64,000 nucleotides of DNA from Clostridium thermosuccinogenes. Lineage in GTDB: Bacteria; Bacillota; Clostridia; Acetivibrionales; DSM-5807. The stretch lies in assembly GCF_002896855.1 (NCBI RefSeq), contig NZ_CP021850.1:3435665-3499664 (forward strand). The letters are read 5' to 3'. Below, piece by piece: positions 1-64,000 of the stretch. Numbering within the stretch: position 1 is the first letter of the stretch; each line of letters begins with the position of its first letter. The position numbers and the translations under genes were made by a program. The notes under the pieces were generated by a model. The model was not told where the DNA came from and did not search any database. It worked only from the letters and a program-made list of their open reading frames with translations.

Positions 1-243
1 TAACATTTTATAGCGCACTCCAGGCTGTAATTTTCATAAATTAAAGCGCTGTGTATATGGTAAGCCGCTCTGTGTTTAAGATGGCGGCATCCATTCTGAC
101 AATAATAGGATATCGCATGTATATAAAAAAGTAAATAAGTTTTGATAATATTTTATCAATACAGTTATTTTACCCATATTAAGAAAATATATCGCTTTTT
201 ATCATCATATATTTTCTTACCAACCTATTGGATTTATTATAAT
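1..243. other. Intergenic flank, no gene seen
   Basis: AT-rich sequence downstream of the minus-strand gpmI gene and running to the window edge. I see no convincing reading frame, RNA gene or strong terminator hairpin here. Confidence 0.5.
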
Positions 244-1782
244 TTACTTTTTGATCAACGATTTTCCTGTCATCTCTGCCGGCTTTTCCAATCCCATTAT
301 GTCCAGCATGGTCGGTGCCAGGTCGGCAAGCCTTCCTTCGCTGAGCTCAACATCGCCAAGACCTACTGCAATCAAAGGCACCACATTGGTGGTATGGGCG
401 GTAAAGGCACCACCGGTCTCATAATCTATCATCTGCTCCGCATTGCCGTGATCCGCAGTGATGAGCACCACACCGTCCTGTGCCCGAACTGCATCCACTA
501 TCTTGCCTATGCACTGGTCAATAGCCTCAACTGCAGCTTTCGCCGCATCGAAAACTCCGGTATGACCAACCATGTCACAGTTAGCGAAGTTCAGAATAAT
601 CACATCATATTTTTTGGATTCAATTCTCCTGAGAGCTTCCTCGGTAACTTCAAAAGCGCTCATTTCAGGCTTGAGATCGTAAGTTGCCACCTTCGGGGAA
701 GGTATGAGAGCCCTGTCCTCACCTTCATAAACGGTTTCCACACCGCCGTTGAAGAAGAATGTAACGTGAGCATATTTTTCTGTCTCGGCTATCCTCAGCT
801 GAGTATAACCTTTCTTGCTTATATATTCTCCAAAGGTATTGGTCAGGCTTTCCGGCTTGAAAGCCACTTCTACATTAGGCATCGTCTTGTCGTACTGGGT
901 CATGCAAACATAGAATACAGGGAAAAATCCATTCTGTCTTTCAAAACCGTTAAACTCAGGATCCACAAATGTTCTGGTGATTTCCCTCGCCCTGTCCGGC
1001 CGGAAATTGAAGAAGATGATGGAGTCGTTCCTGCCTATGGTGGCTACAGGTTTTCCATTCTCAACAATAACCGTGGGTTTTACAAATTCATCCAGTTCCT
1101 GTCTCGCATAGGATTCCTCCACCGCCTGAATCGCGCTTTCAGCAGTTAAACCCTGGCCCAAAACCATGGCGTCATAGGCGAGCTTTACCCTTTCCCAGCG
1201 ATTATCCCTGTCCATGGCATAATATCTACCCATTACGGAAGCTATCTTTCCCACGCCAATAGCATCAAGCCTGTTTTCCAGCTCCTTCACATACTCTAGC
1301 GCGCTGTCCGGCGGAACATCCCTACCATCAAAGAAGCAGTGTATATATACATCCTTAAGTCCCTGCTTTTTGGCCAGTTCCACCAGAGCATAGAGGTGGG
1401 TATTGTGGCTGTGGACTCCTCCATCGGATAAAAGCCCGTATAAATGCAGCTTGGAGTTATTTCTCTTGCAGTTTTCCACCGCATCAAGAAACTCCTTCTT
1501 TTCAAAGAAGTCGCCGTCTTCTATGGACTTGGTTATTCTAGTGAGCTCCTGGTATACTATCCTTCCTGCGCCGATGTTGGTATGACCCACTTCCGAGTTA
1601 CCCATCTGGCCTCTGGGAAGGCCTACATCCATTCCGCTGGTATGTACAACGGTATTGGGATATTCCTTAAGCAACCTGTCTATATTTGGCTTGTACGCAG
1701 CCTTGATGGCATTGCCTTCTTCCCTTTCGTTTATACCGAAGCCGTCTAAAATCATCAATGTTATCAATTGCTTTCCTTTCAT
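244..1782 (-). CDS. gpmI: 2,3-bisphosphoglycerate-independent phosphoglycerate mutase
   Basis: Interconverts 3- and 2-phosphoglycerate in lower glycolysis, in the cytoplasm, as a manganese enzyme of the alkaline phosphatase superfamily. The 512-residue length is normal for the family. The N-terminal metal site (LDGFG, about residues 12-16) and the catalytic serine motif [14 protein letters not shown] (Ser near residue 62) are present. So are the C-terminal metal ligands in [12 protein letters not shown] and [10 protein letters not shown]. It is the last gene of a minus-strand glycolytic block (gap, pgk-tpi, an esterase, gpmI). A terminator separates it from the esterase, so it is probably transcribed on its own. 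The start ATG has a weak GGAG-like upstream match. Confidence 0.97.
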
Positions 1783-1955
1783 ATTTTACACTCCATTCAG
1801 TAGCTATTATATTTGTCCAAATTTAAACTTTATTTGTTACCATTTTAACATTTTTATCATGTCTGATGCAAAAAAATTTTTCAATCTCTAGTTCATACTA
1901 GAAATTCATCAAAAAGACATACATCAATTCCAAATGAAAATATAGCCTGTCCGAT

Positions 1956-1986
1956 AAAGCGCAGCTTGCCATACAAGCTGCGCTTT
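1956..1986 (-). terminator. Rho-independent terminator after the esterase gene
   Basis: A perfect 13-bp stem (AAAGCGCAGCTTG with CAAGCTGCGCTTT) closes a 5-nt loop. It lies 22 bp beyond the esterase stop codon. The T tract on the minus strand is short (TTTAT). Confidence 0.75.
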
Positions 1987-2008
1987 ATTCAAAACTCCTT
2001 TTCTACTT

Positions 2009-2968
2009 CTACAGGCCCATCATGAATTCATAAGTCATGTCACCAAAGGAAGGCAGCCATTCATGGCCGAAATCCGGATAGATTACCATATCCTTCGGCG
2101 CTGTTATTTTATTGTATACTGCAAACTGTGTGGACGGCGGGCATATAGTGTCCATCAACCCTGTTCCCATAAGCACCTGGCCTTTTATCCTCTTTGCCAG
2201 ATACTGCACATCTATATAGCCAAGCCTTGTAAATATCTCCTCTTCACGCTTGTGGGTAGGGTCAAAATGCCGGAAAAAGTCTTTCAGTTCGGCGTAGGCA
2301 TTTTGTGCGAGGTCCATCTCCCATACTCTTTTGTAATCACACAAGAAGGGATAAATCGGAGCCAGCCGCTTTATACGCGGTTCCAAAGCAGCGCATACCA
2401 GAGTCAAAGCACCGCCCTGGGAGCCACCCATGGCACCTACTCTGTTTTCATCCACTTCCGGGAAGCTCATGACGATGGAAGCCAGCTGGGCTGTATCCAG
2501 AAAGATATGCCTGAACAGCATATTCTCCGGTGAATCATCCAGACCTCTTATGATATGTCCGTGAAATGTGTTTCCTTTCACTCCCCCGACATCCTCTGAA
2601 ATTCCGCCCTGACCCCGGCAGTCCAGCACTGCCACTGAAAAGCCGCTGGCCACATAATTGAGTTTGTCATTCCAGTCTCCGGAGCTTCCCGTATAACCGT
2701 GAAACTGTATAACAGCGGGGTGAGGTTCGGTGCTGTTCTTAGGTCTCAAATACTTTGCATGTATCCTGGCCCCTCTCACTCCTGTAAAAAAGAGATCAAA
2801 GCACTCTGCACATGGTGCCTGAAACTTGCTGGGTATAAGCTCCACCTGAGGGTCCAGGGATTTCATTTCTGCGATGGAAGCATCCCAAAAAGCATCAAAG
2901 TCGTCGGGACATGGATTGATACCCTGATATTTTTTCAATTCCTCTAATGGCATATCTACTATCGGCAT
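2009..2968 (-). CDS. CE7-family acetyl esterase (acetylxylan esterase / cephalosporin-C deacetylase type)
   Basis: Predicted alpha/beta-hydrolase that removes acetyl groups from xylo-oligosaccharides and similar small substrates. With no signal peptide it should act in the cytoplasm after sugar uptake. At 319 residues it has the family size. Visible family marks are the RGQGG motif (about 119-123), the nucleophile elbow GGSQGG (Ser near 184), the acid in GLMDTICPP and the histidine in GHEWL near the C-terminus. It lies between pgk-tpi and gpmI but is bounded by terminators on both sides, so it is not obviously co-transcribed with glycolysis. A 26-bp tandem duplication sits just upstream. The family is clear; the natural substrate is inferred. 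Confidence 0.9.
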   Translation of the reverse strand: MPIVDMPLEELKKYQGINPCPDDFDAFWDASIAEMKSLDPQVELIPSKFQAPCAECFDLFFTGVRGARIHAKYLRPKNSTEPHPAVIQFHGYTGSSGDWNDKLNYVASGFSVAVLDCRGQGGISEDVGGVKGNTFHGHIIRGLDDSPENMLFRHIFLDTAQLASIVMSFPEVDENRVGAMGGSQGGALTLVCAALEPRIKRLAPIYPFLCDYKRVWEMDLAQNAYAELKDFFRHFDPTHKREEEIFTRLGYIDVQYLAKRIKGQVLMGTGLMDTICPPSTQFAVYNKITAPKDMVIYPDFGHEWLPSFGDMTYEFMMGL

Positions 2969-3001
2969 AATCTTTACCTCATTTCCCTACTTTTTAGAAT
3001 A

Positions 3002-3053
3002 TAATCGATATTATTCTACACGAAGCATAGTCGATATTATTCTACATGAAACA
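3002..3053. repeat. 26-bp tandem duplication upstream of the esterase gene
   Basis: Two adjacent 26-bp units share the core TCGATATTATTCTACA and differ at three or four positions. They begin 34 bp upstream of the esterase start codon on its minus-strand 5' side. They could be a double operator or part of the promoter region, or simply a slippage duplication. Confidence 0.8.
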
Positions 3054-3206
3054 GTAAACTCCTTTTTGCATATGGATAAAATTATATGAATAAAATTCAG
3101 ATTTGGTATCTGTTCGCTGCCTTCTCACACCTTCACCTATGAAAAAACCTGTACCAGAACAACATAGCCTGGTATAAGTTCAAGCTTCTCATATTATCAT
3201 ATATGA

Positions 3207-3250
3207 CTAAAAACACCCCACCGGCCATATTCAGCCAGTGAGGTGTTTTC
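3207..3250 (-). terminator. Terminator after pgk-tpi
   Basis: The AAACACC...GGTGTTT arms form an imperfect stem with an inner GGC/GCC pairing. On the minus strand the hairpin is followed by TTTTTA. It lies about 50 bp beyond the pgk-tpi stop. Confidence 0.85.
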
Positions 3251-3298
3251 TAATCCGGAAATAAATCTATTATATCCTGATATATCAGCTAATCGCTA

Positions 3299-5245
3299 TT
3301 ATTTATTATATCTTGCTATCTTTGTGAAGTCGTCGAGCTTAAGGCTTGCTCCGCCTACAAGACCACCGTCTATATCGGACATGGAGAAGAGATCGGCAGC
3401 ATTTTCGGCGTTGACGCTTCCACCGTATTGAATACGTACAGCCTCAGCAGTATCTTCACCATAGAGGCTCTTGATTGTATTCCTGATTATGCCGCATACT
3501 TCATTTGCCTGCTCGTTGGTTGCAGTCTTACCAGTTCCGATAGCCCAGATAGGTTCATAAGCTATAACAAGCTTTTTAACCTGGTCTGCGCTGAGGCCCT
3601 TAAGCGCTATCTTAACCTGGTATCTTATGAGGTCTTCGGTTACTCCCTGTTCTCTCTGGGTAAGGGATTCCCCAACACAGATGATGGGGGTCAGACCATA
3701 TTTAAATGCAGCATGAACTTTCTTGTTGACGGTTTCATCCGTCTCTGCGAAATACTGTCTTCTTTCGCTGTGGCCTATTATTACATAGTCAACACCCAAG
3801 TCTGCCAGCATAGGTCCTGAAACCTCACCGGTAAAAGCACCTTTTTCTTCCCAATGCATATTCTGAGCGGCAACCTTTATATTGGAGCCTTCAACAGCTT
3901 TTTTAACTGCAGGCAGGCAAACAAAGGGAACACCTACTACCACTTCAGTATCTGCATCGGCAACCCTTGGCTTCAATGCTTCTACAAATTCTACCGCTTC
4001 ACTGGCAGTCTTGTTCATCTTCCAGTTTCCTGCAGCTATCTTTTTCCTCGGGTTTTTATCCATCAAAACAGCTATACCGGGGAGAACCTTTCCTTCAAGG
4101 AATTCCAGGGATGCTCCACCACCGGTGGAAATATGTGTTATCTTATCAGCAAAGCCCAATTGTTCAATGGCTGCAGCAGAGTCTCCTCCACCAACTATTG
4201 AAATGGCACCGGATTCAGCAACTGCACGGGCGATTTCCTTAGTACCGGTAGCAAAATTCGGGAACTCGAAAACTCCCATAGGACCATTCCAAACTATTGT
4301 CTTGGATTTCTTTATTTCCTTGGAGAACTGCTCAATTGTGAGGGAACCGATATCCATTCCCATCCAACCATCAGGCATTGCATCGGAAGGAACATACTTA
4401 TACTCGGTGTCGTTCTTGAATTCCTTACCAACTATGCTGCCTATCGGAAGCATAAGTTTTACGCCTTTCTTTTCAGCTTTTTCCATCAGGCTCTTTGCCA
4501 GATCCAGCTTGTCATTTTCACAGATGGAATCGCCAATCTTGTATCCTTTTGCTTTCAGGAAGGTATATGCCATTCCTCCGCCTATAATCAGAGTATCCAC
4601 CTTGTCCAGAAGGTTTTCTATAACACCGATCTTATCGGAAACTTTTGCTCCACCAAGTATGGCTGTAAACGGCCTTTCGGGGTTGGAAAGGGCTTTGCCC
4701 ATGAATTCGATTTCCTTCTTTATAAGGTAGCCGCATACTGCAGGGAGATAATCAGCCAGGCCTGCCGTGGATGCATGAGCCCTGTGGGCAGTTCCGAAAG
4801 CATCGTTAACATAAATTTCAGCCAGGCTTGCCAGTTCTTTTGCAAAAGCCGGATCATTCTTTTCTTCTTCCTTATGGAATCTTACATTCTCCAGCATCAA
4901 AACTTCACCGGGTTTCAAAGCTGCAGCTTTAGCCTTTGCATCTTCTCCGATGACATCCTTTGCCATTATAACTTCCTTGCCCAGAAGTTCGCTTAATCTT
5001 ACAGCTGTCGGTTTCATGCTGTACTTTTCTTCAAAGCCGTTCTTGGGCCTTCCCAAATGGGAAACAAGAATTGTTTTGGCGCCTTTGTCAACAAGGTATT
5101 TTATTGTAGGCAGGGCTCCTACTATTCTTTTATCATCCGTTATATTCCTGTTCTCATCCAACGGGACATTGAAGTCAACTCTTACTATGACCTTTTTGCC
5201 GCTAACATCAATATCTTCGATGGTCTTTTTGTTTAGCATACTCAT
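3299..5245 (-). CDS. pgk/tpi: Fused phosphoglycerate kinase - triosephosphate isomerase
   Basis: A single 648-residue reading frame carries two glycolytic enzymes. Residues 1 to about 394 are phosphoglycerate kinase: RVDFNVPLD, the hinge and nucleotide motif [16 protein letters not shown], and C-terminal GGGDSAAA. From about residue 400 to the end is triosephosphate isomerase: NWKMNKT with the substrate lysine, the catalytic histidine in IIGHSERR, and the glutamate and loop in [14 protein letters not shown]. The join reads [17 protein letters not shown], with no stop or second start where separate genes normally end and begin. The start is placed at the fourth codon of the open frame (ATG at 5245), which sits 9 nt after AGGAGA; a GTG three codons earlier overlaps that site. 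A PGK-TIM fusion is known in Thermotoga; here it sits in a clostridial background downstream of gap. Confidence 0.95.
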
Positions 5246-5501
5246 TTTTTTCACTCTCCTGTTATGTATTTATTATAAAAGAAGGCACTCCTAAACCCTC
5301 AAGACTACCTTACAAGAAAGGCTTGCCCTCCTTGCTTTATATTTGAAAATTCTTCCCAAAGTGCATAATTGTTATTCGGGTTAACCGTTTACATTTTACA
5401 TCTTTTTGCCTTTATTTTCAATAGGCGCAAGGAAATTAATCAAATTTTTAACAAACCCTTCATATGACTGCTTCTCTAGACAGATGCCGGTTTCATTATA
5501 T

Positions 5502-5546
5502 AAAGAGCCCTCTCCCTTTAACCATAAACGTGAGAGTGGCTCTTTT
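5502..5546. terminator. Hairpin in the gap to pgk-tpi intergenic region
   Basis: The inverted repeat AAAGAGCC-TCTC...GAGAG-GGCTCTTT lies in the 426-bp region between the end of gap and the pgk-tpi start. T tracts flank both sides, so it could end transcription in either direction or attenuate read-through into pgk-tpi. I see no other gene in this interval. Confidence 0.5.
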
Positions 5547-5627
5547 AAATGGTTTTGCGAAAAGCCGCATTACTGCAGCATTATTGGTAAGGAGAGAGCT
5601 TGAGAACAAAAAGTTTTCCTGAAATGC

Positions 5628-5657
5628 AAAAGTCCGGTTTGGATTCAAACCGGACTT
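5628..5657 (-). terminator. Terminator after gap
   Basis: A perfect 12-bp stem (AAGTCCGGTTTG with CAAACCGGACTT) closes a 4-nt loop and is followed on the minus strand by TTTT. It lies 15 bp past the gap stop codon. Confidence 0.9.
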
Positions 5658-5671
5658 ATCAGTATCTTTAA

Positions 5672-6703
<1,032 letters not shown>

Positions 6704-6775
6704 TTATTTATAATAGCCGCATTTTGCAGCCAGATGCAGTAAACATTCCATATGGGATTTTTTACATCAAAGTTT

Positions 6776-6804
6776 ATTTTACATTATTTATAGTATTATT
6801 TCAA
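6776..6804 (-). promoter_or_regulatory. Sigma-A-type promoter for gap
   Basis: On the minus strand, TTGAAA and TAAAAT are separated by 17 nt, about 95 bp upstream of the gap start. The region is otherwise AT-rich. Confidence 0.6.
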
Positions 6805-6955
6805 TAGATATGCGGAAATTTAATTTATTTTTTAACAAAGTGCGCACCCATACAGATATATATTCTACCGAATCGGAAAAAATTATGCACGCAAGGATGG
6901 GAGCTTCTTTTGAGGAAGGTCAAATCTTTATAGCTTCAAAAGGAATAATCATTCT

Positions 6956-7114
6956 TTATGATGACATATATCCAGTATGACGTGCCCTGTTCACCAGGAG
7001 TTGTAAACCTGGGACAGCCATAACGTTCAAAAACCGCCATGCTCCTTTTTCATCAGGCATAATTTTATAGCCTTCTTCCTTCAGCTTTTCTATACATCTA
7101 TACTCTTTAGAGCA
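6956..7114 (-). other. Short open frame, possible gene remnant
   Basis: Directly downstream of the GNAT gene an open frame reads into residues such as CIEKLKEEGYKIMPDEK and ends LVNRARHTGYMSS. The composition is protein-like, but no ribosome binding site precedes the internal ATG (7058-7060) and I do not recognise the family. It may be the tail of a lost gene. Confidence 0.25.
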
Positions 7115-7119
7115 AACAT

Positions 7120-7587
7120 CTATACATATGGTCTTTCATCAATGTAGTAGACCCGGTGCCCTTTATTCTCTTTAAGACCGATGGACTGATAAAACTCTTC
7201 CTCGCAATCTTCAACTATATAAGCACTTATAAAGGTTGCGCCCATCCTCCTTAACTCATTTATCAGAATATCGCCCATTTTTTTGCCGATTCCAAAAGCA
7301 TCCTTTTCAATTAAAGAGCCGTTTTCATATTTCAAACCTTTCCCCTGCAATTCCAGCTCCAGACAAAACTCCATTATTACCCCCGAAAGGCCATCAAACA
7401 TGGCACGGGCAATACCTACCAATTTCTCGCCCTGGAAAGCTCCAATTATTATGCTGCTATGATTTAAAGGCTTTGCTGCCGTCTCTTTTCCATAGCCAAC
7501 CTCACAAATATCATTTCTTACATAAAAGTCCCATAATTGGTCAGCGGATATTTTAGGATTAACCTCTATCACTATATCCATATCCAT
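7120..7587 (-). CDS. GNAT-family N-acetyltransferase
   Basis: A 155-residue protein of the acetyl-CoA-dependent GNAT fold. The beta4/alpha3 core IGIGKKMGDILINELRRMGATF carries a degenerate acetyl-CoA loop. It is followed by the typical YQSIGLKENKGHRVYYIDERPYV end, in which the tyrosine positions of the fold are kept. GGGAGGT sits seven bases before the ATG. The substrate cannot be told from sequence. It lies in an accessory block with other GNAT, kinase and resistance-like genes. Confidence 0.8.
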   Translation of the reverse strand: MDMDIVIEVNPKISADQLWDFYVRNDICEVGYGKETAAKPLNHSSIIIGAFQGEKLVGIARAMFDGLSGVIMEFCLELELQGKGLKYENGSLIEKDAFGIGKKMGDILINELRRMGATFISAYIVEDCEEEFYQSIGLKENKGHRVYYIDERPYV

Positions 7588-7767
7588 AAATTATACCTCC
7601 CTCTTTTGAACTAAAGCTTTCTGCACCGGCTATCCTGCCATTATTCCCGCGCCGGAATATAAAGAATGAAATCTACAAGCCAAACCAGCTTAACTACAGC
7701 CTTAAATTGTTTTTGTCACCATTATATACCATTGGGTATGCTTATGCAATAATAAACGAACATTTGT

Positions 7768-8331
7768 TCATTCCTGTATCACTTTGAAAATTTTTAATCG
7801 CAATTCATCAATGGATGGACTATAGTCGTTTGTAGTATCAATAAAAAAGGTGGGCACATCTAATCTCGGTTCACCATAGGGTTTTACCTCTGCTTTATAT
7901 CCTTTCCTTGTGAGATCGACACCTTCATCGCCATGGAAATATTCTCTCATCGGATTATCCAGCCCACGGCTAATATATCTTTTTTGGGCAATTTCATCCT
8001 CAACCTTGCATATCAGCATGAAGATTTTAGCTTTACTTTTAAGCGCCTCCAGCTTCGATTCCCATACTTTATGCTGAAAAGCCGCCTCTGCTATTAAAGA
8101 CACATTACTATCCAAAAGGTTTTTGACTGTGGCGAAAAAAATATCAGTTACAACTTTATTCGTATCATCAGGCAACTCTGAATGCCGTTTCTGAAATGTA
8201 TTTACATATCCCTCCTTTATCTCATCCCGGGAAATTAACGGCAGATACAATTCACTGCTCAGCTTCTTAGAAAATGTTGTCTTCCCCGAACCCGGTCTGC
8301 CTGTGACCACTAACAAGTACGGTTTTATCAT
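7768..8331 (-). CDS. P-loop ATPase/kinase (AAA_33 or zeta-toxin-like)
   Basis: A 187-residue protein with a Walker A motif GRPGSGKTT (about residues 11-19) right after the first beta strand. RDEIKEGYV, in the position of the phosphoacceptor-binding aspartate, follows, and then the RYISRG lid motif. This is the layout of small nucleoside or metabolite kinases and chloramphenicol/zeta-type phosphotransferases. No partner antitoxin gene is beside it. The substrate is unknown. It stands alone between a GNAT gene and a long intergenic region. Confidence 0.75.
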   Translation of the reverse strand: MIKPYLLVVTGRPGSGKTTFSKKLSSELYLPLISRDEIKEGYVNTFQKRHSELPDDTNKVVTDIFFATVKNLLDSNVSLIAEAAFQHKVWESKLEALKSKAKIFMLICKVEDEIAQKRYISRGLDNPMREYFHGDEGVDLTRKGYKAEVKPYGEPRLDVPTFFIDTTNDYSPSIDELRLKIFKVIQE

Positions 8332-8875
8332 TCTTTATCTCTCCTTTTTAATTACTGCCATATGCATATATGTAAAATTACCCATGATGCTTTGAATGTG
8401 TTCTTGCGCCGGACCAATGAATCTTCTATTTAAGATATGTAAATACATATTATCAAGGGGTGAGATAGAAATATTCATTTGGTACACCTTCCATTTCAGA
8501 TTTGCTATATATTGTATTCTACATTTTACATCTGAAGTCCTACCAAAACGTTGATTTTGAAGCTTTCATGCCTTTGATTTTCAGAGAAGCAGTAATCAGG
8601 CCTGAACAATGCGCTTTAAAGCATTAATGTCAGTTGTGCAAAATGCCGAATGTGAGTTAAACCATTATAATGCTCACTTATTATTTCATAACCCGACAAA
8701 GTTAAGAAACAGTTCTTTATACACATTTAGTACAATACCCATAATGCCTTCCATAGACAATGGAAACCAAATATAGTACTCATCTTATGCAGTTGAACAT
8801 TTCACGATCGATTCACAATCATTAATGATTATTAATAATCGTTCACGTATTTTAATGAAAATTCAAAAAACAATA
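8332..8875. other. Intergenic region without recognised gene
   Basis: About 540 bp of AT-rich sequence between the divergently placed kinase (minus) and the DeoR-type regulator (plus). I find no reading frame with a ribosome binding site and no RNA gene. The short inverted repeat ATGATTATTAATAATCGT lies at about 8825-8842, near the DeoR promoter. Confidence 0.4.
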
Positions 8876-8904
8876 TTGCAATTCATGAATATTCATGATA
8901 TAAT
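8876..8904 (+). promoter_or_regulatory. Sigma-A promoter with a palindromic operator in its spacer
   Basis: TTGCAA (8876-8881) and TATAAT (8899-8904) are 17 nt apart. Sixteen of the spacer bases form the perfect palindrome TCATGAATATTCATGA (8883-8898). A repressor bound there would block RNA polymerase. Autoregulation by the adjacent DeoR-type protein is the simplest reading. Confidence 0.7.
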
Positions 8905-8965
8905 ATGAACAAATATGAATAGTGTCGACACTGATTATCTTAATAACAAGAAAGGAGAAGATTCT

Positions 8966-9742
8966 ATGTTTATTGAGGAAAGGCATCGGGCAATTCTCGA
9001 TATCATTTCTACAAAGGGCAGAATATCTATTGCAGAGATACAAGAGAAGTTTAATATTTCTGATGATTCGGCAAGGCGGGATTTGAGAATACTGGAAGAA
9101 AAGGGGCTCTTAAAGAGAACCCATGGCGGCGCAATTCCCGTAAGGCAGGTCGCCTTCGGCAAGCCACCCAAAACCACATGCAAAGATATCACAGAGGTTA
9201 AGGAAAACTATCTGGCCATAGCCAAAAAAGCGGTTTCAATGATAAAGGATAATGACGTAGTATTTATCATGCAGGCAACCGTCGGATATTTTATGGCGCA
9301 AAACTTGCCTGATAACATCCGAATTCGCGTGGTTACAAACTCAATAATTATAGCAGAAGAACTAAGAAAAAAGGATAATATATCCGTAATCCTTTTGGGC
9401 GGAGAAATGGATAACAAAGGAACTTGTTATGATGCCTTCGCCATCGACATGATCAGGCGGTTGAGGTTTGACAAATCTTTTATCACGGCAGCCTGCATTT
9501 CACCGAAATTTGGCTTGTCCATCCAAAAATCTCAGGCAATAGGATTTTGGAACGCAGTAATCGACAGTTCGAAAGAAACCATAGGGCTGTTTCCAACAGA
9601 GAAAATCGGATTTGAATCAGTAGTCAGCATTTGCCCGGCCAACAGGCTGGATATACTGGTTACCGACTGGGATGCACCGGAGGAGGATTTAAAGGCTTTT
9701 GACGAGCAAGGAATCAAGATCGTAGTGGTGGATAAGGAATAG
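8966..9742 (+). CDS. DeoR-family transcriptional regulator
   Basis: Sugar-phosphate-sensing repressor type, 258 residues. The N-terminal winged helix is textbook: ERHRAILDIISTKGRISIAEIQ, then FNISDDSARRDLRILEEKGLLKRTHGGA. The C-terminal DeoRC sensor domain contains VVTNSIIIAEEL and LLGGEMD. I chose the ATG at 8966 because AGAAAGGAG lies 6-7 nt before it and the helix-turn-helix then begins at the usual position. The open frame extends 17 codons further upstream without a ribosome binding site. It is one of the few plus-strand genes in this half of the window and has no sugar-catabolic gene beside it, so its target may be itself or a distant operon. Confidence 0.9.
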   Translation: MFIEERHRAILDIISTKGRISIAEIQEKFNISDDSARRDLRILEEKGLLKRTHGGAIPVRQVAFGKPPKTTCKDITEVKENYLAIAKKAVSMIKDNDVVFIMQATVGYFMAQNLPDNIRIRVVTNSIIIAEELRKKDNISVILLGGEMDNKGTCYDAFAIDMIRRLRFDKSFITAACISPKFGLSIQKSQAIGFWNAVIDSSKETIGLFPTEKIGFESVVSICPANRLDILVTDWDAPEEDLKAFDEQGIKIVVVDKE

Positions 9743-9745
9743 CTT

Positions 9746-9768
9746 CGGAGCGGGATTCCCGCTCCGTT
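9746..9768 (+). terminator. Hairpin after the DeoR-type gene
   Basis: CGGAGCGGG and CCCGCTCCG form a perfect 9-bp stem with a 3-nt loop four bases after the stop codon. The T tract is weak (TTCC). Confidence 0.55.
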
Positions 9769-9801
9769 CCAGATTCCGGGACAGAAAAGAGCCAAAGGCT
9801 T

Positions 9802-10020
9802 TTACAGCAGCTCTTTTAATTCAAGGGCTCTTTTATAGAGCTTATCAAATTCACACCCGCAGCTGCCGCATTCTTTATCCGCCTGCTCAATAGCTGAAAT
9901 TAACGCATTTTTGTCTCCTCTTCCCTCCAGCCAAGCTTTTGCGGGAGCATCAATCAAATCCCAGCCTGACTCCGCAAATTTTGTCATAATGGCTTTCAGT
10001 TCATTCTCATGCTCGTTCAT
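9802..10020 (-). CDS. Small hypothetical protein
   Basis: A 72-residue soluble, acidic protein that I do not recognise. It is mostly helical in appearance, with a central CGSCGCEFD cluster of three cysteines that might bind metal. AAGGGGGA stands before the ATG. It lies 28 bp downstream of the adenylyltransferase-like gene and is probably co-transcribed with it. Confidence 0.6.
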   Translation of the reverse strand: MNEHENELKAIMTKFAESGWDLIDAPAKAWLEGRGDKNALISAIEQADKECGSCGCEFDKLYKRALELKELL

Positions 10021-10048
10021 TGTAAGTCCCCCTTTTCCTTTAGCTGCA

Positions 10049-10906
10049 TCATGACTGACGCAGCATTATTTCATTCTTAATTCTGTTCAGGTACTTTATC
10101 ATGGCATCTTCCTCCCTCTGGTTGTAAACATAACCGCCATACTCAGCGACACGCAAGGCTGCTGTGTGAAATAAGTCGCAGGCAGTAAAAACAGAAGCCC
10201 AGAGGTTCTCATAGTTGCTATCCGAATATGTTTGGGAATACATTGCATACAAATCCGGTGGCAGATGTTTTTTGAAGTACTTGCCAAACTTCCCGGCGGA
10301 AACTGAAAAATTCGTATTGATACCAATATACCATTCAATCATTTTGTTTAACATATCCCGGACATAATCATTGAACATCTTCATAGCATACGGCAATTCA
10401 TCCCTGGCAATACCTTTTCCAACATTGTTCAGGCACCACCAGAACTCATTGCAACAGTCTGCAAACAGCTTTTCGGTCGGAGGCTTGATGTGCCAGTGTT
10501 TATCAGTTGGTGCAGGCAGCGGAGGCAAAGTCCCGTCTTTGTCCAAAAGCACAATCGCCGGCTCACCGTCATCAACATAAGGAGCATATTCAATGCTCAA
10601 ATCAATTCTATTCCCATCGTCAAAAATCATTAAATATGCAAAATGCCCATCTCCTTCAGGCGGAATTAACGACATGTTTTCCGGCATTTGCAGTATAGCA
10701 GGCTTTCCAAAATTCTTTTCAATCCATTCCACGTTGTTGTAAAAAGGCTTTATGTCCTTTACAAAGTAAGTGATGTCATAGTCCTGATATTTGTCCCTGG
10801 GAACAGTGGGATTAGCCCGGGAGCCAACCATTAAAACAGCTCGAATCCGATCATCTGCCTTGGCAACACCAATTATCAGATCCATCATTTCTTGTTCACT
10901 GCGCAT
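10049..10906 (-). CDS. Aminoglycoside 6-adenylyltransferase-like nucleotidyltransferase
   Basis: A 285-residue member of the ANT(6)/AadS-like family, enzymes that transfer AMP from ATP to streptomycin-type aminoglycosides. The nucleotidyltransferase signature is seen early: VLMVGSRANPTVPRD, then YQDYDITYFV with the paired metal-binding aspartates. The helical C-terminal substrate domain follows (EFWWCLNNVGKGIARDELPYAMK). Chromosomal ANT(6)-like proteins of Clostridia are common and not always resistance enzymes, so activity on drugs is inference. A small membrane protein gene lies directly upstream. Confidence 0.85.
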   Translation of the reverse strand: MRSEQEMMDLIIGVAKADDRIRAVLMVGSRANPTVPRDKYQDYDITYFVKDIKPFYNNVEWIEKNFGKPAILQMPENMSLIPPEGDGHFAYLMIFDDGNRIDLSIEYAPYVDDGEPAIVLLDKDGTLPPLPAPTDKHWHIKPPTEKLFADCCNEFWWCLNNVGKGIARDELPYAMKMFNDYVRDMLNKMIEWYIGINTNFSVSAGKFGKYFKKHLPPDLYAMYSQTYSDSNYENLWASVFTACDLFHTAALRVAEYGGYVYNQREEDAMIKYLNRIKNEIMLRQS

Positions 10907-10940
10907 AGCAACACCTCATTCGCAAACTAAAACATGACGG

Positions 10941-11186
10941 TTATTTTTTCTTATTTCTGATAAGAAAGAGCACTAACATTATTGCATCTGCTGTTCCCAA
11001 AATAAAAGCAGAGGCAAAAAATAATAATGATTTCATTTCATATTGCAGATTATGAAGCCCGCCTACTCCATCCGTTGGGTTTTCGATAATATTAAAGTTG
11101 AAATACAGCCCTAACGCCAGACATAAAGCAAAAAGAGCAAGCAACAACAGCATTACACATTTAAATGTCTTGTTTTTCATTGTCAA
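10941..11186 (-). CDS. Small two-helix membrane protein
   Basis: An 81-residue protein with two hydrophobic segments (about residues 9-30 and 53-76) separated by a short polar loop. It has a positively charged C-terminal tail (RNKKK). AGGAG lies upstream of the ATG. I do not recognise the family. Confidence 0.6.
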   Translation of the reverse strand: MTMKNKTFKCVMLLLLALFALCLALGLYFNFNIIENPTDGVGGLHNLQYEMKSLLFFASAFILGTADAIMLVLFLIRNKKK

Positions 11187-11254
11187 TCTCCTGGCAAATT
11201 TCTTAATTTATACGTATACTGCAGCACTATTTATCAATCCTCTTTATCACATTA

Positions 11255-11438
11255 TCAATTAAAGGCTATAACTTCAAATTTCAATTTGCTGCAGATTTCG
11301 TTGCCAATTTTTTTGATAAGTTTGCAGACTCTTAACGAAGTACTATTATCCTTTGCATGCATTATATTTGATGCCGATATACATGCTATCTTTTTGCCCA
11401 CTTCAAATGCTTATAATCCCTTCCATGCTATACCTCAT
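11255..11438 (-). pseudogene. Remnant of an NAD(P)H-dependent FMN reductase-like gene
   Basis: The strong site GAGGAGG precedes an ATG (11436-11438) whose frame stops after about 11 codons. A shifted frame then reads IACISASNIMHAKDNSTSL, which resembles the flavodoxin-fold start of NADPH-dependent FMN reductases. It ends after EVIAFN at a TGA (11255-11257). The normal protein is far longer, so this is a truncated, frameshifted relic. The family call rests on one short motif. Confidence 0.45.
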
Positions 11439-11451
11439 GTCTGCCTCCTCA

Positions 11452-11985
11452 TTATGATCCTTTGGCCGAGCTGTAATCTTCCTTTAATATGGCATACATT
11501 TTAACATCCCAAGAAGTGTCTCCAAATTTAAAATACTGCCTCAATGTCCCCTCATATATCATCCCAGACTTCTTAAGCACCCGTTCAGAAGCCGGATTGC
11601 TCGTCAGCGCCTGAACACGATTCAGGGACAGGGCATCAAAGCAATATGCAATTATTGCTTTGACAGCTTCGGTTGCATAACCCATATTTCTATAACTTTT
11701 ATTTATCCAATAGCTTATTTCGGCTCTGGCGAAAAACTCCAAGACATCAAGAGTAATTGAACCAATCAGTTTATTTGAACTTTTTTCAGCTACGGCCAAT
11801 GTGCGAACCTTACCGGACTGGTATTCCTGCAATAAAAGCTGAATATAACCCTGAACTTTATCAATAGCAGTGAAACCGTTGCTATACATTTGGTGAACCA
11901 GTGGACATTCCATGGCTTCCAACAAATCCGCATCATCGGTTTTTTCAAACTGGCGGATTATTAGATTTTTCGTTTCCAAAACCAT
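11452..11985 (-). CDS. GNAT acetyltransferase, RimJ/RimL type
   Basis: A 177-residue acetyltransferase of the ribosomal-protein-alanine acetyltransferase-like subgroup. It opens with LETKNLIIRQFEKTDDADLLEAM, continues through ISYWINKSYRNMGYATEAVKAII (the acetyl-CoA-binding loop and helix) and ends with the typical NPASERVLKKSGMIYEGTLRQYF. Many such proteins modify antibiotics or small peptides rather than ribosomal proteins, so the substrate is open. Confidence 0.88.
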   Translation of the reverse strand: MVLETKNLIIRQFEKTDDADLLEAMECPLVHQMYSNGFTAIDKVQGYIQLLLQEYQSGKVRTLAVAEKSSNKLIGSITLDVLEFFARAEISYWINKSYRNMGYATEAVKAIIAYCFDALSLNRVQALTSNPASERVLKKSGMIYEGTLRQYFKFGDTSWDVKMYAILKEDYSSAKGS

Positions 11986-12019
11986 TTTTACACCTCAAAT
12001 AATATGAGCAATTTTTAGC

Positions 12020-12186
12020 TCATCTTATAAAATATATGTAATTTATCTGTTTTAGTACATCTCTCCCTGATATCCATACAACATCTGCTTTCTCTAAGCC
12101 TTCGTGATTATAATATTTCTTTAGTCTTTGAATAAAATCACCTGTAAAACCCCTTAGAAAGCCACTTGTCAAAAAAATACTTTCAT
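12020..12186 (-). pseudogene. Remnant of a peptidase S51 / class-I glutamine amidotransferase-like gene
   Basis: Following GTAGGAG, the frame starts MKVFF and stops at once. A one-base shift in a T run restores LTSGFLRGFTGDFIQRL and later GLEKADVVWISG, which look like the start and central strand of dipeptidase-E-like (S51) proteins. The two pieces are closer together than in an intact protein, so an internal deletion is likely besides the frameshift. Confidence 0.45.
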
Positions 12187-12225
12187 TTTTCTCCTACTTT
12201 AAATCACAGCTTATACGAATTTGCG

Positions 12226-12951
12226 TTACTCTGCCAATGACATATTAAAGCTAAAAGCATCACAAATACTGTCATATCCCCATTTTTTAACTGCAAAGCG
12301 ATATAATGCACGAGCATGAATTCTATCATGCCAGATAAATCGTCTTAATACTTTCGCTGTAGTCCAATATTCATTATCAATAAATACAATCGGATTGCTC
12401 ATGGCATTTTTATCTGATTCGATTAGCTTTAGACATTGAATACGGTTTGCAATCAAATCGTTTCTATCCCCTGAAAAATCGATATTAATTCTACTCAGAT
12501 AATAGGCTTTGACTTTATCAACATGTGATAGCATTTCTTTGGCATTAGCTGGCACTTTCCCATAAAAAGTTGTCCTGATTTTAGAAATATCATTGCACTC
12601 TTTATCAGGTATTGAATCATAGAGTTTTTGAAAATCCTCCGCTGATTTTAAAGCCAGCATTTTTAATTGCTGAAAATAAGCTATATCCAAATCCTTATCC
12701 CTTATAGTTAATATTTCTGTATCACCATCATCAAGCTGCGCATTAGTTGTCTCTTTTTGAACAATCTCAATTTCATATTCTTTATTATGAGTTTTTCCTA
12801 TCCAACTTTTATACATCCTTACTTCATCTGTAACTTTTGTGATTGCATCCTTCAATTTTTCAGCCCGTGTAAATGCTCCCGGCATATCTATAAGATGAAT
12901 CATCGTCCCTTTATGGTTTTCCTCTACAGCTAACCGAATTAATTCTGCCAT
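12226..12951 (-). CDS. DinB-like four-helix protein (uncertain)
   Basis: A 241-residue soluble protein. The C-terminal half has the spaced histidines expected of a DinB/YfiT-type metal-binding bundle: MLSHVDKVKAYYLSRIN and later FIWHDRIHARALYRFA. The N-terminal about 90 residues are a separate alpha/beta region of unknown type. I placed the start at the internal ATG (12951, MAELIRL) because AAAGGA lies upstream of it; the longer frame begins at 12972 inside that site. Function unknown, possibly a thiol transferase-like enzyme. The family assignment is tentative. Confidence 0.6.
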   Translation of the reverse strand: MAELIRLAVEENHKGTMIHLIDMPGAFTRAEKLKDAITKVTDEVRMYKSWIGKTHNKEYEIEIVQKETTNAQLDDGDTEILTIRDKDLDIAYFQQLKMLALKSAEDFQKLYDSIPDKECNDISKIRTTFYGKVPANAKEMLSHVDKVKAYYLSRINIDFSGDRNDLIANRIQCLKLIESDKNAMSNPIVFIDNEYWTTAKVLRRFIWHDRIHARALYRFAVKKWGYDSICDAFSFNMSLAE

Positions 12952-13008
12952 TATGAAATTCATTCCTTTCATAATCTTGCTTTATCATACTCAAATAAAC
13001 TTCAGCAC

Positions 13009-13188
13009 TTATGCCATTTTTGTTAAATTGCCATAAAGATTCCACGCACATGCGGGCTTCCCACTGCCATGGACACCTTCGAAATCTACAAACCTTGTTT
13101 TGACAGCAATAACCCCTTTCTCATTTTGCCTGACATCCTTGCTGCCACTTAGAGCATGAACACATAGTTCTCTAACTGGGGCTGCGAA
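13009..13188 (-). other. Open frame resembling a gene tail
   Basis: A stop-bounded frame reads VRELCVHALSGSKDVR, then KTRFVDFEGVHGSGKPACAW, and ends NLTKMA. The composition is protein-like, but there is no start or ribosome binding site and I do not recognise it. A GGGGCTGC/GCCGCACCCC hairpin (13178-13202) overlaps its beginning. Probably another degraded gene. Confidence 0.25.
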
Positions 13189-13231
13189 TCAAGCCGCACC
13201 CCAAAAGGCAAAGCCGGACATTACTATAAAA

Positions 13232-13654
13232 CTAAACAACAGTAAACTGTTCTGACTTAAAATTGCTGTAATATCTGCCTTCTTGGGCGGTAAATCTTAA
13301 TACACAGTAATCCGGATCATGCACGCCTTCCGAATAATACATGGTGTCCCCTTCCCGCCAGATCATTTCTTTGCTTTCGTTATCTTCAAGAACCTCCATT
13401 GTTCCCTTCAACATCACACCTCTGAAGAAGCGCCTGTCGCAAAAATATATGCAGGCCTTTGGGTTTTTTCTGTATTGACTGACACGCATAGATGATGTAT
13501 TGGTTGAAAAATAAAAGTATTTGATCCCTTCTCTCTTTCTGGGAGGAAGCATCGCTTTTGTGTTTGGAAAACCATCGTCATCAATGGAGCTAATAAAGGC
13601 CACTCCTTGCTTATCAATCAAGTTCCCAATTGTTTTTTCCACATCCCTGATCAT
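13232..13654 (-). CDS. Pyridoxamine 5'-phosphate oxidase-like flavin-binding protein
   Basis: A 140-residue split-barrel protein of the general-stress/PNPOx-like family. Characteristic pieces are GVAFISSIDDDGFPNTKAML, the middle FSTNTSSMRVSQYRKNPKACIYF, and FFRGVMLKGTMEVLED. Such proteins bind FMN or F420 and reduce small molecules; the substrate is unknown. It is next to an AraC-type regulator, with a short doubtful reading frame between them. Confidence 0.88.
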   Translation of the reverse strand: MIRDVEKTIGNLIDKQGVAFISSIDDDGFPNTKAMLPPRKREGIKYFYFSTNTSSMRVSQYRKNPKACIYFCDRRFFRGVMLKGTMEVLEDNESKEMIWREGDTMYYSEGVHDPDYCVLRFTAQEGRYYSNFKSEQFTVV

Positions 13655-13701
13655 AAAGCACCTCCGATAAAATACTTGTCCTTTATCTCAAAACGCTGTT
13701 G

Positions 13702-13884
13702 TCAGAATGGGAATCCTCCATTAATCTCTGTCCGCAGATATTCCGGACATGCTTCAACCATTTCAAAAAGCATTTGAAAAGATGACTCCGACTTACGGTT
13801 GATGATTTTCAAAATGGTATTCCGACATGAATTTTCCCACACTTTCCAAGCTAATATTTTTGCTTTCTTGTACGAAGCCAACAC
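13702..13884 (-). other. Doubtful 60-codon frame
   Basis: A GTG- or TTG-initiated frame ending MVEACPEYLRTEINGGFPF. It is protein-like near its end but has no clear ribosome binding site, and I do not recognise it. It may be the tail of a decayed gene lying between the AraC regulator and the flavin-binding protein. Confidence 0.25.
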
Positions 13885-13964
13885 TTAATCTTCAACCAGA
13901 TTACAACGACAATCTATAAATTCAGCCCGTCAGATGAATGAAATGATAGGAATAACCTTGCCAT

Positions 13965-14810
13965 TTACTTCTTTACAATTGGTACCCATAGCTCATTGTC
14001 CGGATCATGCCCAGGTGGATAATGGCATTCTATGCAAGGCAGGTTTGCGAGTTCATAGCCTGAGGTCGGAAGCCATTCTGAGTATAATCTCTTCCATGCA
14101 TCTATAACATTTGGAAAAACTGCCCATAAGCCAGATGGTATTATTAAAACCTCCATACCTTCAGGAACGACCCCATCATATCTTACTCCCATGAAGTAAT
14201 CGAACTCTTCATCCATTATAGCAGCTTCTTTCCCGCAAATGCCCAAAAGGCTTTCTAACTTGCATTTTGGATTTTCCCAGGACATGTCAATAAGCTTTTG
14301 CATAAATCCATCTTTTTTAGAGCCATTCCAAAGGGCAGGTATCTCTTCAAAAGCTTTTTTAGTATTTACGGTTTTTCTTTTCCCAACAATCCTTAATTCG
14401 AAATCAAGCTCTTCCAATCTGTACTCCATTTCCATATCTCCCTTGATTATTATTTGAAAGGACATTCGGGGAAAGACTTTTAATTGAACTCCTTTTTCAC
14501 GTGCTTCTGATGGCTTGACTCCATGCATATTTTGAAATGCACGTGCAAAAGAATCCGGGGAATCATAACCATATTTGAGAGCTATGTCTATGACTTTTTC
14601 ATTGCTATTTTGCAAATCAAAAGCCGCAAGGGATAGTCTCCTTCGCCTTATGTACTCGGACAAAGTAACTCCTGTCACCGCAGCAAATAATCTTGAAAAG
14701 TGATAGGTTGAACAACAGGCAGCCTTCGCGGCCTCAGAATAGTTTATATCCCCTGTCAGATTCTCCTCAATATAGTCAATTGCCCGGTTAGTTCTTTCAA
14801 CCCAATCCAT
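13965..14810 (-). CDS. AraC-family regulator with GyrI-like effector domain
   Basis: A 281-residue regulator. Residues 1 to about 110 are the double helix-turn-helix of the AraC/SoxS type (ENLTGDINYSEAAKAACCSTYHFSRLF and IALKYGYDSPDSFARAFQNMHGVKPSEAR). Residues about 125-281 form a GyrI-like/SOUL effector-binding domain ending in CIECHYPPGHD and LWVPIVKK. Proteins of this layout respond to hydrophobic drugs or cationic compounds. It could regulate the small accessory genes next to it. GAGGGGC precedes the ATG. Confidence 0.92.
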   Translation of the reverse strand: MDWVERTNRAIDYIEENLTGDINYSEAAKAACCSTYHFSRLFAAVTGVTLSEYIRRRRLSLAAFDLQNSNEKVIDIALKYGYDSPDSFARAFQNMHGVKPSEAREKGVQLKVFPRMSFQIIIKGDMEMEYRLEELDFELRIVGKRKTVNTKKAFEEIPALWNGSKKDGFMQKLIDMSWENPKCKLESLLGICGKEAAIMDEEFDYFMGVRYDGVVPEGMEVLIIPSGLWAVFPNVIDAWKRLYSEWLPTSGYELANLPCIECHYPPGHDPDNELWVPIVKK

Positions 14811-15235
14811 CCGCTGCCCCTCCTAATAATACTTTATATGGATATGGAGAAAACCTCTCGATATTTCTTGCACTAAATTGCAGGATGTGTGAAGTACCAC
14901 GCCTGTGTAGACATAAAATAATGAATGCTTATACTTAAATTATTCTTGTATAACGGTCTTATTTTTAGATTTTAGCATATTATACCATATATTTCATTCT
15001 AAATATATAATGGCATTCATTATGTTCATATTTTGGCAAATTTAATACAAAATTGCCAATAAAAAAGCAGGATGCCTCCCCTTAAATCTTATGAAGAGGA
15101 AACACCCCGCCAGACGGCACTTGCACAATGCCCTGATATTCACTCAATAGCATTGATGTACCGGACAGCCGGCATATAACAGAATCCATCAGCTGATAGG
15201 CTGATTCAGTATAATCAAATAGCTTCTCTTCCAAT
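14811..15235. other. Intergenic region with a terminator-like hairpin
   Basis: About 425 bp with no supported gene. The only structured part is the hairpin listed at 15060-15117, which would end transcription from the DUF2156 gene. Confidence 0.45.
15060..15117 (-). terminator. Probable terminator after the DUF2156 gene
   Basis: On the minus strand GCGGGGTGTTTCCTC pairs imperfectly (including G-T pairs) with GGGAGGCATCCTGC, followed by TTTTTT. It lies about 120 bp past the stop codon. Confidence 0.5.
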
Positions 15236-16129
15236 TCACAATATGTTATACTTCCTTATCATCATCACAGGATTGTATGAAAGCTTTGCCTTTCTTATAC
15301 CCTCTATGCCAAGGTCCTGTTCTCTGTTTATATACATCGTATCCTTCCATTCATGCTCGCAGAACTGCTGGTTTATAAAGGTATAAAGTCCATGAATGGC
15401 ACTGTTGGCCTTTTCGGTATGGATAACGGCAGTGTCGCTGTTCAACATCTCCCCTACGGTGAACGCTTCAAAACGCCCATCAACCTTTATAATAGCACCT
15501 TTGCAGCCAAGGACCTCATAATTTTGCAAAAGCTCCATATTTGCATGCCGCTCGCAGTATTCGCCCCTCTGACAGCCACAATCCCTGCTTTTACACCATT
15601 CCAGCATTATCCTGGAACATTCGTCCACATGCTCAGGCCCTAAAATCACATATTCATACTCATATTGCTTTTTGAATCTCTTGATATGATTTCGTTTACC
15701 ATCATACTTTTTACCGGAAAGATTTATCAGGTTTTCCGTCAGATAAACGTAATCACTGTTATCCCTGTCCTCAATAAAATCACCTTTAACAGCGGCTGAC
15801 TTTTTGAAATAGGGCAGTTCCTTTTCAGTCACCCTGCTAAATCGAAGAGCCCATCCCTTTTTATTAAAATATTCCTTAATAGCAGCCAGAGCTTCTGTAA
15901 AGTTATCGTCATTACAACTCCCTATAGGGGCAAAAGCAAAGGGGCCTTTTTTATCATCTGCCGAAACAACACAAAGCAGGTCACCGGCCAATGCATACCT
16001 GAACTTATAGTAATCTCTCCACATAAAAAAATTGGTAAATGTCAATTCCGATGCCTGCGGATTGCTCTCTTTTATATACTTGTCAAACAACTGCTTATCA
16101 CTTATGTTAATTTCTGAAAAATCCATCAT
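15236..16129 (-). CDS. DUF2156 / phosphatidylglycerol lysyltransferase C-terminal-like protein
   Basis: About 297 residues of the double-GNAT fold found in the catalytic part of aminoacyl-phosphatidylglycerol synthases and in FemX-like proteins, but without the membrane domain. Recognisable segments are LTFTNFFMWRDYYKF near the start, KKYDGKRNHIKRFKK in the middle, and AVIHTEKANSAIHGLYTFINQQF plus INREQDLGIEGIRKAKLSYNP near the end. Soluble Firmicutes members probably transfer an aminoacyl group, but the acceptor is unknown. The exact start is uncertain: ATG at 16129 or 16126 after GGGGATA, or a TTG at 16141. Confidence 0.85.
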   Translation of the reverse strand: MMDFSEINISDKQLFDKYIKESNPQASELTFTNFFMWRDYYKFRYALAGDLLCVVSADDKKGPFAFAPIGSCNDDNFTEALAAIKEYFNKKGWALRFSRVTEKELPYFKKSAAVKGDFIEDRDNSDYVYLTENLINLSGKKYDGKRNHIKRFKKQYEYEYVILGPEHVDECSRIMLEWCKSRDCGCQRGEYCERHANMELLQNYEVLGCKGAIIKVDGRFEAFTVGEMLNSDTAVIHTEKANSAIHGLYTFINQQFCEHEWKDTMYINREQDLGIEGIRKAKLSYNPVMMIRKYNIL

Positions 16130-16235
16130 CAGTATCCCCAATCCGATATATCTCCATGACTAATAGCCATGATTTTAAATATACCACATAAATAAATAAT
16201 TAAAACCCATCTTACGGAAAGGAATGTAAAGCCCG

Positions 16236-16261
16236 CAAAAAAGGCTTCAAGTTTGAAGCCT
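16236..16261 (-). terminator. Terminator after pfkA
   Basis: GGCTTCAA and TTGAAGCC form an 8-bp stem with a tiny loop, followed on the minus strand by TTTTTTGC. It lies about 90 bp beyond the pfkA stop. Confidence 0.8.
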
Positions 16262-16346
16262 GAAACCATATACATATTAAATTTTATAATAAGCAAGATT
16301 ATTAATTCAAGCAGGTTTTATAAGGATAAACTGCCGTATAGGCAGA

Positions 16347-17432
16347 TTAATCCCCAAAACTTACCCCAACGCTTTTTGCAATCCTTACCAGCTCTCCATC
16401 CGGTGGAACTGTCTTTAAAGTTCCCACTGCCTCATCCAGGGAAACGGATACTATTTCGTTTCCCTTCAGGCTGACCATTTTTCCGTACTCTTCCCTGTGG
16501 GCCAATTCTACAGCTGCTACTCCGTATCGTGTGGAAAGTATCCTGTCATAAGGTATAGGCCTTCCACCTCTCTGGAGGTGTCCTAAAACCGTCACCCTGG
16601 TTTCTATCCCGGTAAGCCTTTCAATATCATACGCCAGTTTGTTGCCAATTCCTCCAAATCTTACCGAATCGTGGCTTTCTTCCTCCGATTTTTTAATAAC
16701 AGGTTCTCCATCTATAGGCCTGGAGCCTTCCGCCACTACTATTATGCTGAAGCTTTTACCTTCATTTTTCCTTTGCAGGACGCTCCGGGCTATTTTATGT
16801 ATATCATAGGGTATTTCCGGAATGACGATCACATCGGCTCCTCCGGCTATTCCTGCCTCCAGGGCTATCCACCCGGCATTTCTTCCCATAACTTCCAGTA
16901 TCATAACCCTATGGTGCGACTCTGCAGTCGAATGAAGTTTGTCTATGGCTTCGGTAGCGGTCTCCACCGCTGTCATAAAGCCGAAGGTTTTATCCGTGGC
17001 ATTAAGGTCGTTATCGATGGTTTTAGGAACTCCCACGATATTGACACCCTTTCTGGCAAGATCCCTTGCAGCGGCCAGAGTTCCATCTCCTCCGATTACA
17101 ACAAGGCAGTCGATGTCATGCATATGCAAGTTTTCAACGACCCTGTCGGACATGTCCTTGTACTCCGTTACCCCATCTTTTTTCATCATGAAATGAAAAG
17201 GATTATCCCTGTTTGAGGTACCAAGTATGGTTCCTCCTTTATCGAGAATTCCGGAAACATCGCCGGGTTTAAACCTGATAAAGTTGTTGATTACAAGGCC
17301 CTTATATCCATCCTTGAAGCCTATTACCTCATAGTCATATTTTGTCATAGCTGTCTTTACAACAGCCCTCAAAGCTGCATTCAAGCCCGGACAATCCCCG
17401 CCTCCGGTCAACACTCCAATACGTTTCTTCAT
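16347..17432 (-). CDS. pfkA: 6-phosphofructokinase, mixed-substrate (group III) type
   Basis: Phosphorylates fructose 6-phosphate at the committed step of glycolysis. The protein has 361 residues from the ATG at 17432, chosen because GGGGGA lies 7 nt upstream; eight more codons are open before it. Key motifs are LTGGGDCPGLNAALR, the phosphoryl-donor loop IGGDGTLAAA, the active-site PKTIDNDL, and MGRNAGWIAL. The glycine of GGDGT is typical of ATP users, while the lysine of PKTIDND is typical of pyrophosphate-type and mixed-substrate enzymes (classical ATP-PFKs have PGTIDND). ATP use is therefore likely, with allosteric control by PEP/ADP perhaps absent. It has its own terminator and a MITE-like element in its upstream region. 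Confidence 0.95.
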   Translation of the reverse strand: MKKRIGVLTGGGDCPGLNAALRAVVKTAMTKYDYEVIGFKDGYKGLVINNFIRFKPGDVSGILDKGGTILGTSNRDNPFHFMMKKDGVTEYKDMSDRVVENLHMHDIDCLVVIGGDGTLAAARDLARKGVNIVGVPKTIDNDLNATDKTFGFMTAVETATEAIDKLHSTAESHHRVMILEVMGRNAGWIALEAGIAGGADVIVIPEIPYDIHKIARSVLQRKNEGKSFSIIVVAEGSRPIDGEPVIKKSEEESHDSVRFGGIGNKLAYDIERLTGIETRVTVLGHLQRGGRPIPYDRILSTRYGVAAVELAHREEYGKMVSLKGNEIVSVSLDEAVGTLKTVPPDGELVRIAKSVGVSFGD

Positions 17433-17473
17433 AAAACTGTCCCCCATAACTCGCATTTTTCATAAATTACTCA

Positions 17474-17736
17474 TTGTGCTAGCATTTTCGATAGCGGAGT
17501 TCCGAGTTAAAGAGCTAGTAGGCTTGTTACGGGGCAAATCAATTCACTTCGTTCAGGTGATTTGCCTTATCCTCCACTTCGCTAACATGGATGTCGCATT
17601 TTGAAAAATAGAAAACAAGGAAATGCGACTTACCATTTTAGCCAGCGTTGGACTATGTACAAGCTTGAAACTTTAGATTATGCTGTCTATACCTCTTTTA
17701 ACTCTCCACAACGCTATCTCAAATTAGCTAGCACAA
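17474..17736. mobile_element. MITE-like element with imperfect terminal inverted repeats
   Basis: A 263-bp non-coding element bounded by the perfect 10-bp inverted repeats TTGTGCTAGC and GCTAGCACAA. The similarity continues inward for about 45 bp with gaps (GATAGCG, then GAGTTAAAGAG on one side and GAGTTAAAAGAG on the other). Inside are two further perfect 9-bp hairpins: GGCAAATCA/TGATTTGCC at about 17538-17571 and GTCGCATTT/AAATGCGAC at about 17588-17625. It carries no reading frame. The outermost bases allow at most a 2-bp duplication (CA). It sits between the M20 peptidase and pfkA. Confidence 0.65.
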
Positions 17737-17786
17737 CAGGTTAAATTAATTTGCACTATCAAATTTCTGTATTTCCCTGCCTGCCG

Positions 17787-18902
17787 TCACCTGTCGATTG
17801 ATGTTATTATTTCAACCAAAAATCTGGTGGCACTGGCCATATCCTTTATGGATATCTGCTCTTCAACACTATGCACCTTGTCCATTCCTACGCTTATGTT
17901 TACGGCCTTGATGCCCTTTTGGTTGACTATGTTCGTATCACTGCCTCCTCCGGTAGCCTCAAGGTTGAGACGGATACCGGCTTTTTGGGCTGCAGTTTCC
18001 AGAACCTTTATTATTTCATCTTCCTCATCGATATTAAATGCCGGATACGCATTCTCAGAAACAAACTCCACTTGCCCGCCGAATTTTGCCGCCGCTTTTT
18101 CAAAGCATTCCTTCATATGTCGGGTCTGAGCCTCCAGCTTGGCTTGATCGCGGCTCCGTGCCTCTGCTTTTATTTCCACCCTGTCGCAAATGATGTTCGT
18201 AGCCTGTCCGCCGCTGATAATTCCGATGTTTGCTGTGGTCTCTTCGTCTATCCTCCCCAGCTTCATGCCGGATATGGCTTCGGCAGCAATCTGTATGGCG
18301 CTGATGCCTTTTTCCGGGGATACCCCGGCATGGGATGCCTTTCCTTTCACAACCACATCTATTTTGTTCTGCGATGGAGCTTTTATGGCTGCAGTTCCTA
18401 TGGGACCGCCCTCATCCAGCACAATGCCGTATTTGGCATAGATCTTGTTATAATCAAGATGCTTTGCTCCCCACAGTCCTCCTTCTTCAGCCACTGTAAA
18501 AGCAATCTGAATGTCACCATGCTCCAAATTGTTTTCTTTAATTACCCTTATAGCTTCCAGAATGCACGCTATTCCTGCCACATCGTCTCCTCCCAGGACA
18601 GTTGTCCCATCGGTCTTTATTACGTCGCCGGAAACTACAGGTTTTTTACCCTTTCCAGGTACAACTGTATCCATGTGAGCCATCAAAAGCACTGCCGGAG
18701 CTTTTTTATTTCCTTTTACGGTACAAAGGAGGTTTCCGGCATTTCCTCCGATTTTAGAGCCTGCATCATCTTCATAAACAGAAAGACCCATAGCTTCAAG
18801 CTTCTGCCTTAGCGTATCCGCCATCTGTCTCTCCTGAAATGTCAGGCTGTCAATTCGGACTAACTCCATAAATTCCTGGGCAAGCCTTTCTTCCTTTACC
18901 AT
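17787..18902 (-). CDS. M20-family zinc peptidase, peptidase T-like
   Basis: A 371-residue cytoplasmic metallopeptidase, probably a tri- or dipeptidase. Zinc-site motifs appear in family order: MAHMDTVVPG (His76, Asp78), GGDDVAGIAC, AEEGGLWGA (catalytic and metal glutamates) and VLDEGGPIG. The dimerisation (lid) domain starts at about KGKASHAGVSPEKGISA, and the final ligand region is EQISIKDMASATRFL. The length fits the PepT-like (PepT2) branch. GGAGGG precedes the ATG. Confidence 0.93.
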   Translation of the reverse strand: MVKEERLAQEFMELVRIDSLTFQERQMADTLRQKLEAMGLSVYEDDAGSKIGGNAGNLLCTVKGNKKAPAVLLMAHMDTVVPGKGKKPVVSGDVIKTDGTTVLGGDDVAGIACILEAIRVIKENNLEHGDIQIAFTVAEEGGLWGAKHLDYNKIYAKYGIVLDEGGPIGTAAIKAPSQNKIDVVVKGKASHAGVSPEKGISAIQIAAEAISGMKLGRIDEETTANIGIISGGQATNIICDRVEIKAEARSRDQAKLEAQTRHMKECFEKAAAKFGGQVEFVSENAYPAFNIDEEDEIIKVLETAAQKAGIRLNLEATGGGSDTNIVNQKGIKAVNISVGMDKVHSVEEQISIKDMASATRFLVEIITSIDR

Positions 18903-19000
18903 ATGCCAATCCCTCCATCATTAAGTTTATATTATCTGTTAAGGTCTTCAAACACCTGAGAATTCCAATTATGCCGCTGAGCTTTGCAGTATCCGTTTTA

Positions 19001-19495
19001 TTACCACTCATACTTTGTCAGATGGCCTTTTCCCTGCAAATTTTCAAAGCCATGCTGCCTCATCACTTCATATGCCACCACTGCAACCGAGTTGGAAAGG
19101 TTCAGTGAACGTATGCCTTCCCTCATGGGAATTCTTATGCAATACTCCCTGTTCTCCTTAAGGAGCTCTTCCGGAAGTCCGGCCGTCTCCTTCCCAAATA
19201 CCAGAAAGCAATTCTGAGGGTATTTAATATCCGCATAAGTATTCGGAGCTTTCGTAGTTGCGTAATAGAACACGCCTTCAGGATGCTTTTCTTTTACTTC
19301 GGCAAAGCTGTCATAATAATGTATATTCACTTCGTTCCAATAATCCAATCCTGCCCGTTTCAAATATCTGTCCTCTACTGAAAAGCCCAATGGTCTTACC
19401 AGGTGAAGCCCTGCGCCAATGGCAGCGCATGTTCTGGCAATGTTCCCGGTGTTTTGAGGTATTTCCGGCTCCACCAGCACGATTTCCAATGCCAA
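19001..19495 (-). CDS. trmL: tRNA (cytidine/uridine-2'-O-)-methyltransferase
   Basis: A small SPOUT methyltransferase, 164 residues, that 2'-O-methylates the wobble position 34 of tRNA-Leu isoacceptors. It has VEPEIPQNTGNIARTCAA at the N-terminus, LVFGKETAGLP for the motif 2 strand, and the knot with IPMREGIRSLNLSNSVAVVAYE. It needs no extra RNA-binding domain, which separates it from TrmH. It is downstream of cheX across a long intergenic gap. Confidence 0.95.
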   Translation of the reverse strand: MALEIVLVEPEIPQNTGNIARTCAAIGAGLHLVRPLGFSVEDRYLKRAGLDYWNEVNIHYYDSFAEVKEKHPEGVFYYATTKAPNTYADIKYPQNCFLVFGKETAGLPEELLKENREYCIRIPMREGIRSLNLSNSVAVVAYEVMRQHGFENLQGKGHLTKYEW

Positions 19496-20189
19496 TTCTG
19501 CTTCTCTCCTTTTTGCTGTGATTTATCTTATCAAAATATATACCCTTCCTAAAATTTCCGCAAGTTCAAATCCGTTTAGCTTCAAAAGTTCAATGTCATC
19601 GTGTATGCTTTTCCCCGTTCCTCACGGCATGTATAAGGCAGAAGCTGTTTCTTCCAAATTTCATGGCCATACCCATCCTAACCCCTTATGGAGTATATAT
19701 ATATTACAGCCTATGATTGAAATTTGCTTTTTAGCATTGTTGGGCTTGAAAATGAAGCAATCAATATATTCACTCCGCCTTACATCCGTATCATTATCCT
19801 GTTTGCACCAATTTATTCTATACCTCTTAAGGTGATTTCCATCTTCGTGCCTTGGGCATTGTGTCCGGTCATAACTAAAAAGTCATAGCAATGGAATCAT
19901 TCTCAACGACTTTTTATGAAATGAACCGGTATACCGCAGGAAGTGATCCTTTAGACAGTGATAAGATAAAATTCCCGCAAACAGGAAACAACCTCCCATT
20001 AACATCGTCGCTAAGAGGTTGTTTTAGAAATCTAATTTTATAACGCGCATAAATCCGTAAACAGCAATGACATCGGATTTATACGCACAGCAATAACAGG
20101 ATATTTACTTTATTCAGAACTCCCTTACTACCTTTTTACATTATGATTAATCATACAGACATTTTTGTGGTTTTAAGCCAATATTGCGC
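19496..20189. other. Long intergenic region
   Basis: About 690 bp between trmL and cheX without a convincing gene. It contains a long-loop inverted repeat AACAACCTC/GAGGTTGTT (19986-20025) and the shorter AAAAAGTC/GACTTTTT (about 19878-19915). Either could terminate transcription; neither has a long T tract on the minus strand. Confidence 0.45.
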
Positions 20190-20654
20190 TTAGTTTTCTA
20201 CAGTGATATCTATCTCTACCGTACTTCCTTCTCCCAGCACAAGAGGAACACAGATTGTCTGTATTTTGTTGGAGGATACCTGCATATTTTCTCCCATAAG
20301 GAAGGAGGGTGGTGTTATCTCGATGCCTATTCCCTTATTATACAGTATAGTAGCGGCATTTCCCAATATCATGTTAGTAAGCTCTGATATGGCGCTTTTA
20401 GCCATTTCATCCAGCTGCTCTACAGGCATGCCTCCCATCATGTACGAAGCTATCTTGGTTGCAGTATTCACTGCCATGGAGAACATAACCTGGCCTCTCA
20501 TCTTTCCGGTCAGACCTACTATTACCATGATATTTCCGCTGTAATAAGGAGAATTCTTCAAATAAATTTTCCCCAGGGTTGCTTCTATCCCGGTCATCTG
20601 CTTCAATATTGACTTGCTGGCTTCTATAAAGGGATTTATGTACTCTACGTTCAA
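20190..20654 (-). CDS. cheX: CheX-type chemotaxis phosphatase
   Basis: A 154-residue CheC/CheX/FliY-superfamily protein that dephosphorylates CheY-P. Its single active-site helix SAISELTNMILGNAATIL has the conserved glutamate and asparagine spacing of the family. The membrane-proximal GLTGKMRGQVMFSM strand pair is also typical. The start is a TTG preceded by AGGCGG. No other chemotaxis gene is adjacent, although motAB lies 16 kb away, so it may belong to a scattered chemotaxis or signalling network. Confidence 0.88.
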   Translation of the reverse strand: MNVEYINPFIEASKSILKQMTGIEATLGKIYLKNSPYYSGNIMVIVGLTGKMRGQVMFSMAVNTATKIASYMMGGMPVEQLDEMAKSAISELTNMILGNAATILYNKGIGIEITPPSFLMGENMQVSSNKIQTICVPLVLGEGSTVEIDITVEN

Positions 20655-20847
20655 TAGTTTTTCCGCCTTTCTGCAAACTTTGTAAATTTAGTTAGATGAT
20701 ACGCTACTTAGTATGCTTCTAAAATATTAACCATGAAAATCGATACAGTAATTATTCTACACAAATCGTCAAAATCCTTTTTTACACACAAATTTTCTGA
20801 TATAAAAATGATTGTTCCTATTAAGCTTTTCAAATCAATTTATTTCA

Positions 20848-21204
20848 TCATCTTTTAGCTTTGGGAGTAAAAACTATAGAAATCAAATATCCAAAGAACA
20901 CAGCAGCAGTAATCCCGGCCGCGGCAGACTTTACTCCACCAGTAAAGGCACCAAGAAGACCATACTGATCCACATCCCTGAAGGTCCCCTTCACCAGATT
21001 GTATCCGAAGCCCGTCAAAGGCACAGTCGCTCCCGCGCCGCCCACTTCCACTATTTTCTGGTATACTCCCAGGGCTGTAAGTATGACACCGGAAGTAACG
21101 AATAAAACCAATATCTTGGCAGAAGTCAGCTTGGTTTTGTCTATAAGTATCTGTCCTGCCGCGCATATCACACCGCCTACAATAAATGCGTTTATATATG
21201 ACAA
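20848..21204 (-). CDS. spoVAE: Stage V sporulation protein AE
   Basis: A 118-residue polytopic membrane protein of the SpoVA complex, which moves calcium-dipicolinate into the forespore and out during germination. Four hydrophobic segments are visible. The motif GAGATVPLTGFGYNLVKG is the signature shared by SpoVAC and SpoVAE. I favour the TTG at 21204 because GGAGG is 7 nt upstream; the ATG at 21210 abuts that site. Third SpoVA gene after spoVAC and spoVAD. Confidence 0.93.
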   Translation of the reverse strand: MSYINAFIVGGVICAAGQILIDKTKLTSAKILVLFVTSGVILTALGVYQKIVEVGGAGATVPLTGFGYNLVKGTFRDVDQYGLLGAFTGGVKSAAAGITAAVFFGYLISIVFTPKAKR

Positions 21205-21392
21205 ATCCATCCCTCCCTACAAAAACTTTAGGCCAAGCTAAGACGGCTCATTGCCGCTTTTATCCGGATTTCAACTGCCTTCTCCTCCAGCAGCAGGCAT
21301 CTTTTTTTCAGCATAATTTTTCTACGCAACCGCTCATGCTTTCAAAGCGCAACCAATACTGAAAATGACATTCGAAATTTCATGTCAACAGT

Positions 21393-22412
21393 TCAGCTTA
21401 AAGTTCTGCTCACCGCTACCGCATGGGCTATGCCGGGAATAGACTCTCCCTGCTGGCTGCTGGCCGGACTGAGCAGCGCACCGGTTGCAACAAATAAAAC
21501 CTTGTTGAGATTCCCTTTTTTCATTTCCTGGTATATATAACCGCTGAATACCGATGCGGAACACCCGCAACCGCTTCCACCCGCGTGCACGTCCTGCTTC
21601 CTCCGGTCAAATATCATGATTCCGCAGTCATTATATACACCGCCCATATAATATCCTTCACGCTTCAGAAGGTCTTCACATATGCTTTTGCCTACTGCTC
21701 CCAAATCTCCTGTAACAATGAGATCATACCTCTCAGGGGCATATCCCGTATCCTGAAAATGGGCATAAATCGTATCAGCAGCCGCCGGCGCCATGGCCGC
21801 CCCCATGTTATTTGCATCTTTTATGCCCATATCAACTATCTTGCCGGTAGTCACATGGGTTATATACGGCCCTGACCCCTCACTGGAAAGCAATGCTCCT
21901 CCGGAAGCAGTGACAGTCCACTGGGAGGTAGGGGTACGCTGCGTGCCCAGCTCCAGAGGAAATCTGAATTGCCTTTCCGCCGAGCAAAAATGGCTTGAGG
22001 TAATAGCCACAACATTGTCAGCAAACCCTCCGTCAATCAACATGGCACCGAGGCTCAAAGACTCAGCCATGGTAGAGCATGCTCCAAACACGCCGAAGAA
22101 AGGAATCTCCGATTCCCTCAAGCCGAAGGTGGATGCTATGCATTGATTAAGCAAATCCCCTGCTATTATATAATTAATCTCCGATGGAGCCTTTCCTGCT
22201 TTATTCAAAATCCTCCCGAAAGTTTCCCTCACCAGTTTGCTTTCTGCTCTTTCCCAGCTCTTTTCCCCCCACATTTCATCATCGATAATAGCGTCGAAGT
22301 AAAGCCTTAAGGGGCCTTCTCCCTCTTTTGGCCCTGCAATAACTGCCGTCGAAACTATACTGGGAGGATTCTGCAGCTTTATTGTCTGCTTTCCTAGCCT
22401 CTTTCCAGCCAT
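21393..22412 (-). CDS. spoVAD: Stage V sporulation protein AD
   Basis: A 339-residue thiolase-fold protein that binds dipicolinic acid on the outer face of the spore inner membrane. Family marks are the KLQNPPSIVSTAVIAGPKEGEGPL start, FFGVFGACSTMAESL (the thiolase-like cysteine), FCSAERQFRFPLE and GGSGCGCSASVFSGY. The ATG at 22412 follows AAGGATG; five more codons are open upstream. It sits 46 bp downstream of spoVAC. Confidence 0.97.
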   Translation of the reverse strand: MAGKRLGKQTIKLQNPPSIVSTAVIAGPKEGEGPLRLYFDAIIDDEMWGEKSWERAESKLVRETFGRILNKAGKAPSEINYIIAGDLLNQCIASTFGLRESEIPFFGVFGACSTMAESLSLGAMLIDGGFADNVVAITSSHFCSAERQFRFPLELGTQRTPTSQWTVTASGGALLSSEGSGPYITHVTTGKIVDMGIKDANNMGAAMAPAAADTIYAHFQDTGYAPERYDLIVTGDLGAVGKSICEDLLKREGYYMGGVYNDCGIMIFDRRKQDVHAGGSGCGCSASVFSGYIYQEMKKGNLNKVLFVATGALLSPASSQQGESIPGIAHAVAVSRTLS

Positions 22413-22458
22413 AAAATCATCCTTCACATCAAACAGATTTCTTATTCGTCCGGCATAC

Positions 22459-22905
22459 TCAAAATCTCAGAAGGTAGTAAAAGATGCCTGAGATTACTGC
22501 CGCCGAGATGCCATATACCAGTACAGGTCCGGCAATGGCAAACATCCTGGACCCAACTCCCATTATATAACCTTCACTTTTAAACTCCATGGCAGGTGAA
22601 ACTATGGAGTTGGCGAAACCCGTAATGGGCACGATAGAACCGGCTCCCGCATATTTGCCCAGCTCATCGTAAACATTAAGTCCTGTGAGCAATGCTCCCA
22701 GAAAAATGAGAATAAGGGATGTCAGGTTGGAAGCAACTTCCTTATTAAGGCCCCTTGCTGTAAGCAGGTTATTGATGAACTGACCTACAGTGCATATTAG
22801 CCCGCCTACCAGAAAGGCCCTCAATGTGTTTCTCAATGTTTTGGATTTGGGAGATACTTTTTCAACATACTGCTGGTATTCCTGTTTAGTAAAAGCTTTT
22901 TGCAT
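22459..22905 (-). CDS. spoVAC: Stage V sporulation protein AC
   Basis: A 148-residue membrane protein that acts as the mechanosensitive core of the SpoVA dipicolinate channel. It has a cytoplasmic lead (KEYQQYVEK-like) followed by four to five hydrophobic helices. The family motif GAGSIVPITGFANSIVSPAMEFKSEG is present. The ATG at 22905 follows AGGAGGGGCAGG closely; the frame is open 19 codons further up. It is preceded by a small membrane-peptide gene and a sigma-G-like promoter. Confidence 0.96.
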   Translation of the reverse strand: MQKAFTKQEYQQYVEKVSPKSKTLRNTLRAFLVGGLICTVGQFINNLLTARGLNKEVASNLTSLILIFLGALLTGLNVYDELGKYAGAGSIVPITGFANSIVSPAMEFKSEGYIMGVGSRMFAIAGPVLVYGISAAVISGIFYYLLRF

Positions 22906-23104
22906 CCTGCCCCTCCTGCTTAACCCGATATGCTCCAATAAAATCCATTCCTTGTCCTGCACGCTGGCGTCCGTGGCATACCCTTTTGAGATTAAATGGA
23001 CTTGCCATCAATACCTTTCATTTCCGAACGCCATTGATGCCTGTCATCATTAGCTGATACCGATGCCTTTAACCGGTACTTGTTTGCGAACATGTCCGGT
23101 CAAT

Positions 23105-23257
23105 CTAGCCACACAAGCAATCCTTCAGCACAAAAACGCCTCTCATCGGGATACTTCTATCATTCCTGCTTAGTATTACAACCCATATGATCGCTGCCAG
23201 CACCAATATTGCGAGTATCAAAAAAAGCATCCTGTATTTTTGAAGAACCGCAATCAT
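23105..23257 (-). CDS. Small single-pass membrane peptide, first gene of the spoVA transcript (candidate)
   Basis: A 50-codon frame with a strong AGGAAGGA site 7 nt before its ATG. The translation begins MIAVLQKYRML, runs through one hydrophobic helix (about residues 10-29, ILAILVLAAIIWVVIL) and ends in a short basic and cysteine-containing tail (DCLCG). It lies about 50 bp downstream of a forespore-type promoter and 200 bp upstream of spoVAC, on the same strand. I do not recognise a family. The placement suggests a forespore membrane component expressed with the SpoVA proteins, but this is inference. Confidence 0.65.
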   Translation of the reverse strand: MIAVLQKYRMLFLILAILVLAAIIWVVILSRNDRSIPMRGVFVLKDCLCG

Positions 23258-23304
23258 ATAAAATCCTTCCTTTCCTGTCCCGACATAAAACTATCCGATG
23301 CTTT

Positions 23305-23334
23305 TAGTATTCGACCAATAGAATCGCAATATAC
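23305..23334 (-). promoter_or_regulatory. Sigma-G/sigma-F-type promoter of the spoVA operon
   Basis: On the minus strand GTATA (-35) and AATACTA (-10) are separated by 18 nt, close to the forespore consensus (GHATA / CATNNTA) with one mismatch in the -10. The -10 lies about 48 bp upstream of the small membrane-peptide gene. The sigF terminator lies upstream, so spoVA needs its own promoter. Confidence 0.6.
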
Positions 23335-23546
23335 TCCCAAAATAATCTCTCAGCCGATCTGCGTCGCAAAAACGCCGCCACCGCCGCAGTTAATATTTTC
23401 TTTGCAGCAGAGATTAACAATATTTACTGATATCAGACAGCATTTATTTTCACAGCGAAATATATGGATTTCCAGCCGATCCTGGCATGATAAAAGCACC
23501 GTCAAGACCATGCGTATTCTTTGATTGAGCGGAATTCTAAACATGC

Positions 23547-23583
23547 AAAACAGCCTGCATTTTCAAACCCGAAATGCAGGCTG
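23547..23583 (-). terminator. Terminator after sigF
   Basis: CAGCCTGCATTT pairs with AAATGCAGGCTG around a short loop and is followed on the minus strand by TTTTGC. It begins 38 bp past the sigF stop and separates the spoIIA operon from spoVA. Confidence 0.88.
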
Positions 23584-23620
23584 CTCACCAATAAGATTTT
23601 CATTTTCGTTTAGGTGCCAC

Positions 23621-24391
23621 CTAATTCGAATTTATTTTTTTTCTTATATCCGCAAGGATTTTTTTCTCAATCCGCGAAACCTGAACCTGGGATATCCCCA
23701 GCATTTTTGCTATCTGGAATTGGGTCTTTTCCTTGAAATATCTCAGTATTATTATTTGCTTTTCTCGGGGAGAAAGCTTCTCCAGTATTTGTCTTACGGC
23801 AATTTTATCAATCAAGTCTACTTCACTTCTGTTATCGGCGTCCAACCGGTCAATAAGCAGTATAGGGGAACTGTCCCCTTCTCCGACGGTGCTGTACAAA
23901 GATTCCGGGGTACACCCTGCCTCAATTGCCATCACTATATCTTCAGGAGTAATGGACAAGCGCTCTGCTACCTCATTGATAGTAGGCTCCCTTCCGAGCT
24001 CCTTGCTCATGATCTCTTTTGTAATCCTCACTTTGTTGGATGTCTCCTTAAGAGACCTGCTCACCTTTATGATTCCGTCGTCTCTTATAAACCTCTTTAT
24101 CTCACCGATTATCATAGGAACTGCATAAGTGGAAAATTTCACATCAAAGCTGCTGTCAAATTTATTGATAGCTTTGATAAGGCCAATACAACCTATCTGA
24201 AACAGGTCGTCCGTCTCATAGCCCCTGTTCTGAAACCTTCTTACTATGCTCCATACCAATCCTATGTTGGCTTCTACCAGCTTGGACCGGGCATTCTTAT
24301 CACCAAGCTTTGCCTTATTTATCAGCTCAAGTACGCTGCCTTCCGTATTTTCACCCATCTTCCCCGCGAACCTTTCATCACAAATATACAT
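23621..24391 (-). CDS. sigF: RNA polymerase sporulation sigma factor SigF
   Basis: The first compartment-specific sigma factor, active in the forespore. The protein has up to 256 residues: region 2 with NIGLVWSIVRRFQNRGYETDDLFQIGCIGLIKAINKFD, region 3 with RTISKVSRSLKET-like sequence, and region 4 with SPREKQIIILRYFKEKTQFQIAKMLGISQVQVSRIEK. It follows spoIIAB by 3 bp, the normal spoIIAA-spoIIAB-sigF order. The start may be the ATG at 24391 or the one 11 codons later, which has GGGGAAG close by. Held inactive by SpoIIAB until SpoIIAA is dephosphorylated. Confidence 0.97.
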   Translation of the reverse strand: MYICDERFAGKMGENTEGSVLELINKAKLGDKNARSKLVEANIGLVWSIVRRFQNRGYETDDLFQIGCIGLIKAINKFDSSFDVKFSTYAVPMIIGEIKRFIRDDGIIKVSRSLKETSNKVRITKEIMSKELGREPTINEVAERLSITPEDIVMAIEAGCTPESLYSTVGEGDSSPILLIDRLDADNRSEVDLIDKIAVRQILEKLSPREKQIIILRYFKEKTQFQIAKMLGISQVQVSRIEKKILADIRKKINSN

Positions 24392-24394
24392 CCA

Positions 24395-24838
24395 TTAATT
24401 TTGCTTTCCCTTTAAAGACTTGAAGCTCTTGCACATTTTGACCAAAGTGCCAACACCCGGTTCCGATTTGACTTCAACGCTGTCCATAAAGGTTTCCATT
24501 ACGGTGAATCCCATGCCCGATCTTTCCAGCTCAGGCTTGGAAGTATAAAGAGGCTGCCTTGCCAATTCGATATTATCAATTCCCTTTCCTTTATCTTCAA
24601 CGATTATTTCCACCGAATCCTCATATAATCTGCACTCCATCTTCACATAACCTATTGTATCTTCATATCCATGTATTATCGCATTAGTCACAGCTTCCGA
24701 AACAGCGGTCTTTACATCCGCAAGCTCTTCCATGGTAGGGTCCAGCTGTGACACAAATGCTGCCGCCACAACCCTTGCAAAAGACTCATTATTCGATTTG
24801 CTAAGGAACTCTATCTTCATCTCATTTATCGGTTGCAT
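24395..24838 (-). CDS. spoIIAB: Anti-sigma F factor / serine kinase SpoIIAB
   Basis: A 147-residue GHKL-type kinase that binds SigF and phosphorylates SpoIIAA. Visible boxes are the N box [14 protein letters not shown], the G1 box [10 protein letters not shown] and the G2 region [25 protein letters not shown] stands about 10 nt before the ATG, right at the end of spoIIAA. Confidence 0.97.
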
Positions 24839-24852
24839 TTAAATTTCCCCCT

Positions 24853-25188
24853 CTACATACTGCTTACCGCATCATCCACGGTATTAAATAAAGGTATAAT
24901 TTTCGGTATCCCTGCCATCTCCAGTATCTTCTTTATCTGGGCGTTGGGATTTACTATGGCAGCCTTTCCCTTTAGCTTTGATATGTTTTTGTATCTGCCT
25001 ACTATCACTCCGATGCCGGAGCTGTCCATAAACCCAACCTTCGAAAAATCAAACACTATGTTTTTCGTCGTTGATTTTATCATCTGCGCATCTATCTTAT
25101 CCCTTATATATTCAGCAGAATGGTGGTCAAGCTCTCCAATTATCCCGATTACCAATGTCGAACCTCTATTAGTAAATTTGACTTGCAA
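24853..25188 (-). CDS. spoIIAA: Anti-sigma F factor antagonist SpoIIAA
   Basis: A 111-residue STAS-domain protein whose serine, in FMDSSGIGVIVGRYK, is phosphorylated by SpoIIAB and dephosphorylated by SpoIIE. The start is read as a TTG at 25188 because GGAGGAGGAGG lies 7 nt upstream. That gives the usual MQVKF-type N-terminus, whereas the longer open frame would translate the ribosome binding site itself. First gene of the spoIIA operon. Confidence 0.95.
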   Translation of the reverse strand: MQVKFTNRGSTLVIGIIGELDHHSAEYIRDKIDAQMIKSTTKNIVFDFSKVGFMDSSGIGVIVGRYKNISKLKGKAAIVNPNAQIKKILEMAGIPKIIPLFNTVDDAVSSM

Positions 25189-25268
25189 GAAAAATCCTCC
25201 TCCTCCGTGCAGTAACCGTTGGTACAATATACTTTTTGACTGAAAATTACAAACCGGTCCACGTTATA

Positions 25269-25297
25269 TAATTCTTCATATGAGTTGATTTACCTTC
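25269..25297 (-). promoter_or_regulatory. Sigma-H-type promoter of the spoIIA operon
   Basis: On the minus strand GAAGGTAAA (-35, one mismatch to RNAGGAWWW) is followed after 11 nt by GAAGAATTA (-10, full match to RNNGAATWW). It lies about 80 bp upstream of the spoIIAA start. The spoIIA operon is a known sigma-H/Spo0A target in Bacillus. Confidence 0.65.
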
Positions 25298-25351
25298 CGT
25301 GAAATATGTAATTTTTTGCCAATTATTAAAAAGATTTCGCTATGAAATGAC

Positions 25352-25376
25352 AAAAAGCCGTAATATACGGCCTTTT
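25352..25376 (-). terminator. Terminator of the whiA transcript
   Basis: GCCGTA and TACGGC form a 6-bp stem with a 3-nt loop, flanked on the minus strand by an AAAA/TTTTT pair of tracts. It is about 100 bp beyond the whiA stop. A second small hairpin (GCTGTCC/GGACAGC) lies nearer the stop at about 25429-25451. Confidence 0.7.
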
Positions 25377-25472
25377 AATGAAAAATATGAAAGAAGAGAG
25401 CAACTCGTACCGAAAGAATCACACCCTGCTGTCCAATTCTCCCCGGACAGCTTATAATTCACACCAACCTTT

Positions 25473-26438
25473 TTAGCTTTCGGTGAGCCTTTCTCTTAAA
25501 TTGTCGGCAATTTCGTCCAGTTTTCTCAACCTGTGATTGACGCCGGATTTGCCTAAAGGAGGATTCAGCATTTCTCCCAGTTCCTTGAGGCTTGCATCGG
25601 TATAATCCAAGCGTAGCTCAGCAATCTCCCGAAGTCCTGGCGGAAGCTTTTCCAAGCCCCCATGATCCCTGATGAACTTGATGTTTTCCACCTGGCGGAA
25701 GGAAGCATTTACTGTTTTTTCAAGGTTTGCAGTTTCACAATTGACGATACGGTTGACATTGTTGCGCATTTCTTTTATGATCCGCACATTTTCCAGGTCC
25801 ATCAACGCGGAATGAGCCCCGATGATATTCAGAAAATCCACTATGTTTTCCCCTTCCTTCAGGTAAATAACATAGGATTCCTTTCTCTTTATCACCTTTG
25901 CATTCAATCCGAAGCTGTTAATAAGCTTGCTGGTTTCCACAGCTAGAGCTTTGGAGTGGCTTGTAATCTCCAGATGGTATGTCTTTTCCGGATCGGTTAC
26001 CGAACCTCCGGCCAGAAAAGCTCCCCTTAAAAAAGATCTTCTGCAGCATTGGCTTTTGAATGCTCTCTTCCAGTCCAAAGAGCTGTTGATCTTCTCGGCT
26101 CCTTTCTCGTCTACAGTCAGCATGCCTATTTTTTTTAGTATATGCTCAGCTCCCATGGAGGAAGTAATTATCAAAATGTAAGATGTATGCCTTTTTAGCC
26201 GGTTGCTTTTTCTGGCTATCACTTCGGGATATATATTAAAATACTTTTTGATATAGGTAAAAATCCTCCGGGCAAAGGCAGCATTTTCCGTCACTATCTT
26301 AATATTGGCTTCACCTTCACCCAAAAGCCTGACCGTGCCGCTTACCCTTACTACAGCCGCCAGCTCTGCCAGCAGGCAGCAATCCTTTTCCAGTTCTATT
26401 CTGCAAAGTTCGTTTTTCACATTTGACGAGAACGACAA
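25473..26438 (-). CDS. whiA: DNA-binding protein WhiA
   Basis: A 321-residue protein with a LAGLIDADG-like N-terminal part ([23 protein letters not shown]) and a C-terminal sigma-region-4-like helix-turn-helix ([33 protein letters not shown]). It links cell division and chromosome segregation in Gram-positives. The start is taken as TTG at 26438, 6 nt after TTGGAGGTG, giving the usual [11 protein letters not shown] start. The more upstream TTG lies within that ribosome binding site. Last gene of the rapZ-yvcK-whiA set. Confidence 0.95.
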
Positions 26439-26487
26439 CGCCTGCACCTCCAACCAAACAACCGCCCCACCGATGCCTTGCCGCGGT

Positions 26488-27819
26488 CTATATTACCCTG
26501 CTTTTCAGCCTGTCTTTCACATAGTAATAGTCTATTATACGCTTTTTATCCTTTGCCAGAACTTTTTCTGCCACCATGTCGATAATTACGCTTGCCAGTT
26601 TGTTGGCATCATGTCTTACAAGATTGTTCCTTATGCTTACAAAATCCCCTTGAATTATACTGACTCCGGCCTTCTTGATTTTGGCATAATCCACCTTCAC
26701 CAGCTCTGCCCCATCGTCCAGATAGTTCTTTTTCAAATCGTCAGGTATATCCGCTGTATTTACAATGCAGTAATCCACTATTCCGGCAAAGGAATGGTCT
26801 TCAATAGCCTTTATATGGTCGTATACGGTATATCCTTCCGTTTCTCCGGGCTGGGTCATGACATTGCATACATATATCTTTACCGCCTTGGATTTCTTTA
26901 TCACATCGCACACACCGTCAACCAACAGATTGGGTATAATGCTGGTATAAAGACTTCCCGGGCCAAGAATCACCAAATCGGCTTCCATTATGGCATCGAG
27001 GGCATCCTGCAGCGCCTTCGCATTCTCAGGCTCCAAATACACCCTTTTTATCCTTCCGGGATGGGTGGTATTGTGCTTGCCAATTTTAGACTCACCCCGG
27101 ATTATATATCCATCTTCCAGTTCGGCACATAGATTTACGTCATCCAAGGTCACAGGGAGCACATTTCCTGTAACTGCAAGGACATCGCTCATTTTGCGCA
27201 CAGCTTCTTCAAAACTGTCGGAAATGTTATTCATAGCTGCAAGAAAGAGATTGCCAAAGCTCTGGCCTTTTAGTATTCCATCTTCAAAGCGATACTGAAG
27301 CAGCTTTTCCATTATGGGCTCCGTATCCGCCAGGGCGAGCACGCAATTTCGTATATCCCCCGGGGGAAGCATTCCAAGATCCTGCCTTAAAATACCGGAG
27401 CCTCCGCCGTCATCTGCAACGGTAACAATTGCGGTTATATTGGAGCTGTATGCCTTAAGTCCCCTGAGCATGGTTGAAAGTCCGGTGCCGCCGCCGATGG
27501 CAACAATTTTAGGTCCCTTGATGAGTATCCGCTTCTCATACAAAAGGTCACTGAGCCGGTCGGCATCTAAAGATACCCTGAAACCACCGCCATAGGAAAT
27601 TATTTTGATAAAAGCCTTTGTAGCATATTTGATGGAAAAGAATATATCAATACATCCGGATATTATAAGTATGACGGAAAGCACTATTTTCTCTATACTG
27701 GGATATATCTCTGTTATCAGAAACGATAATCCGACGCTGATGCATGCAATACCTGCCACGCCCAGCGCAATCCATCTTTTCAGCTTTATACCCGGCCTGA
27801 ACCACTCAATCAACCTCAT
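26488..27819 (-). CDS. yvcK: YvcK/CofD-like gluconeogenesis and cell-wall factor
   Basis: A 443-residue protein. Two hydrophobic segments come first (about residues 18-60), then the CofD-like Rossmann domain starting [43 protein letters not shown] and [15 protein letters not shown] follow. In Bacillus YvcK binds UDP-GlcNAc and controls peptidoglycan precursor synthesis on gluconeogenic carbon. The N-terminal membrane extension is typical of clostridial forms. Its ATG overlaps the rapZ stop by 4 bp (ATGA), showing translational coupling. Confidence 0.95.
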
Positions 27820-28691
27820 TTAACAGCACCCCTGCCGTCCTTTTCAATATCTCTGTGGTCTATTACAACGCTGTGCTGTCTCTCCAACAGCATATTATAA
27901 ACCTTGTCCCCGATGGCCACCGACCTGTGTCTTCCTCCGGTGCATCCAATGCCGATAACCAACTGGGATTTTCCTTCTTTGATATAATTTGGTATCAAGA
28001 ATTCCAGCATATCTATCAACTTGGCCAAAAATGTTTCTGTTTCACTGCATTCCAATACGTAACGTTTTACGGCTTCATTTTTTCCTGTGAGCTTTTTCAT
28101 GGATGGTATATAATATGGGTTGGGTATAAATCTGACATCAAATACGAGATCGCAGTCAATGGGTATTCCATATTTAAAACCAAAGGTTATAATGCTGATG
28201 ATTATACCTTTAAAGCTCTTTCCCTGGGAAAAAATACTGAATATTTCGTCCTTCAGCTGCCTCGTAGTAAGATTGGAAGTATCTATTACATGGTCAGCCC
28301 TGTCTTTAATTTCCTGCAGTATTCTCCGCTCTTCTCTTATGCCTTTGATGACTCTGCCCTCAGGGGCAAGGGGGTGACTTCTTCTGGTCTCCTTGTACCG
28401 CTTTATCAACACTTCGTCCGAAGCTTCAAGGAACAGCAGCTCGTAGGCAAAACCCGCCTCATTCAACGCCTGAAGCCCAGGAAACAAGTCCTTTAAAAGT
28501 GCGCCACCCCGGACATCTATAACCAGGGCTACTTTGTCAATGCTCTCACTGCTTTTGCTGCATATTTCTGCAAATTTGGGGAGCAATGCCGGTGGCAGGT
28601 TGTCGACGCAAAAATATCCCAGATCCTCCAGATACTTTACCACCTGGCTTTTACCGGCTCCCGATACTCCAGATATTATTACAAATCTCAT
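27816..28691 (-). CDS. rapZ: RapZ/YvcJ nucleotide-binding protein
   Basis: A 291-residue P-loop protein with Walker [10 protein letters not shown] at residues 8-16, [20 protein letters not shown] in the middle, and the RapZ C-terminal domain marks [12 protein letters not shown] and [14 protein letters not shown]. In E. coli RapZ senses glucosamine 6-phosphate and presents GlmZ RNA to RNase E; in Firmicutes the role is less clear. It is between murB and yvcK in a conserved gene order. Confidence 0.96.
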
Positions 28692-28696
28692 TTAAA

Positions 28697-29611
28697 TCAC
28701 TCTTCTCCAATTATTTTGACTTCTGTTTGCAGATCCACTCCAAACCTGTCTTTCACCGTGTATTGTATATGTTTTATGAGATTGATGATGTCCTCGGCTT
28801 TTGCATTATCTATATTTACAATAAATCCGCAGTGCTTTGTGGAAACCTCCGCTCCTCCGATTCTGTATCCCCTTAATCCGCAATCCTGTACTAGCTTTCC
28901 GGTGTAATAACCTTCCGGACGCTTAAAGACACTTCCTGCACTGGGCAATTCCAATGGCTGTGTTTCCTTGCGCCTTCTTTTAAATTCATCCATGAGAGCT
29001 TTTATCTCGTCGACAGAACCCTTTTTAAGCCTGAGCTCAGTCTTTAGAACTACTCCGCCTCTCGTCTGGATAAAGCTGGTCCTCTTGCCAAATTGATGCT
29101 CACTTCCGCACACCGTTCGGATGTCTCCGTTCATATCCATGTATTCTGTTCTTTCTGCCACATCTCTGATCTCACCGTTATACGCTCCCGCATTCATAGC
29201 TATTGCACCGCCCAGCGTGCCGGGTATTCCCTCGGCAAACTCAAGACCGGTCAGACCATGTTCCATTGCAATCCTGGAGAGCTTTGAGATCAATATTCCT
29301 GCTTCGGCTTCGATGACATCACCTTTGACCGTGTAACGGCTAAAATTGTCCAGCAGTTTTATTACTACTCCTCTTATCCCTTTATCCCTAACTACAAGGT
29401 TCGTACCATTCCCCATTATGAAGAACGGAACCCCCTCGTTCTTCAGCAACTTGACTATTCGGCAAACATCTGCCGTATTCTTTGGGGTAACTAATATATC
29501 CGCAGGCCCTCCTACCTTAAAGGAGGTATGATTTTTCATCGGTTCGTCAACAAATACATTTTCAGTTCCGGCAATTTCCCCCAATGCTCCAGCAATATAA
29601 TTTTTGTCCAA
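28697..29611 (-). CDS. murB: UDP-N-acetylenolpyruvoylglucosamine reductase
   Basis: A 304-residue FAD enzyme that makes UDP-N-acetylmuramic acid with NADPH. The N-terminal FAD domain has [16 protein letters not shown] and [23 protein letters not shown]. The C-terminal part has the type II signature [26 protein letters not shown] with the catalytic serine, and the final glutamate is in [13 protein letters not shown]. It starts the murB-rapZ-yvcK-whiA run. Confidence 0.97.
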
Positions 29612-29823
29612 TATATCCAGCTCCCTCGGAAATAATCATTGATTAAGATTGTAATATCCGCAGCATGCAGATACTTTCACAAGCAAAATGCAAAATCTCC
29701 TGTTTTCATTATATTATATTATAAATTATAATAGGCATAGTAATAAAATAATAATCTGCATGATACCAGCAAAAGGAGTTTGAATAAAGCCCCCTTCATC
29801 AGGTCATTTATGGCTGATATTGA

Positions 29824-30555
29824 TCATCTAACACCGATGCCCAGCCTTTTCTTTCTCTCCATCAAAAACTCCTCCATCTTTTCGGTTGAGGTATTGAGGA
29901 CAAGCTCTTCCGGCATATCGACATCCTCAAGAATCTTACAAACTTTTTCAAAGACTCCCACATCAAAGCTTATATGAGCATCGCTTCCGCAAACCACTCT
30001 CACACCATTTTCCTTGCACCGGTAGGCAAATTCTCTGCAGTTTTCCTCGCATCCCTTTCTCACTCTAAAGGAAGCATTGTTTATCTCTATTAATTTGCCG
30101 TTTTCCTTTGCAGCTTCAACCACCTTTTGAATATCAACCTGAAAAGCAGGGTTCCCAGGATGGGCTACCACATCGACATAGGGATTTTTCAGAGCATTTA
30201 TCAGCGCATTGGTGTGCTGCTCAACCGTAGCGGGAGTTATGCAAACATCATGAAGGCTCGCTATGACAAATTCAAGCCTTGCCAGATATTCATCCGGCAT
30301 ATCCAGCTTCCCGGAATAATCAATTATGTTGGCTTCCACTCCTCTGATAATTCGAACTCCATATAATTCCTTGGGAATTACCTTGAGGTTTGCAAAATGA
30401 TATAACTGCGGTGCTCCCAGCATCGCCGGTCCGTGATCGGTGACTGCAAACATCTTTATTCCGTTATTCGAAGCTTCCTTCGCCATTTCCTGCACTGTAC
30501 TGTAAGCATGTCCGCTGGATATTGTATGCGTATGTGTATCAACAACTAATTTCAC
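29824..30555 (-). CDS. PHP-domain phosphatase, YcdX-like
   Basis: A 243-residue polymerase-and-histidinol-phosphatase-fold metal enzyme. Metal-binding motifs are VDTHTHTISSGHAYST, FAVTDHGPAM, IASLHDV and HPGNPAF, with GSDAHISFDVG near the end. Trinuclear zinc hydrolases of this branch remove phosphate from small substrates; the target is unknown. The start is a GTG at 30555, 10 nt after AGGAGG; more upstream codons lack such a site. It is 44 bp downstream of hprK and probably co-transcribed. Confidence 0.88.
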   Translation of the reverse strand: MKLVVDTHTHTISSGHAYSTVQEMAKEASNNGIKMFAVTDHGPAMLGAPQLYHFANLKVIPKELYGVRIIRGVEANIIDYSGKLDMPDEYLARLEFVIASLHDVCITPATVEQHTNALINALKNPYVDVVAHPGNPAFQVDIQKVVEAAKENGKLIEINNASFRVRKGCEENCREFAYRCKENGVRVVCGSDAHISFDVGVFEKVCKILEDVDMPEELVLNTSTEKMEEFLMERKKRLGIGVR

Positions 30556-30599
30556 CGGCTGCAATCCTCCTATATAATGCAAAGTCATGTTCATGTTTA

Positions 30600-31535
30600 C
30601 TACAGATTTTCAGATCCCTTGCTTATCTCCTTCATAAATCTTTCGTTAAGCACCTTCGCTGCATTGTAACCCATATTCTTCTGCCTGTTGTTCATGGCAG
30701 CCACTTCCATAATTATCGCCAGATTTCTTCCCGGTCTTACGGGAATAGTCAAAGAAGGCACCTTTATACCGAGTATGTCCGTATATTCATCCACCAAACC
30801 CAGCCTGTCATAGTTTTTATTAACATCCCACAGCTCCAGGTGAACTACAAGGTCGATGTTTTCTGTCATTTTTACGGACCCTACGCCGTATAGGTTCTTT
30901 ACATCCAGTATGCCTATGCCCCTTATCTCTATAAAATGCCTGATTATATCCGGGGCTGTGCCAACCAATGTCTTGTCCGACACTCTTCTCACTTCCACCG
31001 CATCATCAGCTACAAGACGGTGGCCTCTTTTAACCAGTTCAAGAGCCGTTTCGCTCTTGCCGACTCCGCTTTCACCCAGCATCAAAATTCCTTCGCCGTA
31101 AACTTCCACCAGCACTCCATGCATCGTTGTCCTCGGGGCCAGCTGCACATTCAGATACCTTATCAGCCCTGACAAAAATTTGGATGTCACATCATTGGAT
31201 CTCAAAACCGGAATATCATAACGCTTTGATACTTCCAGCATCTCAGGAAAAATATCCAGTCCCCTGGCTACTACCATGCACGGAAAACCGCATTTGAAAA
31301 AATTATCGAGTCTGCTTAAGCGCTCTTCCGGCGTAAGACTTGCCAGATATTCCGTCTCACCCTTGCCAATAATCTGAATCCTGTCGTTTCCGAAATATTC
31401 CAGATAGCCAAACAATTGCAAACCCGGCCGGTTTATATCGGAAGTCGTAATCTGTATATCATCAACCCTGTGGCAGTCACTTACATCCTCCAACTGAAAC
31501 TCATCCATTATCTCCCTAAGACTAACAGAAAACAC
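30600..31535 (-). CDS. hprK: HPr(Ser) kinase/phosphorylase
   Basis: A 311-residue bifunctional enzyme that phosphorylates or dephosphorylates Ser46 of HPr (or Crh), setting carbon catabolite control through CcpA. The N-terminal regulatory domain precedes MHGVLVEVYGEGILMLGESGVGKSETALEL with the Walker A loop. The hallmark EIRGIGILDVKNLYGVGSV and the C-terminal KSLTIPVRPGRNLA-like region follow. The start is taken as the GTG at 31535, following AGGGGGTG; an ATG appears only later. First gene of the cluster. Confidence 0.95.
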   Translation of the reverse strand: MFSVSLREIMDEFQLEDVSDCHRVDDIQITTSDINRPGLQLFGYLEYFGNDRIQIIGKGETEYLASLTPEERLSRLDNFFKCGFPCMVVARGLDIFPEMLEVSKRYDIPVLRSNDVTSKFLSGLIRYLNVQLAPRTTMHGVLVEVYGEGILMLGESGVGKSETALELVKRGHRLVADDAVEVRRVSDKTLVGTAPDIIRHFIEIRGIGILDVKNLYGVGSVKMTENIDLVVHLELWDVNKNYDRLGLVDEYTDILGIKVPSLTIPVRPGRNLAIIMEVAAMNNRQKNMGYNAAKVLNERFMKEISKGSENL

Positions 31536-31633
31536 CCAAAGCACCCCCTGACACAAATATTGTAAATATTATAACCTAAAAAAATATATAAATCCATTAG
31601 TTAAATCTACAAATATGCTTCTTCCGTGCATGC

Positions 31634-31664
31634 AAAAAACCATCTAACCGAAGTTAGATGGTTT
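31634..31664 (-). terminator. Terminator after tRNA-Gly(TCC)
   Basis: ACCATCTAAC and GTTAGATGGT pair around a CGAA (minus strand TTCG) tetraloop and are followed on the minus strand by TTTTTTGC. It begins immediately after the CCA end of the tRNA. Confidence 0.92.
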
Positions 31665-31738
31665 TGGAGCGGGTGAAGGGAATCGAACCCTCACAATCAG
31701 CTTGGAAGGCTGATGTTCTACCATTGAACTACACCCGC
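31665..31738 (-). tRNA. tRNA-Gly (anticodon TCC)
   Basis: A complete 74-nt cloverleaf with encoded CCA. The acceptor stem is GCGGGTG/CACCCGC, the T arm GGGTTCGATTCCC, and the anticodon loop CTTCCAA in the stem CAGC/GCTG. It decodes GGA and GGG (and reads wobble GGN). Confidence 0.97.
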
Positions 31739-31913
31739 ATACTGGAAAATATATACTGTATTCCAGAAAGCTTAAATTAAATTTTATACTTCATTGATAA
31801 ATTTCAAATTGCCTGTGCTAAATACCGGCAGCTTCATTTCCAAAACCTACACTGTAAATAAATTCACCTGACATTTAATAGCTGCCTTAAGCACATAGCA
31901 TTTATAAAAATAT

Positions 31914-31988
31914 TGGAGCGGGTTACGAGATTTGAACTCGCGACTTTCACCTTGGCAAGGTGACACTCTACCACTGAGTTAAACCCGC
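31914..31988 (-). tRNA. tRNA-Gly (anticodon GCC)
   Basis: A complete 75-nt cloverleaf with encoded CCA. The acceptor stem is GCGGGTT/AACCCGC, the T arm CGAGTTCAAATCTCG, and the anticodon loop TTGCCAA in the stem CACC/GGTG. It decodes GGC and GGU. Together with the neighbouring isoacceptor it covers all glycine codons. Confidence 0.97.
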
Positions 31989-32307
31989 ATCTTCAACACG
32001 CAAGAGTTATTATACATGCTATCCTGAGCTTTGTCAAGAAATAAGTTTAGGGAATTTTAAGGAAATCCATACAGTTTAATTGAAAAAGTTATTTCCACCC
32101 CATCCGATTTATATATTGGCACTGTCTTCTTAACAAGGGACATATCAGATAGCCAAAGGGAATTTTACTCTTCATTTCACCGGAAATTCATAAAGCCTCT
32201 CATACAGATTCAACTGTAAAGGAAAAACCATATTGCAATCCCGGAATGATGGAATTCAGACAGCCGAAAAGGTGTATGATTTTTATTTAACTTAAGGCTC
32301 AAAAATC

Positions 32308-32347
32308 AAAGTGATTCCGGCTTAAGTTTACACTCCGGAATCACTTT
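32308..32347 (-). terminator. Terminator after glnS
   Basis: AAAGTGATTCCGG and CCGGAATCACTTT form a perfect 13-bp stem around 14 nt. On the minus strand the stem is followed by GATTTTT. It is about 30 bp past the glnS stop. Confidence 0.8.
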
Positions 32348-32378
32348 ATCACACCAAATTCATTGAATATTCACTTTG

Positions 32379-34121
32379 TTACTCCTTCGATGCCACCTTC
32401 GCCCAGGTGTCTTTCAAAGCAGCAATGCGGTTGAATACCAGCTTTCCGTCAGTGGAATCAGGGTCCACACAGAAGTAACCCATCCTTAAGAACTGGAACC
32501 GGTCCCCAGGTTTCGCACCTGCCAGATTGGGTTCAACCTTGCAGGAATGCAGCACTTCCAGGGAGTTGGGGTTGAGATTGGATATGAAGTCCATGCCTTC
32601 CTTTTCCTCTCCCGGGTTTGGATTGGCAAACAGGTTGTCATACAGGCGGACTTCCACATCAATTGCATGCTCTGCAGAAACCCAGTGCAATGTGCCTTTA
32701 ACCTTGCGTCCGTCCGGAGAATTTCCGCCTCTGGACAGGGGATCATAAGTACAATGCAGCTCCACTATTTCACCGGTGCTTTCATCTTTTACAACCCTTT
32801 CACACTTTATGAAGTAAGCATTTTTAAGCCTTACCTCCTGTCCCGGAGCAAGCCTGAAAAATTTCTTGGGCGGATTTTCCATAAAGTCATCCTTTTCAAT
32901 GTATATGACCTTGGAAAAGGGGACTTTCCTCGTACCCATGCCAGGGTTTTCCGGATTTATTTCCACATCAAACTCTTCTACCTGGCCGTCCGGATAATTG
33001 TCAATAACTACTTTCAAAGGACGGAGTACTGCCATTACACGGGGCGCTCTTGCGTTCAGGTCCTCCCGGATGCAATGCTCCAGCAGGGCAAAATCCACCG
33101 TGCTGTTGCTTTTTGCCACACCGATGCGCTCGCAGAAATCCCTTATGGCTTCAGGGGTATACCCTCTCCTTCTAAGTCCTGATATGGTGGGCATTCTTGG
33201 GTCGTCCCAGCCTGACACATAACCTTCTTTCACCAGCCTCAGCAGCTTTCTCTTGCTCATCACCGTATAAGTGAGGTTAAGCCTTGCAAATTCAATCTGC
33301 CTCGGGCGGTTTTTCAGGTTCAGTGCTTCAAGGAACCAGTCGTATAAAGGTCTGTGGTCTTCAAACTCCAGGGTGCATATGGAGTGGGTGATGCCCTCCA
33401 GATAATCCGACAAGGGATGGGCAAAATCGTACATGGGGTATATGCACCATTTGTTTCCGGTTCTGTGGTGGTGAGCCCTAAGTATGCGATACATTACAGG
33501 GTCTCTCATATTGAGGTTGGGCGAAGCCATATCTATTTTTGCCCTTAAAACCCTCGATCCATCCTCAAACTCTCCTGCTTTCATGCGGTAGAAAAGATCA
33601 AGGTTTTCTTCCACACTCCTGTTCCTGTAAGGGCTTTCCCGGCCTGGTTCGGTCAGCGTTCCGCGGTATTCCCTTATCTCATCGGCCGTCAAATCGCAAA
33701 CATATGCCTTGCCCATCTTTATAAGCTCAACGGCAAAATCAAACAGCTGGTCGAAATAATCGGAAGCATAGTACATTCTGTCTTCCCAGTCAAATCCAAG
33801 CCACTTGATATCTTCCTGGATGGATTCCACATACTCGGTGTCTTCCTTGCTCGGGTTGGTATCATCGAACCTGAGATTGCAAAGCCCGCCATTTCTCGCT
33901 GCCAGTCCGAAATCAATGCATATGGCCTTGGCATGCCCTATATGCAGGTAACCGTTCGGCTCCGGTGGAAATCTCGTATGCACCTTGTTATACCTGCCGG
34001 ATTTTAAATCTTCATCTATTATATCCTGAATAAAATTGGAATAACCTGGAACTTCTTTGTTCTCAACAGTTGATTCGGGATTTTTTCTTTCAGGATTGTT
34101 GCATTCTGCAGTATTACTCAT
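32379..34121 (-). CDS. glnS: Glutaminyl-tRNA synthetase
   Basis: A class I synthetase of 580 residues that charges tRNA-Gln directly. The HIGH-type motif is [16 protein letters not shown] (about residues 47-62) and the KMSKS-type motif is TVMSKRKL. The GlnRS-specific [27 protein letters not shown] is clear, and the C-terminal two beta-barrel anticodon domains follow ([31 protein letters not shown]). About 25 extra residues precede the catalytic core. The AAGGAGG site is good. It is directly downstream of gltX (99-bp gap), so GlnRS and GluRS are probably expressed together. Confidence 0.97.
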
Positions 34122-34141
34122 TGTCCTTTACTCCTCCTTGT

Positions 34142-34185
34142 ACATATACATCGGCATATTCCTACATATACATCGGTATATTCCC
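34142..34185. repeat. 22-bp tandem duplication between gltX and glnS
   Basis: Two adjacent 22-bp units share CATATACATCGG and TATATTCC and differ at two positions. They fill most of the short gltX-glnS gap, where no gene or terminator is apparent. Confidence 0.8.
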
Positions 34186-34220
34186 ATATTCACATCACTA
34201 CAACTGAAACTATTCCACGC

Positions 34221-35675
34221 CTAAGCAGATAATTTCTCAATGCCGATTTTAATTCTCCTTATCGTCTCTTCCTTCCCAAGGATATCGGCAATCTCTATAG
34301 CACCTCCGGGCGTTACCAGCTTTCCTGATATGGCTATTCTTATCGGCCACAACATCTGGCTGTTCTTTATGCCCATCTTTTCCACCAGCTTCAGCAATTC
34401 ATCGTGTATCGTCTGCTCATTCCAATCTTCAATTGCTTCAAGAACAGGCACTGCAGCTTTAAGGCTTTCCAGAGAGTTTTCCAGATTGGTCTTCGACTTT
34501 TTGTGGACATACAGCTCCTTGTCATAATCCGGCAATGCATCAATAAAATCGACGGTTTCAGGTATGGTCTTGAGAACTTCTGTCCTTACCTGCAGCAGCT
34601 TGCTTATCTTCATAAAATCAATGTTCTTATTGGCTATAGCCTTTTCATAATAAGGCTTTGCCAGATTATTAAATTCCTCAAGGCTTAATTTTCTTATATA
34701 TTCGCCGTTAAACCAGTTGAGCTTTGCAAAATCAAAAGCCGCCGGCGATTTGCTGATGCCATCTATGTTGAATACTTTTTCTAACTCTTGGAGAGAGAAT
34801 ATTTCCTGGTTGGTCCCAGGACTCCAACCTAAAAGAGCCACATAGTTGACTATGGCTTCCGGCAGATACCCCATTTCCATCAAATCCTCAAAGGAGGCAT
34901 CTCCTGCCCGTTTGCTAATCTTTGCTCCATCCGTCTTTGTTATCAAGGGAAGGTGTACATAAGTAGGTATCTCCCATCCGAAGGCCTTATACAGCAAATT
35001 ATATTTCGGAGTGGATGAAAGGTATTCCGAACCTCTGACAACATGGGTTATTCTCATCAGATGGTCATCTATCACGTTGGCAAAATTGTAAGTCGGCAGG
35101 CCATCGGATTTAATCAGTATCTGATCCTCCAGCTCGCTGTTGTCCACAGTGATGGTTCCATATACCGCGTCCTCAAAGGTAGTCACACCGGATTGAGGCA
35201 TTTTCTGCCGTATAACAAAAGGCTCCCCGGCAGCAAGCTTTCTTTCAACTTCTTCCTTGCTAAGGCTTAGGCAGTGACGGTCATATCTGCATGTCATTCC
35301 CGCCGCTTCCTGCTCCTCCCTAAGCTTGGCCAGCCTCTCCTTGGTGCAGAAGCAGTAATATGCATCTCCCTGCTCCACCAGCTTTTTTGCATAGGGCATG
35401 TATGTATCCTTCCGCTGGCTTTGCACATAAGGTCCGTATTCTCCGCCTATATCCGGCCCCTCATCATGCTTTAATCCTACCAGCTTGAGAGTTCTGTATA
35501 TTAAGTCGACAGCTCCTTCCACATACCTTTCCTGATCGGTATCTTCGATCCTAAGGATGAACTTCCCATTGTTCGACTTTGCTATAAGGTACTCATAAAG
35601 AGCAGTCCTTAAGTTTCCAATATGCATGTAACCTGTAGGACTTGGCGCATATCTCGTCCTTACTTCCACTGCCAT
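34221..35675 (-). CDS. gltX: Glutamyl-tRNA synthetase
   Basis: A class I synthetase of 484 residues. It has [23 protein letters not shown] (HIGH-type), [12 protein letters not shown], and the KMSKS-type [13 protein letters not shown], with the helical anticodon-binding domain after about residue 320. The cysteines of the zinc-binding insert, [10 protein letters not shown] and MTCRYDRHC, are kept. Because a separate GlnRS is present downstream, this enzyme may be discriminating (charging only tRNA-Glu). GAAGGAG precedes the ATG. Confidence 0.97.
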
Positions 35676-36072
35676 AAGTAATCTCCTTCTTTCTGCTAAT
35701 ATGTAATATTAAAATCATCATAATATATAACACTTAATAAAATAAGCTTGATACTAATAAAGCGTGATATCAAGAAACTCTTTTTGCAAATAAGTCTGAT
35801 ATCAGAACTTCATAATAAAATATTTTGCTCTTTCCAAGGATGCCCTGCTTTTTCTAGAGCCTGCAAAAGCTTGTCCGCACTCTCTCCCATCCAATTTAGG
35901 AGCCATATATTCAGATAAATAATATTTTAATTTATATTATAACAAATTGCCATAGTTTTTTGCATTAAATTGCTCTTGGAACAGCATGCTTTTGCAGGAT
36001 GATAGTCCATACCCTTAAGGCTGAGTTTCGCTATTGGCGTTAAGATATATTGCCAGTGCCAAATACCCATGC
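35676..36072. other. Intergenic region upstream of gltX
   Basis: About 400 bp of AT-rich sequence carrying gltX promoter elements by position. I searched for a T-box leader (conserved GGTGGAACC-like bulge) and see none. Short repeated words around TGATATCA occur at about 35750-35815 without a clear array. Confidence 0.4.
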
Positions 36073-36103
36073 AAAAAACAGGCGGTATTTTTCAAACCGC
36101 CTG
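36073..36103 (-). terminator. Terminator after motB
   Basis: ACAGGCGGT.TTT and AAACCGCCTG pair around a short loop and are followed on the minus strand by TTTTTTGC. It starts almost at the motB stop codon. Confidence 0.85.
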
Positions 36104-36106
36104 CTT

Positions 36107-36853
36107 TTATTTTATAATCACTATGTCTATCCTTCTGTTTTTCTGCCGGTTGGCCTCGGTATCATTGGGTGCCACCGGTCTGAATTCCGCATTGCCTGTA
36201 GGCGTTACTTTTGCCGGGTCCACACCGCAATTGGCTATCAGGAATTTCACCACATTGGTAGCTCTCTTGGTGGATAGCTCCCAGTTGGAAGGAAACTGAG
36301 GGGTATTTATAGGAAGACTGTCCGTATGGCCTTGTATCAATATTTCATTATCCAGCTTTGCCAGGAAATCTCCCAGTTTTTTAAGTACTTCCTCACCAGA
36401 GCTTTTTATGTCTGCTTTTCCCGAATCAAACAGGATGAGGGAATTAAACCTCAGCGTAACTTCTGTCGTTTCTTCGATAACACTGATATATTCATCCAAC
36501 CCCAGGTCGCTTATTGCCTTGTCAACATTGATTTTAAACTCCTCCAGGGTCATGTCCTCGCCCACTGAAGCGTTGCTGGTTACTGAATCCTGCCCGCCCA
36601 CAGCATTGTAATCAGCTATAAGGCTTACCAACGACTGCCCGTTGTTTTTCGTATAGATTTCCCCTTTGCTCATTTCCAGATAGCTGCTTTGCATTGATCT
36701 TGCGAATTGCTCAAATTTTGCTCTGTCAACCGTCGCAAAGGAAAATAGCAGCACGAAAAGGCACAAGAGGTTTGTCACAAGATCGCTGTATGTTGTCAGC
36801 CAATTGCCGGCTTCTACGCCGGAACCATCGGTCCTTTTTCTCAGACGTCTCAT
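36107..36853 (-). CDS. motB: Flagellar motor stator protein MotB (OmpA family)
   Basis: A 248-residue stator subunit. The N-terminal helix TYSDLVTNLLCLFVLLFSF carries the conserved proton- or sodium-binding aspartate. The periplasm-side OmpA/MotB domain (from about residue 115) contains LFDSGKADI and the peptidoglycan-binding GHTDSLPINTPQFPSNWELSTKRA. It is 8 bp downstream of motA, forming the usual motAB pair. No flagellar structural gene is nearby. Confidence 0.94.
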   Translation of the reverse strand: MRRLRKRTDGSGVEAGNWLTTYSDLVTNLLCLFVLLFSFATVDRAKFEQFARSMQSSYLEMSKGEIYTKNNGQSLVSLIADYNAVGGQDSVTSNASVGEDMTLEEFKINVDKAISDLGLDEYISVIEETTEVTLRFNSLILFDSGKADIKSSGEEVLKKLGDFLAKLDNEILIQGHTDSLPINTPQFPSNWELSTKRATNVVKFLIANCGVDPAKVTPTGNAEFRPVAPNDTEANRQKNRRIDIVIIK

Positions 36854-36861
36854 CTTTCACC

Positions 36862-37689
36862 TCATCCTAACGTTGAACTAAAATTCGGTTGAGCCTTTTC
36901 TTCCCTTTCATCACGTTCCTGGGTTAACTCATCATAACGCCGCTTTTGCTCGGGCGAAAGGAAAGTCTTGAGTTTTTGCTCCATTATCCTCGGGTTCTCA
37001 CCAGCTTGTATGGATAGAATACCTTCTACTATCAACCTTTTTTCATGCAGCTCTTCCTCGCTCTTTATCGCAAGCTTGTTGGCAATGGGCAAAGCGATCA
37101 GGTTTGCCAGCACGCTGCCGTAAAAGGTGGTTATCAGGGCAGTCGACATTGCAGGCCCAAGAGAATCGGGATCATCCAAAGATTTTAGCATTACGACAAG
37201 CCCGACCAAGGTACCTATCATACCCCATGCAGGAAACATCGCACCCAAAGTTTTATACATTCCCTGCCCTCTTTTATGACGGGCTTCTATGCTTTCCAGC
37301 TCCAAATCCATGGTTTCAATTATTACATCGGGCTCTACTCCATCGACTACAAGCTGTATAGATTGCCTCATAAACTCATCATTAATATTTTCCATTTCTG
37401 CTTCCAGTGAAAGCAGACCTTCACGCCTAGCTTTATGGGAAAGGTCAACCAAGGTCTTTACTGTCTTTTCCAACTCAATACCCTTGTCCCTAAAAGCTTT
37501 TGCTGTAACCTTCAAGATCTGAATAGCTTCAGCAGGACGATAGCTCGTCAAGGTGGAAGAAACAGCTCCTCCTATTGTGATGAGAATAGATTTTAAATCC
37601 CAGTAAGCTGAAGGTTTACCACCTAAAAACATAGGAACAATAATACATGCTGTACCAAAAATAAGACCTAATAAAGTAGTTTTATCCAT
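36862..37689 (-). CDS. motA: Flagellar motor stator protein MotA
   Basis: A 275-residue membrane protein with four predicted helices. Helices 1-2 are at residues 5-50, followed by a long cytoplasmic loop with conserved charged residues (RREGLLSLE, GVEPDVIIETMDLELESIEARHKRGQ). Helices 3-4 bear the channel prolines in FPAWGMIGTLVGLV and STALITTFYGSVLAN. AGGGGAT precedes the ATG. A GCCGAATA word at 37763-37770 (minus strand) resembles a sigma-D -10 element, but I could not find the matching -35. Confidence 0.95.
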   Translation of the reverse strand: MDKTTLLGLIFGTACIIVPMFLGGKPSAYWDLKSILITIGGAVSSTLTSYRPAEAIQILKVTAKAFRDKGIELEKTVKTLVDLSHKARREGLLSLEAEMENINDEFMRQSIQLVVDGVEPDVIIETMDLELESIEARHKRGQGMYKTLGAMFPAWGMIGTLVGLVVMLKSLDDPDSLGPAMSTALITTFYGSVLANLIALPIANKLAIKSEEELHEKRLIVEGILSIQAGENPRIMEQKLKTFLSPEQKRRYDELTQERDEREEKAQPNFSSTLG

Positions 37690-37815
37690 TGCAATCCCCT
37701 AATCTATCAGTTTTTATTGAGCTACCGCATAAATTTTGGCAGCTTCAAGTGTCTCATTATTTTATTCGGCATTACCATTAAAATATATTAGCTTTTTATT
37801 AAACTCAAAAAATAT

Positions 37816-38309
37816 GTAATTACGCTTTTTTTCATAAGTAAATTGAAATATGCCCGTATTGCTTGATTTCGCTAAATATGTAAATGTTGCTTTTAATTCA
37901 GAAATGAACAATGATACCTTAAATTATTTGATTTCATAATAATTGCGCAATGTTTCTTTTAAATATAAATGAGTAAAAATCAGAAATGTGTAAAGATATC
38001 CTTGAACTACTTGACTTTTAAACACGTAACATTGCTCTTTATTTGGAAATAAGAACGGTATGCTTAAATTAAATGATTTCATATAAAATTATGTAATGTT
38101 GTTCTTTATTTTAGCAATGAGTCATGATAAACCTGAGTTGCTCAGTCTTATAAAACGTGCAATGCTGCTTTTTATTTAGTAATGAAAAATGACATATCTG
38201 AATTAATTGGTTCATAATAATGCGTAATTCCGCCCATTATTTTAATAAAAGCAAAAATATGACTGAATTACTTGATTTCATAAAAACATGCAATGTTACC
38301 TTTAATTAA
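37816..38309. repeat. Diverged tandem repeat array, about 66-bp period
   Basis: Seven units and a partial eighth begin near 37816, 37880, 37947, 38026, 38093, 38159, 38224 and 38290. Each starts with a GTAAT/GCAAT(G)TTGC-like word followed by TTTTATTT. About 40 nt later comes a GAATTACTTGATTTCATAA-like word. Spacing is 64-67 bp except one 79-bp unit. Units have diverged strongly, so the array is old. It fills the motA-gdhA intergenic region and has no spacers of the CRISPR kind and no reading frame. Confidence 0.75.
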
Positions 38310-38316
38310 TATGCAG

Positions 38317-38352
38317 AAAGGTCATAGGACTATGAGCAATCCTATGACCTTT
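38317..38352 (-). terminator. Terminator after gdhA
   Basis: AAAGGTCATAGGA and TCCTATGACCTTT form a perfect 13-bp stem around 10 nt, about 40 bp beyond the gdhA stop. The T tract on the minus strand is short (TTT). Confidence 0.75.
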
Positions 38353-38393
38353 AATTAAAATGCCGATTAGCAACTTACAGCTTCAGATCAGTA

Positions 38394-40269
<1,876 letters not shown>

Positions 40270-40545
40270 TGCATACCAGCTTCCTGGTAGATTCATAAAA
40301 CAAGACTTGTTGAAAATCATGCCAAATCGCCTATTGTAGTTCATATAGAGCCATCTTGCCTAATTTCATGCTAAATTGCCTGATGCAGTCATATTCACAA
40401 ACCTGCCAAAATTCATTCTAAACTACCTTATGTATTTCATATACAAAAACCTTCTTAATCTCATTAGTAAAACACCTGCTGTATATCATATGTACGAGCC
40501 TGCTAAAATTCATGCTGAATGCCGCCATATTTTCATGACCACTGC
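40270..40545. repeat. Diverged tandem repeat array, about 48-bp period
   Basis: Five units start near 40308, 40357, 40404, 40453 and 40501 (47-49 bp apart). Each has a TGCYAAAATTCATGCTAAA-like head and a TTCATAT.NACAARCC-like tail. A sixth, partial unit precedes them. They are well diverged and unrelated in sequence to the 66-bp array on the other side of gdhA. No reading frame or spacer structure. Confidence 0.72.
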
Positions 40546-40547
40546 AT

Positions 40548-40597
40548 AAAAAATCCCAACCTTCACTTCTTTCATATAGGAACTTCGGGTTGGGACC
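40548..40597 (-). terminator. Terminator of nfnAB
   Basis: On the minus strand GGTCCCAACC pairs with GGTTGGGA, with a second inner pairing TTC/GAA, and is followed by TTTTTTA. It lies about 100 bp beyond the nfnB stop. Confidence 0.8.
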
Positions 40598-40694
40598 AGT
40601 TATCAGATCATATATTCGTTTGAAAGCATGAAATGACGCCACAGCAGGCAGCATTCCACCGCTTATTTATCTTCAAATTTTTAATTTAATAAAA

Positions 40695-42089
40695 CTATTT
40701 ATTCCTCAAATATTCATCAATAGCTTTGGCAGCTTTTTTACCTGCACCCATGGCAAGTATTACTGTTGCAGCCCCCGTCACAGCATCTCCTCCTGCAAAT
40801 ACACCCTTCTTGCTGGTGGCACCGGTCTCATCGTCGGCTATTATACCTCCCCACTTGTGGCTGTCAAGGCCCTCTGTGGTTGACACAATGAGAGGATTGG
40901 GGGTCTGTCCTATAGCGATTATAACTGTCTCCACATCCAGAACAAATTCCGAGCCTTTTTTAGGAACCGGCCTCCTTCTGCCTGAAGCATCGGGTTCACC
41001 CAGTTCCATCTCTATGCACTCTATGCCTTTTACCCATCCGTCTTCAGTTCCGAGAATCCTTGTGGGGTTGCTTAGAAGCTTAAAAATTATTCCTTCTTCC
41101 CTGGCATGGTGTATCTCTTCCAACCGGGCGGGCATTTCTGCTTCCGAACGCCTGTAGACTATATAAACATATTCAGCGCCCAGCCTCTTTGCGCTCCGGG
41201 CAGCATCCATGGCCACATTGCCGCCGCCAACTACAGCGACATTCTTTCCTACCTTTACAGGTGTGTCGTATTCAGGGAATTTATATGCCTTCATGAGGTT
41301 TATCCTCGTGAGGAACTCATTGGCTGAATAAACTCCATTGAGGTTTTCGCCTTCTATGCCCATAAAGCTCGGAAGCCCTGCTCCTGAGCCGATGAAAACA
41401 GCCTCAAAGCCTTCCTTTTCCATGAGTTCGTCTATGGATAATACCTTCCCTATAACCATATTTGTCTTTATCTCTACCCCTAAGCTTCTGACATTATCAA
41501 TTTCTCTCTGAACCAAAGCCTTGGGAAGCCTGAATTCAGGTATGCCATACATTAAAACTCCTCCCGGAGTATGGAAAGCTTCAAAAACCGTAACGTCATA
41601 GCCCATCTTTGCCAGATCGCCTGCACAGGTCAAACCTGCAGGACCGGACCCTACAACAGCCACCTTTTTATTCAGCTTCTTAACCTTTTCCGGTTTTACC
41701 TCCCGGTTTGCCATGTACCAGTCGGCTACAAAGCGCTCCAGTCTTCCGATTCCAACGGATTCTCCCTTCTTTGCTCTTACGCACAGCTTCTCGCACTGGC
41801 TTTCCTGAGGGCATACCCTTCCGCATATTGCCGGAAGGCTGTTGGTTTCTGTGATTTTATAATATGCTTCCTCAAACTTTCCTTCCGCCACAAGCTGTAT
41901 AAAATCAGGAATCTGCACATTGACAGGACATCCGGCAACACAAGGCCTGTGTTTGCAGTTGAGGCACCGTTGGGCTTCTTCCTTTGCCATGTCTTCCGTA
42001 TACCCCAGGGCAACCTCGAGGAAATTCTTGTTCCTCACATTTGGTTCCTGTTCGGGTATTTTAACTTTATTCAATGACATATTAGGCAT
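40695..42089 (-). CDS. nfnB: NADH-dependent ferredoxin:NADP oxidoreductase, large subunit (NfnB)
   Basis: A 464-residue GltD-like flavoprotein that forms the catalytic subunit of electron-bifurcating NfnAB. The iron-sulfur part near the N-terminus has CLNCKHRPCVAGCPVNVQIP and ICGRVCPQESQCEKLCVRA. The first FAD fold is VAVVGSGPAGLTCAGDLAKMGY; the NADPH fold is VAVVGGGNVAMDAARSAKRLG; the C-terminal FAD motif is GVFAGGDAVTGAATVILAMGAGK. GltD of glutamate synthase has the same fold, but no gltB is present and the partner is NfnA. Its ATG overlaps the nfnA stop by 8 bp and follows GGAGGG. Confidence 0.93.
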   Translation of the reverse strand: MPNMSLNKVKIPEQEPNVRNKNFLEVALGYTEDMAKEEAQRCLNCKHRPCVAGCPVNVQIPDFIQLVAEGKFEEAYYKITETNSLPAICGRVCPQESQCEKLCVRAKKGESVGIGRLERFVADWYMANREVKPEKVKKLNKKVAVVGSGPAGLTCAGDLAKMGYDVTVFEAFHTPGGVLMYGIPEFRLPKALVQREIDNVRSLGVEIKTNMVIGKVLSIDELMEKEGFEAVFIGSGAGLPSFMGIEGENLNGVYSANEFLTRINLMKAYKFPEYDTPVKVGKNVAVVGGGNVAMDAARSAKRLGAEYVYIVYRRSEAEMPARLEEIHHAREEGIIFKLLSNPTRILGTEDGWVKGIECIEMELGEPDASGRRRPVPKKGSEFVLDVETVIIAIGQTPNPLIVSTTEGLDSHKWGGIIADDETGATSKKGVFAGGDAVTGAATVILAMGAGKKAAKAIDEYLRNK

Positions 42090-42927
42090 TCTTCATTCCC
42101 TCCATCCTGCATTCATGCGCTTCCAAAACCCGCTTTTCTTCGTTCTTGTACATCATCTGCCTTCTCATGGCCTCGTCAAAATCAACTTCATGCCCATCAA
42201 AATCCGGGCCGTCAACACATGCGAACTTCGTCTTTCCTCCCACGGTCAGGCGACATCCTCCGCACATGCCGGTACCATCTATCATAACAGGGTTCATGCT
42301 TACCAGTGTTTTTATTCCATACTCTTTTGTAAGCTTGCTTACCATCTTCATCATTATCAGCGGTCCTATGGCTATGACCAAGTCGTATCTATTGCCCTCT
42401 TCTATCAGCTTTTTCAGCATATCGGTAACAAATCCCTTGTTTCCGTTGGAGCCGTCATCCGTGGCAATAACCAATCTATCGCTCACTTCTGCCATCTCTT
42501 TTTCCAAAATTATCAGGTCTTTGTTTCTAAAGCCTGTTATCACATGCACTTCTGCGCCAAGCTTATGCAGCTTTTTAGCCTGTGGATATGCAATGGCTGT
42601 ACCAAGCCCACCACCTATGACCGCCACCTTTTTATAACCTTCCAGGTGGGAAGCTTTACCAAGGGGGCCTACAAAGTCCAGAAGATAATCGCCTTCTTCC
42701 AATGTACCTAATTGTTTTGTCGTCTTTCCGACTTCCTGGAATATTATGGTTACAGTTCCTTTCTCTTTGTCACTGTCGGCAATTGTTAAAGGAACCCTTT
42801 CTCCATTTTCATCTATCCTGAAAATTATGAATTGTCCCGGTTCAGCCTTCCTTGCAACATATGGAGCTTCAATCTCCATAAGCTTCACTGCAGAATTAAG
42901 AACTTCCTTGCGGACTATTTTGTACAT
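42082..42927 (-). CDS. nfnA: NADH-dependent ferredoxin:NADP oxidoreductase, small subunit (NfnA)
   Basis: A 281-residue ferredoxin-NADP-reductase-like subunit that binds FAD, NADH and a [2Fe-2S] cluster. Motifs are GQFIIFRIDENGERVPLTIADSD (FAD), VAVIGGGLGTAIAYPQAKKL (NADH fold) and MNPVMIDGTGMCGGCRLTVGGKTKFACVDGPDF with the cluster cysteines. With NfnB it couples NADPH formation to oxidation of NADH and reduced ferredoxin in anaerobes. The start is the ATG at 42927, preceded by AGGGGGAG; a TTG precedes it directly. Translationally coupled to nfnB. Confidence 0.94.
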   Translation of the reverse strand: MYKIVRKEVLNSAVKLMEIEAPYVARKAEPGQFIIFRIDENGERVPLTIADSDKEKGTVTIIFQEVGKTTKQLGTLEEGDYLLDFVGPLGKASHLEGYKKVAVIGGGLGTAIAYPQAKKLHKLGAEVHVITGFRNKDLIILEKEMAEVSDRLVIATDDGSNGNKGFVTDMLKKLIEEGNRYDLVIAIGPLIMMKMVSKLTKEYGIKTLVSMNPVMIDGTGMCGGCRLTVGGKTKFACVDGPDFDGHEVDFDEAMRRQMMYKNEEKRVLEAHECRMEGMKNA

Positions 42928-43192
42928 CAACTCTCCCCCTCACTTTCGCACCATGACAATTGAATATTTACATTTTATTGTATATCTCAAAGCTATTCGA
43001 GTCAACTGGATATAACTTGTCCCAGGCCTTTTCAAATTTGCCTGCGATTACATATTTTGCTTATTTAGATACGGTACGACAGCAAATCACTGGTAATCAG
43101 AAGGTGTCTTAACAGGAAACAGTTTAGATTTTACGTTTTATTTAAATGAATTTAAGTGAAAATGAATGAATTTAATTATTTTTTAGATATAC

Positions 43193-43220
43193 TTGACTGT
43201 ATTCCATAAAATGTTATAAT
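43193..43220 (+). promoter_or_regulatory. Sigma-A-type promoter of metF
   Basis: TTGACT (43193-43198) and TATAAT (43215-43220) are separated by 16 nt. Transcription from here would give a leader of about 180 nt before the metF start codon. Confidence 0.7.
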
Positions 43221-43305
43221 TGATTTTAATATTTTTACATCATCAAGCTGTTTTATAATCCATACACTGCGCTTAAAATTCTATTTTTAATGCTTTATAT
43301 TTACA

Positions 43306-43346
43306 TCACCAAGAAAAATCTACCTGGTGATTGGCTGGTGAGCCAA
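43306..43346 (+). promoter_or_regulatory. Competing hairpins in the metF leader
   Basis: TCACCA (43306-43311) can pair with TGGTGA at 43325-43330. It could also pair with the identical TGGTGA at 43336-43341, which lies in the loop region of a second perfect hairpin, TTGGCT/AGCCAA (43331-43346). The alternatives exclude each other. I see no match to the SAM-I, SAM-II, cobalamin or tetrahydrofolate riboswitch cores. Confidence 0.35.
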
Positions 43347-43407
43347 CCCGAAAATTAATTGGTATTGCTTAAAAATGTATTATATATAAATGGAAGGGAA
43401 GTAAAAG

Positions 43408-44331
43408 ATGAAAATCGTAAAGCTGTTTAAAAATAAGCGTCCGGTAGTGTCCTTTGAGGTTTTCCCCCCAAAGCCGGATGTTCCTATTGAGAATATATAC
43501 GACTCCCTTGATAAGTTCAAAGATTTGAACCCGGATTATATAAGCGTTACGTATGGTGCAGGGGGAAGCACCAGGGGAAGGACTGTTGAAATAGCGTCAA
43601 AAATAAAGAATGAACTGGGTATCGAAAGCATGGCCCATTTTACCTGCGTAGGCCACACAAAGGAGGAAATATGCGCGCTCCTCGATCAGATGCGCAGCCA
43701 TAAGCTTGAAAACATACTAGCTCTGCGGGGAGATCCTCCTCTTAATCAACCTGACTTTGATTTCAGTAAAAATCCCTACAGGTATGCCAACGAGCTTATA
43801 CGTGAAATAAAGGTAAAAAACGGCTTCTGCATAGCTGCTGCCGCTTATGTTGAAGGCCATGTGGAATCCGCGCGGATAAAGGATGATCTGATCAATCTAA
43901 AACGCAAAGTTGATGAAGGTGCAGACTTCCTTATCACCCAACTGTTTTTTGATAACCGGATGTTTTATGATTTTCTGGATAAGCTGATCTCACTGAATAT
44001 AAATTGTCCGGTAACGGCAGGTATCATGCCGGTCCTCAAAGCCGACCAGCTTAAAGTCATTGCTGCCAAAAGCGGCTGCTCAATACCTGCCCGACTGGTA
44101 CTGCTTATGGATAAATATGCTGATAATCCCGAAGACCTTAGAAAAGCAGGAATTGAATATTCGGCAGCACAAATAAGGGACCTGGTGGAAAACGGTGTGG
44201 ACGGTATTCACCTCTATACTATGAACAGGCCTAAATCCACCCGGAAAATCCTTGAACAGGCAGGCCTTCTTTACAGGATGCACCAAGAAGCCTATGTAAG
44301 TAAGCAACTTTCTAGCTTTCCTTTATTTTAA
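43408..44331 (+). CDS. metF: Methylenetetrahydrofolate reductase
   Basis: A 307-residue FAD-dependent TIM-barrel enzyme that reduces 5,10-methylenetetrahydrofolate to the 5-methyl form, for methionine synthesis or the methyl branch of the Wood-Ljungdahl pathway. Family motifs are VSFEVFPPK, YISVTYGAGGSTRGRTVEIA, HFTCVGHTKEEI, LALRGDPP, GADFLITQLFFDN and GIMP. GGAAGGGAAG precedes the ATG. It is the last housekeeping gene before the mobile-element region. No metV or acs-type partner is adjacent, so the pathway is not fixed by context. Confidence 0.95.
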   Translation: MKIVKLFKNKRPVVSFEVFPPKPDVPIENIYDSLDKFKDLNPDYISVTYGAGGSTRGRTVEIASKIKNELGIESMAHFTCVGHTKEEICALLDQMRSHKLENILALRGDPPLNQPDFDFSKNPYRYANELIREIKVKNGFCIAAAAYVEGHVESARIKDDLINLKRKVDEGADFLITQLFFDNRMFYDFLDKLISLNINCPVTAGIMPVLKADQLKVIAAKSGCSIPARLVLLMDKYADNPEDLRKAGIEYSAAQIRDLVENGVDGIHLYTMNRPKSTRKILEQAGLLYRMHQEAYVSKQLSSFPLF

Positions 44332-44571
44332 TCTCAAAAGTAAATCTATTGATTCTTTAATATCTGAGCGAATTTCATCCAATTGCTTTATATATTGGAT
44401 AATTAGTTAATAGTATTAGCGAGCTTATGATTTTATTTAAACTATTAGTATTATGTATTTAAAAGTAAATAATTGTATCACCAAATTAATGGTAAAACAA
44501 AAGCATAAGTTGACGTAATGTGGTAGTTTTGAATTGCCGAGAAACAAAGCTATTTCCACGGAGGTCAAACT
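44332..44571. other. AT-rich junction between metF and the mobile-element region
   Basis: No gene. It probably contains the left end of the interrupted insertion sequence (GTGGTAGTTTTGA at about 44520-44532, then a GGAGGTC ribosome binding site for its transposase), but I could not match it securely to a right end. Confidence 0.35.
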
Positions 44572-45185
44572 TATGTCTGAGATAATAATAGAGCAAAGCC
44601 AAGAAATTATCAGCTGTATAAATATGATATATTTAACTCATTCTGTAGCTTTATGAGACCATATGGTTCATATGGTCTTAGGCATTATTACCACCGAGGG
44701 AAGCAAAGATGCTTCTGCGATCTATTCAAAACATACCCGTAACCGGGACAGGAACTGCGGCTCAAGGTTTCTCGGAGAGTACAAGTGGAGCAATGAGTAT
44801 GTTGACCACAAGTGAATCAAGCATTCTCTTAATATCGTCCGAAACAATATAGCGGAGTGGGATGTTGGTTTTCTCATCATAGACGACTCTTTGAGTAAAA
44901 AAATAAGCCTACAAAACAGAGTGAAGGTCTTGACTATCACCACTCCCATAGTGACAGAAAAACTATGTGGTATCGCTGCGTAGTTACTTCCCACTATAAA
45001 ATCTCCGAATACTCACTGCCGGTTGATTACAAAATCTACCCAAAGAGGGATTTTTTGGTATTGAAACAAAGAAGAACTTTAAGAAAAACAATAGCTTGCA
45101 ATACAGCTTATTAGTAAATTTACACCGGTTACAGAAACAACGTACTTATTGTTGGATGCTTGGCATACATCGGGAAAACTGATGC
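44572..45185 (+). pseudogene. N-terminal part of a disrupted transposase (DDE_5/IS701-like)
   Basis: A decayed coding stretch in several frames reads GSRFLGEYKWSNEYVDHK, then NIAEWDVGFLIIDDSLSKK (first catalytic aspartate region), then SEYSLPVDYKIYPKRD and finally LLLDAWHTSGKLM. Stops and frameshifts occur before and after the DD motif. The reading stops at the left edge of an inserted transposon and resumes in frame at 48231. Ribosome binding site GGAGG precedes the first ATG (44572). Confidence 0.7.
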
Positions 45186-45250
45186 TGTCGCTGTTCGGCC
45201 TCTTTGACCGCAATCTGCTCATTCTTTTTGACCGCTAGTTTTGCTCATTA

Positions 45251-45280
45251 GCCCTGTCCGCAGATGTATACGGACAGGGC
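45251..45280. terminator. Perfect hairpin after the transposon ATPase gene
   Basis: GCCCTGTCCG and CGGACAGGGC form a 10-bp perfect stem around 10 nt, just past the ATPase stop and next to the left-end boxes. It lacks a T tract, so it may protect against read-through or be part of the end structure. Confidence 0.6.
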
Positions 45281-45287
45281 ATATTAA

Positions 45288-46091
45288 CTACCAGTTCAAT
45301 TCTTCCTCAACAATAAGCCTTACCACATGATCGTCTATGATTTTTTTCTGTACCTGTGCCCCATGTAAAAGGCAAGCTGTACACGCCCGGTTGATTTTTC
45401 GCGGTACTCCATGAGAATATTCATATATCTCGTCTACCGCCATATCCGTAAATATCTCCCGGCTTTCTCCTGCATACTCCAGGTGCTTTCTTATGTATTC
45501 ACCGGTTCTTTGCCGATCATATGGCATCATATGATATCGGATATCTATTCGCTGGCATATTGCCTCATATATCTGCTTCTTCAGGATGTCCTTCAACTCA
45601 CTCTGGCCTACCAGGATTAAACTCATTGGGTTATACGAATCCATCCTGAAGTTTAGTAAAAACCGGATTTCCTCCAGCATCTCCCTTGAAAGTAGGTGTG
45701 CCTCATCTGTGATGATTATAGGAATACGTCTCTGTATTTCAATCAGGTTGCTGATCTCTCTCGTTAGTTGTCGTTTTGCATCGCTCCTGTAGAATTTCGC
45801 TTCACATCCCAGCTGGTTCAATACTTCCCAGTAAAAATTCCTCGGTGTCAACGCCGAATCGCTTATGTACATTACCTTGTACCGGTTGCTGTCCAGCGCC
45901 CCAACAAACTTCCTTATGGCTGTGGTCTTTCCTGTACCAACATCTCCCGTTATCACTGCAAACAACCGGTTCCGGGCCGCATACTCAAGCCTGCTGCAGA
46001 CCTCTTCCAGCTCCGGATTGCTATACAAATGCTTCTCCGGTATATCCCGGGTGAACGGCGTGTGCAGAAAGTTGTAGTACTGCTCAAACAT
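45288..46091 (-). CDS. ExeA/TniB-like AAA ATPase of the transposon
   Basis: A 267-residue ATPase of the kind that selects targets for DDE transposases (TniB, IstB, MuB relatives). Walker A is ITGDVGTGKTTAIRKF, Walker B is IPIIITDEAHLLS. A sensor region LILVGQSELKDIL and the arginine-finger region AICQRIDIRYHM follow, then a C-terminal winged-helix-like end with VPRKINRACTACLLHG. It opens YYNFLHTPFTRD, like ExeA proteins. The ATG at 46091 overlaps the transposase stop by 8 bp, showing coupling; a GTG three codons earlier is possible. Confidence 0.88.
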   Translation of the reverse strand: MFEQYYNFLHTPFTRDIPEKHLYSNPELEEVCSRLEYAARNRLFAVITGDVGTGKTTAIRKFVGALDSNRYKVMYISDSALTPRNFYWEVLNQLGCEAKFYRSDAKRQLTREISNLIEIQRRIPIIITDEAHLLSREMLEEIRFLLNFRMDSYNPMSLILVGQSELKDILKKQIYEAICQRIDIRYHMMPYDRQRTGEYIRKHLEYAGESREIFTDMAVDEIYEYSHGVPRKINRACTACLLHGAQVQKKIIDDHVVRLIVEEELNW

Positions 46092-47418
46092 TTCTGTCAC
46101 CGCCCTTCATGCTCCTGAAGGTTAATGCTCCGGTCTGCCGTTTTTGCCTCTTTTCATTCTCGCTCTCATATATTTTTAATAGCCGTGAATGAGTCGCCGA
46201 TTTCGTTGCTGGTGTTTTTTCAACCTTTGAGCAGTATTCCCCAACCTTCAGCGGGGTTGCTGTCTTTCGGCGCTCACCATTGTACCATATCTCCAGAAGG
46301 CTCATATCAAAAGGATCATACCGCACATCCACTTTTTTGCCTATGTATTCGATTCCGGCTTCATATTCTATCCCTTGCAGCTTGAAACAGCCTGTGTTGT
46401 CAACTTTCCTTGTATCTTCCCATAAAAATGCGTCCCGGCATTCTTCAGGAGTTGCAAACCGCACCTTCTTTGGATCACTTGCATACGCCTGCGATGGAGA
46501 AACCCCTTTTAAACTGCTATGAGGCTTCCCGTTGTACCCTTCATCCAGCCATACCCGAAATTTGCGGTTAAGTTCCTCCAGGCTTTTTGCTTTCTCCAGC
46601 GATATCTCCTGGAAAAACTCTTCAACTGTGGCATTGAACCTCTCAATCTTGCCTTTGCTCTCCGGAGAATACGCCTTTGTGTTCATGTGACGGATTCCCA
46701 GCTTTGCACATGCTACTCTGAACCATTTCGAGATAAATACCTTGCCATTGTCAACGTATACTGCCTCCGGCTTGCCGTATTTCAATATTGCCTTGCGAAA
46801 ACTGTCTTCCAATATCGGAAGCCTCTGATTGTCGTAAAATTCTGCATGACACACCAGCCTCGTCGCATCGTCAATAAATGCCACCATGTATGTCCGTTTC
46901 TTACCGCCGTCGGCAGTCGGTATGTACGGACCGTATTTGATATCTGCCTGCCACAATGTGTTCCTTCCGTTTTTGACGAACCGGCGGGCTGTCGTTCCTT
47001 CTATACGAACATTTCTGAAGTCTTTTGCACCAAAGCCCATCTTCAAAAGATGCCTGGACAAGGTGCTTCTGGAGACACTTCCTTTTTTGACAATCCCTTC
47101 GCCTTCAAGGATCTTTATGATCCTCCTGACACTTCTCTCCGGCAGTTCCTGTTTTATTTCGATTGCCCGATCTAATATTTCCTGAGATATCGCTCTTTGT
47201 TGCCCTGTATCTTTTCGTATCTTTGGTAATAGCCCTTCGTAACCATTCTCCCGGTACGCTGCAAGATACCTCCGAAGTGTCCTTTCCGAAATTCCTTCCC
47301 TCTCAAGTATCTCCTGCCGTATTCTCCGCTTTTCCGCCTCATCCAGATCCGGCTGCAATAGCGGCGATATGATCTCATGTTTCTTTAATGCTTTTTCCAA
47401 TACTTCATTGTTTATCAT
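46084..47418 (-). CDS. DDE-type integrase/transposase of the three-gene transposon
   Basis: A 444-residue retroviral-integrase-fold transposase. The N-terminal helix-turn-helix pair is GISERTLRRYLAAYRENGYEGLLP and SVSRSTLSRHLLKMG. The catalytic core has the aspartate in LWQADIKYGPY, the second aspartate in AVYVDNGKVFISKWF and the glutamate in YSPESKGKIERFN, so all three catalytic acids are present. A C-terminal Mu-type beta-barrel (KKVDVRYDPFDMSLLEIW) follows. AGGAGGG precedes the ATG. No stop or frameshift is visible, so the protein may be active. Confidence 0.9.
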   Translation of the reverse strand: MINNEVLEKALKKHEIISPLLQPDLDEAEKRRIRQEILEREGISERTLRRYLAAYRENGYEGLLPKIRKDTGQQRAISQEILDRAIEIKQELPERSVRRIIKILEGEGIVKKGSVSRSTLSRHLLKMGFGAKDFRNVRIEGTTARRFVKNGRNTLWQADIKYGPYIPTADGGKKRTYMVAFIDDATRLVCHAEFYDNQRLPILEDSFRKAILKYGKPEAVYVDNGKVFISKWFRVACAKLGIRHMNTKAYSPESKGKIERFNATVEEFFQEISLEKAKSLEELNRKFRVWLDEGYNGKPHSSLKGVSPSQAYASDPKKVRFATPEECRDAFLWEDTRKVDNTGCFKLQGIEYEAGIEYIGKKVDVRYDPFDMSLLEIWYNGERRKTATPLKVGEYCSKVEKTPATKSATHSRLLKIYESENEKRQKRQTGALTFRSMKGGDRNV

Positions 47419-47496
47419 TTCGATCCCTCCTGTGCTTTTTCCTAAAGCCTATCAGAAGGGAACTCCGGACAGCTACGCAAACTATGTGGGAATTTT

Positions 47497-48063
47497 CTAT
47501 ACAAATACTCCTGCCAGATGATTTGTTAGCCACATATTCGTTTCACCTATGGCAAGATGGCTGCTTTCTATCTGCGGCAGTAACCCAAGCAGCCGCTCAA
47601 TCATGTGGAATACCTTTGTTTCTATCATCTCCAGCTCATTGACAAACTTGCCATAATACCTGTACAGTATAGCTCTTAATGCTCCTGCAGCTTGCCGCCC
47701 CCGTTGCCTGAATTCTTCTACCCACCGCCTTAATGTGGATATGCTGGCGGCAGTCTCAATCTCCTCAAGAGGTATACCGTCCTCCTGGTCCCGAAGGACC
47801 AGCTCGCTATCACAAGCCGAGTAATGCTTATACGGCCTGATGAAATCCGGTATGATTGCATGTGTCTTCCCACACTTGCTACAGATTACACGGAATATGT
47901 TAATCCATTCAATTTCCTCGCCCATATGCACATGACGTGCATATCTGTCATGAAAGGTTGTTTTCCCGCCGCATTTCGGGCATATCAACTCCAGCCTTTC
48001 CAAAAATTTTAAACAATTTCTGCGATACTCCTTAACATTCCGCCCCAGATATGCTATTATCAT
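47497..48063 (-). CDS. Zinc-ribbon and helix-turn-helix accessory protein of the transposon (DUF6431-like)
   Basis: A 188-residue protein. Two CxxC pairs, LICPKCGGKTTFH and VICSKCGKTHA, form a likely zinc ribbon. A helix-turn-helix-like segment EIETAASISTLRRWVEEFRQRGRQA follows, then a helical C-terminus. I think it is the DUF6431 type seen next to such transposases, but I cannot confirm it. It is the first gene of the element, upstream of the transposase. A regulatory or target-choice role (compare TniQ/TnsD zinc proteins) is inference. No clear ribosome binding site precedes the ATG. Confidence 0.72.
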   Translation of the reverse strand: MIIAYLGRNVKEYRRNCLKFLERLELICPKCGGKTTFHDRYARHVHMGEEIEWINIFRVICSKCGKTHAIIPDFIRPYKHYSACDSELVLRDQEDGIPLEEIETAASISTLRRWVEEFRQRGRQAAGALRAILYRYYGKFVNELEMIETKVFHMIERLLGLLPQIESSHLAIGETNMWLTNHLAGVFV

Positions 48064-48230
48064 ATTACAAATGTGTTAAAGGGCTTTGAGGGTTAGGTGC
48101 TGGAACACTTAACATATATATTCAAAGCTCTTATCATATCCTCCTTTTTTTCTTCCAGGAAGATATTAGCATACGTGCAAACGGTCACGCAACTTGAGCA
48201 ACTCCGGGACATTTATCCGGGGCAGAAACA

Positions 48231-48839
48231 CTGATGCTCCATGCGTTAAGAAAAGGTTATCACACCATTGGAATAATAAAATCCAATAGAGTGATTTACC
48301 CTGGAGGCATTAAAACAAGTGTCAGAGAATTTTCTACCTTTATCAATAGAGACGAAACCAGCTTAGTTACAGCAGGTGACGATACTTACTACGTTTACAG
48401 GTATGAGGGTAAAATCAATGACCTTGAAAATGCAGTTATCCTATTCTGCTGGAGCAAGTGCGATTTATCCGATAAACCAGCATTTATACTAAGTATGGAT
48501 GTTAGCCTTGCCACCTCCGAAAGCCTTTTAAATTACCAGAATCACTGGGATGTTGAAGTGAGTTACTGGTATCAAAAGAATTCTCTTGGGTTTGATGAAT
48601 ACCAGGTAGAATCCCTAACCTTAATAAAGCGCTTATGGAGCATGGTCTTTATGACCTACACTTTCCTGGAGCTTTTCAGGGGTTCAAGCAAGAAATCCAT
48701 AAAGCTTCAGAATTTGAGAGATACTATAGGGCATTTCCGCAAACAACACTTGGTTTCAACTTCCAAGCTTGCATATACTTGTGCAGTTAAAAGGGTATCT
48801 GTCGATGCTGTTGTTGCCAAGCTAGGGATAGCTGCATAA
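48231..48839 (+). pseudogene. C-terminal part of the disrupted transposase
   Basis: The frame continues the gene broken at 45185: KKGYHTIG-like sequence, NRVIYPGGIKTSVREF, then YWYQKNSLGFDEYQVESLTLIKRLWSMVF with the third catalytic acid in HWDVEVSYWYQ. It ends KRVSVDAVVAKLGIAA. The open frame of about 200 codons is intact here, unlike its N-terminal half. Not functional as it stands because it lacks its start and first catalytic residues. Confidence 0.8.
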
Positions 48840-49143
48840 ACATTTACAATTTACTGCACAACTACACTTTATTTTAAATAGAATTTCTACTTTCATTTAG
48901 CAGAACTGAAACAGTTTTTCACAAGTAACTTCTACTTTTCTAATTTCTACTTATTTGCAAAGTTAAATTCCGCTGTCTATGAAATTGAGGTCGAAATAAC
49001 TTTTTCAGTTAAACACAATAAATTGATACCACTTACATATTATTGTAGTATTGAATATTATATTTCGAAGCTGTATAATATAAGCAACATTTGTTAACTA
49101 TGGTTTAATATGAAAGAATATAGCGAATGGAACGGATAATATT
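48840..49143. other. AT-rich intergenic region
   Basis: No gene. It should contain the right end of the disrupted insertion sequence (a CAACTACACTT word near 48860 loosely mirrors the left-end GTGGTAGTTTTG) and the promoter of the next gene. Confidence 0.35.
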
Positions 49144-50217
49144 ATGATAAGTAGAACTCGAAAATCAATTTTATTTATGTCCTTTACCCTTATAATCATA
49201 TTTCTGTGTATGCTATTTAAAGATCAAATAAAATTGAATATAAAGAATAATGAATTTTGCAATAAGGTTTTCTTTCTAATAAATAATGAGATTAACAATG
49301 TAAGAAAAAACATAATCAGAAAACATGTAAATCTTGATAAAAATCAGTTACTACTATATAGTCCAAGTACAAGTGAACTTGAAATTTACAGTTTGCTACC
49401 AGATAATAATATTTTGACCACGAAGTTTATAAAGAAGGATTGGGGAACGTGGAATATTCAGGGTTGGTATATCGTTTCCGATAATAATATTCCTTCAAAA
49501 AGCTTGCATTTACTAGCAGGTGGTGGAACAGACTGGGAGTATGTTTTTAGAGTTGCCAAGAATTTTGGAGATGCATATGTTTTTTCAGGAGGCAACCATG
49601 GTAGGGAGAGTTTAGAGGACATAAGATTATTGAATGCTGAAGATGGCTCCGAATTGAAGTTACAACCTGGAGAAAAAGTCAAAATAAATGCACTTAAGAT
49701 TGTAGAAAATACGTTTTTAACTTTTGATGAAGCACTTACTCAAAAATACTCTGAAGTGCAAAGGACTTATATAATTTTTCCAACTAAGATTTTACTTGAG
49801 ACAGATTTTAATTTCATATATGATGTATATATGGGCACATCATATGTCTGCATGTTTCCGACGACAAAAGAGCATGGAAGATATATAAGATTTGATGATA
49901 CAGCTAGAACTTATGAAACACCTAAATCAGGAGATACTTTAACAGAAAATGGGCATACTAATTATTTAGGATATGAAAAATCACTTTCAGCAACTATTTG
50001 GGGAGACAGTGTATATAAATATGAGTTTAAAATACAAATTGATAATATAGATATGGTTGATGGATTTAAAAACAAGCTTAAAACATTTTACTGGGATGTA
50101 AATAAAATAGGTAATAAATTATATTTTTCTAAATTTGATAATGATGAGTATAAAAAGATTGAAGCTGGAACTACATGGCATAATGTGTCTAGTTGGGAAA
50201 TAAACCTCAAAAATTAA
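49144..50217 (+). CDS. Unrecognised signal-anchored extracytoplasmic protein
   Basis: A 357-residue protein. The N-terminus has a basic start and one hydrophobic helix (about residues 8-25), then a lysine- and asparagine-rich linker, so it is likely anchored in the membrane and facing outside. The body is beta-rich, with LHLLAGGGTDWEYVFRVAK, YVFSGGNHGRESLEDIRLL and a C-terminal strand run. The GGNHGRE motif could be catalytic, but I do not recognise the family. The gene is much more AT-rich than the housekeeping genes and lies among insertion sequences, suggesting transfer as cargo. Confidence 0.65.
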   Translation: MISRTRKSILFMSFTLIIIFLCMLFKDQIKLNIKNNEFCNKVFFLINNEINNVRKNIIRKHVNLDKNQLLLYSPSTSELEIYSLLPDNNILTTKFIKKDWGTWNIQGWYIVSDNNIPSKSLHLLAGGGTDWEYVFRVAKNFGDAYVFSGGNHGRESLEDIRLLNAEDGSELKLQPGEKVKINALKIVENTFLTFDEALTQKYSEVQRTYIIFPTKILLETDFNFIYDVYMGTSYVCMFPTTKEHGRYIRFDDTARTYETPKSGDTLTENGHTNYLGYEKSLSATIWGDSVYKYEFKIQIDNIDMVDGFKNKLKTFYWDVNKIGNKLYFSKFDNDEYKKIEAGTTWHNVSSWEINLKN

Positions 50218-51274
50218 TTATTGTGATAGGGTAGTGTCCTAAGTTTTGTTTAAACTTAATGAAAATATTTTTTGGTGTTAGGATGCCAGATTTTTGGGCA
50301 TCCCAGTTGGAGACGAGGGTGCAGGCATAAAGTCTGCACAAGACATCCAGGATGCTTTGAAAGACCTTTTGGGTAGTACAATCCAGAGTATGCTAGAAGC
50401 TGAGATGGACGAGCATCTTGGGTATAAACCATATGAACGCACAGATAGTACAAATTCCAGGAATGGTACAAAACCCAAGACTATACGTAGTTCATATGGC
50501 TAAACGGAAATCGATGTTCCTCAAGATCTAGAAAGTACATTTGAACCTAAAATCGTTAAGAAGCGTCAAAAGGACATTTCCAATATAGATGCCATGTATG
50601 CCAAGGGGCTTACAACACGGCAAATATCCGATCAGATTAAAGAAATATATGAATTTGAAGTTAGTGAAGACATGGTTTCAGATATCACAAGCAAACTTTT
50701 ACCTGAGATAGAAGAATGGCAGCAAAGACCCCTATCCAGCATATATCCGATAATATTTATTGACGCAGTTCATTTTTCAGTAAGAGATAACAACGTCATC
50801 AAAAAACTTGCTGCTTACATTATACTTGGCATTAATCAAGATGGACAAAAGGAAGTCTTAAGCATTAACATAGGTCAAAATGAGAGCAGCAAATACTGGC
50901 TTAGTGTACTTAATGAGCTAAAAAATCGCGAAGTAAAAGACATACTAATTCTATGCGCTGATGGGCTTAGTGGCATCAAAGAATCCATAGCGGTAGCTTT
51001 CCCTAATACTGAATATCAACGCTGTATAGTTCATCAGGTCAGAAACACCCTGAAATACGTTGCGGACAAGGACAAAAAGGAGTTTGCAGCTGATTTGAAG
51101 ACAATCTACCACGCGCCTACTGAGGAAACCGGATATGAGCGTATGTTAAAAATAACAGATAAATGGCAGGATCGTTATCCAAATGCTATGAAAAGTTGGG
51201 AGGCAAGCTGGGATGTCATATGATATGAACCCAAAATGTTAGACAAAATAATATGGAGAATGGAGGAAATGAGG

Positions 51275-51784
51275 ATGAAGTATACATCAGAATTAAAGAA
51301 AGAGGCTGTCCGATTAGTCTTATAAGAAAATAATACTGTCATAGCTGTAGCGAATGTGCTGCAAATAAGTGATTCTTCTATAACATTTTGGGTGAGATTA
51401 GTTAATGAACATGGATACGAAATTTTAAATAAAAAGCCATCCAGGAATTATAGTGGTGATTTCAAAGTTAATGCGGTAGAATATATGCATAAACACCATT
51501 TGTCATTATGTGAGGCAGCTCCTGTCTTTGGTATCCCTACAACTAGTATTCTTGGTAAATGGGAAAAAATATATTATGAGAAAGGACCGCAGGGCTTAAG
51601 GGAATGGAAGCCTTGCAGGAAACCCAAAATGAATAAAGACCGCATTAATAATCCTCAAAATATCGAACCTACGTTAGAAAAAAATCTTATCGCTGAAGTA
51701 AAGCAGCTGCGTATGGAGAATGAATTCCTAAAAAAACTCAATGCCTTAGTTCTGGAACGCATAAAGCGAGAAAGTGCGAAATAA
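51275..51784 (+). pseudogene. IS3 orfA (helix-turn-helix protein), interrupted
   Basis: After TGGAGG the frame reads MKYTSELKKEAVRLVL and meets a TAA at 51323-51325. It continues in the same frame through two helix-turn-helix segments (YSGDFKVNAVEYMHKHHLSLCEAA) to a leucine-zipper-like end (ENEFLKKLNALVLERI). The single stop codon disables it. Confidence 0.85.
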
Positions 51785-51819
51785 TTAATGTCATCAGTGA
51801 ACTAAGGCAGAGTTACGAT

Positions 51820-52557
51820 TTGATGGCGTTATTGAAGTTGGCTGGGATAGCAAGAAGTACATACTATTATTATCAAAAACGTATGAAGCAGCCGAGTAAA
51901 TATGAAAGTATTAGAGCAGAAATAAAGCGCATTTATGCCGAAAATCAGAGAAGATATGGATATCGCAGAATCTGCATCGAGTTAAAGAATAGGGGTATCC
52001 AAATAAATCATAAAACGGTATTACGCTTGATGAAGGAGCTTGGTTTGCGTGCTATAAAAAATAAGAAAAAGTATAAATCATATAAAGGAGAAGTTGGACA
52101 TATAGCTCCTAATATAATTAACCGGGACTTTAATGCGAGTTCTCCAAATCAAAAATGGGCAACTGACATAACAGAATTCAGAATACCTGCTGGTAAACTA
52201 TATCTTTCACCAACAATAGATTTATATAATGGAGAAATAGTCAGTTATAGTATTTCAAGAAATCCGAATTTTAAGCAAACTATGGAAATGCTCGATAAAG
52301 CATTTATCAAAATTCCAAAAAATACAAATCTGATTTTGCACTCGGATCAAGGATGGCAATACCAACAGGTTCGTTATCAAGAACGATTGAGGGAAAAGGG
52401 AATTACACAAAGCATGTCAAGGGAAGGAAATTGTTTGGATAATGCTGTGATGGAAAATTTCTTCAGTTTATTAAAGAATGAAGTTTTTTATGGGAATGAG
52501 AGCAAGTTTTCCACATTGAGCGACTTAAAGATTGTGTTGGAGGAACACATAGATTAA
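51820..52557 (+). pseudogene. IS3 orfB (DDE transposase), truncated by a stop and frameshift
   Basis: The integrase core is well kept: RYGYRRICIELKNRG, the aspartate in KWATDITEF, the second in ILHSDQGWQYQ, and the glutamate in NCLDNAVMENFFSLLKNE. A TAA replaces a tyrosine codon right after EEHID (expected DYYNNRRIK follows). A later frameshift separates the final LSPVQYRLK. The copy is therefore dead at its 3' end. Confidence 0.88.
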
Positions 52558-52780
52558 TATAACAATAGAAGAATTAAAAACCGGCTTAAAGTTGTCGCCG
52601 GTACAATATAGACTTAAAATGGGAGCATAATTAAAGTCTAACATTTAGGGCTCATATCAATATGTCCAATCTTTAAGTTTTCGTCAGATGTGCGCAAAGT
52701 AATATACACACAACCAATTCCATAGAAAGTCCTAATAGTACTTACCGCCGTTTAAACCGTCAAAGAAGCGTATTTCCGAG

Positions 52781-52867
52781 TGATAGGTAGTGTCCTAAGT
52801 TTTGTGTAAACTCAAGGATAATATATTTTTTGGTGTTGGGATGCCAGATTTTTTGGTATCCCAGTTG
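52781..52867 (+). repeat. Second copy of the IS256 left end (86-87-bp direct repeat of 50224-50309)
   Basis: Both copies read TGATAGG, then GTGTCCTAAGTTTTGT and GGATGCCAGATTTTT...CCCAGTTG, with about ten differences. This one is cut off after the leader, before the transposase coding part. It marks a second, mostly deleted IS256 insertion or an element-mediated deletion. Confidence 0.85.
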
Positions 52868-53125
52868 TTTTAACTCTATCATTCGCTTATATTTTAGTCA
52901 ATACATATTTGTGATTTCTGATTAGATTACGGAATCCTGAAAAGGCTTTTATGCCGCGAAAGCCTCTTGATAATGAGTAAAGCGGCATGTTAGGCTATCA
53001 GCCAGGCATCTTCCATGCTGCAGAGGAGTACTCCCTTGTTCAGAATGGGTGGTGCCTGCAGATGCCTTGTAACATGCCAGCAAAGGCTCATTGTCAAGAG
53101 GATCGTGGAATAAATGCCCGTAGCT
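52868..53125. other. Anonymous sequence between IS fragments
   Basis: No supported gene. A frame exists across part of it but lacks a ribosome binding site. The word GATTACGGAATCCTGAAAA near 52926 is close to GATTACAGAATCCTGTAAAA near 62975, which suggests pieces of a shared older element. Confidence 0.3.
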
Positions 53126-53330
53126 TTATATGTCTTTTTCTGATATCCGCCCGTCAAAATAAATCATAAGCTGATCAAGAATGGTACCCCAACCTTGGTA
53201 AGCGCTTAATATAAGTGCGCATAGAAGTTTATCCGTCCATATGAGATAATCCATCCAAAAGTCTTTAGACTTTTTCGAGTTTTTCGACTCTGACTAAAAA
53301 GTCTAGAATCTCTAAGGAGGCTATCTCAAT

Positions 53331-53678
53331 ATGGATAAAATCACAAATGCCAAAACTGAATTCCGACTCAAGCAGTGGAGCAAGATTATCCAAGCCTGCC
53401 AAACCAGTGGAATGACAGTTGTCAGTTGGTGCAGCCAGAACAATGTAAAAATTAAATCGTACTACTACTGGCTGCGAAGAATCCGCACCTTGGCGTGTGA
53501 GACCGGATCACTTGTACCTCAGAAACCGGAACAAGAAATTGTCCCAGTACCATTTCACCAGACAAAGGTATCTGCAGCAGTCACAATCCACTTGCCTTCT
53601 TTTTGTGTTGATATACATGACGGAACTTCCAGAGAAACCATCGAGGCAGTTCTGTCGGCATTGAAAAGCATATGTTAG
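53331..53678 (+). CDS. tnpA: IS66 TnpA (OrfA) protein
   Basis: A 115-residue helix-turn-helix accessory protein (KTEFRLKQWSKIIQACQTSGMTVVSWCSQNNVKIKSYYYW). It is needed with TnpB for efficient IS66 transposition. AAGGAGG lies upstream of the ATG. The stop overlaps the tnpB start. Confidence 0.92.
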   Translation: MDKITNAKTEFRLKQWSKIIQACQTSGMTVVSWCSQNNVKIKSYYYWLRRIRTLACETGSLVPQKPEQEIVPVPFHQTKVSAAVTIHLPSFCVDIHDGTSRETIEAVLSALKSIC

Positions 53679-54028
53679 GCGATATTACAAGGGCAGAAGA
53701 TATCTACATTGTCTGCGGGTACTCAGACATGAGAAAGTCAATTGATGGATTAGCGGCTATTATCAAAGAGACATTTGGCATGGATCCCTTTTCTCCGAGC
53801 CTGTTCCTCTTCTGTGGGAGACGTCGTGATCGTCTCAAAGCTCTCTTCTGGGAAGGAGACGGTTTTGTACTGCTATATAAGCGTCTTGAGAATGGGAACT
53901 TTAAATGGCCCCGTACACCGGAGCAAGCAAGACGGCTTACCCAGCAGGAATTCCGGTGGCTGATGGAGGGTCTGACGATAGATCAACCCAAAGCAATACG
54001 AAAAGCAAGAACAGGCGAAATCTACTGA
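53672..54028 (+). CDS. tnpB: IS66 TnpB (Orf2-like) protein
   Basis: A 118-residue IS66 Orf2-like protein with the family segments IVCGYSDMRKSIDGLAAII, LFLFCGRRRDRLKALFWEGDGFVLLYKRLENG and LTQQEFRWLMEGL. Its exact role is unknown. Starts at an ATG overlapping the end of tnpA by 7 bp. Confidence 0.95.
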   Translation: MLGDITRAEDIYIVCGYSDMRKSIDGLAAIIKETFGMDPFSPSLFLFCGRRRDRLKALFWEGDGFVLLYKRLENGNFKWPRTPEQARRLTQQEFRWLMEGLTIDQPKAIRKARTGEIY

Positions 54029-54104
54029 TAAAAAAGTGCGTAAAAGTATTGATTTTACAGCATTTAAGCTGGATTTTTCAGGTGAAATATGGTACAATTA
54101 TCTT

Positions 54105-55688
54105 ATGCAAAAGATAAATTTTACAGGGCTTACGCCAGAACAAATTGAATATGTTTCCACTCTGGAAAAAATAGTGGAAAACCAGCAAATCCGTATCAAC
54201 CAGCTTACAGAGCTTCTTATCAAATCCCAAAAAGCTCTATACGGCCAATCCAGCGAAAAGCGTCGTTATGTTTTAGGAGAAGACAACGATCAAATCTCAC
54301 TTTTCAACGAAGCAGAGGTCGAAGCGAACAACAAAGCAGAAGAACCTACCGTACAGACAATTGTGGCTGCCCATACCAGAAAACCTAAAAGAACAAAGGA
54401 AGAACTGGCACAGACAGTTCCTGTAGTGGAGGTTGTTTGTGACCTTGACGAGGACAAGCGCTCTTGCGGTATTTGCCAGGCTGACCTTAGATATCTGGGC
54501 AAGGAGCATGTCAGGGATGAACTTGAGATTATCCCTGCCCAAGTAAGAGTATTGAGATACATTCGTTTTAATTATGTGTGTACCGTCTGCGAGAAGGAAA
54601 CCGGAGATGCCAACATTGTCAAAGCGCCGGTTCCAGCCCCGGTCATGAAACGCAGCCTTGCTTCTGCCTCAACAGTTGCTTATGTTATGTATCAGAAATA
54701 TGCCAACGGAATGCCTTTATACCGGCAGGAGAAAGACTGGGCAAATCAGGGGGTGACACTTTCCAGAGCCACCCTGGCAAACTGGATCATACGTCCAAGC
54801 CATGAATGGCTTGAACCAATGTACAATGCCATTCATAAGCACTTGATTTCCGAACCCCTGATTCATGCAGACGAAACTGTACTGCAGGTATTAAAAGAAC
54901 CGGGACGGAAAGCAACGACAGAATCGCGGATGTGGGTCTACACTTCCGGGCGAAGTCCAACCCCGGCTGTTTTATTTGAATACCAACCGACACGATCCGG
55001 CCAGCATGCCCGAAGATTTCTTGAGGGTTTTTCGGGTTACCTTCAGACAGATGGCTATAGTGGCTACAATGCAGTGCCTGATGTTATACATTGTGGATGT
55101 TGGGCTCATTTACAACGCAAATTCGAAGAAGCAATTCCCCAGGGGGCTGACACTAAGACTTCCAAGGCGGCTATCGGATATGATTATTGTAACCGTCTGT
55201 TTGCCATGGACAAGAAATGGGAGGAACTATCCGCTGAAAGGCGGTATGAAGAACGACTTAAAAATATGAAACCCCTTCTTGATGAGTTCTGGGAATGGGT
55301 GCAACAACTAAATCCGCTGCCAAACTCCAATCTGGGGAAAGCGATCACATATGCATTGAATCAAAAGGAATCATTGAATCGTTTCCTGTTGGATGGACGA
55401 ATCGAGCTTTCCAACAATCGAGCCGAAAATGCCATTCGTCCGTATGTCACAGGCAGGAAGAACTGGCTGTTTGCCGACACAACTCGCGGAGCCAAGGCCA
55501 GTGCTATTGTCTACAGCATGATAGAAACTGCCAAAGCAAATCAACTTAATCCATATATGTATTTGGTGCATCTACTGACAAATTTACCAAGCTTAAAGGA
55601 ATTGACGCATGAATCTCTGACACCTTATCTACCGTGGTCACCTGAACTACCCTCCTGGTGCCGTAATGATTCATACAAGGCACCCTAA
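54105..55688 (+). CDS. tnpC: IS66 TnpC transposase
   Basis: A 527-residue DDE transposase. It has an N-terminal leucine-zipper/helix region (LEKIVENQQIRINQLTELLIKSQKALYGQSSEKR) and a zinc-finger segment with CGICQADL and CTVCEKETGD. The DDE core has IHADETVLQVL, YSGYNAVPDVIHCGCWAHLQRKFEEA, and the final glutamate in IELSNNRAENAIRPYVTGRKNWLF. The ATG at 54105 was chosen over the upstream ATG at 54036 because it gives the usual N-terminus. Frame intact. Confidence 0.93.
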   Translation: MQKINFTGLTPEQIEYVSTLEKIVENQQIRINQLTELLIKSQKALYGQSSEKRRYVLGEDNDQISLFNEAEVEANNKAEEPTVQTIVAAHTRKPKRTKEELAQTVPVVEVVCDLDEDKRSCGICQADLRYLGKEHVRDELEIIPAQVRVLRYIRFNYVCTVCEKETGDANIVKAPVPAPVMKRSLASASTVAYVMYQKYANGMPLYRQEKDWANQGVTLSRATLANWIIRPSHEWLEPMYNAIHKHLISEPLIHADETVLQVLKEPGRKATTESRMWVYTSGRSPTPAVLFEYQPTRSGQHARRFLEGFSGYLQTDGYSGYNAVPDVIHCGCWAHLQRKFEEAIPQGADTKTSKAAIGYDYCNRLFAMDKKWEELSAERRYEERLKNMKPLLDEFWEWVQQLNPLPNSNLGKAITYALNQKESLNRFLLDGRIELSNNRAENAIRPYVTGRKNWLFADTTRGAKASAIVYSMIETAKANQLNPYMYLVHLLTNLPSLKELTHESLTPYLPWSPELPSWCRNDSYKAP

Positions 55689-56965
55689 AATTAAGCGCTT
55701 ACCAACCTTGAATCCGTCCGGATCATTTTTTTGTAATATCCCGTACAGCCAGATAGAGGGCCTTAATAAGAGCATCATCAGAAGGATATGCTGATTTTGT
55801 CTTTGTAACCTTGCGAAGCTGTCGATTGAAGTTTTCAATCGCGTTGGTAGTATAAATGATTTTCCGTATTTCCCGAGGATACTTGAAAAAGACACTAAGC
55901 TCTTCCCAGTTATTCCTCCAGGATCGAACAGCATTAGGGTATTTGCTTCCCCATTTCGATTCAAATGCGTCTAACTCCTGTAGTGCCAAGGCTTCAGTAG
56001 CAGCCTTGTATATCGGCTTTAGATCAGCTGTGAATGATCTTAAATCCTTGTAAGAGATAAATTTGGTTGAGTTCCTTATCTGGTGAACTATACACCTTTG
56101 TATTTCAGTCATAGGAAAAACGGCCCTAATGACTTCAGAAAAACCATTTAAACCGTCAACAGAGGTGATAAGGATATCTCTGACACCCCTGTTCTTAATT
56201 TCGTTCATTATGGAAAGCCAGAATTTACTACTTTCTGCTTCTCCAATCCACATCCCGAGGATATCCTTCTGGCTTTCCAAATCTATCCCGATAGCTATAT
56301 ATACAGCCTTCTTTACAACAATCCCGTCTTTGCGAACGGAATAATGGATTGCATCCATAAACACTATAGGGTATACGCTCTTAAGCATACGACTTTGCCA
56401 TTCTTTGATTTCAGGTAAAATTTTATCTGTTATTCTTGATATTAGTGTTGGTGAAACTTCGATGCCATATAGTTCTTGGAGATGGGTCTCAATGTCTCTG
56501 TTGCTCATCCCTTTTGCGTACATAGAGATAATCTGACCTTCAATACCCTTGATTTCAGTTTGGTTTTTCTTTACTATTTGCGGTTCAAATTCACCATTAC
56601 GATCTCGTGGTATATCAAGCTCGATTTCACCGTATTCAGAACGTACAGTCTTTTTGCTGTATCCATTTCGTGAATTATCAGTTTCTTTATTTTGGACATC
56701 ATACTTTTCATAATCTAATTCTTCATCCAGTTCGCTATTTAGCATCCTCTGAATGGTGCTTCCCATAAGGTCTTTCAGCATGTTTTTGATGTCATCTGTG
56801 TCTTTGATGTTATACTCCTTGATAAGCTGATCCAGGAGTTCATCTGAAAAATAATCTTCTTGCTTCAATGGAAAAATTGTGTTTTGTCAACTAGAAATGC
56901 ATCAAAATGACAAGAAAAATGCAGCACCCAAGCAATCCAATTTTGTTAATATAAGGTATGAATTT

Positions 56966-57691
56966 TTATCGTACTTTCATCAAGGAGTTCTCTAAACGAT
57001 TACTTGAACCTTCAAATACAATTAAGTGGCTGTGATGAATAATTCTATCAATGATTGCGCTTGTTAGCTTTTCATCGTAGAAAATACTGTTCCATTTACT
57101 GAATTCTAAATTAGTAGTAATAATTAGACTTTTGCGTTCGTAACAGTCTGATATAACCTGAAATAAAAGTTGCGCTCCCTCTTTTTCAAATGGAATGAAA
57201 CCCCATTCATCGCAAATAATCAAATCTGCCTTATTCAATTGCTTCATAAAACGTTTAAGGCTTCCTTCAGCTTTGGCATCCAATAGTTGATTAACAAGTG
57301 AAGATGTGCGGAAAAACCTTACCCTTTTCCCACGGTTACAGGCTTCCACACCCATTGCCGTAGCCAGGTGAGTTTTCCCAAGCCCAACAGATCCATAGAG
57401 AATCAGGTTTTCCTTTTTGTCAACGAAAGAAGCTGTTTTAATAGCTTCTACATCGATAGTATTGGGTATACTCATCTTTTCAAACCGAAAGTCTCCAAAG
57501 GTTTTCAAGACATCAAATTGCGCTTGCTTCAGCAGGGCATTTTTACGATTGAGTTCTCTGGCCTCTATTTCCATAGCCAAAAGCTTAGCAAGAAATTCCT
57601 CATGGGTCTCGGCCTCAATCTGCGAATAATTCTTGGCAATTCTTGAGCCAAGTTTTAGAGTGTTACAGTAGGCAGCAATTAGTTCATGCAT
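56966..57691 (-). CDS. istB: IS21 IstB helper ATPase
   Basis: A 241-residue AAA+ ATPase related to DnaC/DnaA that assembles on target DNA and recruits IstA. Walker A is LYGSVGLGKTHLATAMG, Walker B LIICDEWGF, sensor segment SLIITTNLEFSKWN, and the terminal RIIHHSHLIVFEG. The ATG at 57691 overlaps the istA stop by 8 bp and follows GAGAGGGGG. Confidence 0.95.
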   Translation of the reverse strand: MHELIAAYCNTLKLGSRIAKNYSQIEAETHEEFLAKLLAMEIEARELNRKNALLKQAQFDVLKTFGDFRFEKMSIPNTIDVEAIKTASFVDKKENLILYGSVGLGKTHLATAMGVEACNRGKRVRFFRTSSLVNQLLDAKAEGSLKRFMKQLNKADLIICDEWGFIPFEKEGAQLLFQVISDCYERKSLIITTNLEFSKWNSIFYDEKLTSAIIDRIIHHSHLIVFEGSSNRLENSLMKVR

Positions 57692-59180
57692 GAGGAAGCC
57701 CCCTCTCAAGCAGGTCGTCGTAGATTGAGTTATTCACCTCATATGACAGACAAGGGATTTCATCTTTCACAACAATATCAGGTATGGGAGCATTTGCGAA
57801 GACCATACTGTAATAACGGGCCCATATACTATCCAAGTCTTGTATACCTTTTTGAACACAGTAGTTAAAAGCATCCACTGCTGTTTCAAGCTCACTGTTA
57901 GCAACCATCTTCTTCAGCATTCTTAGGGTAGCTTTCTTTTGCTCGTAATCACAGCCAGAAAGGTACTCCTGCAATGTTTGGGGCAACTGCTGAAAAAAGC
58001 CGGTATATTTTATGGCATTTGGTCTGTTACTCATCAGTACCAGATAGGGTTCCCATTTCATAGATTCTTTTTGTTTTCCATATAATCGGTTATGCCATTG
58101 AACAACCTGATACTGATCATCAAGAATCCAGACATTGAAAGCATTGGCTTTCACAAAAAGCTCCCTTTGAGCATGCTCAGGACTGGCAGAGTATTTTCTG
58201 TTTTCAAAGTTCACTTTCCCGTATTTATCGGACTTCACTTTCTCAAGACGGTAGATCTCATACTCAGCTTTTGGCAAAGGTTTCATTGCTTTCTTATCCT
58301 GTTCAAACAGAGTTTTAATGAGGATATCTTTTAAGTAGTGCTTACGATGCATATCTTCATCACATTCGATCAGCAGGTTCTTATTAAATTCTTGAAGGTC
58401 TTTGAATTCCGGCACCGGAACCAGCATATTTCTTCTTGAATAGCCTACCTTGTTTTCCACATGCCCTTTTTCATGCCCACTGTCGGGATTGCAGAAATTA
58501 CTCTCAAAACCATAATGCAGTCGAAATCTGTTGAATGCGTCTGTAACTTCCCTCTCACCGTTAGTCAATATCTTCTTTACAACAGCCTTATCGTTATCAA
58601 ACCATATACAGGTGGGAACTCGTCCCATGTGATTGAATATATTTTGCATACCCTGGAGCAGGCATTCAATGTTGGTTCCCTTATAGGCCTGTATGTAACC
58701 GCCATTGCTGTATGGGAAAGACATGGCCACATAGCAGCCTTCATATCGAATCCCGTTTTCCACAAATTCTGCCATTCCAAAGTCTAACTGCGCCTCCCCG
58801 GCAGGATGATAAAGCGGGATATAGCTTTCATTGCTTCCATATAGTTTTCGTTTCTTTTCTGCTACATATCTGGCAACAGTTCGATATGATACAGTAAATT
58901 CATCTTTGTATAACTTACTAAGCCGATTATATATTCTTTTGGCTGTATGTCTCTGTTTCCTTGGTGCCTTTAAATCGGCTTCCAGCCATTCATCAATAGT
59001 TTTTGCAAATGAGTCAAGTACACTTTTGCTGTTCTTTTTTCTGGTTAATGGTTTTGACCAATCATCCTTATCCACATATTTCTGGACAGTTCTGAAGTTA
59101 AAACCGGTTATTCTTGAAATTTCTCGTAAGGATAAGCCTTTCTTATCCGATAAATCTTTGATATACTTAATATCAGCCAT
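57684..59180 (-). CDS. istA: IS21 IstA transposase
   Basis: A 498-residue DDE transposase. The N-terminal helix-turn-helix is DKKGLSLREISRITGFNFRTVQKYV. The catalytic aspartate is in GEAQLDFGMAEF, the second in CIWFDNDKAVVKK, and the glutamate in GHEKGHVENKVGYSRRN. The C-terminal domain contains YEIYRLEKVKSDKYGKVNFENRKYS. The ATG at 59180 lies 9 nt after GGAAAGG; another is three codons earlier. Frame intact. Confidence 0.94.
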   Translation of the reverse strand: MADIKYIKDLSDKKGLSLREISRITGFNFRTVQKYVDKDDWSKPLTRKKNSKSVLDSFAKTIDEWLEADLKAPRKQRHTAKRIYNRLSKLYKDEFTVSYRTVARYVAEKKRKLYGSNESYIPLYHPAGEAQLDFGMAEFVENGIRYEGCYVAMSFPYSNGGYIQAYKGTNIECLLQGMQNIFNHMGRVPTCIWFDNDKAVVKKILTNGEREVTDAFNRFRLHYGFESNFCNPDSGHEKGHVENKVGYSRRNMLVPVPEFKDLQEFNKNLLIECDEDMHRKHYLKDILIKTLFEQDKKAMKPLPKAEYEIYRLEKVKSDKYGKVNFENRKYSASPEHAQRELFVKANAFNVWILDDQYQVVQWHNRLYGKQKESMKWEPYLVLMSNRPNAIKYTGFFQQLPQTLQEYLSGCDYEQKKATLRMLKKMVANSELETAVDAFNYCVQKGIQDLDSIWARYYSMVFANAPIPDIVVKDEIPCLSYEVNNSIYDDLLERGLPHA

Positions 59181-59233
59181 TGTTAGCATCCTTTCCGTAC
59201 CCCCTTAGCATTGACAACTAAAGGGTACTATTT

Positions 59234-59356
59234 TTAATTGGGTGCTGGCAATGTTTTTTTTCTTCTATCAAAATCATGAATAGCTAAATATGCCTGCCGT
59301 TGACGATAGAAATCAACCGCAGTGAAAGTTGTATTAATATTTACTGTAAAATATTC
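59234..59356 (-). other. Short coding-like frame upstream of istA
   Basis: Between the IS21 left-end repeats and istA a frame reads TTFTAVDFYRQRQAYLAI, continues HDFDRRKKTLPAPN and stops at 59234. It has no clear start or ribosome binding site. It resembles the end of a protein and could be a leader of this IS21 branch or a captured fragment. I do not recognise it. Confidence 0.3.
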
Positions 59357-59418
59357 TCAAATTTGTTTGGCAAGCTGCTGCACTTTTACGTGGCAACTTG
59401 CTGTACTTTTATTTTACA

Positions 59419-59699
59419 ATACACAGAAAAATCGAAAAGATTACTATTGCCTATCCTGCTTCCGATTGATATCTATCGCTCTTTCCTACAATTACTATGA
59501 TGAGTATTATATACCTTAAACCTTTCTGACCTATATAATCTTCATCAATATAATACTTTGACATATGAATTAGTCTTTATCTCTTCTGAAAGAAGCTTTT
59601 TCATAGCTTACCATATAGGGGTAGCAATGTTATATTTTTATCTAGCTATAGCTATAACTTTTTAAAAACTACCTGCATAGCAGGTGATACTCATAATAC
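59419..59699. other. AT-rich intergenic region
   Basis: No gene seen between the IS21 element and the terminator of the next minus-strand gene. A small inverted repeat ACCTGCATAGCAGGT is at about 59670-59684. Confidence 0.4.
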
Positions 59700-59747
59700 A
59701 AAAATGTTTCCAATCGTGTATTATCGAATAACTACACGATTGGAAAC
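59700..59747 (-). terminator. Terminator of the secreted-protein gene
   Basis: GTTTCCAATCGTGTA and TACACGATTGGAAAC form a perfect 15-bp stem around 12 nt, followed on the minus strand by ATTTTTG. It is about 20 bp past the stop. Confidence 0.9.
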
Positions 59748-59767
59748 ACGTTACTGATAATAGATAT

Positions 59768-61255
59768 CTAGTTAGTAAAGCTAATTTCTAGTGGCATAGT
59801 GCTTTGACCACTTATGACAACATAGTAGACTACTTGTTGACCTTTGGGAACTGAATTGATAAATGTAACTTCAGGGTTACTTTTATTTAATCTAGCTTTA
59901 ACTGGCGTAGATATACCAGTACCAGAAACTGTTACAAACATGTTACCACCAGTAGAAGTATTAGGATTTTCTGCAAGATTGGTATTAACTTTTGGGTTAC
60001 ATTTAATTATTCCTTTTACAGTACCTGAACTGCTTATATTACTAAATATAATTTTATATACTACTCCATAGTTCTGAGCGTTATCTTTTGATACACCGCT
60101 ACTATCTGTTATTGTTATTTTTTCACCAGGATTTATATACGGTGCATCATAGCCTCCTATTGCTATATTATAAGGTGTACTAGGAGTTATTGTTGTTGTT
60201 CCTGTATTCCAAGTATAAAGCATTGCACCTGCTCCAGAACCACGTAGACTGTCTCCTGTTCCTGTTGCACTAACAGCTTTAGATACATTACCAAGGGTAT
60301 AATCCTCTTTACCAGAATTCATTATATATGTATCACAATATAAGCTTACTCCTGTAGGAATAGAAATATCTATCACACCATTAAAAGTGTTATATACTGG
60401 GCTGCTTGGGTAGGTTGTGTGATAAGGCACTGTATATAAGCAAATCCATTTTGCAGAATTGCTTGGTATAGTTACTGTTGAAGTAAAACCTGAGTCATCA
60501 GCTTTTTTCACCATTATCATCCAGTCGGCCCATACTTCAGCCATTGCCATTGAACTCTCTGGCCAAGCTTTATAACTTCTTCGGTTTAGTGTAACTGTTA
60601 CAGGCGAACTTGATGTGTTATAAAGAAGAACGCCGAACCTCATGTTTTTACCATACAAGTTTTGATGTTCCCAATATATGTTTGCATTACCTTGTATAAG
60701 GCTTCGTTGTAAAAAGTAACCGTTTTCTCCCAACTCATTAGCTGCATCTAGCTGTTCTGGAGAGTTTGATATACAGTATGTGTTTAAAGTGGAATTATTG
60801 CTCTTAGTATCTTGTTTTGTAAAGGAAACAGCTTCAAGTACTTTTACATTTAATGTATAACTTATGGAAGTACTTGAAGAAACTTCAACATAGTATTTCG
60901 TGTTAACTGAATCAGACGTTCTATAGAATATCATCCTGCTTAGTGAATACCACCCACCCGATTTTGTTGAAACTTCAGTATTTGTAGACTTGTTTTTTAA
61001 TTTTAGAACACAACCATTTCCTGCTGAGACACCACTTAAAGACAATATTACCATTTTATTTGCAGGGATATTCATGTCAATATCATGAGTAGTTACACTA
61101 CCACTAGATACACTACCTTGTACTGTGCCTTCTCCTAATGTTAGAGAAATTGAATTACCTACTGCTGCATGAGCTATCCCTGGTGGTATTAATTGAAGGA
61201 GCAGTGTTAATGATGTTAAAACAGAAAATACCTTAAGCTTATTTTTCAGCTTCAT
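59768..61255 (-). CDS. Unrecognised secreted protein, 495 residues
   Basis: It begins with a clear signal peptide: basic KLKNKLK, hydrophobic core to about residue 25, and AHA|AVG as likely cleavage site near residue 30. The mature part is serine-, threonine- and asparagine-rich and beta-strand-like, with no catalytic motif I can name. An N-terminal module (about 35-135) resembles a pre-peptidase or carbohydrate-binding-like beta sandwich. The middle has AEVWADWMIMVKKADDSG and the C-terminus ends PLEISFTN. AGGAGG precedes the ATG. No cohesin, dockerin or S-layer repeat is seen. A CCTGAAA/TTTCAGG hairpin lies in its leader (about 61303-61324). Confidence 0.75.
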   Translation of the reverse strand: MKLKNKLKVFSVLTSLTLLLQLIPPGIAHAAVGNSISLTLGEGTVQGSVSSGSVTTHDIDMNIPANKMVILSLSGVSAGNGCVLKLKNKSTNTEVSTKSGGWYSLSRMIFYRTSDSVNTKYYVEVSSSTSISYTLNVKVLEAVSFTKQDTKSNNSTLNTYCISNSPEQLDAANELGENGYFLQRSLIQGNANIYWEHQNLYGKNMRFGVLLYNTSSSPVTVTLNRRSYKAWPESSMAMAEVWADWMIMVKKADDSGFTSTVTIPSNSAKWICLYTVPYHTTYPSSPVYNTFNGVIDISIPTGVSLYCDTYIMNSGKEDYTLGNVSKAVSATGTGDSLRGSGAGAMLYTWNTGTTTITPSTPYNIAIGGYDAPYINPGEKITITDSSGVSKDNAQNYGVVYKIIFSNISSSGTVKGIIKCNPKVNTNLAENPNTSTGGNMFVTVSGTGISTPVKARLNKSNPEVTFINSVPKGQQVVYYVVISGQSTMPLEISFTN

Positions 61256-61689
61256 AATAGATACCTCCTATTAAACAATAGATTTATAGATTATTGCTAA
61301 ACTCCTGAAACATTGAGATTTCAGGCATTTAACCGTTATTTAAGTAGGGATTATTTCCTGTTTTACCGAGATGTATTTATCCCACTAATACCACAATAGA
61401 GCAAATCAAGAAAGCATAACACAATGTTTGAGTAATTATCTGCTCTCGATGACTTACCGAAAGTAGCCTATCAACTACATTTTGATCTTTTGAAAGCCCA
61501 TCTTAAAATCTAGAATTTGTTGCCTCCTCCATACGTTTTCAACTATTACATTTGTTTCGGTTTTGATTACAATTACTCTCTTTTTAACTACATATGCGCA
61601 TTGCTCATTTAAAAGCTTTTCTCAATCCCCACTGATGCCCTATGCTGCTAATTCTAAATGTCTTCCAAGAACTTAAGACCCTCCGTAGT
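61256..61689. other. Upstream region of the secreted-protein gene
   Basis: About 430 bp without a supported gene. It contains the leader hairpin noted for the secreted protein and presumably its promoter. Confidence 0.4.
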
Positions 61690-62770
61690 TTGGCAACAAG
61701 GTCTTTGACAAAACCATTCTCTCAAGGTTAAATCAAACTTTATAAATGATATAGAAAATTCTTTTCATGCTATGGTCAATTTAGCTGAACCAATCTTTCA
61801 AAAATATGATAAAGAAGATCTATTGCCTTAATTATTGATACTAAAAGATTTAAGTCTATGGCAGAAAGAATAACCCTAAATTCTCCAATGCCATCGTGAA
61901 ACTTCTAGAACTACTATAACTCTGGAGCATTGATTATTCCTAAACCTACATTTGCAAAGCTGCCAAAGCTCAAACGCTCAAACTTACAGAGTCAAATTCT
62001 GAGGCCAAGCTTCAGTATATAAATGAGCATTTCACCTATACCCTGAAATGAGCTATTATATAAAACGGTACAGGCATTATCCGTCATATATAATTCTGGG
62101 ATTCATTCATTGAGGATAAAATATACTCCTTTGATCACGAAGAAGATAAATAAAACTCTGACACTAAAATCTTCAAGTCTGCCTTAGATAATTTTTTCAA
62201 ACGATACCCATTCTCGAAACTACTTAAAGATATTCATTGGTGATTCTGGTTACGATTCCAATATAACTAAAGGCATACCTATACAAACGTAAACTTATCT
62301 CATTGATTTCTTTGAGTCCAAGAAATTCAGGCCATACTCGTTCTCTGTCTGATGATGTTGATGGACCTCTGGTTTGTCTGTCGACTCAACCTTACCTTTG
62401 AAATTTGACTGTAAATAAAGTGCTAAAACCGCTTTTCCAGGCCCAAATACATGTGTCTAAATGCAGTGGAACTTTCAAAGAGTATATCAGCTCCTGTAAA
62501 CATCCTTGCACTGACAGCAAATAAGGTTATGTACTATAAATAGCCTCGATGATATCTATTCCCATACCTCAAGATATTCAGAATAGAAGGAAGAAATCTC
62601 AGGTGGTAGGTAATTGCTGAAAAGATAATCTCAAGACTTAAGCTGCCTCTCAGAATGGGTAACTCCTACACCTGAAAACCCAAACTACTAAGACTGGTCT
62701 CTATATGAGTGATATCGCCAATCAGGTTATTGTCTATGTGGCTTACTAAGCTAGTTTGCACGACAAGTCA
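61690..62770 (+). pseudogene. Heavily decayed DDE transposase (IS1182/ISNCY-like)
   Basis: Transposase-like fragments occur in order in shifting plus-strand frames. They are SFHAMVNLAEPIFQKYDKEDL, NNPKFSNAIVKLLELL, YINEHFTYTLK, NGTGIIRHI, DSFIEDKIYSFDHEEDK, FFKRYPFSKLLKDI, GDSGYDSN and finally LPLRMGNSYT. More than ten stops and several frameshifts separate them. The order and the GDSGYD motif match a clostridial DDE transposase group, but the exact family is a guess. Confidence 0.6.
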
Positions 62771-63172
62771 AAAGCGTCAAATCCATAACAGAATAATTCA
62801 AAAAACTTTAGGTCCTGAGGTTCTTGAATTATCCTGCTCACAATAATAAACTTGGTACTGCAGACTTTTTCGTATGCTCTTTTTCTCTTTTCCTGTAATA
62901 TCTTTTTCATTTGTCAATGAGCAAATTACTTTTCTTTCCAGTATAATAGATCCCAATGCGCATACTGATGTAAGATTACAGAATCCTGTAAAAAAGTTCG
63001 AGCTTAGTAACTTTCTAATATTAGATTTTAGAATAAAAACTAAATTTATCTGCTTTTCTTATTAGCATTAGCTATCTCTAAAAACACGAAATATTATTAC
63101 AGCTTAATAATATCAAGCTAAATTACATACAGTACTTACGCAAAACAAAATGATCCTTGAAAAATAAAGATT
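62771..63172. other. Intergenic region between transposase relics
   Basis: About 400 bp, AT-rich, with no supported gene. It contains the GATTACAGAATCCTGTAAAA word also seen, slightly altered, near 52926. Confidence 0.35.
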
Positions 63173-64000
63173 TCACGCACTTAATTTGTCCCAAATGGTT
63201 GTTGCGAGAGGATTTGAGACAGTATTTACCTCTTTACCTGTCCGGTCTTTGGATGTTACATTAATAATGTACACAATACCGTTGACTTTAACCTGGACAA
63301 TGTCCTGCAGGAAGCTGATGGTTTCACCCATGGTATTCAAATTATTCTGTATCTGCAAAATCTGCACGAATACAGAAGTTATGAACACCAAGGAGAAGTG
63401 ACCCTCAAGTTTTCTAATAGACCGGACTTGAACTTTTTCAAAGTTCAGAAACTGCTTGATGTCTCTGAAGAATACTTCAATGTCCCAACGGCAAAGGTAT
63501 TTCTTGAGGATGTCTTGAGCAGCTACACCGGGCAAGTCAGTAATGATAAATCTGGTGTTTTGGATAGATGCGTTATAGCCGTTTTTGACTATTGCCATCA
63601 TGGTGTTACCCACACCAGGTAAGATTACCGATAAAGCCTTGATGTAGAAGCCTGTACCGGGGTAGTACCTGTACTGTTTCTTGCTAAACAGCAGGCTTAT
63701 GGTCTTAACGTTAAAGTTAACCCTGTTGTTGTACAGCACTTTGCGGTTATTCTTTATCATGCAGACATAGTGGTAACCGCACTCTGAGAGCTTTTGCAGG
63801 AGCTCTTTACAGGAATACCAGGTGTCGAATGTGACGTATTCGGCAGCCAAACCAAATTTGTGGGCGAAGGATATCATACGTATGGCTAGTTCAACCTTGG
63901 TATGATATTCTTCACACTTTTCTTCCGGTTTCCATATCCGAAACGCCACGGGGATTTTAATCCAACCATTAGACCATAGAAGGACTACAATGTGCATTCC
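63173..64000 (-). CDS. Transposase (IS4/DDE_5-like), N-terminus beyond the window
   Basis: At least 275 codons of an RNase H-fold transposase that runs off the right edge. Visible marks are VLLWSNGWIKIPVAFRIW (the strand after the first catalytic aspartate), the second aspartate in AEYVTFDTWYSCKELLQKL, and the glutamate in KYLCRWDIEVFFRDIKQFLNFEKVQVRS. The C-terminus is SNPLATTIWDKLSA. The part seen has no stop or frameshift, so the full copy may be intact. Upstream codons lie outside the window. Confidence 0.85.
   Translation of the reverse strand, partial: GMHIVVLLWSNGWIKIPVAFRIWKPEEKCEEYHTKVELAIRMISFAHKFGLAAEYVTFDTWYSCKELLQKLSECGYHYVCMIKNNRKVLYNNRVNFNVKTISLLFSKKQYRYYPGTGFYIKALSVILPGVGNTMMAIVKNGYNASIQNTRFIITDLPGVAAQDILKKYLCRWDIEVFFRDIKQFLNFEKVQVRSIRKLEGHFSLVFITSVFVQILQIQNNLNTMGETISFLQDIVQVKVNGIVYIINVTSKDRTGKEVNTVSNPLATTIWDKLSA

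Follow-up and report, generated by a model that had tools for sequence, protein, structure and literature searches.

SpoVM and CmpA of Bacillus subtilis are tiny, easily missed, sporulation-specific proteins that are made in the mother cell, and MifM is a leader peptide that senses membrane insertion. How the SpoVA channels assemble, gate and open is a question for the field, and studies on Bacillus anthracis indicate that non-core partners of the channel matter: SpoVANJ2, a lipoprotein of the YhcN/YlaJ family, is a member of the SpoVA2 complex and is important for DPA import (PMC13059800). SpoVAA and SpoVAB are the products of the leading genes of the canonical spoVA operon. The locus described here, from a 64 kb stretch of the Clostridium thermosuccinogenes genome (hereafter the window), places a much smaller protein in that position, among the following features:

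23621..24391, minus strand: sigF, forespore sigma factor (sigma-70 regions 2, 3 and 4)
23535..23600, minus strand: sigF terminator hairpin, parting sigF from the transcription unit of the peptide (fold)
23305..23334, minus strand: sigma-G-like promoter GTATA-N18-AATACTA (motif)
23271-23264, minus strand: ribosome binding site AGGAAGGA, 6 bases 5' of the peptide ATG (read in the sequence)
23105..23257, minus strand: 50-aa single-pass membrane peptide P0001 (open reading frame, same-place conservation, signs of purifying selection, AlphaFold2 model)
22459..22905, minus strand: spoVAC, canonical (type 1) (PF03862, E 3e-43)
21393..22427, minus strand: spoVAD, canonical (type 1) (PF07451, E 8e-159)
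20848..21210, minus strand: spoVAE, spoVAEb-type (PF03862 match above the cut-off)

The ORF of the peptide extends on the minus strand from 23257 to 23105, including the stop (MIAVLQKYRMLFLILAILVLAAIIWVVILSRNDRSIPMRGVFVLKDCLCG). The gene order is thus sigF, terminator, peptide and then spoVAC-spoVAD-spoVAE, with spoIIAB-like and spoIIAA-like ORFs upstream of sigF. Between the sigF terminator and spoVAC, the first-pass annotation had proposed a small membrane peptide preceded by a strong ribosome binding site, and its coordinates and parts proved to be correct; the co-location of the peptide with the DPA-channel genes is likewise borne out by the spoVAC, spoVAD and spoVAE genes downstream. The terminator hairpin folds at -24.2 kcal/mol (z -4.1), with 0 of 200 shuffles equally stable, and is missing from the list returned by a stricter consensus scan. 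Separately, positions 22965-23110, in the gap between the peptide and spoVAC, display an unusually stable fold (-46 kcal/mol, z -3.9); in many relatives this gap is too short to accommodate it.

P0001 begins with a K/R-bearing N-terminus, followed by a helix spanning approximately residues 9-33 and a tail with the conserved stretch IPMRGVFV; in the AlphaFold2 model helix 9-33 is predicted with high confidence and the tail with low confidence. The net charge of the two helix flanks is similar (+2.4 versus +2.1), favoring neither side of the membrane for the tail. The tail defines a C-terminal family motif, [IV]P-x-[RK][AG]-x-[FL]V, of which the P and V are near-invariant in 40 aligned members, while in a wider alignment of members the V is kept and the [RK][AG] mostly so; its distance to the stop ranges from 0 to 29 residues. 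P0001 belongs to this family both as a one-helix ORF in the range of 43-72 aa that lies after sigF and/or before spoVAC, and by the match of IPMRGVFV to P-x-[RK][AG]-x-[FL]V in the two alignments. Scans against Pfam and NCBIfam returned no match to P0001 above the curated cut-offs and no family common to the members, a profile search of the PDB with the peptide gave nothing better than chance, and the open-licence literature searched yielded no description of it. With respect to these family libraries, neither of which has an entry containing it, the earlier characterization of the peptide as overlooked stands.

Certain loci show additional small coding elements around the peptide. In those of the Lutispora type a second small soluble ORF, with the consensus ENEIRxDIxEKI and no Pfam match in the one member scanned, is found downstream of it:

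4019-4153 in L098: second small soluble ORF
4089-4238 in L103: second small soluble ORF
262-399 after the sigF stop in L107: second small soluble ORF
3948-4142 in L113: second small soluble ORF

In L073 a stretch resembling this consensus (ETEIRCDIAEKI) continues in the peptide's own frame. In L145 the peptide frame (minus strand, 1470-1857) stays open without a stop into a downstream domain that we take to be dodecin-like, presumably as the result of either a fusion or an internal start.

The first-pass annotation had made its reading depend on conservation of the frame upstream of spoVAC in relatives, and it withstood this check: at the sigF-spoVA junction, the frame was recovered in the majority of relatives from the order and, beyond it, in over a dozen families of the class as well as in additional classes of the phylum. 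Matches were recovered in 53 of 60 relatives (best E 7e-10), the weakest of which, given the threshold of E 1, are no evidence. All 29 of the loci fetched for matches in other genomes have the peptide directly after sigF, mostly followed by spoVAC. By means of the motif, an ORF of this kind after sigF was also identified in Tissierella, Alkaliphilus, Natronincola, Lutispora, Sporosalibacterium, Anaerosalibacter and others; in loci of these types spoVAA and spoVAB often lie downstream of it. Short-frame matches in the class sample of 243 genomes are spread over more than a dozen families and are, by coordinates, mostly situated just 5' of spoVAD; most of the weak matches of this search lie inside long membrane proteins, and long-frame matches, being ordinary membrane helices, were left out. 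In the phylum sample, nine short-frame matches outside the class were read, and 9/9 are directly after sigF with spoVAC further downstream, the most divergent of these loci being L158, in which the motif is weak. The G397 locus, fetched later, agrees with this placement after sigF.

Comparison of close pairs gave dN of 0.03-0.49 against dS of 0.10-1.47, with a ratio mostly of about 0.1-0.5; the exceptions are L028/L050, whose ratio is close to 1, and two pairs in which dS is saturated. The mismatches in close pairs usually concentrate at third codon positions. By these substitution patterns, the peptide is under purifying selection.

Upstream of the ATG, GTATA (23334-23330), an 18-base spacer and AATACTA (23311-23305) form a -35/-10 pair at the right spacing for the sigma-G regulon. 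The motif ends 47 bases 5' of the ATG, in keeping with the forespore-type promoter postulated earlier, and the pattern GTATA-N18-AATACTA has only three occurrences in the 64 kb of the window when both strands are counted. When fixed Bacillus consensus sequences were applied in an initial test, sigma-G was recovered at p <= 0.05 in 21 of 64. The pattern GHATW-N16-19-VATAMTA is found at most 120 bases upstream in 47 of 71 distinct members versus 0.59 expected (an approximately 80-fold excess), a count that is no blind test, as the pattern was relaxed after reading the upstream sequences; the expectation derives from first-order random sequences generated from each region's own base steps. The spoVAC operon of C. 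difficile is sigma-G dependent (PMC3789822), and its promoter resembles sigma-F sites too (PMC7438776). Judging from the promoter motif, the peptide is very likely to be expressed in the forespore.

The linkage of the peptide to the spoVA genes is intimate in several relatives, where its stop directly adjoins the start of spoVAC or overlaps with it (gaps of 0, -1, -16, -20 and -23). Across the loci the gap is -23 to about 530 bases, or else 1.04-1.30 kb, as in L064-L089, and in those of the latter genomes that were read spoVAA and spoVAB intervene. Six f23 genomes (L122, L131, L132, L135, L140, L143) have the order Clp-type AAA+ gene, peptide, spoVAC, spoVAD, with sigF not nearby; spoVAC is likewise present without sigF in the fetched stretches of L183 (f48) and L185 (f23). 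In L045 a 318-aa ORF is inserted between sigF and the peptide, which remains by spoVAC. In the class sample SpoVAD is present in 45 of the 46 peptide-positive genomes (a hand count from the search tables) versus 183 of 243 (hypergeometric P 9e-6). For G111, the lone positive without SpoVAD, the stretch that was fetched contains none of sigF, spoVAC and spoVAD, and the match looks like chance.

This linkage is not absolute. In eight genomes (G005, G039, G048, G050, G075, G083, G104, G255) the peptide follows sigF without adjoining spoVAC or spoVAD; these have no canonical spoVA operon and possess only a spoVA2-type operon elsewhere. Each codes for a single SpoVAD, 64-81% identical to the second-type copy of Clostridium thermosuccinogenes and 45-50% identical to its canonical copy. 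Hence, loss of the canonical operon without loss of the peptide has occurred in at least four lineages (f6, f13/g29, f35/g48, f43). As it is not confined to genomes with a type-1 operon, the type-1 channel is unnecessary for it, which argues against an obligate subunit that serves the canonical channel exclusively. The gene after the peptide in L028 (G048) and L043 is presumably spoVAEa. Clostridium/Fervidicella loci present the reverse situation: no such ORF lies between sigF and spoVAC in those examined (L083, L088, L093, L101, L109, L110), implying that the channel can do without the peptide there. The source genome itself also carries a second, spoVA2-type operon (G000:C1, approximately 4710870-4712670; L182, L190), whose SpoVAD is 49% identical to the canonical one, and a motif scan of 5.3 kb around that operon revealed no peptide.

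The described systems each share something with the peptide and depart from it elsewhere. Like SpoVANJ2, it is a non-core protein encoded with a SpoVAC/D/Eb channel; SpoVANJ2, however, belongs to the YhcN/YlaJ lipoprotein family defined by Pfam PF09580, whereas the peptide is a one-helix protein of 43-72 aa for which the Pfam scan found no PF09580 match. A separate PF09580 protein, encoded at a different place from the peptide, is present in 11 of the 12 genomes tested, the exception being G218 (f23). The idea that the peptide substitutes for the YhcN/YlaJ cap is weakened, since all eight genomes lacking the canonical operon are among those with a PF09580 protein. SpoVAA and SpoVAB resemble it in being encoded at the head of the canonical operon and differ in being separate, larger proteins. 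Both coexist downstream of the peptide in Tissierella- and Alkaliphilus-type loci; hence, it is no remnant of either. SpoVM and CmpA match it in their tiny size, but they are mother-cell products, whereas the peptide has a forespore-type promoter. MifM, too, is small, anchored in the membrane and encoded ahead of a membrane-protein gene; the peptide differs from it by persisting without the downstream gene and by its very variable distance from spoVAC.

The ORF might also be something other than a component of the channel machinery. It is short, hydrophobic frames are common, and the weak matches of the class search fall mostly within long membrane proteins, all as would be seen for a chance or decayed hydrophobic ORF that is no gene; such an ORF is nevertheless ruled out by the conservation, the selection and the promoter motif, because its position, motif and promoter, and a dN/dS of less than 1, recur across the order and beyond. 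We accordingly give it a vanishingly small probability and regard the peptide as a real protein with near certainty. If it were instead a MifM-like upstream ORF, whose nascent chain acts as a sensor to control spoVAC in cis, its position as the first ORF of the unit, near spoVAC in most loci, and the stable fold between peptide and spoVAC in the source genome (z -3.9) would be readily accommodated. Such control in cis is difficult to reconcile with distances to spoVAC of -23 to more than 1300 bases, in some cases with spoVAA and spoVAB in between, with retention of the peptide in the absence of any spoVA gene downstream, with a motif whose position varies from 0 to 29 residues before the stop, and with substitutions that fit selection on the protein itself. 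A cis-acting leader is thus disfavoured and, in our estimate, quite improbable.

A weightier possibility is that of a microprotein of the forespore or spore inner membrane that merely shares the sigma-G unit and has a job independent of SpoVA, for which membrane organisation, a germination receptor, or inhibition of a protease or insertase are candidates. The retention of the peptide after sigF in the eight genomes of at least four lineages without the type-1 operon speaks for this, as do its own promoter motif where spoVAC does not follow (L024, L043, L050, L091, L107) and the Clostridium loci with spoVAC and no peptide. Conversely, the f23 peptide moved away from sigF together with spoVAC, several relatives have a peptide stop directly at, or overlapping with, spoVAC, and the second-type SpoVAC/SpoVAD operon in all eight genomes makes a SpoVA partner possible even there. 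We consider a SpoVA-independent job possible, though not the likelier outcome.

The reading we tentatively favor, at somewhat short of an even chance, is an accessory role in the DPA-channel machinery. It is favored by the presence of a conserved frame at the sigF-spoVA junction at the order, class and phylum levels; by the purifying selection together with the forespore-type promoter motif; by the stop abutting or overlapping spoVAC in several relatives and a linkage that survived both the relocation in f23 and the insertion in L045; and by the co-occurrence with SpoVAD (45/46). The stronger claim of a dedicated subunit of the canonical channel is weakened by the retention of the peptide in eight genomes devoid of the canonical operon. 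From these sequence-based observations, we posit that the peptide is an ancestral microprotein, probably an accessory protein of the forespore inner membrane, and perhaps one of DPA transport. With regard to the time of its expression, RNA polymerase with sigma-G, possibly also sigma-F, would initiate about 40 bases 5' of its ATG, making it the first forespore product of the spoVA transcription unit. The N-terminal helix would serve as its anchor, first in the forespore membrane and subsequently in the inner membrane of the spore, and the short flexible tail with the strand-like [IV]P-x-[RK][AG]-x-[FL]V probably docks on a partner membrane protein. In terms of effect, for which the first-pass annotation had suggested modulation of SpoVA assembly or germination, it would most likely aid the assembly, stability or gating of SpoVA-type channels, and might be able to serve the type-1 and spoVA2-type channels alike.

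Taking this proposal further, the peptide may be ancestral in Clostridia and their relatives as a hitherto unrecognised subunit, or assembly factor, of both types of SpoVA channel, and have been lost by Clostridium and perhaps by other well-studied spore formers; we consider this possible, though less likely than not. With a real peptide that is under selection and present in many spore-forming clostridia, part of a textbook sporulation locus appears to have been overlooked. The genomes with the peptide and without the canonical operon offer a natural experiment to distinguish a function at the channel from one in the spore membrane, and a small protein conserved at the front of the spoVA operon in much of the phylum presents itself as a direct candidate for a non-core partner of the channel.
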